This document shows, in pieces, positions 1 to 31,495 of a DNA stretch of 31,495 bases. A program made the translations under genes and the position numbers. How positions within the stretch are numbered: the stretch's first letter is position 1; each line of letters opens with the position of its first letter. The notes under the pieces were generated by a model. That model worked only from the letters and a program-made list of their open reading frames with translations, made no database searches and had not been told where the DNA came from. This DNA comes from a virus: the IMG/VR virus record IMGVR_UViG_3300017917_001824, positions 1 to 31,495 of that record; one strand, given 5' to 3'.

Positions 1-180
1 AGCTACTTACATGAGTTTTTCGCTAAACCTGTGACTACTTTAAAACCGAGTGAGCAATTAGAGTTATTGAAAATTTACAAGCGAGTATTCAATAGCAACC
101 AAGAAGCGACTAATTGTACTTCATGTTGGATTAAAATCATTCAAGAACTTAAAAGCGTTTACAATGAATATAAAGACTAA
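1..180 (+). CDS. C-terminal part of a small Cys-containing phage protein
   Basis: Frame 1 is open from the first base to a TAA at 178-180, giving 59 residues that lack a start. The end carries NCTSCW followed by a helical, lysine-rich tail (IIQELKSVYNEYKD), which looks like a small metal-binding or disulphide protein; I do not know its function. The final 30 bases of the window (31466-31495) are ATG plus nine codons in exactly the frame that would continue into this one, so the intact protein is probably 69 residues if the ends join. Its last 17 nt overlap the next gene. It sits between the sigma-like gene and the terminase genes in the circular reading. Confidence 0.6.
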   Translation, partial: SYLHEFFAKPVTTLKPSEQLELLKIYKRVFNSNQEATNCTSCWIKIIQELKSVYNEYKD

Positions 181-412
181 TATTATAGCGTTACTACTTT
201 TAGCCTCATGTAAGAAAGAAGTTGAAGTAAAAGAGCAACCAACTTGCGATTGCTACGAAAGACACGAAGTGAAAATGCCTGTACAAGGTGGATTTGAGTT
301 TCAATTAGACTACAACACATCTCTGTTCAAAGATTTCTGTTCAAAAGAAATGGGTCAATGGATATACACAGGAAACGCAAGTCAATACAGATACAAGACA
401 ATTTGTAATTGA
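164..412 (+). CDS. small phage lipoprotein
   Basis: 82 residues. The N-terminus has a lysine at residue 4, a hydrophobic run IIALLLL, and a lipobox L13-A14-S15-C16, so the protein should be exported and lipid-anchored at Cys16. The two lysines and acidic residues just after the Cys are common in Bacteroidota lipoproteins. The mature part (about 66 residues) holds four further cysteines (two in CDC, one each in DFCSK and TICN). The start is the ATG overlapping the preceding frame by 17 nt; it gives a clean signal peptide. Phage lipoproteins of this kind sometimes act in superinfection exclusion, but nothing here proves that role. Confidence 0.7.
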   Translation: MNIKTNIIALLLLASCKKEVEVKEQPTCDCYERHEVKMPVQGGFEFQLDYNTSLFKDFCSKEMGQWIYTGNASQYRYKTICN

Positions 413-430
413 ATAAACAAAAAAAAATCA

Positions 431-712
431 ATGGCTGGAAAAGGTGGAGCAAGAGAGGGAGCTGGTCGCAAACCTGTTGCAGAAGAAAAGAAAATTACTG
501 AATTAATAGTCAAAGCACTTAAAGGGGTTCATTCAGTTGAAACGGATGAGGAAGCTAAGATTAAATTTATTGGCGATTTGTATTCTACTCAAAGAGGTCA
601 AATATTTTTAGCAGAACACTTATTTGGTAAACCAAAAGAAACGATTGATACAACGCACACGATTAACAACTTTGAGTTAAAAGATATATTTAGCTTTGAT
701 AGTTCTAAATGA
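431..712 (+). CDS. terS: terminase small subunit
   Basis: 93 residues. The opening MAGKGGAREGAGRKP is the glycine- and arginine-rich start typical of phage terminase small subunits, and the gene lies directly before the large subunit, overlapping it by 17 nt. The protein would recognise the packaging site on the phage concatemer and load the large subunit. The middle is a short helical region (ITELIVKALKGV) and the C-terminal part (FGKPKETIDTTHTINN) resembles the tail of this family that contacts the large subunit. It is shorter than many TerS proteins, but the start after an A-rich leader is clear. Confidence 0.85.
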   Translation: MAGKGGAREGAGRKPVAEEKKITELIVKALKGVHSVETDEEAKIKFIGDLYSTQRGQIFLAEHLFGKPKETIDTTHTINNFELKDIFSFDSSK

Positions 713-1901
713 TAAATTCAAACCATTATTTAATTCGACTGCTCGTTACTACATTATAACGGGTGGTCGTGGTTCTTCAAAATCATTTGCTTTAAATACA
801 TTCGCTTCACTACTATCTTACGAAGCAAATACTAAGATTCTTTTCACAAGGCACACAATGACAAGTGCGCATATTTCAATTATTCCAGAGTTCAAGGAAA
901 AGATTGAATTAATGCAACGTGAAAGCGATTTTCTAATTAACAAAACAGAAATTTATAACAAATTATCAGGTAGTGAGATCCTATTTCGTGGAATAAAAAC
1001 GAGTTCAGGAGACCAAACAGCCAACCTTAAATCATTGCAAGGAATAACGGATTGGATAGTTGACGAAGCGGAAGAATTAACAGACGAAAATACCTTTGAT
1101 AAAATCAATTTGTCAATCCGAAGCAACAAGAAACAAAACCGAGTAATCTTAATTCTAAATCCAGCAACTAAGGAACATTGGATCTATAAGAAATTCTTTG
1201 AAGAAAAGGGAGTAAGAGAGGGGTTTAATGGAACTATTGGAGATACTACTTACATACATACTACCTATCTAGACAATATTAAGCATTTGCCCGAATCGTT
1301 TGTTCACGAGATAGAGCAAATGAAAGTTAAGCACCCGAATAAGTATAAACATCAAATACTAGGTGGGTGGCTAGACAAAGCAGAAGGAGTTATCTTTACA
1401 AATTGGTCAATCGGAAAATTTCAAAACGTAGGTACTTCGGTATTTGGGCAGGATTTTGGATTTAGCAATGACCCCACTACACTGGTTGAAACGTCAATCG
1501 ACAAAGCAAATAAGAAAATCTACTGCAAATTACACTACTATAAAACACACCTTACAACGAGCGATATTCTAAAACTTAATACAACCTATGCAGGGAATAG
1601 TTTAATCGTAGCAGATAGCGCAGAGCCACGATTAATTACAGAACTACAAACTAAACTTAACATCGTTGGGGCAGTCAAAGGTCAGGATTCTGTTATTTAC
1701 GGAATTTCTTTACTTCAAGACTATGAATTAATCATTGACCCCGAAAGCATAGAAATGATTAAGGAGTTAAATAATTATTGTTGGTTAGAACGTAAAAGCA
1801 AAACTCCGATTGATATGTACAACCACACTTTAGATGCGTTACGTTATGCAGTTAGTTACCAATTAAGCGGTGGAATAAGTAGTAAGGTTTACGTTTACTA
1901 G
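696..1901 (+). CDS. terL: terminase large subunit (packaging ATPase and nuclease)
   Basis: 401 residues with both TerL domains. The ATPase part has a Walker A motif GGRGSSKS at residues 23-30 and a Walker B with catalytic acid, WIVDEAEE, at 120-127. The RNase H-like nuclease part has the expected acidic residues D253 (FGQDFGFSND), D307 (LIVADSAEP) and D380 (YNHTLDALRY). It cuts concatemers and pumps DNA into the prohead through the portal. The frame has no ATG before the Walker A motif, so the start is probably TTG at 696, overlapping terS by 17 nt. An ATG at 709 is out of frame and leads to a quick stop. It looks like the PBSX/terminase_3 type. Confidence 0.93.
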   Translation: MIVLNDKFKPLFNSTARYYIITGGRGSSKSFALNTFASLLSYEANTKILFTRHTMTSAHISIIPEFKEKIELMQRESDFLINKTEIYNKLSGSEILFRGIKTSSGDQTANLKSLQGITDWIVDEAEELTDENTFDKINLSIRSNKKQNRVILILNPATKEHWIYKKFFEEKGVREGFNGTIGDTTYIHTTYLDNIKHLPESFVHEIEQMKVKHPNKYKHQILGGWLDKAEGVIFTNWSIGKFQNVGTSVFGQDFGFSNDPTTLVETSIDKANKKIYCKLHYYKTHLTTSDILKLNTTYAGNSLIVADSAEPRLITELQTKLNIVGAVKGQDSVIYGISLLQDYELIIDPESIEMIKELNNYCWLERKSKTPIDMYNHTLDALRYAVSYQLSGGISSKVYVY

Positions 1902-1935
1902 GGATACAAAAAAACAAATTAAAAGTCTATAAAAT

Positions 1936-2622
1936 ATGAATATCGAAATCAATTTACCAAGCGATTTAAGTGAAATTACATTAGTTCAGTACCAAGAATT
2001 TATCAAGGCAACTGAAAATAATACAGATATTGAATTTTTGCATCAAAAAGTAGTTTCTTTATTTTGCAATATACCAATGCAAAATGTTCAATTTATGAAA
2101 TTTAGCGATGTTTCTGATATTGTTTCACACATTGAATCATTATTTAACAAGAGCAACCACAAGTTTATCAATCGTTTTAAGCTAGGAAATACAGATTTCG
2201 GATTCATCACAAATATTGAAGAAATTACAAGCGGTGAATACATAGATTTGGAGAATAATTTAAAGGATATTTCCAATTTGCACAAAGCAATGGCGGTAAT
2301 GTTTAGACCTATTGTAAAGGAGAAAAAGAACTTTTATGATATTGAACCTTATGTTAGTGCTAACAATTACGCAGAAGTAATGAAACACGCACCACTAGAT
2401 GTTGTATTAGGTGCAAAGGTTTTTTTTTGGAATTTAGAGATAGAATTATTAACGCATTCCCTAACTTATTTAAAAAAACAGTTGGAGAGCAAGACAATGA
2501 TTTCAGCATTGAAAGTCAATTCAGCGACAAGTGGGGATGGTATATCTCAATCCATAAACTTGCTCAGGGAGACATTAGAAGATTCGGTGAAATCACGAAA
2601 TTACCGATTCTTAAATGTTTGA
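1936..2622 (+). CDS. tail assembly chaperone, short (zero-frame) form
   Basis: 228 residues, no catalytic motif. Position (after terL, ahead of tail genes and the tape measure) and sequence style match the G-like tail assembly chaperone that coats the tape measure protein while the tail tube is built. Two homopolymer slippery sequences sit in frame near the 3' end: T TTT TTT at 2421-2427 and A AAA AAA at 2472-2478. Slipping back one base at either would join the first 164 or 181 residues to the overlapping -1 frame that ends at 2690, giving a 251-residue G-T-like fusion. The start ATG follows a motif AAGTCTATA (1923-1931) seen before three other structural genes. Confidence 0.75.
   Translation: MNIEINLPSDLSEITLVQYQEFIKATENNTDIEFLHQKVVSLFCNIPMQNVQFMKFSDVSDIVSHIESLFNKSNHKFINRFKLGNTDFGFITNIEEITSGEYIDLENNLKDISNLHKAMAVMFRPIVKEKKNFYDIEPYVSANNYAEVMKHAPLDVVLGAKVFFWNLEIELLTHSLTYLKKQLESKTMISALKVNSATSGDGISQSINLLRETLEDSVKSRNYRFLNV
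2419..2480 (+). promoter_or_regulatory. candidate -1 frameshift signals (two slippery heptamers)
   Basis: A run of nine T (2420-2428) contains T TTT TTT in the chaperone reading frame, and a run of seven A (2472-2478) contains A AAA AAA followed by C. Both fit the X XXY YYZ rule. A weak stem GGAAT (2429-2433) with ATTCC (2456-2460) lies just after the first site. I cannot tell which one works; the zero-frame protein looks well conserved between the two sites, which slightly favours the second. Confidence 0.55.
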
Positions 2623-2690
2623 CTTTTTTAGATTATGAACACGACAAAGCAAGAGTAGAAGAATCGCAATGGAAAAGAGCCAAGAATTAG
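2427..2690 (+). CDS. -1 frame extension of the tail assembly chaperone (T-like part)
   Basis: An open frame one base back from the chaperone gene, running to TAG at 2690. It has no ATG at its head (the first possible start is TTG at 2427, inside the T run), so it is most simply made by programmed -1 frameshifting from the gene at 1936. The sequence FSDKWGWYISIHKLAQGD and the following KLPILKCLTFLDYEHDK are protein-like and resemble C-terminal parts of flavobacterial phage tail chaperones. Slippage at 2472-2478 would add 70 residues, and at 2421-2427 would add 87. The frame overlaps the zero-frame tail for about 145-195 nt, so that stretch would encode two proteins. Confidence 0.65.
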   Translation: MEFRDRIINAFPNLFKKTVGEQDNDFSIESQFSDKWGWYISIHKLAQGDIRRFGEITKLPILKCLTFLDYEHDKARVEESQWKRAKN

Positions 2691-3190
2691 AAAATGTAAG
2701 AATAGAGCTAACTAAGTTTCGGGATGATGTTATTCGTGAAAGCAGAAGCAACCTTAAAACGATGCGCAAAGATACATTTGGCAAACTTTCTAAATCTCTT
2801 AAAGGAAATATTAAGGTGTCTAAAAACTCGTTTGAGTTTGATTTTGCAATGGAAGAATACGGATTGTATCAAGACAAAGGAGTAAGTGGTACAAAGAAAA
2901 AATACAACACACCTTATAAGTACACCGATAAAATGCCACCTACAAAGGCACTCGATAAATGGATAGTCAAAAAAGGTTTGGCCCCACGAAATGAAAATGG
3001 GCAATTACTTTCTAGGAAAGGATTAAAATTTGCAATCGCTAGAAAGATTTATATTAAAGGAATAAAGCCTAGTTTATTTTTCACAAAACCATTTGAAAAG
3101 TATTATAAGAAACTACCAAACCAACTGATAGAAAAGTACGGATTGGATTTAGATAAATTTATGGAATTTTCACTTAAAGATTTAAAATAA
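2669..3190 (+). CDS. HK97 gp10-like tail completion / neck protein
   Basis: 173 basic residues. The central part (YGLYQDKGVSGTKKKYNTP, residues about 64-82) and the following KALDKWIVKKGLAPR resemble the gp10-like head-tail joining family of flavobacterial phages, whose members bind the end of the tail tube or the connector. It starts inside the -1 chaperone frame (22 nt overlap) and its stop shares a base with the next ATG, so translation is coupled along the operon. No signal peptide or membrane segment is present. The family call is by recognition of style and position, without a search. Confidence 0.6.
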   Translation: MEKSQELENVRIELTKFRDDVIRESRSNLKTMRKDTFGKLSKSLKGNIKVSKNSFEFDFAMEEYGLYQDKGVSGTKKKYNTPYKYTDKMPPTKALDKWIVKKGLAPRNENGQLLSRKGLKFAIARKIYIKGIKPSLFFTKPFEKYYKKLPNQLIEKYGLDLDKFMEFSLKDLK

Positions 3191-4251
3191 TGCCAAATAT
3201 TATAAACGCTAGAAGTCCTTATATTATTTCAGTTGATGAAATAGGAAGTGCATCAACAAGAATAGATGTTTACCTTTGGAATGGTATAGGTTCTGTTCCA
3301 TCGAATCCTACTTATAAACTTTCAAAGGCTGTTCCAAGTTTGTATAACGCACTTTGTCAATATAACATTGCTCCTTATGTTAGTGAATTTATAAATCATG
3401 CGATAAGACAAAATGTTTATCCAGTTTATCCAACTACCACTCCAAATTCACAATGGTGCAACGTTCAAGTTAAAAGGTATGCGGATGGAACCTTATTAAG
3501 TACTACGGATTATTTTGGTGTCGATGGTTACGGTTATTATTCACAAGGACAAAATCCTATTAATGGGGATTATTTATTGGATGAGGGAACTTATTACTAT
3601 CCTTATGACATAACTATTGACCCAGCAATAAACAAATTAAGACAAGTTGGTCAATTTACATTGTTCGCAACAAGTGGACATACATTCAAGTATACAAATC
3701 TTTCAACTTTAGCAACAACTACGGGAACTTTTTCAAGCAGTAAATTATTTGATATTCCTTGTGTTATTTCAGCAAACATTGCATCAGGTAACAAGTTGGA
3801 AATTTTAAACGGGTCAACTGTTTTACATACATTAATTTTCAAACCTCAAACAGAATGTTATTATGAACCTATCACAATTGATTTCGTTAACAAATACGGT
3901 GCATGGCAAAGAACATTTATGTTTAAAGCAAGTTATAAAAGTTTAGATGTTAGTAACACGGAATACAATTTACTTCAATCGGATTTATTAAGTTATGACA
4001 TCCTAGAGGGGCAAAGAAAGATATTTAATACCAACGGATTTGATAGAATTAAGATGAATAGCGGATGGGTTGATGCTAGTTATTCTGAGGTGTTAAGGCA
4101 ATTAATTTTAAGCAACAGAATTTTGATTAATGATAGTCCAGCAATTTGTTTAACAAAAACTTTAGACATTCAGGATAGCTTAAATGTTAATCTCATCAAT
4201 TATCAAATAGAATTTAAATACGCTTACGACACAATTAATTCAGTTATTTAA
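3190..4251 (+). CDS. tail/baseplate structural protein
   Basis: 353 residues, rich in Ser, Thr, Tyr and Asn and predicted to be mainly beta-strand, with no enzyme motif. The opening (NARSPYIISVDEIGS, then IDVYLWNG) and the pattern of short strands match a conserved structural protein found next to the tape measure in flavobacterial siphophages, probably a distal-tail or baseplate component. It begins at the base where the tail-completion gene ends (shared A of TAATG) and ends one base into the next gene, so it is translationally coupled to both. The precise role in the tail tip is inferred from position. Confidence 0.6.
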   Translation: MPNIINARSPYIISVDEIGSASTRIDVYLWNGIGSVPSNPTYKLSKAVPSLYNALCQYNIAPYVSEFINHAIRQNVYPVYPTTTPNSQWCNVQVKRYADGTLLSTTDYFGVDGYGYYSQGQNPINGDYLLDEGTYYYPYDITIDPAINKLRQVGQFTLFATSGHTFKYTNLSTLATTTGTFSSSKLFDIPCVISANIASGNKLEILNGSTVLHTLIFKPQTECYYEPITIDFVNKYGAWQRTFMFKASYKSLDVSNTEYNLLQSDLLSYDILEGQRKIFNTNGFDRIKMNSGWVDASYSEVLRQLILSNRILINDSPAICLTKTLDIQDSLNVNLINYQIEFKYAYDTINSVI

Positions 4252-6509
4252 TGAGAAAAGCACAGATTTACATTGAGGGAAAAAGATTGGAGTTGTTTGA
4301 CGATGAACAAATAAAAGTTCAATCAAGTGTTCAAGACATTTTTAACATTGATACAAGCAAGACTGATTTCACACAATCATTTACTATTCCAGCGAGCGAG
4401 AACAACAACAAGATAATGCATCACTTCTACCAAAATGATGTTGATGTTTATAACGGGAATGTTTTAAATTACAATATTAGACGAAATGCAAGTATTGAAA
4501 TTGATTTAGTTCCTTTTCGAACTGGTAAAATACAACTAGAGAAAGCAAGTATAATAAACGGTCAAGTTCAAAACTATCAAATTTGCTTTTATGGGGATTT
4601 GGTATCACTAAAAGATATTCTAGGAGAAACAAAGTTAAGCGAATTAGACTACTCTAGTTACACACATGTTTATAATGAATCAAATGTTATTGATAGATGC
4701 GTAAATAACACCGCTTATGATGTACGTTATCCTTTGATTACTTCTGGTCGTGTTTGGGATTACAACGGTCCAGATAATACAAAAAATATAGACGTTAACG
4801 CAGGTGCAATTAATGTAGGAGAGTTGTTTCCTGCTATTCGTATCAGTTCAATATTTCAATCAATAGAGTCTTATTTTGACATTACATTTAATTCATTATT
4901 TGCAAGCACAAAGAACTTTTATAACGCTTATTTATATCTAAAAAACAAAGATGTATTTTCATTTAAGACATCTCAAAAAATGATTTCATTTCAATCTAAT
5001 ACAAACGCTAATTATTTTGGTATTTCAGACGTTAAAATGGCTTCAATAGACAGTGTAGATGTAATAATAGAAAACGCTTTAGACTTAACTGTAACAACGA
5101 GTGTAACTACTCAAAATTACTACATTGATATTTACATTAATGGTCAATTAAGCACTACTATTACAGGACAAGGAAATACTACCTATAATAATGTTGTTTC
5201 TTTACAAGCTACTCAAATACTTCAATTTGTTCAGTATGTAACATTCAAAGTATATGCTGATATTTCTATGAATATTGATTTAGATGTTGCTTATAGACGT
5301 GCATCTTCAAGTTACGATGATTTTAGCGGTACATGGATAACTACTGACAATACATGGTATGGTTATTCATACACTACTGTATTAACGGGGAATTTAGATA
5401 TTAACTCAAATATGCCTAACATGAAAGTTTATGACTTTATTGCAGGCATTTTAAAAGAGTTTAACATGGTTATTTATGGAAATGGCACAAACAGTTGGAA
5501 AGCCGAACCGCTAGAGGATTGGTATGCTTTAGGTAACACTTACGACATTACAGAATTTACAGATATTAGCACAATTGATATTGAAAGAGTAAAACTTTAC
5601 AAAAAGATTTCATTTGAACATGAGAAAAGTGAATCATTCATGAATCGTACTTTTGCGGACAATTTTGCACGTGAGTATGGTAGTTTAGATTACGTTTTCC
5701 CTTATGATGGAGATGAATTAAATATTAAACTACCTTTTGAAAATATCTTATTTCAACAATTTGAAACAACGGGGATTCAAGTGGGTTATTGCCTAACTAA
5801 ATTTCCTGACTACAAACCATACATCCCAAAACCAACGATTTTATATTTATACGATGAAGTTTTATGCGACCCGTTTAAATTTGAGTTAGGTAGTGGACAC
5901 GTTACAAAGACAAGTTATTTGCCGTTTGGTCAAGACTTATTAAGTAATGGTATAAATTACTCATTGAACTTTGGAAACGATATTTCAAGTTTGTTAAATA
6001 CAACTGTGCCAAATTCAAATTTCATGGTTTACTATTTCACGTATCTAAACAACTTATTTCAACAAAAGAATAGGATTACATACGTAAAAGCAAAGTTGCC
6101 TTTATGGATATTGATTGGACTAAAATTGAATGACAGATTAATCATTCGAGATAAGAGATACATCATTAATAACATGACTACAAACCTATCGAATACAGAA
6201 GTAGATTTGGTTTTGTTGAATGATTTTAGACCCGTAAATTTAAGAAAGTTTAAACCACTTGAAAAGAAGCCAGTAATTGTTTTTCCAATTGCTTTTCCAA
6301 ATAAAGTTACAGAAGTAAATTTAAGTTGGACAGATACAGATTTAATAGTAAGTAAAAACGATTATACAACGGGGTTAAAATTAAATTCAGAGGGAAACAT
6401 AGTGATTAACACAACTGCAACAAGGTCAAGTTTGATTGAAATAAATGCTGAATACAAATTCTCAAACGGACAACTAGAAAATTCAACTTTAATAATTTAC
6501 GAGCCATGA
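4251..6509 (+). CDS. large tail-tip / baseplate protein
   Basis: 752 residues. The N-terminus (QIYIEGKRLELFDDEQI, then TDFTQSFTIPASENNNKIM) is a recognisable opening of a large structural protein in Bacteroidota siphophages, placed like baseplate-hub or tail-associated proteins of other phages. The rest is beta-rich with many Asn, Thr and Tyr and no obvious hydrolase motif, so I cannot say whether it carries a host-wall enzyme. The C-terminal about 80 residues (after LEKKPVIVFP) look like a separate small beta domain. It overlaps the next small gene by 4 nt (ATGA). Confidence 0.6.
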   Translation: MRKAQIYIEGKRLELFDDEQIKVQSSVQDIFNIDTSKTDFTQSFTIPASENNNKIMHHFYQNDVDVYNGNVLNYNIRRNASIEIDLVPFRTGKIQLEKASIINGQVQNYQICFYGDLVSLKDILGETKLSELDYSSYTHVYNESNVIDRCVNNTAYDVRYPLITSGRVWDYNGPDNTKNIDVNAGAINVGELFPAIRISSIFQSIESYFDITFNSLFASTKNFYNAYLYLKNKDVFSFKTSQKMISFQSNTNANYFGISDVKMASIDSVDVIIENALDLTVTTSVTTQNYYIDIYINGQLSTTITGQGNTTYNNVVSLQATQILQFVQYVTFKVYADISMNIDLDVAYRRASSSYDDFSGTWITTDNTWYGYSYTTVLTGNLDINSNMPNMKVYDFIAGILKEFNMVIYGNGTNSWKAEPLEDWYALGNTYDITEFTDISTIDIERVKLYKKISFEHEKSESFMNRTFADNFAREYGSLDYVFPYDGDELNIKLPFENILFQQFETTGIQVGYCLTKFPDYKPYIPKPTILYLYDEVLCDPFKFELGSGHVTKTSYLPFGQDLLSNGINYSLNFGNDISSLLNTTVPNSNFMVYYFTYLNNLFQQKNRITYVKAKLPLWILIGLKLNDRLIIRDKRYIINNMTTNLSNTEVDLVLLNDFRPVNLRKFKPLEKKPVIVFPIAFPNKVTEVNLSWTDTDLIVSKNDYTTGLKLNSEGNIVINTTATRSSLIEINAEYKFSNGQLENSTLIIYEP

Positions 6510-6658
6510 TAAAAAATATTATTGAATTATTACGACAATCGGAGTTTTACGGTTGTTCAGAAAACATAGATATTGCAAAAGGGATTAATTCTATTCCTAA
6601 AAACACAAAGGATTCAATTGATAAAATTAAAAGGAAATTAGCATGGAAAAGAAAGTAG
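6506..6658 (+). CDS. small protein ahead of the tape measure
   Basis: A 50-residue frame starting at the ATGA overlap with the tail-tip gene and ending 16 nt inside the tape measure gene. The product (MIKNIIELLRQSEFYGCSEN, ending in KIKRKLAWKRK) is helical and basic at its C-terminus. The coupled start and end and the lack of any gap suggest a real gene filling the space between two structural genes, but I do not recognise the family. Confidence 0.55.
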   Translation: MIKNIIELLRQSEFYGCSENIDIAKGINSIPKNTKDSIDKIKRKLAWKRK

Positions 6659-8703
6659 TTCAATTAGAACTTGAAACTTCGGGGTTTGACCAAGTAGAAC
6701 AACAAACAAAATCTTTAAAGGCACAGCTTCGGGAAGCACAAGCGGAGGTTGCACAATTAAGTGATAAATTCGGTGCAACCTCACAAGAAGCTATTAAGGC
6801 TGCGAAACGTGCAGCTGAATTAAAAGATGCTATTGGAGATGCAAAAGACTTAACAGATTCCTTTAATCCTGATGCTAAGTTTAATGCGTTAACACGTTCA
6901 ATCGGTGGCGCAATGGATGGATTTTCCGCTTTTCAAGGTTCTTTAGGACTTATTGGAGTAGAAAGCCAAGATGTTGAAAAAATGATTCTCAAGGTTCAGT
7001 CCGCAATGGCGCTATCTCAAGGGTTACAAGGTTTACTAGAAGCGAAAGATTCGTTTAAACAATTAGGTGCTGTTATAAGTCAAACGGCTATTGGACAAAA
7101 AGCATTAACAGTTGCACAAATAGCAGGAGCAAGTGCTATGAAAGTTCTAAACACTGTAATGAAAGCTAATCCAATATTTTTAATTATTGGTGGTGTAACA
7201 GCATTAATTGGGGCATTTAAATATTTTACAAGTTCTACTGAAACAGCAGAAAAAGCAAATGAAAAATTAAATGTTTCACTTGAAAGACAATTACAACTAA
7301 CTGAAATGTTAGCGAATGAATCTAAAAGGCGTAATGATAAAGCATTAGAATTATTAGAAGCGGAGGGGGCAAGTGAACAAGAGTTACATTTAAAAAAGTT
7401 GGACAACATGGCTATTGAAAAATACCAAAGAGACAACTTAATAAATTCAGAACTATACGCAATCAAAGAAAAAACAAAACTTTATAAAAAAGCATTAGAA
7501 GAAGAAAATTATGAAGTAGCAAAAACAATTCAAAGCGAATTAAAAGAACATCAAGGTAAATATAAGGAGTTAATTATAGCAAATAAAAACTATCATGATG
7601 ACGTAAAAATTGAAAACACAAAATTTAGTAAATCCGAAATTGAGAAACAGAATAAAAAAATAGAAGAATCAAAACAAAAAGTTAAAGAAAGTAACGAAAA
7701 AGCAAAACAACAAAAGAAAGAAGCACTTGACAATATTAAAAAATTAGAAAATGAATATTTAATTAGTCTTAAATCAGAGCAAGAACAAGAAATTTTAGCA
7801 GTACAAGAAAAATATAAACAAGCGTTATTAGATGCTGATAAATATAAAAAAGATAAAACTCAAATATTATTAGCTCAAAAAAATGAAGAAAAATTAGTAA
7901 ATGATAAATATGCAGAACTAAAAATTGAAAAAGCAAAAAAGACAGCAGAAGAACTAAAAGTTATTCAAGAAAAAGCAAATGAAGACTACATTCAAGCAAT
8001 GGATGAACGCTTCGCTTTAGAAATGGAATTAACGTTAAACGAAGATGATAAAAAGAAACTAGCACTACAACAAGCATACGAAAAGCAAATAGCAATAGCT
8101 GGAGACGATGAGGGATTAATTAAACAAGCTACACAAAAATTACAAGACGAACTAAATAAAATTGATAAAGATTCAGCAGAAAAAAGAAAGGAAACAAAGA
8201 AACAAGAAATTTTAGCCGTTGCGCAAATAAGTGCGGATGCTTTGAACTTAATTGCTACAATAGCAGAAAATAACGCAGGTAAAGATTTAGCTAGACAAAA
8301 GAAAGCGTTTCAAGTTAGAAAGATTGCTAACATGGCACAAGCAACTATTGATGGAACAAAGGCGGTTTTATCCACTTATGCAGATACTCCAGGTGGTCCT
8401 GTAATTAAAGGAATAGCTGCAGGTTTAGCAGGTGCATTTGCATTAGCGCAAATAGCTAAAATATCAAAGGCAAAATTTGAGGGTGGCGGTCAAGTAGGTA
8501 ATGATTCAATGAGTGGTGGCGGTGGTAGTGCAAACCAAACCATAACGAGTAGCGCACCTAGTTTTCAAATAGTAGGTAATGCAGGTGCAAATCCCTTAGC
8601 AAATTTAGGTGGCAATCCTATTAAAGCCTATGTTGTTTCTAGTGAAGTTACAACGGGTCAAGAATTGGACAGAAACCACATTAAAAATGCAACGTTTGGG
8701 TAA
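6643..8703 (+). CDS. tail tape measure protein
   Basis: 686 residues. Long helical and coiled-coil stretches (residues about 15-70 and 200-520, very rich in Lys, Glu, Gln and Ala) flank hydrophobic segments (VMKANPIFLIIGGVTALIGA near residues 167-186 and a C-terminal AIKGIAAGLAGAFALAQ-like helix), ending in a Gly-rich region (GGGQVGNDSMSGGGGS). This is the standard tape measure layout: it sets tail length inside the tube and helps DNA enter the cell. At roughly 1.5 angstrom per residue the tail would be about 100 nm, which is a family-based estimate. The ATG follows a clear A-rich leader. Confidence 0.88.
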   Translation: MEKKVVQLELETSGFDQVEQQTKSLKAQLREAQAEVAQLSDKFGATSQEAIKAAKRAAELKDAIGDAKDLTDSFNPDAKFNALTRSIGGAMDGFSAFQGSLGLIGVESQDVEKMILKVQSAMALSQGLQGLLEAKDSFKQLGAVISQTAIGQKALTVAQIAGASAMKVLNTVMKANPIFLIIGGVTALIGAFKYFTSSTETAEKANEKLNVSLERQLQLTEMLANESKRRNDKALELLEAEGASEQELHLKKLDNMAIEKYQRDNLINSELYAIKEKTKLYKKALEEENYEVAKTIQSELKEHQGKYKELIIANKNYHDDVKIENTKFSKSEIEKQNKKIEESKQKVKESNEKAKQQKKEALDNIKKLENEYLISLKSEQEQEILAVQEKYKQALLDADKYKKDKTQILLAQKNEEKLVNDKYAELKIEKAKKTAEELKVIQEKANEDYIQAMDERFALEMELTLNEDDKKKLALQQAYEKQIAIAGDDEGLIKQATQKLQDELNKIDKDSAEKRKETKKQEILAVAQISADALNLIATIAENNAGKDLARQKKAFQVRKIANMAQATIDGTKAVLSTYADTPGGPVIKGIAAGLAGAFALAQIAKISKAKFEGGGQVGNDSMSGGGGSANQTITSSAPSFQIVGNAGANPLANLGGNPIKAYVVSSEVTTGQELDRNHIKNATFG

Positions 8704-8720
8704 TTTATAAGTCAATAGGT

Positions 8721-9311
8721 ATGGCAAAGAAGAAAATAATTGAATTAGTTATCAATGAAAATGAAGATAACACAGGTATTAATGCCGTTTCAGTAGTTGA
8801 AAATCCCGCAATTGAGGAAAACTTTATTGCACTTTCAAAGCATGAAGTAGAACTCAAAGAGGTAAACGCAGAAAAGCGTATCTTAATGGGTGCTTCGCTT
8901 ATTCCGAATAAAGAAATTTATCGCAAGGATGCACAAGGGAATGAATTTTACATTTATTTCTCAGAGGACACAGTAAGAAAAGCAAGTGAGTTATTTTTTA
9001 TGAACTCAAACCAAAACAATGCTACTTACGAACATAGAGATAAGATTAACGGAATGACTGTTGTCGAAAGTTGGATAGTTGACAATCCCGAAATGGACAA
9101 ATCTAAGGAGTACGGATTTAATTTTCCAAAAGGCACGTGGGTTATTTCAATGAAAGTTAATAACGACAAAGTTTGGGAAGATGTAAAGCTAGGTAAGGTA
9201 AAAGGATTCTCAATCGAGGGTTATTTCATTGACAAACTAGATTTAAGTTTAGTAGAAAGCGAGGAAGAAAAACAGTTAAAAGAAATAATTGAAATTTTAA
9301 AATCAATATAA
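8721..9311 (+). CDS. prohead maturation protease (XkdF-like serine protease)
   Basis: 196 residues. The motif set is that of XkdF/prohead serine proteases: IPNKEIYRKD then YIYFSEDTVRKASELF (residues about 61-92), histidine in YEHRDK (H105), VESWIVDNPEMDK (115-127) and the nucleophile region GFSIEGYF (S164). The enzyme would process scaffold and capsid proteins during head maturation. It begins the head-gene block after the tape measure and lies close to the scaffold-like and capsid genes. Its ATG is preceded by AAGTCAATA at 8709-8717, a motif repeated before other structural genes. Confidence 0.8.
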   Translation: MAKKKIIELVINENEDNTGINAVSVVENPAIEENFIALSKHEVELKEVNAEKRILMGASLIPNKEIYRKDAQGNEFYIYFSEDTVRKASELFFMNSNQNNATYEHRDKINGMTVVESWIVDNPEMDKSKEYGFNFPKGTWVISMKVNNDKVWEDVKLGKVKGFSIEGYFIDKLDLSLVESEEEKQLKEIIEILKSI

Positions 9312-9312
9312 A

Positions 9313-9672
9313 ATGACACAAGAAGAAAGAATCATTAAAAAAGTTTACGATGCAAAGAAAGTTGAACTAGGAACACATAAAGTCGATTTAGGGTTGGTTG
9401 ATGATTTTAATAAAATGTCAAACTCCTTTTTTACTCAAAGTCAAAAATTTGAAAATGCAGTTCAAAAAATAAAATCAAGTATAAAAGAAATGCAAACTCA
9501 ATTTATTGAAGTTCAAAAAATTTCATCAGAAATAGATTCTAATTATCAAAAAGTTAGAAAATCAGCATCTGATTTAGGTGTATCAATTCCTGTTGAAGTA
9601 GAAAATGATTATAAAAGAGTTTTAGCATCATTAAAAAATGATTTAGCAACGTTTAAAACTTATAATAAATAA
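9313..9672 (+). CDS. coiled-coil protein of the head block
   Basis: 119 residues, nearly all helical, with a heptad-like middle (residues about 35-85: FENAVQKIKSSIKEMQTQF and on). No enzyme motif, signal peptide or membrane segment. It starts one base after the protease stop and its own stop shares a base with the next ATG, so it is part of the protease-scaffold-capsid operon. A small assembly or head accessory role is likely from context; I do not recognise a named family. Confidence 0.6.
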   Translation: MTQEERIIKKVYDAKKVELGTHKVDLGLVDDFNKMSNSFFTQSQKFENAVQKIKSSIKEMQTQFIEVQKISSEIDSNYQKVRKSASDLGVSIPVEVENDYKRVLASLKNDLATFKTYNK

Positions 9673-9860
9673 TGGAAAAGACCAAAAGCAAAACAAGTCC
9701 AAAAGGCGGTAAGCGTGGATGCCTTTGTGATGACGGAAAATATAGAAGTGAATGTTGCAACGGAGATTTACAAAATCAAGGTATTGGAAGTCCATTAAAC
9801 CAATCCGAAAGCGTTGTAATTAACACAACAGAGCCGACAACAACTATTCACACGCACTAA
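9672..9860 (+). CDS. small Cys-rich protein of the head block
   Basis: 62 residues. The middle GGKRGCLCDDGKYRSECCNG holds four cysteines in a CxC...CC pattern, a form I recognise from short proteins in the same place in flavobacterial phages. The C-terminus ends in a threonine-rich stretch and HTH. It overlaps the previous gene by one base (TAATG). The function is unknown; a metal-binding or disulphide-stabilised minor structural protein is possible. Confidence 0.6.
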   Translation: MEKTKSKTSPKGGKRGCLCDDGKYRSECCNGDLQNQGIGSPLNQSESVVINTTEPTTTIHTH

Positions 9861-9897
9861 AAAGGTAACAATTAATAAATTCTAAAGTCAATAGATT

Positions 9898-10491
9898 ATG
9901 GAAGCAAAAGAAGTAATTAAAAAACTAAAAACGATTCTAGGAATGGAAGTAAAACTAGAATCAATGATGTTAGCGGATGGACAAACAGTCTTAGAAGCTA
10001 ATATGTTTGAAGCTGGACAAGAGGTATTTATCGTAACTACTGATGAGCAAATGATACCATTACCCGTTGGAGACTATGAACTTGAAAACGGTCAAGTGTT
10101 GGTAGTTACACAAGAGGGAATTATCGCTGAAATTAAAGACGTAGTGGAAGAAGAAGAAATGCCCGAAGCACCTGCAATGGAAGTACCAACAGAAGCAAGC
10201 GCAGAAGCACCAAAGTCAGCACCAAAGAAAACAGTTGAAACAACAACTAAAGAAACTCACTTTTCTAGTGAAGTAGTTGATGAATTGAAAGCTGAAATTC
10301 AAGCGTTAAAAACTGAATTAGCTTCTTTGAAAGAAGAAAAGGAAACTAAAGAAGTTGAACTTTCAGAGGAACTAGAACCTAAAAAAATAGAGTTTAATCC
10401 TGAAAACAAGCAAGAGAAATCAAATTTTCAATTTGGGTCTAACAAAATGGAAACGATTGAAGATAGAATTAGAAGAAAATTATTTAACTAA
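9898..10491 (+). CDS. scaffold-like protein preceding the major capsid
   Basis: 197 acidic residues. The N-terminal part (residues 1-80) has the pattern MLADGQTVLEANMFEAGQ, then VPLPVGDYEL-like and GQVLVVTQEGII strands. An Ala/Pro/Glu-rich linker follows (residues about 85-110), then a coiled coil (residues about 120-155) and a basic end RIRRKLFN. Position just before the capsid gene and the coiled-coil with basic tail fit a capsid scaffold that is removed by the protease at 8721. AAGTCAATA (9885-9893) stands 4 nt before the ATG. A decoration protein is the alternative. Confidence 0.6.
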   Translation: MEAKEVIKKLKTILGMEVKLESMMLADGQTVLEANMFEAGQEVFIVTTDEQMIPLPVGDYELENGQVLVVTQEGIIAEIKDVVEEEEMPEAPAMEVPTEASAEAPKSAPKKTVETTTKETHFSSEVVDELKAEIQALKTELASLKEEKETKEVELSEELEPKKIEFNPENKQEKSNFQFGSNKMETIEDRIRRKLFN

Positions 10492-10510
10492 CATTTTTAA
10501 AATTTAAGAA

Positions 10511-11464
10511 ATGGCAACAACAACAAGTATTACTACCACTTACGCTGGTAAATTTTTGCAACAATACATCGCTACTGCGTTATTGTCTGCGCCAACTTTG
10601 GACAAACAATTGGTTACTATTAAACCAAATATTAAGTACAAAGAAGTTATTAAGAAAATCGCTACTGGTGGTCTATTAAAAGATGCGTCTTGTGATTTCA
10701 CAGCGACAGGTTCAGTAACATTGACTGAAAGAATTTTGCAACCGAAAGAATTGCAAGTAAATCAACTATTGTGTAAGAAAGATTTTCATTCTGATTGGAT
10801 GAGTGAAGAAATGGGTATTTCAGCTTATGATACATTGGCACCATCTTTCGCTGATTTTATCCTTGCTCGTTACGCTGCACAAGTAGCACAAGAAAATGAA
10901 ATTTCTTTTTGGAGAGGTGCAACAGGTACAAGTGGACAATACGATGGAATTTGTACATTGATTGCTACTGATGCTTCATTACCAACTGCACAAGAGATTG
11001 CAGGTACAACGGTAACAGCTTCAAATGTAATTACAGAACTTCGTGAAATCGTTTCAGCTATTCCTGCTACAATCATTGCGAAAGAAGATATGTTCATTTA
11101 TTTACCTGTAAATATGTACTACGCATATATCCAAGCATTGGGTGGATTTGGTGCAAGTGGATTAGGAGCGAATGGTGTTGGTGGACAAGGTACACAATGG
11201 TACTCAAACCAAGCGTTGTCAATTGACGGTGTTAAAATTGTATTGGCAGAGGGGTTAGCTTCTAACGTTGCAATCGCTGCGCAAAAATCAAACTTATTCT
11301 TTGGTACAGGATTAGTATCTGATATGAATACTGTGAAATTGATTGACACTTCTGAAACTTTAGGAGACGAGAATGTAAGAATCGTTATGAGAATGACAGG
11401 TTGCGCAAACTACGGTTATGCAGAAGAAATTGTTACTTACGGAATCACAAACTCCGCTAACTAA
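10511..11464 (+). CDS. major capsid protein
   Basis: 317 residues. The size, the position after protease and scaffold, the strong terminator that follows (11482-11512), and the sequence (TYAGKFLQQYIATALLSAPT at residues 10-29, then a long mixed alpha-beta body ending RMTGCANYGYAEEIVTYGI) fit the HK97-fold capsid proteins of Bacteroidota phages. It would build the icosahedral shell around packaged DNA. Codons and composition suggest a highly expressed protein, with more GC-rich third positions than the neighbouring genes. The N-terminus begins right at the conserved block, so no long cleaved delta domain is fused; the separate scaffold gene fits this. Confidence 0.85.
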   Translation: MATTTSITTTYAGKFLQQYIATALLSAPTLDKQLVTIKPNIKYKEVIKKIATGGLLKDASCDFTATGSVTLTERILQPKELQVNQLLCKKDFHSDWMSEEMGISAYDTLAPSFADFILARYAAQVAQENEISFWRGATGTSGQYDGICTLIATDASLPTAQEIAGTTVTASNVITELREIVSAIPATIIAKEDMFIYLPVNMYYAYIQALGGFGASGLGANGVGGQGTQWYSNQALSIDGVKIVLAEGLASNVAIAAQKSNLFFGTGLVSDMNTVKLIDTSETLGDENVRIVMRMTGCANYGYAEEIVTYGITNSAN

Positions 11465-11481
11465 TATTAACTAACTATTAT

Positions 11482-11512
11482 AAAGGGTGGGTAAAATAAC
11501 CTACCCTTTTTT
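11482..11512 (+). terminator. intrinsic terminator after major capsid gene
   Basis: An 11-bp stem with one G-T pair (AAAGGGTGGGT with ACCTACCCTTT), a 6-nt loop AAAATA and a T run at 11507-11512. It lies 18 nt after the capsid stop and would cap or partly stop the capsid message. Confidence 0.85.
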
Positions 11513-11541
11513 ATTTAAAATAACTTTAAAAATTAGAAATT

Positions 11542-12084
11542 ATGTCATGTGATTTAGCAAGTGGAAGATTAGAACCATGCAAAGACAATGTAGGAGGTTT
11601 AGATGCTATCTATTTTATCAACTTCGGACAAGCACCGATGAATAACATTACAATTGATGCTTCGGATATGATTACGGCAGTTGTTGGCGTAACAAATCTT
11701 TACAAGTATGAATTGAAAGGTACAAACTCGTTTGACCAAGTAATTACTTCAAGTCGTGAAAATGGTACTACATTTGTTGAGCAGACTTTGTCAGTTATGC
11801 TTAAAAATCAAGATTCGACTACACACAAAGCGGTTAAAATGTTGTCTTACGGTAGACCTCAAATTGTGGTTAAAACTCGTACAAACAAATTCTTTTTAGC
11901 GGGTATGGAGTACGGAATGGAATTAACAACTGCAAATGTGTCAAGTGGTACAGTGATGGCAGATGCTCAAGGTTATACTTTGACTTTTGTAGGAACTGAA
12001 AAAATCCTTGCGAACTTCATTGATTGTGCAGATGAGCAAGCATTGGCTTTCTTATTTGATGAAGCTACAATTGTAACAGATTAA
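11542..12084 (+). CDS. major tail (tube) protein
   Basis: 180 residues. The N-terminus MSCDLASGRLEPCKDNVGGL followed by DAIYFINFGQ is a recognisable opening of flavobacterial phage tail-tube proteins, and the beta-rich body (NGTTFVEQTLSVMLKNQD) fits a tube subunit. It stands alone between two intrinsic terminators, next to the capsid gene, as expected for a protein needed in many copies. Two early cysteines (C3, C13) are conserved in the style of the family. The start ATG follows an A/T-rich leader with no Shine-Dalgarno sequence, as is normal in Bacteroidota. Confidence 0.72.
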   Translation: MSCDLASGRLEPCKDNVGGLDAIYFINFGQAPMNNITIDASDMITAVVGVTNLYKYELKGTNSFDQVITSSRENGTTFVEQTLSVMLKNQDSTTHKAVKMLSYGRPQIVVKTRTNKFFLAGMEYGMELTTANVSSGTVMADAQGYTLTFVGTEKILANFIDCADEQALAFLFDEATIVTD

Positions 12085-12109
12085 TACTTTTAACTAATGA
12101 TGAATAATG

Positions 12110-12138
12110 GCGTATCTTAATAGGTACGCTTTTTTTTT
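12110..12138 (+). terminator. intrinsic terminator after major tail gene
   Basis: A 7-bp stem GCGTATC with GGTACGC (one G-T pair), loop TTAATA, then nine T at 12130-12138. It lies 25 nt after the tail gene stop. Confidence 0.85.
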
Positions 12139-12171
12139 GAAACAAAATTGATTTAGAAAAGTCTATAAGTT

Positions 12172-12501
12172 ATGATAGTTTTAAAAGAACTTAATACGGC
12201 TCAAACATTTTCTTGTACACCAAGACGAGCAATTTTTGATACTATTCAAATTCATAGTGAGGCAGAAAATACAACAGTAAACATAACAGAGTTTTTAAGC
12301 GTTGGAGTTGGTTATTATATTAACGTTACAGCGACTTTTGAACTACGTGAGGGATTTACGTACACCTTGAAACTTTTAAGCGATGGCGATGTAGTTTTTT
12401 ACGATAAACTATTTTGTACAAATCAAGAAATAAATACTTTTAGCGTGAATAAAGACCAATACGTTACACACGCAACGACAAATAATTTCATAGTTATATG
12501 A
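12172..12501 (+). CDS. small beta-rich structural protein before the portal
   Basis: 109 residues, mainly beta-strand (TAQTFSCTPRRAIFDTIQIH; FTYTLKLLSDGDVVFYDKLF), with the feel of an Ig-like or decoration domain. A protein of this kind commonly stands just before the portal gene in flavobacterial phages. It overlaps the portal gene by 4 nt, so the two are translated together. The ATG follows AAGTCTATA (12159-12167), the motif seen ahead of three other structural genes. Function not known; a virion accessory role is inferred. Confidence 0.55.
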   Translation: MIVLKELNTAQTFSCTPRRAIFDTIQIHSEAENTTVNITEFLSVGVGYYINVTATFELREGFTYTLKLLSDGDVVFYDKLFCTNQEINTFSVNKDQYVTHATTNNFIVI

Positions 12502-14282
12502 GTGAATTAAATTCAAACATTAGAGTAATTGAATTAGCTAGTTACGAAGCACCAAAAATTACCGAATCAAAAAAAGACGATTGGGTAACGTTTGGAGATA
12601 ACAACTCTTATTTTCAGTTTCTAATTGACAGATACAAGAATAGTACAACAAATAACGCTGTTATTAACAACATTACTCGTCTTATTTACGGGCGTGGTTT
12701 GAGTGCATTAGATGCTTCAAAAAAGCCAAATGAGTATGTTCAAATGATGAGTATTTTCAATCCGAATGAAATTAAAAAGATTGTTAGTGATTTAAAAATT
12801 TTCGGACAATGTGCTATTCAAGTTTCAAAGAGTAAAGGAAAGGTATTAAAAGCATTTCATATTCCCGTACAACTTTTAGCACCACAAAAATGCGATAAAA
12901 ACGGACAAATTAACGCGTACTATTATTCGGATAATTGGGAAGATATTAAAAATTTCCCACCTAAGCCAATTCCAGCTTTTGGTACTTCAAAAGAAGATAT
13001 TGAAATACTTTACATAAAGCCCTATTCAGTAGGTATGAAGTATTTTAGTTATTGCGATTATCAAGGTTGTATTCCTTATGCAAAACTAGAGGAAGAAATT
13101 AGCGATTATTTGATTAACGAGGTACAAAATGGATTTTCAGGTACTAAAGTTATCAATATCAACACAGGAAGCTATACGGAAGAACAGCAAGACGATGTTA
13201 GCAGACAAATTCTAAACAAGGTAACAGGCGCAAAAGGAAAAAAAGTTATCGTTTCGTTTGTACGTAACCAAGAACAAAAGACAACTATTGACGATGTACC
13301 GTTAAACGATGCACCGCAACATTATCAATATTTATCGGATGAATGCCGTAATAAAATAATGGTTGGACACAATGTTACAAGTCCTTTGATTTTCGGAATT
13401 ACGTCAAGCAATGGTTTTTCAAGTAATGCAGATGAGTTGAAAAATAGCGTTATTCTCTTTGATAACATGGTTATTCGACCAATTCAAGACTTACTTACCG
13501 AAGCATTTGATCAAATATTGGCTGTTAACGGAATTTCTTTGAAACTTTATTTTAGAACGTTACAACCTTTAGAATTTACCGATCTCGAAAATGCACAAAG
13601 CGAAGAACAAGTAGCAGAAGAAACCGGTACGGAATTAAGCAAAGTAAATACAGAGTTAGAAGCGATTATTAACCAAGCAGAAGAATTAAGTGAGGGTTGG
13701 ACAATAGTAGATGAACGTGATGTTGATGTTGAACTTGAAGAAGAACTAAACTTACAACTTATAAACGCTGAATTAAAACTAAGCGATAAAAATACGTTTT
13801 TAAGCAAGTTAATAAATCTAGTTAGTAGTGGAAGCCCTAAGCCTAATTTAAAAAGTACACAGGACAAAAAAGTAGGCGATTTAAAGTATTTCAAAGTTCG
13901 TTACAGATACACGGGAAACCCAAATCCTGATAGAGAATTTTGTAAAGCAATGATGAGCGCAAGCACTAGACTATTTAGAAAAGAAGATATTGATTTGATG
14001 AGTCAAAAATCGGTTAATCCAGGATTCGGAGAGGGTGGTGCGAAAACTTATGATATTTTCAGATTCAAAGGAGGTGCTAGATGCCACCACAAATGGCAAC
14101 GAGTAACAATGATGCTAGACTTAACTAAAATGGAAAAAGGCTACCAAGACATAGGAACTAGAAGTGCGGAGATAAAAGGGTACAAAGTAACTAATCCTTA
14201 CGAAGTTTCAATATATCCTAATAACCTACCTTTAAAGGGATTCAGTCCAAAGAATAAAAATTTACCTTCAGACGTAAAATAA
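12498..14282 (+). CDS. portal protein with C-terminal extension
   Basis: 594 residues. The N-terminal about 380 residues have portal features: DDWVTFGDNNSYFQFLIDRY (residues about 26-45), NAVINNITRLIYGRGLSALD, and an acid-rich helical clip region. It forms the dodecameric DNA channel that docks the terminase. The last about 135 residues (from about 460) are a distinct block containing GNPNPDREFCKAMMSAS, NPGFGEGGAKTYDIFRFKGG and a CHHKW, reminiscent of the Mu gpF-like head morphogenesis C-terminus fused to or following portals in other phages. That resemblance is my inference. It overlaps its two neighbours by 4 and 1 nt. Confidence 0.82.
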   Translation: MSELNSNIRVIELASYEAPKITESKKDDWVTFGDNNSYFQFLIDRYKNSTTNNAVINNITRLIYGRGLSALDASKKPNEYVQMMSIFNPNEIKKIVSDLKIFGQCAIQVSKSKGKVLKAFHIPVQLLAPQKCDKNGQINAYYYSDNWEDIKNFPPKPIPAFGTSKEDIEILYIKPYSVGMKYFSYCDYQGCIPYAKLEEEISDYLINEVQNGFSGTKVININTGSYTEEQQDDVSRQILNKVTGAKGKKVIVSFVRNQEQKTTIDDVPLNDAPQHYQYLSDECRNKIMVGHNVTSPLIFGITSSNGFSSNADELKNSVILFDNMVIRPIQDLLTEAFDQILAVNGISLKLYFRTLQPLEFTDLENAQSEEQVAEETGTELSKVNTELEAIINQAEELSEGWTIVDERDVDVELEEELNLQLINAELKLSDKNTFLSKLINLVSSGSPKPNLKSTQDKKVGDLKYFKVRYRYTGNPNPDREFCKAMMSASTRLFRKEDIDLMSQKSVNPGFGEGGAKTYDIFRFKGGARCHHKWQRVTMMLDLTKMEKGYQDIGTRSAEIKGYKVTNPYEVSIYPNNLPLKGFSPKNKNLPSDVK

Positions 14283-14779
14283 TGGCAGTACTACTTATAA
14301 CACGAGATGACATTGTACGATTCACAGCGATGAATGGGAATGTTGACACAGACAAATTCATTCAGTATGTACTTATAGCACAAGACACGCATATTGAAAC
14401 CTATTTAGGTACAAGATTATTAAGAAAGATTCAAACGGATATACAGAATGATAATTTGGCAACTCCTTATTTGGAACTTGTTAACGAATATATTAAACCG
14501 ATGCTTATACATTGGGCGTTTGCTGAATATTTACCTTTTTCAGCTTATACGATAGCTAATAAGGGTGTTTATAAACATTCAAGTGAGAATGCAGTTAACG
14601 TGGAAAAAAACGAAGTTGATTATTTGGCAAGTAAAGCCGTTTCAATGGCACAACATTATACGGAAAGATTTATTTCTCACATGAATTTTTACTCTAGTCT
14701 ATTCCCTGAATACAATACTAATTCAAATGGAGATGTTTACCCTAATTCAAATTCAAACTACTTAGGATGGGTGCTATAA
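14282..14779 (+). CDS. head-tail adaptor (DUF6712-like connector)
   Basis: 165 residues, mostly helical. RDDIVRFTAMNGNVDTDKFI opens the protein and AQDTHIETYLGTRLLRKIQ follows, a pattern of the gp6-like connector proteins of Bacteroidota phages that sit below the portal. It directly follows the portal gene with a shared base (TAATG). The Asn- and Ser-rich C-terminus (YNTNSNGDVYPNSNSNYLGW) is probably a flexible tail. Role: closes and extends the portal channel so the tail can attach. Confidence 0.7.
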   Translation: MAVLLITRDDIVRFTAMNGNVDTDKFIQYVLIAQDTHIETYLGTRLLRKIQTDIQNDNLATPYLELVNEYIKPMLIHWAFAEYLPFSAYTIANKGVYKHSSENAVNVEKNEVDYLASKAVSMAQHYTERFISHMNFYSSLFPEYNTNSNGDVYPNSNSNYLGWVL

Positions 14780-14862
14780 AAAAACCAAAGATATACAAGC
14801 CAAAGGCTGAAAATGTAAAGAAGTTAATTATTTATTTGAATAAGCAGAAGAAAAATGACTGA
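14767..14862 (+). CDS. very small basic protein between connector genes
   Basis: A 31-residue frame (MGAIKKPKIYKPKAENVKK, ending in LNKQKKND) starting 13 nt inside the end of the adaptor gene and overlapping the next start by 8 nt. Ten or more lysines make it strongly basic. The coupled overlaps at both ends are the main support; no homologous family is known to me. Confidence 0.45.
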   Translation: MGAIKKPKIYKPKAENVKKLIIYLNKQKKND

Positions 14863-15778
14863 ATTTTACGATATTATCGGCAATTTAAAGACTGTTTTAC
14901 AAGCACAACCATTTGTTAACACAGTTACAACGGGTGGACTTGAAGATGTTGATTTGAATAAACAGACTATTTTCCCACTTTCACACATCATTGTCAATTC
15001 GGCAATCCCAAAATCAAGTACAATCGTGTTCAATATTTCCATTATAGCTATGGATATAGTTGACGAAAGTAAAAGCGAGACAGATAATGTATTTGTAGGT
15101 AACGATAATGAGCAGGATGTTCTTAATCAACAGTTACAAGTCCTGAATCAGGTTTATCAACAGTTACGGCATGGTCAATTATTTAGTGAATTAATCCAAG
15201 TTGAAGTTGATCCTACTTGCGAACCTTTTACAGATAGATTTGAAAATAAGTTAGCAGGATGGACAATGACATTTGACGTTGAAGTACCAAACGAAATGAC
15301 TATTTGCGGAACAGCTATCCCACCACATTGTGCAGATGCTTTTATACAAAATTCAGATGGTAGTTTTAGTGCAAATGTAGCAAGTGGAAGTACTTTGATT
15401 TTAGAAGACGTAAACATTACGGTTATTGACCAAAATGATCAAGAACTTGCAAACGTAAATATACCAAGCAATGTAGACCAACAAATAATAGTTGAAGTAC
15501 CACCAATTGAAGTAAATGCAAATGTTTACAATAGTATAGAAGATTTAATAGTTGAGCAATTAGTAACTCCAACGAATCCAAACATTATAATTCCTGATAC
15601 TGAAATAGTTTTAAAAAATAGTTTGGGGAGTATTATTTCAACAACTAATTTACCAAGTTCAGTAAGTTCAAGTTTAACAATTCCTGATGAAAATTACGAC
15701 ATATATGTAAATGGAACTTTTCAAAGTTCAGTATCTTTACCAAGTCAAGAAAACAATACTATTAATATTAATATCTAA
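14855..15778 (+). CDS. tail terminator-like protein fused to a beta-rich fibre-like region
   Basis: 307 residues in two parts. Residues 1-155 (MTEFYDIIGNLKTVLQAQPF; KQTIFPLSHIIVNSAIPKSS; a C-terminal GWTMTFDVEVPNEMTICG) have the length and order of a neck or tail-terminator protein lying between connector and fibre genes. The rest (SDGSFSANVASGSTL and on) consists of short beta repeats rich in Asn, Val, Ile and Thr, such as NVNIPSNVDQQIIVEVP and a closing LPSQENNTININI, like low-complexity fibre or adhesin modules of Bacteroidota phages. The two-part structure is visible in the sequence; the terminator assignment is from context. Confidence 0.6.
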   Translation: MTEFYDIIGNLKTVLQAQPFVNTVTTGGLEDVDLNKQTIFPLSHIIVNSAIPKSSTIVFNISIIAMDIVDESKSETDNVFVGNDNEQDVLNQQLQVLNQVYQQLRHGQLFSELIQVEVDPTCEPFTDRFENKLAGWTMTFDVEVPNEMTICGTAIPPHCADAFIQNSDGSFSANVASGSTLILEDVNITVIDQNDQELANVNIPSNVDQQIIVEVPPIEVNANVYNSIEDLIVEQLVTPTNPNIIIPDTEIVLKNSLGSIISTTNLPSSVSSSLTIPDENYDIYVNGTFQSSVSLPSQENNTININI

Positions 15779-16623
15779 TGGCAACAACAACTATAAATAT
15801 AAACTCATCAATAAAAGTAAATACTACTCCTATTGAATCGGGTGTAAATGGTCGTGTTTTATTTCAAGATACAGATAAGGTTAATCAATCTTCAAACTTA
15901 TTTTGGAATAACACAAATTCTAGGCTATCCATAGGGATGGGAAATTCCCCACAAGCTAGAGTAGATATACTTTCACAAGGTGCGCTTTCAACCGATATTG
16001 CTTTTCGAGTTCAAAATTCAACAAATACATCTTCTATTTTCAAAATTACAGGAGATGGAAGAGTAACGAGTAAGGGTGTCAATCAAATATCAAGTAATGA
16101 AGCGTTTGGAGATTTTGTGTTTTCAAATACAGTAAGTGGAACAGGTAATTCTGCATTTACTACTTTTGCGTTATCTTCATTAACAACAGGTTCAGAAAAC
16201 AATGCGTTTGGTAGAAGTGCTTTAGCAAACGTTACAACGGGAGGCAGAAATTCAGGATTTGGATTTCAGGTACTTGTTAATGGAAACGGAAATAGCACAG
16301 TAGGATTTGGATATAGATCAGGTGCAGTTTGGAGTGGTGGAAATGTTACAGCATTTAATCAATGCGTTTATTTAGGTAGCGAAATACAAGCAGGGAGCGC
16401 AACACCAACAAATGAGGTGGTCATAGGATTTGGAGCTATAGGACTAGGCAATAATACAGTTGTCTTAGGGAACAGTTCAATCGTTACAACACAATTAAGG
16501 GGAACAGTTAGATTCTCTTTGCAGTCAAGCGCACCAACAGGAGTAGAGGGTGCTATTTACTACGATTCAACAGCGAAAAAACACTACGGGTACAATGGTA
16601 CATCATGGAATGCGTTATATTAA
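15778..16623 (+). CDS. tail fibre / trimeric adhesin-like protein
   Basis: 281 residues. After an N-terminal attachment part (residues 1-95, with NTNSRLSIGMGNSPQARVDI and a KITGDGRV turn) there are YadA-head-like repeats of about 14-20 residues: GNSAFTTFALSSLTTGSENN, then AFGRSALANVTTGGRNSGFG, then VGFGYRSG, VVIGFGAIGLGNNTVVLGNS. These fold into left-handed beta-rolls in trimeric adhesins. The end PTGVEGAIYYDSTAKKHYGY plus NGTSWNALY is a fibre-tip style found in many tailed phages. It is likely the receptor-binding fibre. It starts one base into the previous stop. Confidence 0.75.
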   Translation: MATTTININSSIKVNTTPIESGVNGRVLFQDTDKVNQSSNLFWNNTNSRLSIGMGNSPQARVDILSQGALSTDIAFRVQNSTNTSSIFKITGDGRVTSKGVNQISSNEAFGDFVFSNTVSGTGNSAFTTFALSSLTTGSENNAFGRSALANVTTGGRNSGFGFQVLVNGNGNSTVGFGYRSGAVWSGGNVTAFNQCVYLGSEIQAGSATPTNEVVIGFGAIGLGNNTVVLGNSSIVTTQLRGTVRFSLQSSAPTGVEGAIYYDSTAKKHYGYNGTSWNALY

Positions 16624-16639
16624 TTAAAAAATAAAAGAA

Positions 16640-16948
16640 ATGGGAGTTTTAATTCAAAGTACAGAACAATCGAATATCGTAATTAAAGGGACAGAAATTG
16701 AGTTGCCTAACGTTTATGGTAGAATAGAGTTTGCAGGTAGAGCAGACGGAAAGACAATGGAAATAGCAGTTACTACTTACGCTAGTAAAGAAGCGTTTAA
16801 ACAGGATGCAAGTGTATTAACAACGAATGTTGCTCAAGGCAGTATAGTAGTTGAATTAGAAGATAACGAAAGTCAAAGTTTAGATACTGCTTTAGCTTAC
16901 GTACAAAATGCTTATTCACAGTTAAATTTCGATACGGAAATAATTTAA
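16640..16948 (+). CDS. small protein after the tail fibre
   Basis: 102 residues with a beta-strand N-terminal half (MGVLIQSTEQSNIVIKGTEI; ELPNVYGRIEFAGRADGK) and a helical C-terminal end (TALAYVQNAYSQLNF). No catalytic motif, signal peptide or membrane segment. It follows the fibre gene by 16 nt, so it may be a fibre-associated or accessory structural protein, possibly a chaperone. I do not recognise a named family. Confidence 0.6.
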   Translation: MGVLIQSTEQSNIVIKGTEIELPNVYGRIEFAGRADGKTMEIAVTTYASKEAFKQDASVLTTNVAQGSIVVELEDNESQSLDTALAYVQNAYSQLNFDTEII

Positions 16949-16966
16949 TTCGTAAATTTGCCTACT

Positions 16967-17209
16967 ATGATGAACATTATTAACATATTCAAAACTTACG
17001 GAGGATTAGGTGTACTTTCTGTATGGCTTTTTTTTACCAATTCCAGAGTGGATAAACTCGAAAAAGAATTAAGCGATTGTAACAATTCAAAAATAGATAT
17101 TTACAGAGAATTGACCAAGCCAAAAGTAGCCATTATAGACAATTTCAAGGTGGCAATTTTGCCGGGTAACGATAAAAAAAGAAAATATGAACTTAATTCA
17201 AAAATTTAA
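16967..17209 (+). CDS. small single-membrane-span protein (lysis accessory candidate)
   Basis: 80 residues from the first of two adjacent ATG codons. One hydrophobic segment (YGGLGVLSVWLFF, residues about 11-23) is followed by a short coiled coil (SRVDKLEKELSDCNNSKIDI) and a soluble tail. This is the layout of an inner-membrane spanin subunit or a holin-associated protein, and it precedes a second small membrane protein, but nothing here is decisive. A longer version from TTG at 16958 is possible; ATG at 16967 is the simpler choice. It overlaps the next gene by 23 nt. Confidence 0.55.
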   Translation: MMNIINIFKTYGGLGVLSVWLFFTNSRVDKLEKELSDCNNSKIDIYRELTKPKVAIIDNFKVAILPGNDKKRKYELNSKI

Positions 17210-17399
17210 AGCTCCAACTCCCAAGAAGAATAAAATCATTGGTAGAGTTGCAACAATTGTAGCTGGTGCAGTTGGTACATTATTAACATTAGGTGTAGTA
17301 ACAGCACCTTTAGGAGTCACTATTCTTACAATTACTGGAGCAGTAGCTTCTAGTGTGGCTGTAATTAATGGTGCAAAAGTTGAAGAAATAGAAAAATAG
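17187..17399 (+). CDS. holin-like two-span membrane protein
   Basis: 70 residues. A basic N-terminus (QKFKAPTPKKNK) is followed by two hydrophobic segments, VATIVAGAVGTLLTLGVVTA and GVTILTITGAVASSVAVI, and a short charged tail (KVEEIEK). Small size, two spans and position at the end of the late block make a holin the best guess: it would open the inner membrane for the lysin. The lysin candidate itself lies about 4.8 kb downstream, beyond the cassette array. An intrinsic terminator follows 40 nt after the stop. Confidence 0.55.
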   Translation: MNLIQKFKAPTPKKNKIIGRVATIVAGAVGTLLTLGVVTAPLGVTILTITGAVASSVAVINGAKVEEIEK

Positions 17400-17408
17400 T
17401 TATATTTG
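17380..17408 (+). promoter_or_regulatory. weak promoter-like sequence at the end of the holin-like gene
   Basis: TTG (17380-17382), 18 nt, then TATATTTG (17401-17408), which matches TAnnTTTG. Transcription from here would meet the terminator at 17439 after about 50 nt, so it would make only a short RNA. It may be chance in AT-rich DNA. Confidence 0.25.
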
Positions 17409-17438
17409 CAATTTCATAAACACTTTTTTTGTTAGTTT

Positions 17439-17466
17439 AAACACCTCTTTTTGGGGTGTTTTTTTT
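17439..17466 (+). terminator. intrinsic terminator at the end of the late operon
   Basis: A 9-bp stem AAACACCTC with GGGGTGTTT (one G-T pair), loop TTTTT and a T tract to 17466. It separates the late genes from the promoter of the cassette array. Confidence 0.9.
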
Positions 17467-17488
17467 ATTTGTTAAATTATTTTACATA

Positions 17489-17522
17489 TTTTGTGTGTAT
17501 TAATATATTTTATGTATATTTG
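17489..17522 (+). promoter_or_regulatory. Bacteroidota promoter driving the cassette array
   Basis: TTTTG (17489-17493), 21 nt, then TATATTTG (17515-17522), a full match to the TTTG / TAnnTTTG consensus of Bacteroidota. Predicted transcription begins near 17529, just before the first half-site and the first cassette gene, and every array gene faces the same way, as with the Pc promoter of an integron. Confidence 0.75.
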
Positions 17523-17532
17523 CATAAATTAA

Positions 17533-17563
17533 TTAACGGTTTCGGGCTTGGCGAAGTTTTCGG
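17533..17563 (+). repeat. left-border half attC-like site
   Basis: TTAACGG followed by TTTCGGGCTTGGCGAAGTT, very like the left arm of the site at 21356 (AACGGTTTGCGGCTTTGCGA). I find no matching right arm before or inside the first gene. An AT-rich leader then leads to the ATG at 17582, the same layout as in the complete long sites. Confidence 0.55.
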
Positions 17564-17581
17564 AATTTAAAAATAAATATT

Positions 17582-17824
17582 ATGATTACGAAAGAACAAA
17601 TTACAGAAATATTAAATAACCACGCTGGTTATATTGACAGAAGCAGAACTGAACAAGCAGTTCATGAAGATAATTTTAATTATGTTGCAGACGAGATACT
17701 AAGTAAATTGAGCCAACATGATGTTATAAAAAACGAAGTTGCGGTTTGCTGTAAATGTTACTTAGGTCGCGGTTACATTTCTCTTTGTGAGAATTGCCTA
17801 AAAGCATTCACAAAAGCATGTTAG
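17582..17824 (+). CDS. first array gene: small protein with paired cysteines
   Basis: 80 residues. The first half is helical (MITKEQITEILNNHAGYIDR). The second half has CCKC, then CENC, then a terminal Cys, which suggests a small zinc-binding knuckle. It is the first gene after the promoter at 17489 and lies between the left half-site and the first complete site; the sequence just before that site (AACTGTTTTATAAC) should pair with the start of its own cassette, but I find only a doubtful partner inside the gene (GTTATATTGACAG at 17628). Function unknown. Confidence 0.6.
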   Translation: MITKEQITEILNNHAGYIDRSRTEQAVHEDNFNYVADEILSKLSQHDVIKNEVAVCCKCYLGRGYISLCENCLKAFTKAC

Positions 17825-17837
17825 CAAACTGTTTTAT

Positions 17838-18016
17838 AACGTATCGGTGCTATACGATGTGGCGGATTTTCAGCAGAAAGCCCAATACGAAGCCCCAAAG
17901 TTGAATTTAAAATAAATGTTTAATCGAAGCACAAATGTTCGGTTTAGCACCACACTTTAATAGATGCATAGGCGTTCAATTAACCACGAAACCCGCCATA
18001 TTGCCTATGTGCTGTT
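17838..18016 (+). repeat. attC-like site 1
   Basis: Left arm AACGTATCGGTGCTATACGA continuing to GGCGG; right arm CCGCCATATTGCCTATGTGC then TGTT. The arms pair over about 20 positions with mismatches. The loop of about 120 nt contains an AT-rich leader and an ATG (17916) opening a frame of only 14 codons. This covers most of the gene-free stretch 17825-18047. Confidence 0.7.
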
Positions 18017-18047
18017 ATAGGTAGGGCTTCTCACAAAATTAAAGACA

Positions 18048-18284
18048 ATGATGACACCAAAAGAAAAAGCAGATGAGCTATTCAGTAAAATGGATATGAT
18101 AATTTACACTGACCAAGATAATTGGAAAAGCCAATGTATTAGATGCGCTTTGATAGCAGTTGAAGAAATACTGCAAGAAGTTCCAGAAGAAATATTAGAC
18201 ACTTATAAGGGTGAAATTAATTTTGTAGATAATGAAAGGTATGAATTTTGGCAAAATGTTAAATTAGAACTGGAACGGCTTTAG
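18048..18284 (+). CDS. cassette 2: small conserved protein
   Basis: 78 residues: MTPKEKADELFSKMDMIIY, a middle CIRCALIAVEEILQEV and a C-terminal YEFWQNVKLELERL. I recognise this style from short hypothetical proteins that are common in Bacteroidota phages and cassettes; no function is known. The unit begins GTTATAGGTAGGGCT at 18014 and ends with AGCCTTACCTATAAC at 18297, complementary at 14 of 15 positions. Two ATG codons in a row (18048, 18051) make the exact start uncertain by one residue. Confidence 0.7.
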   Translation: MMTPKEKADELFSKMDMIIYTDQDNWKSQCIRCALIAVEEILQEVPEEILDTYKGEINFVDNERYEFWQNVKLELERL

Positions 18285-18294
18285 CCTTACCTAT

Positions 18295-18420
18295 AACGTC
18301 CGAGTGCTTTGCGTTCGGGCGGGATTATTAACCACTAAAGCAAATTTGAAAAATGAAAGATGAATTAACCATAAATGTTCAATCGGAGCAAGTCGCCCCG
18401 CCTGACGCAAAACACTTGTT
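18295..18420 (+). repeat. attC-like site 2 (supplies a start codon)
   Basis: Left arm AACGTCCGAGTGCTTTGCGT then GGGCGGG; right arm CCCCGCCTGACGCAAAACAC then TTGTT. AGTG, TTTGCGT and GGCGGG pair between arms, with extra bases on the left. The loop carries the ATG (18353) of the next gene. Length 126 nt, equal to site 7. Confidence 0.75.
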
Positions 18421-18742
18421 ACCTGCCGTGCTTTTGGATGATGAAGGTTATCCAACGGAGGAGTGGCTGCAATACCTTAGAACCTATAAGCCTGATGAAA
18501 GTTTGCCTTTGCTTACGTTCGTGCAAATGGTGCTTGTTTATGGTTGGTATATGTCAGATTGGGGATTTGTTTTACACCGAAAATACAAAGGTAAACGTAA
18601 ACTTGAATTACATACAGGCGGATGGAGCGGAAATGAAGAAACTATTGCAGCCATTAAATCGAATATGTGGCTTACTCACTTTCAAATGAGATATGTCATG
18701 TGGCGAACAGGTGGTCATTATTACTTTGAGTTGTCTGTCTGA
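18353..18742 (+). CDS. cassette 3: conserved phage hypothetical protein
   Basis: 129 residues. From residue 31 the sequence (EGYPTEEWLQYLRTYKPDES, then YKGKRKLELHTGGWSGNEET and a closing TGGHYYFEL) matches a family of unknown function that I recognise from many tailed phages. The first 22 residues (ending APPDAKHLL) are translated from attC-like site 2, upstream of the cassette boundary at 18418. The first internal Met is residue 59, inside the conserved part, so translation must begin in the site or at a GTG/TTG just after the boundary. The N-terminus shares DAKxLLPAV with the methyltransferase at 20590 because both cross similar sites. Confidence 0.72.
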   Translation: MKDELTINVQSEQVAPPDAKHLLPAVLLDDEGYPTEEWLQYLRTYKPDESLPLLTFVQMVLVYGWYMSDWGFVLHRKYKGKRKLELHTGGWSGNEETIAAIKSNMWLTHFQMRYVMWRTGGHYYFELSV

Positions 18743-18755
18743 TAGCATAGCAGCT

Positions 18756-18812
18756 AACGTTTTGCAACTTGGCGAACCTAAACACGGTACGTTTTTTCGC
18801 CAAATTGCTGTT
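18756..18812 (+). repeat. attC-like site 3 (compact)
   Basis: 57 nt, the length of a textbook attC. Left arm AACGTTTTGCAACTTGGCGA, right arm TTCGCCAAATTGCTGTT. GCAA and TTGGCGAA pair with the right arm, with five extra bases after AAC on the left against one before GTT on the right. The loop is about 15 nt and has no start codon. Confidence 0.8.
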
Positions 18813-18866
18813 ATGTATCAGTATGGCGAGTTTAACGAGAATAATAATTAAAAAAAGAAAAGATCG

Positions 18867-19313
18867 ATGGAAAAAAAGAAAATAGCAATGTATGATTTAG
18901 AAGGTAATTTACTTGAAGTGTTAGAAGGTAATGGATTTTCAGATATAGCAAGACAAATAAAAATTAAATCTCCTTCTTGCATATCTAAGTGTGTAAAAGG
19001 AGAAATAATACAGTCACATTTTAGACAATTTAGAATTGTTAGTAATGACAATGTAATTGAAAAACTACCATCTGCTTATGGTTATAGTCAAGGAAATAAA
19101 AGGAATATAATTCATAAATTTTATAAAGGCAAGTATATTTGCACATATGAAAATATGTATGATGCTGAATATAAAACAGGAATTAAACAAAGTTATATTT
19201 CCTATGTATTATCTAATAAGAGAAAATCAGCAGGAGGATTTAATTGGTATAAAGCAGAATTATTTGAAACATTAATTTATATTGGAAAAATGGAAAATCC
19301 ATTTAAAAAATAA
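18867..19313 (+). CDS. cassette 4: NUMOD-like DNA-binding protein
   Basis: 148 residues with two similar segments: MYDLEGNLLEVLEGNGFSDI through a CISKCVKGE turn to HFRQFRI (residues about 8-55), and KFYKGKYICTYENMYDAEYK through YISYVLSNKRKSAGGFNW (residues about 83-130). Each resembles a NUMOD1-type module (a short beta pair followed by a helix-turn-helix) that normally accompanies homing nucleases, yet no GIY-YIG or HNH nuclease motif is present. It may therefore be a stand-alone DNA-binding relic or regulator. Unit ends match: GTTATGTATCAGTATGGC against GCCATATTGTACATAAC with one gap and few mismatches. Confidence 0.65.
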   Translation: MEKKKIAMYDLEGNLLEVLEGNGFSDIARQIKIKSPSCISKCVKGEIIQSHFRQFRIVSNDNVIEKLPSAYGYSQGNKRNIIHKFYKGKYICTYENMYDAEYKTGIKQSYISYVLSNKRKSAGGFNWYKAELFETLIYIGKMENPFKK

Positions 19314-19381
19314 GTGCGTTGGATTTTCTTTTTCCTGCGATAAATATTAATCGAAGTGAGAATATTAGCCATATTGTACAT

Positions 19382-19492
19382 AACGGTTCGGCAGGGTTTA
19401 AAAAAGCACTTACCTGTCGGCTCGCACAAAGTTAATTAAGTGCATAAAACTTTCGGTTACCACAGACTCCCTGCTTTTGCATAGGTGCTGTT
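19382..19492 (+). repeat. attC-like site 4
   Basis: Left arm AACGGTTCGGCAGGGTTT, right arm CCCTGCTTTTGCATAGGTGC then TGTT. GCAGGG pairs with CCCTGC. The left arm seems to lack the partner of GCATAGGTGC, so it may have suffered a small deletion. Its right arm is very like that of site 9. It fills most of the gene-free stretch 19314-19516, where I see nothing else. Confidence 0.6.
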
Positions 19493-19516
19493 ATAAGCCG
19501 TTTTATTCAAATTATT

Positions 19517-19831
19517 ATGTTTAACAAAACTTACGAATTTAAGAAAATTAAAAAAGAATTAGAAACAATCAAGGTGTTAGATAAATATGCTTTGTTTGAA
19601 TGTTATGGGGATTCAATTGCTACTTTTGGTTATCGTGAAAACGGGACTTATCATCAATTTTGCGTAATTTGTGATGATGACTTTTCAAGAGAAATTCAGA
19701 TTTCAGATTTACTCGAATTAAAACGAATAACATTTTTTAGTCATGTTGTTTTTTTAGAGCAGTCAAGAAAAGCAGATGAACAAATTGCTTCTGTTTCTTG
19801 GTCAATGTATGAGAATAGCGGTCTTAATTAA
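19517..19831 (+). CDS. cassette 5: hypothetical protein
   Basis: 104 residues, acidic, mixed alpha-beta: an N-terminal helix (MFNKTYEFKKIKKELETIKV) and then strands (YALFECYGDSIATFGYRENG; HQFCVICDDDFSREIQISDL). There is no membrane segment or known motif. The unit starts GTTATAAGCCGTTTTATT and ends AATTAAATGGCTTATAAC, complementary at 16 of 18 positions. The gene has its own ATG 24 nt after the boundary, so it does not depend on the upstream site for its start. Function unknown. Confidence 0.65.
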   Translation: MFNKTYEFKKIKKELETIKVLDKYALFECYGDSIATFGYRENGTYHQFCVICDDDFSREIQISDLLELKRITFFSHVVFLEQSRKADEQIASVSWSMYENSGLN

Positions 19832-19840
19832 ATGGCTTAT

Positions 19841-19887
19841 AACGGAACGCAAGTAGGCATCCGTTTTAATGGTGCTTACTTGCTGTT
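19841..19887 (+). repeat. attC-like site 5 (shortest)
   Basis: 47 nt. Left arm AACGGAACGCAAGTAGGCAT, right arm GGTGCTTACTTGCTGTT. GCAAGTA pairs perfectly with TACTTGC; the left spacer after AAC has five bases against one on the right. Loop about 10 nt. Confidence 0.8.
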
Positions 19888-19932
19888 ATCGGATAGTAAA
19901 GGCTACGAAATTAAAATACTAAAATTTAAAAT

Positions 19933-20130
19933 ATGAAACAGAAATTTTTATTTATTAAAATGCTTTGGATGGTTCTTAGAAACAAGGAAAGTGGTTGGAT
20001 GTTCTTTAGAATGACAGAGCAACAACAAGAGGATTTTTTAAACGGCAGAAAAGATATTGACATTACATTTAGATATGTAGGAATGGATAAAAGAGTTGTT
20101 GCGAAAGTTGTGGAACGGTTACAGAAGTAG
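19933..20130 (+). CDS. cassette 6: small basic protein
   Basis: 65 residues. MKQKFLFIKMLWMVLRN is hydrophobic with basic residues, then a soluble part follows (MTEQQQEDFLNGRKDIDITF; a closing KVVERLQK). The stop TAG lies inside the cassette-end repeat: GTTATCGGATAGTAAAGGCTAC at the start, and at the end a complement with the same sequence apart from a three-base difference. This is the longest start-end match in the array (about 20 positions). Function unknown. Confidence 0.6.
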   Translation: MKQKFLFIKMLWMVLRNKESGWMFFRMTEQQQEDFLNGRKDIDITFRYVGMDKRVVAKVVERLQK

Positions 20131-20144
20131 CCTTTATTTCCGAT

Positions 20145-20473
20145 AACGAAAGACGATAAGCGAAGAAATTAAGGCGAATAAATAACTAAAAATATGAACG
20201 ATGAAGGATTTAAAAATTAGAGTAAGTAACATGGATGAACAGTCAATTGTTTATCAGCTACTTGAAAAATTAGGATATGATAAACTTTGGTATAAAAAAT
20301 CAAATGCACATAAGTTTATTTTTGCTGATAAAAACGGTGAAATAGGAATTGGAGTAAGTAAAGATTCTAAAAACTTTGAAAAATCTGAACACATGGAAAC
20401 TGATGTTTTAGGATTGCAAAAAATGTTGGATGAACACGAATCTAAGCCTTAATTATTTTGCTTATCGTGTGTT
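20145..20473 (+). repeat. attC-like site 6 with a whole gene in its loop
   Basis: Left arm AACGAAAGACGATAAGCGAA extending to AATTAAGGC (20174); right arm GCCTTAATTATTTTGCTTAT then CGTGTGTT. CGATAAGC and AATTAAGGC pair between arms. The 329-nt span encloses the gene at 20201-20452. The unit that follows (20471-20513, GTTAGTAGTAAG to TTACTACTAAC) is only 43 nt and has no gene. Confidence 0.65.
20201..20452 (+). CDS. gene inside site 6: hypothetical protein
   Basis: 83 residues: MKDLKIRVSNMDEQSIVYQL, then a LEKLGYDKLWYKK segment, then HKFIFADKNGEIGIGVSKDS and an acidic C-terminus. The predicted order is strand, helix, strand, strand, helix. No motif is recognisable. It lies wholly between the two arms of the palindrome 20145-20473, and its final codons (SKP, stop) run into the right arm. 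That is unusual for an attC-type site, whose loop is normally non-coding. An ATG at 20194 in another frame gives only eight codons, so 20201 is the start. Confidence 0.62.
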   Translation: MKDLKIRVSNMDEQSIVYQLLEKLGYDKLWYKKSNAHKFIFADKNGEIGIGVSKDSKNFEKSEHMETDVLGLQKMLDEHESKP

Positions 20474-20510
20474 AGTAGTAAGCGATAGCGACCCGTTTAG
20501 GGTTACTACT

Positions 20511-20636
20511 AACGTTTTGCGGCTTTGCGTTCGTTGGGGTTTCCCAGCACTAAAGCCGATAAGGAGTACAAATTTTAATTTAAGCACAAATGATTATAGA
20601 AAGCACTAAAGCCCCCAATGACGCAAAACCGCTGTT
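20511..20636 (+). repeat. attC-like site 7 (supplies a start codon)
   Basis: Left arm AACGTTTTGCGGCTTTGCGT then TTGGGG; right arm CCCCAATGACGCAAAACCGC then TGTT. GCGG, TTTGCGT and TTGGGG pair between arms. AGCACTAAAGCC occurs twice in the loop (about 20546 and 20610). The ATG of the methyltransferase (20590) lies in this site, which covers the gene-free stretch 20514-20589. Confidence 0.78.
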
Positions 20637-21330
20637 ACCAGCAGTGCCTTCATCGGAGGTTTATTTGGAAGATTGTGTAAAGGCATTAAAACGCTTTAAC
20701 GATAAGCATTTTGACTTGGCAATAGTTGACCCGCCCTATGGGATTGGCTTTGATAGAGAAAATCCTACTATGAGTGCAGGAGTGCGAAAGGATGGGACTA
20801 AGAGGAAAATGGCAAGTTGGAGTAACCCAAAAGAAAAAGGATATACTAAAAAGGATTGGGACAAGGAAACGCCAAGCGAGGAATACTGGAATGAATTAAT
20901 GAGAGTATCTAAAAATCAAATTATTTGGGGTGGTAACTATTTTACGGACTATTTAAAGCCACACGGTGGGTGGATTGTGTGGGAAAAAGGAGTTCCTGAA
21001 GGTATGAGTTTATCACAGGCGGAATTGGCTTGGAATAGTTGCTTAAATAGTGTGAGAATTGTAAAAGTTTTATGGGCTGGATATAAAAAAGCGGATAATG
21101 AAGATAGATTTCATCCAACGCAAAAGCCTGTTAGATTATACGATTGGATATTACTGAACTTTGCAAAGCCAAATGATTTGATTTTAGATACCCATTTAGG
21201 AAGTGGAAGCAGTAGGATTGCAGCGTATAAAGGCGGGTTCAACTTTGTAGGGTTTGAAATAGACCAAGAATATTATGAGAAACAAGAAAAGCGTTTTAAT
21301 GACTTTAAATCACAACTACGGTTATTTTAG
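20590..21330 (+). CDS. cassette 8: DNA methyltransferase (N6-adenine or N4-cytosine)
   Basis: 246 residues. Catalytic DPPY lies at residues 47-50 (LAIVDPPYGIGFD), HPTQKP at 175-180, and the SAM-binding motif DTHLGSGSS at 200-208, followed by GFEIDQEYYEKQEKRF. DPPY before the SAM motif is the beta-class order. It probably methylates phage or host DNA and protects from restriction. The first 15 residues (MIIESTKAPNDAKPL) come from attC-like site 7; the first internal Met is residue 61, after the catalytic motif, so the start is either this ATG or a GTG just past the boundary. Unit ends GTTACCAGCAGTGCC and GGCATTGCTGGTAAC match at 14 of 15. Confidence 0.88.
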   Translation: MIIESTKAPNDAKPLLPAVPSSEVYLEDCVKALKRFNDKHFDLAIVDPPYGIGFDRENPTMSAGVRKDGTKRKMASWSNPKEKGYTKKDWDKETPSEEYWNELMRVSKNQIIWGGNYFTDYLKPHGGWIVWEKGVPEGMSLSQAELAWNSCLNSVRIVKVLWAGYKKADNEDRFHPTQKPVRLYDWILLNFAKPNDLILDTHLGSGSSRIAAYKGGFNFVGFEIDQEYYEKQEKRFNDFKSQLRLF

Positions 21331-21355
21331 CGGTGTCGGTTCTGGCATTGCTGGT

Positions 21356-21438
21356 AACGGTTTGCGGCTTTGCGAAGTTGCTTAAATAAATTAAATATGA
21401 AACAATACAGATTGATACAATTTTGCAAAGCCGCTGTT
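21356..21438 (+). repeat. attC-like site 8
   Basis: Left arm AACGGTTTGCGGCTTTGCGA then AGTTG; right arm CAATTTTGCAAAGCCGCTGTT. GCGGCTTTGC pairs exactly with GCAAAGCCGC. The 83-nt site carries an AT-rich leader and the ATG at 21397 of the next small frame. Confidence 0.82.
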
Positions 21439-21549
21439 AGCGGTAGGTTCGTTCCTTTTAGATATTATCTCACAGAGTTTTTCTGTTGGGTTGTATGTGG
21501 AATTGATTACTATAAGAATTATAGGAGGTTTTACAGAACTGACCGCTAA
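21397..21549 (+). CDS. cassette 9: small 50-residue frame
   Basis: 50 residues, aromatic and basic (MKQYRLIQFCKAAVSGRFVP, ending FYRTDR). The start lies in the loop of site 8, and the TAA stop is formed by the CTAAC at the edge of site 9, so the frame spans the whole unit (21436-21550). The unit ends match: GTTAGCGGTAGGTTC against GAACTGACCGCTAAC with two mismatches. It could equally be a cassette whose gene is not protein-coding; the even filling of the unit is the only support. No family recognised. Confidence 0.4.
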   Translation: MKQYRLIQFCKAAVSGRFVPFRYYLTEFFCWVVCGIDYYKNYRRFYRTDR

Positions 21550-21668
21550 CGGCTGACGCTATACGAAGGCAGGGTTAAGATGCACTCCCTTTCAGCCTTA
21601 AATAAATGATAAAAGATGTACGAACGCTCACTTTAGCAGTACGCCCCTGCTTTTGTATAGCGTATGTT
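21548..21668 (+). repeat. attC-like site 9
   Basis: Left arm AACGGCTGACGCTATACGAA then GGCAGGG; right arm CCCCTGCTTTTGTATAGCGT then ATGTT. ACGCTATAC and GCAGGG pair between arms. The loop holds ATG at 21606 opening 24 codons that run across the boundary. This site covers the gene-free stretch 21550-21690. Confidence 0.78.
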
Positions 21669-21690
21669 ATAGGGCGTTAATCTTTGAAAA

Positions 21691-21894
21691 ATGAACTTAA
21701 TAGAAGGATTACAAGAAGAAATTAAAAGGGTAAACGAAATTATTAAAGAATATGATGAGTTACCAAGTGGTGCAGGAGCTTTCGCTTCTGCAATGATGAA
21801 AGGCAGTATAAAGATTGCAGAAAAAGCCATCGCAAATATGGACACGGTAGCAATGTTGTCTGCAATTAAAGATTTAAAGGAGTACGAGCTTTAA
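21691..21894 (+). CDS. cassette 10: small conserved helical protein
   Basis: 67 residues: MNLIEGLQEEIKRVNEIIKE, YDELPSGAGAFASAMMKGSI and a C-terminal MLSAIKDLKEYEL. The central LPSGAGAFASAMM pattern is one I recognise from short hypothetical proteins of Bacteroidota, function unknown. The stop codon falls in the end repeat; unit ends GTTATAGGGCGTTAA and TTAATGCCCTATAAC match at 14 of 15. Its own ATG follows the boundary by 23 nt. Confidence 0.68.
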   Translation: MNLIEGLQEEIKRVNEIIKEYDELPSGAGAFASAMMKGSIKIAEKAIANMDTVAMLSAIKDLKEYEL

Positions 21895-21902
21895 TGCCCT
21901 AT

Positions 21903-21925
21903 AACTTACTTATTGGCGAAATTTT
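21903..21925 (+). repeat. right-border half attC-like site
   Basis: AACTTACTTATTGGCGAAAT resembles the left arm of site 3 (TTGGCGAA) and closes cassette 10. No right arm is found downstream. An AT-rich leader then leads to the ATG at 21940, as at the left border. Confidence 0.5.
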
Positions 21926-21939
21926 AATACACTTAAATC

Positions 21940-22164
21940 ATGCGTGTTTACTTACAATTTTCTTGCAAATACACCCTTAATTTTAACCATAATTATGTGT
22001 TGGTTGAAAATTATAATTTTTTAGTAAATTTGAAGACAAATAGAATTTTAAAACAAGTAACAAAAGGAGGTTCGATTGGTTATGTTATCGAAAATAAGTT
22101 TTATTCACTAACTAAATTTCGGGATTGTTTAGTAAAAATAGAAAAAAGTAAATGCCCATTTTAA
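21940..22164 (+). CDS. small conserved phage protein at the right edge of the array
   Basis: 74 residues. The core (NLKTNRILKQVTKGGSIGYV, then IENKFYSLTKFRDCLVKIEK) resembles a short protein family of flavobacterial phages of unknown function, built of small beta strands with one helix. Its start region follows the solitary half-site directly, so the first residues (MRVYLQFSC) may have been changed by the event that formed the border. It probably belongs to the phage backbone and precedes the lysin gene by 12 nt. Confidence 0.62.
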   Translation: MRVYLQFSCKYTLNFNHNYVLVENYNFLVNLKTNRILKQVTKGGSIGYVIENKFYSLTKFRDCLVKIEKSKCPF

Positions 22165-22176
22165 AACTAAAGTAAA

Positions 22177-22725
22177 ATGACAAACGTAAAAAGCTATACA
22201 GATAAGCAATTATTAGATAGAGTTGCACAATTACCAAGTTTCAAAGGTTATCCTGAAACCTTTTGGCTGTTATTCGTTAGAAGTAATGAAGATGAAACAG
22301 ATAAATTTGATGACAAATGTTATTTATTTCGAGGATCTAAATTTGTCCTTGTAACTTCATGCACTACAAACAAAGGAAATAAAGGAACTGGAGTTGTTTG
22401 TTCAAATGTATGGAATTACGGAGCTTGGCAAATTGGAATGCACAAAGGAAAAGTTAAAGCAGGAATTCAAAGAGTAGGATTTGCGTATCAAAGAGATTTT
22501 ACAGCAGACGGGAAAACCAATCCAACTACTAAAATAATGAAAGACATTCGTGGATTCAATTTTCACCCAGCGGATCATGACATAAAAAGAAATATTATCA
22601 AAAACAATATCGGTGGATGGAGTGAGGGATGTTTTGTGTTGAATGACATTCCAATGTACATGAGAATCATAAACACGGTAGAGCCACAAAAAGTATTTAG
22701 TATGGTTTGTATTGATGAATTTTAG
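22177..22725 (+). CDS. lysin candidate, L,D-transpeptidase (YkuD)-like
   Basis: 182 residues. The C-terminal half has a histidine in FNFHPADHD (H130) and GGWSEGCFVL with S149, G151 and C152, the H...SxGC arrangement of YkuD-type peptidoglycan enzymes. Upstream, FDDKCYLFRGSKFVLVTSCT and WQIGMHKGKVKA match a Bacteroidota phage family of presumed cell-wall enzymes. In a phage this would cut peptidoglycan cross-links for lysis. There is no signal peptide, so it would need the holin. It is the last late-type gene, followed by a terminator at 22767. Catalysis is inferred from motifs only. Confidence 0.65.
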   Translation: MTNVKSYTDKQLLDRVAQLPSFKGYPETFWLLFVRSNEDETDKFDDKCYLFRGSKFVLVTSCTTNKGNKGTGVVCSNVWNYGAWQIGMHKGKVKAGIQRVGFAYQRDFTADGKTNPTTKIMKDIRGFNFHPADHDIKRNIIKNNIGGWSEGCFVLNDIPMYMRIINTVEPQKVFSMVCIDEF

Positions 22726-22766
22726 CTATATTTGGCTTTTCGTTTTACAGGTTTATGTTTTTGTTG

Positions 22767-22794
22767 AAAAAGGGGGTTAATTACTCCCTTTTTT
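22767..22794 (+). terminator. intrinsic terminator after the lysin gene
   Basis: An 11-bp stem, AAAAAGGGGGT with ACTCCCTTTTT (one G-T pair), a 5-nt loop and a final T tract to 22794. Confidence 0.88.
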
Positions 22795-22819
22795 ATTGCT
22801 TAAAAATTATTTTTATATA

Positions 22820-22853
22820 TTTTATGTATATTAATATAATTTGTGTATATTTG
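22820..22853 (+). promoter_or_regulatory. promoter of the early recombination operon
   Basis: TATATTTG at 22846-22853 preceded by ATTTGTG; TTTTA at 22820-22824 in the -33 position, 21 nt upstream. The sequence ATTTGTGTATATTTGC is near-identical to parts of the promoter at 17489, with the same tail GCATAAATT. Confidence 0.65.
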
Positions 22854-22870
22854 CATAAATTTTAAATAAA

Positions 22871-23065
22871 ATGAGTGAAAAAAAACAGATTCAAAAAGTA
22901 GAGATTTCGGAAGAGCAGTACGAAACCTTACGACTAGTTGCGTTGAAAAACGGACTAAAAAAGACTAAACCTGCTGTGGTTGAAATGGCAATTCAAATAG
23001 CTTGTGATTTAATCGAAAAAGGTATTGAACATGATTTTCATCGAGCAACAGGATTGAAAAAGTAA
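22871..23065 (+). CDS. small helical protein at the head of the early operon
   Basis: 64 residues: a lysine-rich N-terminal strand (KKQIQKVEISEEQYETLRLV) followed by two helices (TKPAVVEMAIQIACDLIEKG). A short strand followed by two helices is the shape of ribbon-helix-helix DNA-binding proteins, and its place right after the promoter would suit a regulator, but no diagnostic residues are present. Its function is not known. Confidence 0.5.
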   Translation: MSEKKQIQKVEISEEQYETLRLVALKNGLKKTKPAVVEMAIQIACDLIEKGIEHDFHRATGLKK

Positions 23066-23084
23066 AACATAAAAACGAAGTAAA

Positions 23085-23591
23085 ATGGAAAAAAAAGATC
23101 ATTTCAGAAAAGTGTATAAAAGCGACCATTTAGGAGTTGCAGATTTAGAAGATTTAAAGGAAAATAATATTCCTTTAATTTTTACAATAAAGGAAGTAAA
23201 GCAAGAATTAAATTTTTCAGTTGCTGGAAAAAAAGGAGACTTTAATATTGCTTATTTTAATCAAAATATTAAGCCTTTAGTTTTAAACGCTACTAACTCA
23301 AAAATCGTTAAATCATTTGCATCTAATAAAAGTCCTTATGTTCAGGATTGGAAAAACATTCCAGTTGAGTTGTATATTGACTATTCTGTAAAAATGAAAG
23401 GTGATGTTGTTGGGGGTGTTAGAATTTCTCCAGTACAACCAAAAGTTCAAGTAAAAGAAAAACCATTTTTTATAGAAGATAATTTTGAAAAAGCAAAACA
23501 AGCAGGAGCAACTATTGAGAAAATCAAAGAAATTTACCAAATAACAAATGAAGTTGAACAAAAATTTTTAGATTATGTCGCAGGAAATTGA
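23085..23591 (+). CDS. conserved recombination-module protein next to the exonuclease
   Basis: 168 residues. DHFRKVYKSDHLGVADLEDL opens the protein, and NIAYFNQNIKPLVLNATNSK, WKNIPVELYIDYSVKMKGDV and GGVRISPVQPK follow. I recognise this sequence type as a protein that regularly precedes the exonuclease in flavobacterial phages. The end is a helical tail after a Lys/Pro linker. By position it may bind ssDNA or assist annealing, as beta or RecT proteins do next to their exonucleases, but it does not show their motifs. It overlaps the exonuclease gene by 17 nt. Confidence 0.6.
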   Translation: MEKKDHFRKVYKSDHLGVADLEDLKENNIPLIFTIKEVKQELNFSVAGKKGDFNIAYFNQNIKPLVLNATNSKIVKSFASNKSPYVQDWKNIPVELYIDYSVKMKGDVVGGVRISPVQPKVQVKEKPFFIEDNFEKAKQAGATIEKIKEIYQITNEVEQKFLDYVAGN

Positions 23592-24213
23592 GCAAAGAAC
23601 AGATGAATGGTTTAATCAAAGATTAGGTCGTTTTACAGCATCAAGAATTGATGAGTTAATGGGGGTTAAAGGATTAGGATTAACTGGTGAAGATTACGCA
23701 TTTCAAAATGCTTGTGAAGTTGTATTTGGTCGTAATGAAGAAGATAGTTTTGTTTCTTATGATATGCAAAGAGGTATTCAATTAGAACCTTTAGCTTTTG
23801 CAAAATTCAATGAAATTAATCAATTTAATTTTATCAAAGCAGAACAAGCTAGTTTCTTTCCTTATGGTGAGCATTCGGGTGCGAGTCCTGATGGATTAAT
23901 TGGAAGTGATGAAATACTAGAGATAAAATGTCCACGACCGAATAAGTTTTTTAAATTAGTTGAAAAAGGAGTTTCAGCAATTGATAGACTTTATATTCAT
24001 CAAATGCAAATGCAAATGTTATGTACAAACTCAAAAAGATGCTATTTTTTCAATTATATTATCTATAATGGTATTGAGATGTGGCACGAAATAATAATTG
24101 ATCGTGATGAGGCTATAATCAATAAAATAAAAGAAAGAATTGAACTTGCAATTGAATTAAAGTTACAATTTATTGAGTCGTTGAAAAAAAACATTCAATT
24201 TGAATTAATTTAA
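23575..24213 (+). CDS. YqaJ / lambda-type 5'-3' exonuclease
   Basis: 212 residues with the full motif set of the PD-(D/E)XK viral recombinase family: QRTDEWFNQRLGRFTASRID (residues 7-26), the acid after RGIQLE (E71 region), GASPDGLI with D106, LEIKCP with E116 and K118, and QMQMQML (143-149). It digests one strand of double-stranded DNA ends to give 3' overhangs for annealing. It works with its upstream neighbour and the SSB-like protein downstream as a phage recombination module. Confidence 0.88.
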   Translation: MSQEIEQRTDEWFNQRLGRFTASRIDELMGVKGLGLTGEDYAFQNACEVVFGRNEEDSFVSYDMQRGIQLEPLAFAKFNEINQFNFIKAEQASFFPYGEHSGASPDGLIGSDEILEIKCPRPNKFFKLVEKGVSAIDRLYIHQMQMQMLCTNSKRCYFFNYIIYNGIEMWHEIIIDRDEAIINKIKERIELAIELKLQFIESLKKNIQFELI

Positions 24214-24225
24214 ATCAAAATAAAG

Positions 24226-24312
24226 ATGAGTAAAATAAGTAATAAGTCAAAAGTAGAAGCTTTAAAAAACTGGCTTCAAAGTATAAACCCAATTAATAAA
24301 TTTATCGCATGA
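24226..24312 (+). CDS. 28-residue frame between exonuclease and SSB-like gene
   Basis: MSKISNKSKVEALKNWLQSI, then NPINKFIA. Basic and probably helical. The stop overlaps the next ATG by 4 nt (ATGA), a coupling seen throughout this genome, which is the main reason to call it. Function unknown. Confidence 0.42.
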   Translation: MSKISNKSKVEALKNWLQSINPINKFIA

Positions 24313-24605
24313 GTGCAATTATTCAAATGTCAATTGACTTGTCAAAAATTGACAAGTCCAAGTTAAAAGACGGAAAGTATTTAAACGTAAATATTAACGT
24401 AAACGATGAAACAAAGTACGGAAACAACGTTTCTATGTGTTATAACCAAACAAAGGAGGAAAGAGATTCAGGAGTAAAAAAAACATATTTAGCTAACGGG
24501 CGTGTGGTTTGGACAGACAACGTTATCAAATTAGCTGAAAAGGATGTTCAAAATGATATTCCAAGCGGTAATATTAAAACTGAATTAGATAATTTGCCTT
24601 TTTAG
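24309..24605 (+). CDS. single-stranded DNA-binding-like protein
   Basis: 98 residues. IDLSKIDKSKLKDGKYLNVN and NINVNDETKYGNNVSM form the first strands of an OB-like fold, then YLANGRVVWTD follows, and the C-terminus ends in acidic residues and DNLPF, like the DDLPF tail of bacterial SSB that recruits partner proteins. It belongs to a small Bacteroidota phage family. It would coat ssDNA made by the neighbouring exonuclease and during replication. It ends the operon; a terminator follows 19 nt after the stop. Confidence 0.65.
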   Translation: MSAIIQMSIDLSKIDKSKLKDGKYLNVNINVNDETKYGNNVSMCYNQTKEERDSGVKKTYLANGRVVWTDNVIKLAEKDVQNDIPSGNIKTELDNLPF

Positions 24606-24624
24606 TCAAATAACTTTCATATTT

Positions 24625-24658
24625 AAATCCACTAATTTCTAGTAAGTTAGTGGATTTT
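24625..24658 (+). terminator. intrinsic terminator after the recombination operon
   Basis: A perfect 11-bp stem, AAATCCACTAA with TTAGTGGATTT, loop of 11 nt, then T-rich DNA. The AT-rich flanks would let it act on both strands. Confidence 0.8.
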
Positions 24659-24698
24659 ATTATTTAGAATGAAAATAAATAATAATATTTTTATATAA

Positions 24699-24733
24699 TT
24701 TGTGTAAATTATTAGAAATAGTTTGTATATTTG
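24699..24733 (+). promoter_or_regulatory. early promoter
   Basis: TTTG (24699-24702), 23 nt, then TATATTTG (24726-24733) preceded by GTTTG. It drives the block of small genes that starts at 24755. Confidence 0.7.
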
Positions 24734-24754
24734 TAGAAACAAAACGAAAAAGTT

Positions 24755-24931
24755 ATGAAAACAATAGCAAAAATAACACCTAAAGAGAACAGAATTAGAA
24801 GATCATTATTGCCCACAAGTAGAAGAAAACTTTGGCTTCAAGAATCACAGCAAGTTTATGTAGTTAGATTATTTTGGTTTATGGATAAACCAATTATAAA
24901 AGAAACTATTGATTACCCTTTAAACGACTAA
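24755..24931 (+). CDS. 58-residue basic protein
   Basis: MKTIAKITPKENRIRRSLLP, then TSRRKLWLQESQQVYVVRLF and a closing FMDKPIIKETIDYPLND. Highly basic in its first half. It starts 21 nt after a good promoter, ends 2 nt before the next gene and uses a clean ATG, so it is probably the first gene of the small-gene operon. No family recognised; early phage genes of this type often encode host-takeover or regulatory proteins. Confidence 0.6.
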   Translation: MKTIAKITPKENRIRRSLLPTSRRKLWLQESQQVYVVRLFWFMDKPIIKETIDYPLND

Positions 24932-24933
24932 TC

Positions 24934-25131
24934 ATGGCATTTAACAATTTTAACTACAATCACGATGGAATCACTTTTGAAGTTTTTTACAGAAAGAACC
25001 GAGAAGATGAACCCGAAATTGAAAACATCATGTTGGGTAAACACGATGTTACCGATGAGATTCAAGACACTATTGTGTATAGTTTCATAAACGACACATT
25101 AACCGAAAAATGGCAAAACGATGAGTTATAA
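24934..25131 (+). CDS. small acidic hypothetical protein
   Basis: 65 residues, acidic: NYNHDGITFEVFYRKNREDE, then ENIMLGKHDVTDEIQDTIVY and FINDTLTEKWQNDEL. It looks like an antiparallel strand pair followed by a helix. The stop overlaps the next start by 11 nt, which ties it to the small-gene operon. Function unknown. Confidence 0.6.
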   Translation: MAFNNFNYNHDGITFEVFYRKNREDEPEIENIMLGKHDVTDEIQDTIVYSFINDTLTEKWQNDEL

Positions 25132-25375
25132 AAGCACGTTAGAACGATACAAAGCAATAGCGAGGTCTAAACAAGAAGCAACAAGGTTTAGTCCTAATTG
25201 GTTAAAAGAATTTGAAATTGATCGTTATTTAGCTAAAAAAGGGACTGCAAAGAATCCAGTAATTTCTTTTGATATGTTTCAGGTAGTTATTAAAATGAAA
25301 GAAATAGGTAACATTGTTCATGCTGTTGGAATAAACGGAAATAATCAAACGTTATTAATTTTAAAAAAGAAGTAA
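25121..25375 (+). CDS. small basic hypothetical protein
   Basis: 84 residues. STLERYKAIARSKQEATRFS is helical and basic, followed by LKEFEIDRYLAKKGTAKNPV and strands ending LLILKKK. There is no recognised motif, and the overlap with the preceding gene suggests coupled translation. Function unknown; nucleic acid binding would suit its charge, but this is a guess. Confidence 0.58.
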   Translation: MSYKSTLERYKAIARSKQEATRFSPNWLKEFEIDRYLAKKGTAKNPVISFDMFQVVIKMKEIGNIVHAVGINGNNQTLLILKKK

Positions 25376-25376
25376 G

Positions 25377-25604
25377 ATGAAACTAACAATTGAAATAAAT
25401 TATAAGAATTCGGTTGAGCGTGTAAGACATCGACAAAAAGCTGAGAAACTTATACGTTCAGGTTTGGAAAGTTATTCCTGTAAAGAGTTTTCCTTTGCGA
25501 TTAATAAAGAAGTAAAGCAAGAATTTCCAAGTATTAAATTTGTCAGATTTGAGCAAATAAACGGGGAATTTTGTATGATAATCCCCAGTAAAATGAATTT
25601 TTAA
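25377..25604 (+). CDS. small hypothetical protein
   Basis: 75 residues, starting one base after the previous stop. MKLTIEINYKNSVERVRHRQ and KAEKLIRSGLESYSCKEFSF, then strands ending MIIPSKMNF. A beta-alpha-beta pattern can be seen but no family. It belongs to the same early operon. Confidence 0.58.
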   Translation: MKLTIEINYKNSVERVRHRQKAEKLIRSGLESYSCKEFSFAINKEVKQEFPSIKFVRFEQINGEFCMIIPSKMNF

Positions 25605-25615
25605 AAAAAATAATT

Positions 25616-25813
25616 ATGATAATAGAACAAGTAAAAGTTGGTCAACGTTGGAGTAATGTAACAAGACCGCAGATAGTCGAAGTAATGTTTACAAACGTAA
25701 ATAAGTACGGAGTTAAATTAGTAACGTACAATGTTATTAAACCAACATCTAACAATCCATTAACAGAGTTTACAGTTCCTGAACATAGATTTCTAAATAT
25801 TTATGAAAAATAA
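25616..25813 (+). CDS. small beta-rich hypothetical protein
   Basis: 65 residues: MIIEQVKVGQRWSNVTRPQI, VEVMFTNVNKYGVKLVTYNV and a closing VPEHRFLNIYEK. The VKVGQRW...EV...V opening followed by short strands resembles a small SH3-like barrel, which is common among phage accessory proteins. It overlaps the next gene by 11 nt. The function is not known. Confidence 0.58.
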   Translation: MIIEQVKVGQRWSNVTRPQIVEVMFTNVNKYGVKLVTYNVIKPTSNNPLTEFTVPEHRFLNIYEK

Positions 25814-26171
25814 AGAATCACTTGATAAATACATCGAATATTTTGATCCACGACACCATGAACAATATCGTTTCAGTTACCTGGTAACCATGAAAAAACT
25901 TGTGTTAGTACACTTAAGAAAACAAGGTTATTCAAAGCGAGATTTGTTAAAGGTTTTCAGGTGCAATATTTCAAGTATTCGACATTTAGAAAATACAGCA
26001 CACATTTTTGTTGATACTCCAGAACAAATGTTTCAAAAGGATTGGATGTGGTTTATTGCAAGCGGTCAAATTCCAGTTAAAAAAATGAATATGTTAGCAA
26101 CAGACGGAAATCAACATACAAATTTTGAAATGAAATTTATTAATAATAAAAATAAAAACGAAAACGAATGA
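25803..26171 (+). CDS. helix-turn-helix protein, DnaA domain IV-like
   Basis: 122 residues. The segment KKLVLVHLRKQGYSKRDLLK followed by VFRCNISSIRHLENTA (residues about 30-67) is like the helix-turn-helix of DnaA domain IV, where the pattern is IGxxFxRDHSTVxH; here the DH is replaced by CN-IS-S. The rest is helical, with an Asn/Lys-rich end. It could bind a phage origin or operator. It overlaps the methyltransferase gene by 4 nt. The DnaA resemblance is from pattern only. Confidence 0.5.
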   Translation: MKNKESLDKYIEYFDPRHHEQYRFSYLVTMKKLVLVHLRKQGYSKRDLLKVFRCNISSIRHLENTAHIFVDTPEQMFQKDWMWFIASGQIPVKKMNMLATDGNQHTNFEMKFINNKNKNENE

Positions 26172-26974
26172 TATTTAACGACCATTTTCAGAACTTTAAA
26201 AGCTATAATTTGCATAAGGCGCAATTAATTATAGCTGACATTCCTTATAATTTAGGGAATAACGCATACGCATCAAATCCAGCTTGGTATAAAGACGGGG
26301 ATAATTCAAACGGAGAAAGCTAACTAGCTGGAAAATCTTTTTTTGATACAGATGAAAATTTTAAACCAGCAGAATTTATGCACTTTTGTTCAAAAATGCT
26401 AAAGAATGAACCGAAAGAAAAAGGACAAGCACCATGCATGATTGTTTTTTGTGCGTTTGACCAACAAATGTATTTAATCGAATTAGCAAAAAGATACGGT
26501 TTGAACAATTATATTAATTTAGTTTTCCGTAAAAATTTCAGCGCACAAGTATTAAAAGCAAATATGAAAGTAGTAGGAAATTGCGAGTATGGAGTTCTTT
26601 TTTATCGAGACAAACTACCTAAATTCAACAATAAAGGTAAAATGATTTTTAATTGTTTCGATTGGGAAAAAGATGAGCCAACAGTTCCTAAATTACACCC
26701 GACACAAAAGCCTAAAAAGTTGCTAAAAAAATTAATTGAAATTTTCACAGATGAGGGAGATATTGTAATAGACCCTTGTTGTGGAAGTGGTAGCACAGTA
26801 GTTTCAGCTATTGAAATGAATCGAAAAGGTTTTGGATTTGAAATAAAAAAAGACTTTTACGCACTTGCAAAAGGTTGGGTTGAAGATACAATTAAGATCA
26901 AAAAAGATATTGATACTTTTGGATTCGCAAAAACGCAAATAGAAAAAGAAGGTATTAATTTGTTCAGCGAGTGA
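26168..26974 (+). pseudogene. N6-adenine DNA methyltransferase broken by an in-frame TAA
   Basis: The frame from ATG 26168 encodes IIADIPYNLGNNAYASNPAW (catalytic DIPY at residues 24-27), reaches TAA at 26321-26323 (codon 52), and continues in the same frame with LAGKSFFDTDENFKPAEFMH, LHPTQKP and the SAM motif DPCCGSGST to 26974. The text on both sides fits one continuous beta-class methyltransferase of about 268 residues, in which the stop replaces what looks like a lysine codon (AAA to TAA). A restart at ATG 26378 would lack the catalytic motif. So it is inactive unless the stop is read through or is a sequence error. Confidence 0.78.
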
Positions 26975-26991
26975 GATTATTTGTATATTTG
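26959..26991 (+). promoter_or_regulatory. promoter of the replication-type operon
   Basis: TTTG (26959-26962), 21 nt, then TATATTTG (26984-26991). It lies across the end of the broken methyltransferase and gives a leader of about 105 nt before the ATG at 27106. Confidence 0.72.
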
Positions 26992-27005
26992 TAGAACGGT
27001 TGAAA

Positions 27006-27105
27006 ACATCCACTTAAAACCGAAAGAAGTTATTTAAAGCCTTGAGAGATTAGACGGAGTGGATGCCGTTTAATTTTTCAGGGCTTTTTAATTTAATACA
27101 TCCAC
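27006..27105 (+). promoter_or_regulatory. structured leader / possible attenuator
   Basis: An outer stem AAAGCCTTGA (27036-27045) with TCAGGGCTTT (27078-27087, one G-T pair) encloses an inner stem ACGG (27054-27057) with CCGT (27066-27069) whose loop is AGTGGATG. The loop is complementary to CATCCACT at 27007-27014 and to CATCCAC at 27099-27105, which touches the start codon. The TTTTT after the outer stem resembles a terminator. Alternative pairings could decide whether the gene is read; a separate small RNA of about 90 nt is the other option. Confidence 0.5.
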
Positions 27106-27819
27106 ATGGAAGAAAAAAGAGATTCAATGGTTTTTTATCGTAGTTTTTACGAAGCGATTAAAGAACTATCTAAAGAACAACAAGGAGAAATTTACAACGC
27201 TATTTTTAGCTATGGTTTGGATTTTAAAGAACCAAATCTTTCAGGTGTATCAAAAACTGTTTGGATACTTATTAAACCTCAAATTGACGCAAACATAAAA
27301 CGTTACAATAACGGAAAGCAACCTAAGACAAAGCAAGATAAAAGCGAAATAGAAGCGAAACAGAAGCAAAAAGTAAGCAAAACAGAAGCTAATGATAATG
27401 ATAATGATAATGATAATGATAATGATAATGATAATGTTAATGTAAATAAAAATACATTTTCTTTCAGAAAATCTTTATGTATTTATGGTTTCGATGAAAA
27501 ATTAATCAATGAATGGTTATTAGTTAGAAAATCAAAAAAATCTGTAAATACTGAAACTGCTTTTAAAACGTTCATCAAAGAAGTTGAAAAATCTAACGTA
27601 CATAAAAACCAAATTTTAGAAATGTGTGTTTCTAATTCATGGGCAGGATTTAAAAATGAATGGCTAACAAATAAAAACTTAAACAATGGAACAAGAAAAA
27701 ATGCTGATGAAGCAATGGAAGATACCAAACGAAGAATACTTGGAGATGAGTATCAAAAAAGCGAACCAATCCTTAATGAGCAGGATAACGACTTCACAAG
27801 CTACATTGATGTTGACTAA
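27106..27819 (+). CDS. DUF6291-like replication-type protein with Asn-Asp repeat
   Basis: 237 residues. The N-terminal domain (RDSMVFYRSFYEAIKELSKE, QQGEIYNAIFSYGLDFKEPN, PQIDANIKRYNNGKQPKTKQ) is a widespread phage and mobile-element domain of the DUF6291 type. A charged linker contains seven perfect Asn-Asp repeats (residues about 96-109, from AATGAT repeats at 27391-27432). The C-terminal domain (residues about 120-205) includes FDEKLINEWLLVRKSKKSVN and FKNEWLTNKNL, like C-terminal parts of phage replication initiators. By position it probably acts in replication. It is expressed from the promoter at 26959 through the structured leader. Confidence 0.65.
   Translation: MEEKRDSMVFYRSFYEAIKELSKEQQGEIYNAIFSYGLDFKEPNLSGVSKTVWILIKPQIDANIKRYNNGKQPKTKQDKSEIEAKQKQKVSKTEANDNDNDNDNDNDNDNVNVNKNTFSFRKSLCIYGFDEKLINEWLLVRKSKKSVNTETAFKTFIKEVEKSNVHKNQILEMCVSNSWAGFKNEWLTNKNLNNGTRKNADEAMEDTKRRILGDEYQKSEPILNEQDNDFTSYIDVD
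27391..27432 (+). repeat. hexanucleotide microsatellite (AATGAT)7
   Basis: Seven perfect copies of AATGAT, followed by two degenerate copies (AATGTT, AATGTA), lying in frame in the linker of the gene at 27106. Length changes would add or remove Asn-Asp pairs without shifting the frame. Confidence 0.95.
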
Positions 27820-28474
27820 TTCGGAATTTATAACAGTCAATCCCATAAAGACAAAAGAAATTTTAATTTCAGTTTGCAATGTTCTTTTTGGTATGGGAAA
27901 AGATTCTATTAATTCAGACTTAATAAATATTAGTTTTAAGGCTATTTCTGATAAGTTTGTAGGTATTACCATCCAAGACGTAAGAAACGCTTACAATGAC
28001 GCTGAAATTGACAAAAAACAGTACGTTTCTCTTACTAGGGATGAATTAATAAATCCAGTTAAGCAATATTGGAGTAAAAAAATAACTTTATTGGCAAAAA
28101 TTAAGGAGGTTGAAAAGGAATTAGAAGTTGAAAACGAGGGTAAAATACTCAAAGAAAAATTTGAGGTTGAATCGATGCAAATTTTTAAAGAATCATTAAA
28201 TCAAAAAAAATGGTTAGGTACTCCGATTAATGCCTTTTCAATCCTTACACAACAAAAAGAAAAAAATACAAATGAAATTTCTTCTAAATTTACTCAAGAT
28301 GAAAAGAATGACTTATATCAAAAATGCTTACGTGAAAACAATAGCGCAAAGCATATTGAATTAGACAAGTGCGAAAAGAAAGAAGTTGAAAGTTGGTTGG
28401 AAAAATTAATTGATCCAAAATGGTTATTTGCAAATGAATTAATGAAACTTTATTTTGAGCGATATGTTAAATAA
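27809..28474 (+). CDS. hypothetical protein of the replication block
   Basis: 221 residues from ATG 27809 (MLTNSEFITVNPIKTKEILI). A longer frame from 27686 overlaps the preceding gene by 134 nt and its extra residues look like out-of-frame sequence, so I prefer the later ATG, which gives an 11-nt overlap. The protein has a folded N-terminal part (ITIQDVRNAYNDAEIDKKQY), a coiled coil (ITLLAKIKEVEKELEVENEG) and a helical C-terminus (LDKCEKKEVESWLEKLIDPK). No helicase or polymerase motif. Its place after the replication-type gene suggests a partner, perhaps a loader, but this is inference. Confidence 0.58.
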   Translation: MLTNSEFITVNPIKTKEILISVCNVLFGMGKDSINSDLINISFKAISDKFVGITIQDVRNAYNDAEIDKKQYVSLTRDELINPVKQYWSKKITLLAKIKEVEKELEVENEGKILKEKFEVESMQIFKESLNQKKWLGTPINAFSILTQQKEKNTNEISSKFTQDEKNDLYQKCLRENNSAKHIELDKCEKKEVESWLEKLIDPKWLFANELMKLYFERYVK

Positions 28475-28691
28475 GCCTTTTTTCGAGTTGGTAAATGATG
28501 TATTAAATTTGCCTGACACATCTATTGACTGTAAATACTTTTCTTGTCAAAGTACACATTTTGTGGCTAAAAAGCAAAAGGAAAACGTTGAAGCAATTAT
28601 AAGCAAAGGGATAAATCCAAAGGAGAATCAAGACTGTAAAATGGCTAAAATGATTATTACAGATATTTTAAAAGAAATAGAAAAGCTATGA
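28464..28691 (+). CDS. small hypothetical protein
   Basis: 75 residues from ATG 28464 (MLNKPFFELVNDVLNLPDTS). Three cysteines lie in DCKYFSCQS and DCKMAK. A TTG at 28455 would add three residues; the ATG is preferred. It overlaps its neighbours by 11 and 4 nt. It stands directly before the NinG gene, so it could take part in the same recombination or replication function. No family recognised. Confidence 0.58.
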   Translation: MLNKPFFELVNDVLNLPDTSIDCKYFSCQSTHFVAKKQKENVEAIISKGINPKENQDCKMAKMIITDILKEIEKL

Positions 28692-29200
28692 AGTGCAAAC
28701 ATTGTAAAGAGAAATTTACTCCTAAAAACTTCCTCCAAAAATTTTGCTTAGAACGACCCGAATGTGTAGAAGTTTTCGTAGCAGAAGCTAAAGCGAAAAA
28801 ATGGAAGAAAAAGAAAGCCGAAATGAAAATGGAGTTAATGACATTAAGCGACTATCTTAAAATTGCTCAAACTGTATTTAATAAATTTATACGTCAACGA
28901 GATATTGGACAACCTTGTATCTCTTGCGGTAAAAAGATAAACGGAGTAACTCACGCTTCACATTACAAAAGTCAAGGAGGACATTCAAACGTCAGATTCC
29001 ACGAAAATAACGTCTGGAGTTCATGCTTCAAGTGTAACGTTGAACTTTCAGGAAACCTATTAAATTATCGTGAACGGCTAATTCAAAAAATTGGACTGTG
29101 CGAAGTTTTGGAACTTGAAAAATTATCAATGATTGAAAAGAAATGGAATATTGATGAGGTAAAAGATATTATTCAAAAATATAAAGCGTTAACAAAATGA
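28688..29200 (+). CDS. ninG: NinG/Rap-like recombination nuclease
   Basis: 170 residues. An N-terminal zinc-like motif (CKHCKEKFTPKNFLQKFC, residues 3-20, plus C26) precedes the NinG core: YLKIAQTVFNKFIRQRD, QPCISCGKK, THASHYKSQGGHSNVRFHEN, and VWSSCFKCNVELSGNLLNYR. The family (lambda Rap) cleaves branched recombination intermediates and holds HNH-like Cys/His residues, all visible here. It overlaps both neighbours by 4 nt. In this genome it complements the exonuclease module. Confidence 0.85.
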   Translation: MKCKHCKEKFTPKNFLQKFCLERPECVEVFVAEAKAKKWKKKKAEMKMELMTLSDYLKIAQTVFNKFIRQRDIGQPCISCGKKINGVTHASHYKSQGGHSNVRFHENNVWSSCFKCNVELSGNLLNYRERLIQKIGLCEVLELEKLSMIEKKWNIDEVKDIIQKYKALTK

Positions 29201-29835
29201 TTACAGAAAAATATAAAGTAAAAAGTATTGATAGATTTTTAACTGATGAATGGTTGCTTAAAAAACATTACGCAAAAAGACGTTGCAGTATTTCTTATTC
29301 ATTTGGTTTATTTGATATAAATAATATTTTAATTGGAGTTTGCACCTTTGGAAGTCCAGCTTCACGTTCTTTATGTGTTGGAGTTTGTGGTGTTGTAAAT
29401 TCACATAAGGTTTTAGAATTAAATAGGCTTTGTGTAAATGATGGACTTGAAAAAAATGTATTAAGTTTTTTTGTTTCTAGTTGCTTAAAGTTATTACCAA
29501 ATGATTTGATAATTGTAAGTTATGCTGATACTTTACATGGGCATAAAGGCTATATTTATCAAGCAACAAATTTTATTTATACGGGCGCAACAAAAGAAAG
29601 AACTGATATAGATACTGGAGATAAAAAACACTCGAGGCATTATAAAAAAAATTCTGATTATTCAAAGAGAAAATTTAGAAGTTCAAAACATAGATACGTT
29701 TATTTTATTGGATCTAAAAAACAGGTAAAAAAACTTAAACAATCATTGAATTATCAAATAGAGCCTTATCCAAAGGGAGAAAATAAGAGATACGATTCAA
29801 GTTATTCAACACAAATACAGACTCAATTATTTTAA
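29197..29835 (+). CDS. Mom-like DNA modification protein
   Basis: 212 residues. FLTDEWLLKKHYAKRRCSIS opens the protein; FGLFDINNILIGVCTFGSPA is followed by SRSL, then KVLELNRLCVND, SSCLKLLPNDLIIVSYADTL, and YIYQATNFIYTGATKERTDI. These are the conserved parts of the phage Mu Mom family, GNAT-like proteins that modify adenines of phage DNA and block many restriction enzymes. The basic C-terminus (HSRHYKKNSDYSKRKFRSSK) may bind DNA. No com-type regulator is visible beside it. The overlap of 4 nt with ninG makes it part of the early operon. Confidence 0.75.
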   Translation: MITEKYKVKSIDRFLTDEWLLKKHYAKRRCSISYSFGLFDINNILIGVCTFGSPASRSLCVGVCGVVNSHKVLELNRLCVNDGLEKNVLSFFVSSCLKLLPNDLIIVSYADTLHGHKGYIYQATNFIYTGATKERTDIDTGDKKHSRHYKKNSDYSKRKFRSSKHRYVYFIGSKKQVKKLKQSLNYQIEPYPKGENKRYDSSYSTQIQTQLF

Positions 29836-29838
29836 TTT

Positions 29839-30252
29839 ATGATCTACGACACAAACATAGAATTAGAACGAAATAGGTTATTTAGCCGTTTAGAGCAACT
29901 TTTAAGTAAAAAGTGTATAGTTGAGTTATCTGAAAAGAAAAAGACACGCACACTATCCCAAAATTCGTATTTACACGTTTGTATTTCCATTCTTGCGGTT
30001 GAAACTGGAAACAATCTCGAAGACATGAAACAAGAATTGAAACGCGCTTGTCATTTTATGCACACTTTCGATGGAAATAAATTTAAAACTAGGTTAACAA
30101 GAAATTTAGACACAAAGGAGTTAACGGATTTTATTGAGTGGATTAGAAACTATGCAGGAATGCAAGGATATTACATTCCAACAGCAGAAGAATATAAGTC
30201 AAATCAATTTGAAATCGACAAGGAAATAGCGAGACATAAAGAATTTTTGTAA
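29839..30252 (+). CDS. NinB-like recombination protein
   Basis: 137 residues. KKTRTLSQNSYLHVCISILA (residues about 34-53), then ETGNNLEDMKQELKRACHF and DTKELTDFIEWIRNYAGMQG and YYIPTAEEY. The short basic SQN motif followed by helices and a final tyrosine-rich segment is the NinB (Orf) layout; NinB family proteins bind ssDNA and aid recombination with SSB. Placement next to ninG supports the call. No zinc motif. It ends the operon; a promoter follows at 30264. Confidence 0.6.
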   Translation: MIYDTNIELERNRLFSRLEQLLSKKCIVELSEKKKTRTLSQNSYLHVCISILAVETGNNLEDMKQELKRACHFMHTFDGNKFKTRLTRNLDTKELTDFIEWIRNYAGMQGYYIPTAEEYKSNQFEIDKEIARHKEFL

Positions 30253-30263
30253 ATATTTATATA

Positions 30264-30297
30264 TTTTGTGTACAATTAAAAAATATTTGTATATTTG
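30264..30297 (+). promoter_or_regulatory. promoter of the last small operon
   Basis: TTTTG (30264-30268), 21 nt, then TATATTTG (30290-30297). Spacing and sequence match the promoter at 17489, including TTTTGTG in the -33 region. Confidence 0.75.
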
Positions 30298-30322
30298 CTG
30301 AAACTAAAAAAAAATAAAGTTC

Positions 30323-30541
30323 ATGGAAAAAGTAAGTTTATACGCAATGATAGGAGGATTGATTTTCTTTCTTTCAGTAATATTTGCAATTTTAATCTAT
30401 TTGGATTCAATTAAACTAAAATACGAAATCAAATACATTCATGGTTGGTGGGTAATTAGAGATGTAAAGACTCAAACTCACATAAAAAGATTTCCAACAG
30501 AAAAAAGAGCGATAGAGTGGTTTAATGAAAATTGTTTGTAA
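30323..30541 (+). CDS. small membrane protein
   Basis: 72 residues. A single hydrophobic segment (YAMIGGLIFFLSVIFAILIY, residues 7-26) near the N-terminus and a basic cytoplasmic tail (IKYIHGWWVIRDVKTQTHIK) with a C-terminal EKRAIEWFNENCL. Transcribed from the promoter at 30264. Superinfection exclusion is one possible role for such early membrane proteins, not shown here. Its stop shares a base with the next ATG. Confidence 0.6.
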   Translation: MEKVSLYAMIGGLIFFLSVIFAILIYLDSIKLKYEIKYIHGWWVIRDVKTQTHIKRFPTEKRAIEWFNENCL

Positions 30542-30738
30542 TGATAAGTGCAAATCAACTAATTAGTTTAGACTTTGAGTTTAACAATTTTGATGAAGTT
30601 TATGAATTTAAAGATATTTCAGTTGAGTTTAACGATTTAGATTCATCCGAAATGATAGTAAAGTTAAACGGTTTCCAGTTGTATGGAATAAACGATTATA
30701 GAGATATTCAAAAATTAATAGATTTAGTTTATGGCTAG
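30541..30738 (+). CDS. small acidic hypothetical protein
   Basis: 65 residues from ATG 30541: MISANQLISLDFEFNNFDEV, YEFKDISVEFNDLDSSEMIV and a closing YRDIQKLIDLVYG. Strongly acidic and strand-rich. A TTG nine bases upstream would extend it, but TAATG coupling with the previous gene favours this ATG. Function unknown. Confidence 0.58.
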   Translation: MISANQLISLDFEFNNFDEVYEFKDISVEFNDLDSSEMIVKLNGFQLYGINDYRDIQKLIDLVYG

Positions 30739-30856
30739 AAAAATGTACAGACCTGATAAACCTCTTGGTAAAAACTTTGAGCGTTTAATGTTTGGAGTTG
30801 CAATAATGGTTATAATTTTGGTAGTTGCTAAATGTAATGGCATGATTCCTGAATGA
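30731..30856 (+). CDS. 41-residue membrane protein
   Basis: MARKMYRPDKPLGKNFERLM, then a hydrophobic run FGVAIMVIILVVAKC and a short tail NGMIPE. A basic head and one membrane span. It overlaps the preceding gene by 8 nt. Between this gene and 30966 lies an AT-rich stretch of about 110 nt holding no clear gene. Confidence 0.55.
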   Translation: MARKMYRPDKPLGKNFERLMFGVAIMVIILVVAKCNGMIPE

Positions 30857-30965
30857 TTCAAATAAGAGTTTTATAGTTTTAATAGTTGAATTTGTATTAC
30901 TTATACTTTTTTTTATTATTTTTACACTATTCAAATAAAAGTTTTGATGAACTAAATAACAAAAA

Positions 30966-31463
30966 TTGAGTGAATTACTAAATACTATTTCAAAGCATCA
31001 CAATGAGTGGGTAAGAATAGTACGTTCATTTGGGGAGAATCAATACCATGAAGACATAGTTCAGGAGATGTATTTAAAAGTTCATAAGAACCGATTAAAA
31101 GATGTTTGGTTTAAAAATGGAGAGTTAAACGTAAACTACATTTTTTCAATATTGCACAATATCTGTTACGACTTAAGAAAGCAACGCAATAAGATTAGCA
31201 AGGTAGAAATAGATGTGTTACTAAATTTATCCAATTCAGACTTGAATAAAGAAATTGAACAGAATGAGGTAAATCAAATAATTGAAAAAGAAATTCAAAG
31301 TTGGGATTTTTACGATCAAAAAATGTACGAGGTATATTCACACCACGAAAAGTCAATTAGAAAGATACACAAGGCAACAGGAATAAGCCAACGAAGTATT
31401 CACACGACATTGACCAACTGCAAGAATAGAATAATTGAACGAATAAATAAAGAAATGAAATAA
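30966..31463 (+). CDS. sigma-70-like factor / late regulator
   Basis: 165 residues. The N-terminal part (HHNEWVRIVRSFGENQYHED then IVQEMYLKVHK) resembles sigma region 2, and the C-terminal part (KSIRKIHKATGISQRSIHTT then LTNCKNRIIERI) is a helix-turn-helix like region 4, with an acidic linker between. Length and layout fit a short ECF-like phage sigma factor that could redirect host polymerase to late genes. No in-frame ATG exists before the conserved part, so the start is probably TTG at 30966. It lies just before the packaging genes if the ends join. Confidence 0.62.
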   Translation: MSELLNTISKHHNEWVRIVRSFGENQYHEDIVQEMYLKVHKNRLKDVWFKNGELNVNYIFSILHNICYDLRKQRNKISKVEIDVLLNLSNSDLNKEIEQNEVNQIIEKEIQSWDFYDQKMYEVYSHHEKSIRKIHKATGISQRSIHTTLTNCKNRIIERINKEMK

Positions 31464-31465
31464 TT

Positions 31466-31495
31466 ATGGCACGACCAAAGAAAAAATCACAAGGA
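31466..31495 (+). CDS. N-terminal part of a small phage protein, cut by the window end
   Basis: ATG plus nine codons (MARPKKKSQG) open to the last base. If the window is circular, this frame continues directly at base 1 and ends at 180, for a total of 69 residues. A basic, proline-lysine start is usual for small DNA-associated phage proteins. It begins 2 nt after the sigma-like gene's stop. Confidence 0.5.
   Translation, partial: MARPKKKSQG

Follow-up and report, generated by a model that had tools for sequence, protein, structure and literature searches.

How a phage genome in which no integrase is found comes to carry a run of small genes punctuated by integron-like hairpins is the question raised by a viral contig of 31,495 nucleotides (IMG/VR record IMGVR_UViG_3300017917_001824), the whole of which was analysed and is called the window here. 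The array in this window is very probably an integron-type array without an integrase (CALIN) in a flavobacterial phage, built on an attC family that extends across the Bacteroidota, in which the mobile module is a hairpin together with the gene that follows it, the polarity is the inverted one seen in viruses, and the recombinase is supplied in trans. Comparison among related loci shows the limits of the module, the crossover box, the inverted polarity in viruses and the linkage of an integrase and an attI site to arrays in large phages.

The initial annotation described nine palindromes separating small genes that all point one way, and this description holds: nine imperfect AAC...GTT hairpins, all AACG on the + strand, lie between 17838 and 21668 and separate the small genes, every one of which is on the + strand, as are all features listed here. 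The array opens with a half site, the 5' arm only (AACGGTTTCGGGCTTGGCGAAG) of a first hairpin at 17535-17560 with the array start at AAC/G and no well-paired 3' arm found, followed by an 80-aa ORF (17582-17824) with no significant Pfam match. The attC-like hairpin A (17838-18016, 179 bp) precedes an ORF of 78 aa (18048-18284; phrog_21441, unknown function), and hairpin B (18295-18420) an ORF of 129 aa (18353-18742) whose ATG lies within the hairpin and which reads through G/TT. Hairpin C (18756-18812, 57 bp; folding z -3.7) is followed by a 148-aa ORF (18867-19313) with weak NUMOD1/HNH-related similarity, hairpin D (19382-19492), whose 5' arm is partly lost, by a 104-aa ORF (19517-19831), and hairpin E (19841-19887, 47 bp; z -3.6) by a 65-aa ORF (19933-20130). 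Hairpin F (20145-20473; stem score 12.5) holds an 83-aa ORF in its loop (20201-20452; phrog_7617, weak), and next to it is a 43-bp unit without an ORF (20471-20513) with 11 nt of end complementarity. A DNA N6/N4 methyltransferase of 246 aa (20590-21330; PF01555, E=1.2e-18; phrog_23224) has its first ATG within hairpin G (20511-20636), and an ORF of 50 aa (21397-21549) begins within hairpin H (21356-21438; z -2.8), making three ORFs that begin within a hairpin. Hairpin I (21548-21668) and a 67-aa ORF (21691-21894) complete the series, which is closed by a last AAC box (21903-21905) with no hairpin after it. Of the promoter said to lead the array, a promoter-like element could be located (17460-17530, with TATATTTG at 17515-17522), its function being presumptive; this element of about 70 nt is repeated in the window at 22789-22861 (86%) and 30256-30307 (79%).

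Read from each GTT to the next AAC, the array divides into nine units whose ends are complementary to their own other end and not to neighbouring units, over 4-11 nt including GTTA, and the total of 81 was reached by 0 of 200,000 permutations, which confirms the pattern first noticed by eye. The two boxes of a single hairpin have little in common beyond GTTA. The circular form of an integron cassette carries both halves of its own attC site, from which such end complementarity arises. Because the ends of the units are complementary, each seems at one time to have existed in a form that brought its own two ends face to face, and the circular intermediate put forward in the initial annotation gains support from the permutation result and from homology that is bounded by units. 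As single strands the hairpins fold better than shuffled sequence, clearly for the short ones and weakly for the long ones (z of -2.8 to -3.7 for three short hairpins and -1.1 to -1.5 for three long ones), and like integron attC sites they are imperfect AAC...GTT hairpins in which the fold, not the sequence, is conserved; an Rfam scan of the window gave no match. Nine such sites within 3.8 kb and no integrase accord with the definition of a CALIN (at least two attC within 4 kb, no integrase). No tyrosine recombinase was found in the contig, which is linear and may be incomplete, so the earlier statement that the phage has no integrase stands to that extent, and no attI was found in the window, an attI-like core being absent at the right end of the array. 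The flanks, with lysin-side genes beyond the array, are phage genes, as had been proposed, with a terminase 59% identical to that of Nonlabens phage P12024L. Related phages that share the lysin have different genes at the array position, or almost nothing there, so that the array itself is variable cargo; a clean empty site was not seen among these relatives, which have only ~75-80% DNA identity near the array.

Movement of individual units can be followed in other viruses. Relatives of the methyltransferase unit occur in 41 viral contigs, and of its DNA matches to other viral contigs 24 begin at 20633 and 16 stop at 21358, positions that are GTT and AAC boxes and at which homology is often limited exactly. 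Hairpin H with the ORF after it is repeated in locus L169 at 98.5% identity, ending at AAC. Arrays of the window type are also present in the virulent Flavobacterium phages hemulen, stinky, snork and filifjonk, which are Baltic isolates (PMC7077304; the words 'cassette' and 'palindrom' are absent from the main text of that paper). The flanks of hemulen6-1 and stinky9-1 are >99.9% identical around a difference of ~1.2 kb that includes a methyltransferase unit, and between hemulen and snork one module is replaced. The junctions examined in these isolates lie within TAACGT. Clean differences at G/TT had been predicted; the clean swaps are there, but among near-identical isolates gain and loss take place at the AAC box that precedes the hairpin rather than at the GTT box that follows. 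Breakpoints in isolates and junctions between attI and cassettes, resolved to the AAC box rather than to the exact base, are compatible with a G/TT crossover on the complementary strand. Two hairpins have 16 bp of similarity, through which homologous recombination could have made the hemulen/stinky difference. One methyltransferase is missing from every Flavobacterium phage whose plating is reduced 1,000-10,000-fold on strain LMO6 (PMC7077304). The methyltransferase of the hemulen unit, which is present in 27 Flavobacterium phage records and forms a cassette that varies between isolates, is a candidate only for that gene, a link through which the plating result would bear on the function of methyltransferase cassettes.

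The hairpin family reaches well beyond these phages. Among the matches listed in bacterial genomes, the hairpin-arm pattern TAACGKTTTGCRRCTTKGCG is found nearly always in Bacteroidota and relatives, and it is found in viral contigs too; a related pattern occurs in 12/61 genomes of the genus Flavobacterium, against 0/61 for a control read backwards. Typical hairpins are 118-127 bp long. The closed chromosome of Bacteroidota bacterium SSA2 has family sites from ~3.64 to 3.98 Mb, on one strand only in the stretches examined, one of which holds about 20 per 20 kb. The short motif GCAAARCCGCTGTTA was rejected as a marker, its occurrence in viral contigs being near the level expected by chance. Loci were gathered by hairpin pattern, one cassette protein and integrase, and their frequencies are not population estimates.

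Which hairpin travels with which gene was examined in 653 minimal units with linked ends, 492 viral and 161 bacterial (Bacteroidota sequence), with the coding strand taken from the longest ORF, an assignment that agrees with the annotation of isolated phages. Similar units placed in unlike surroundings retain the hairpin upstream on the AACG strand but not the other one (48 pairs in 11 families vs 0). In viruses this is the hairpin kept with the gene after it (12 pairs in 7 families vs 0), and the same strand convention gives 36 pairs in 4 families vs 0 in hosts. Two apparent exceptions were nested units in a single locus (L458) and are gone when only minimal units are considered. Since the kept hairpin is always upstream on the AACG strand, these comparisons identify the AAC box of that strand (G/TT on the other) as the recombining box, the hairpin staying with the unit on its GTT side, in bacteria as in viruses. 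What differs is the direction of the gene. Bacterial cassettes have the classical polarity of a gene and then its attC (120 vs 9), whereas viral cassettes have the inverted one, a hairpin and then a gene (357 vs 4), and the usual definition of a cassette as a gene followed by its attC describes the former and not the latter. Of the viral ORFs 111/307 (36%) start within a hairpin, vs 5/141 (4%) of the host ORFs. The window array, judged by its layout, obeys the viral rule, opening with a hairpin and ending with a gene because the viral module order is hairpin, then gene. The integron-type cassettes of the initial annotation are thus retained as cassettes, but the order within the unit is not, for the mobile module is the hairpin and the gene after it.

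A recombinase is linked to such arrays in other genomes. The viral array-linked tyrosine recombinase, of about 265 aa, has relatives in 283 viral stretches. Same-strand hairpins lie upstream of it in 71 of the 79 loci examined (339 sites, vs 0 on the other strand, 3 downstream and 4 in shuffled sequence), the nearest at a median of 348 bp. The last cassette is separated from the integrase by a stretch with a conserved attI core, AAC followed by TATTATATATA, which in most loci lies 56-85 bp ahead of the integrase; 51 closed viral loci have 33 different cassette ends ahead of this core, and the six bases preceding its AAC vary with the cassette. The bacterial array-linked tyrosine recombinase is larger (about 350-390 aa), has the array after it in 10/16 loci (59 sites on the strand and at the place expected), and in 8/11 loci the array abuts AAC/T..TATATA or a near variant of it, some 100-160 bp away from the stop codon of the integrase. 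An attI thus stands beside the integrase gene in viral and host relatives alike, and, since the core is the same, comparison indicates that attI core and attC are common to viruses and bacteria, with gene and integrase transcription flipped as a whole between them.

Both integrases are without the catalytic-domain insertion specific to IntI. Their TIGR02249 match is below cut-off and falls in two separate segments with the middle (positions about 180-237) missing. In the tree, canonical IntI form one group (100/100), bacterial array integrases another (90/86), and viral integrases a third together with two temperate phage integrases (98/90), the viral group alone being weakly supported (57/74). 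Canonical IntI occurs in 46/148 genomes of the Bacteroidota phylum, with no family-type hairpins beside it, a count on which the supposed absence of canonical IntI from Bacteroidota was given up. The IntI-type recombinase that the initial annotation proposed to look for is absent from the phage contig; hosts do have an array-linked recombinase, of non-IntI type, and their canonical IntI is apart from the hairpins. Viral arrays with integrase are known from metagenomic contigs, and no isolated phage in the collection searched has the viral integrase at 60% identity or more, the closest relatives in isolates being the integrases of Freya and Ingeline (about 37% identity). T4-type capsid genes in 9/16 integrase-bearing viral contigs, vs 0/14 controls, indicate that these contigs belong to genuine phages, often of large size. 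An AlphaFold model of the viral integrase is weak (pLDDT 69, pTM 0.41); its fold matches, XerA and IntI4, add little.

The process may be pictured as follows. Recombination would take place at TAA/C before each hairpin (G/TT on the other strand), so that hairpin and following gene move together. The integrase would excise modules as circles through the folded hairpin, and the same recombinase would join an excised module to attI or to another hairpin. The window phage, with neither an integrase in its contig nor an attI at the end of its array, would be recipient and donor in trans, its enzyme provided by an integrase-encoding phage, co-infecting or resident. The genes, several of which start within the preceding hairpin, would be transcribed from the phage promoter that precedes the array, and expression is probably by read-through from it; self-promoting cassettes were considered and rejected, the promoter motif TAnnTTTG not being enriched within hairpins. 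The cargo is largely small unknown proteins and DNA methyltransferases that would shield phage DNA from restriction. The enrichment of methyltransferases is partly a sampling effect, some loci having been fetched by a methyltransferase query; methylase matches number 11 N6/N4 and 3 C5 in 57 ORFs of loci fetched by hairpin pattern, 2/40 in integrase-centred loci and 1/60 in host cassettes.

Other accounts of the array have to be weighed against this one. The initial annotation favoured an integrase supplied by a host, and ordinary bacterial cassettes taken from a host integron by its enzyme would fit the presence in host genomes of the same hairpin family, the attI core and an array-linked integrase. 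Host cassettes, however, have the opposite gene polarity, no unit pair at 80% identity joins the host and viral sets, and viral arrays have an integrase lineage of their own, dedicated to them in 71 viral loci; host supply is accordingly less likely than phage supply, and the account as a whole is unlikely. Because the polarity matches and no unit is common to bacterial arrays at 80% identity, a viral pool is the more likely source of the cassettes, as far as sequence can tell. It is also conceivable, though highly unlikely, that the hairpins are mere hot spots for homologous or microhomology recombination and that no site-specific enzyme operates in phages. The 8-16 bp that hairpin arms have in common are enough for slippage, and neither the window nor the complete hemulen6-1 genome has an integrase, but this leaves unexplained the end complementarity of each unit, the constant polarity of the module, and the recombinase and conserved attI beside arrays of large phages. 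A transposon, REP/RAYT or single-strand (HUH) hairpin system unrelated to integrons, suggested by sites that are hairpin-dependent and strand-asymmetric, is already disfavoured and scarcely credible, given that the linked gene is a tyrosine recombinase (PF00589; TIGR02249 partial), that the boundaries are single AAC and GTT boxes, and that the units have the complementarity of a circular form.

Beyond the trans-supplied array of the window, a broader reading is on balance probable: Bacteroidota phages would run a separate integron system, with a dedicated integrase, attI and inverted cassettes circulating among viruses, in which large phages provide the enzyme, small ones carry enzyme-free arrays, polarity keeps the bacterial pool apart, and counter-defence genes are swapped. 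If this is right, phages own a dedicated site-specific system for exchanging small genes, and the modular accessory regions of their genomes, usually ascribed to illegitimate recombination, acquire a mechanism. Integrons with integrases lacking the IntI hallmark would be widespread in Bacteroidota, where a survey of complete genomes made with IntegronFinder 2.0 lists, within Bacteroidetes proper, a single complete integron (PMC9024848). The separation of viral from bacterial cassette pools by polarity is itself a testable account.

Parts of this picture are already known. Phage CALINs have been described, including one in Polaribacter phage P12002L, and of six sites assayed in E. coli five are recombined by IntI1 (Qi et al. 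2023, PMC9892861). Like the window they are clusters of attC-like sites without an integrase, in virulent phages and with methyltransferase cargo; unlike the present family they are presented as arrays of the classical kind or as divergently oriented sites, and neither a phage-type integrase with its own attI nor inverted polarity is reported (PMC9892861). P12002L has only two sites of the present hairpin type. In the literature searched, outside which lie preprints and subscription journals, no description was found of inverted viral cassettes, of a viral integrase with attI, or of the present bacterial family. In Treponema-type integrons, as in the present bacterial members, transcription of the integrase runs toward attI and the same way as the cassette genes, but the Treponema integrases are IntI and the inverted viral version is not described there (PMC3607928). 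The integrases of the temperate flavophages Freya and Ingeline fall in the same tree group as the viral array integrase (98/90) and, unlike it, have no present-type hairpins beside them. With classical integrons the present family has in common the AAC and GTT boxes, the G/TT crossover, hairpin sites, cassettes and an attI beside the integrase; IntI, however, has its specific insertion, whereas the integrases of the present family are without it and group apart, and the viral genes of the family face the opposite way.

Besides methyltransferases, the cassettes recovered in a scan of viral units encode an anti-Thoeris protein (Tad3), an RNA ligase, YopX and PAPS-reductase-like proteins. Outside the array, a second methyltransferase-like ORF of the window phage, carrying a DPCCGSGST motif, lies at 26378-26974. 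The place that the array occupies in this phage, between the holin-like ORFs and the lysin, is a variable spot within its group; in relatives (the viral loci L005-L018) the same place holds a 286-aa protein with phosphoesterase-like sequence together with an ORF of 79-81 aa.

In the window itself, the loop of hairpin F (20145-20473) encloses an entire 83-aa ORF, and an 80-aa ORF seems to be enclosed likewise by the first, degenerate hairpin, which begins at 17535. A unit of only 43 bp at 20471-20513 contains no gene, and its ends are complementary over 11 nt; it is resembled by a 21-bp imperfect palindrome at 17820-17840. A promoter-like element is present in three copies (17460-17530, 22789-22861 and 30256-30307), each ahead of a stretch of the phage genome.

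Among bacteria, the closed chromosome of Bacteroidota bacterium SSA2 bears a very long cassette array (L422-L425 and L225, about 3.64-3.98 Mb), with a divergent integrase close to the array end. Another bacterial genome combines a host-group integrase with six hairpins in a virus-like arrangement (L533; G033:C1:2190600-2209500), which may represent a prophage or an inverted integron. Canonical IntI, a group separate from the host-group integrases, scored above the curated cut-off in 46 of the 148 genomes sampled across the phylum Bacteroidota, more than one would expect from an IntegronFinder survey published in 2022 that covered complete genomes (PMC9024848).
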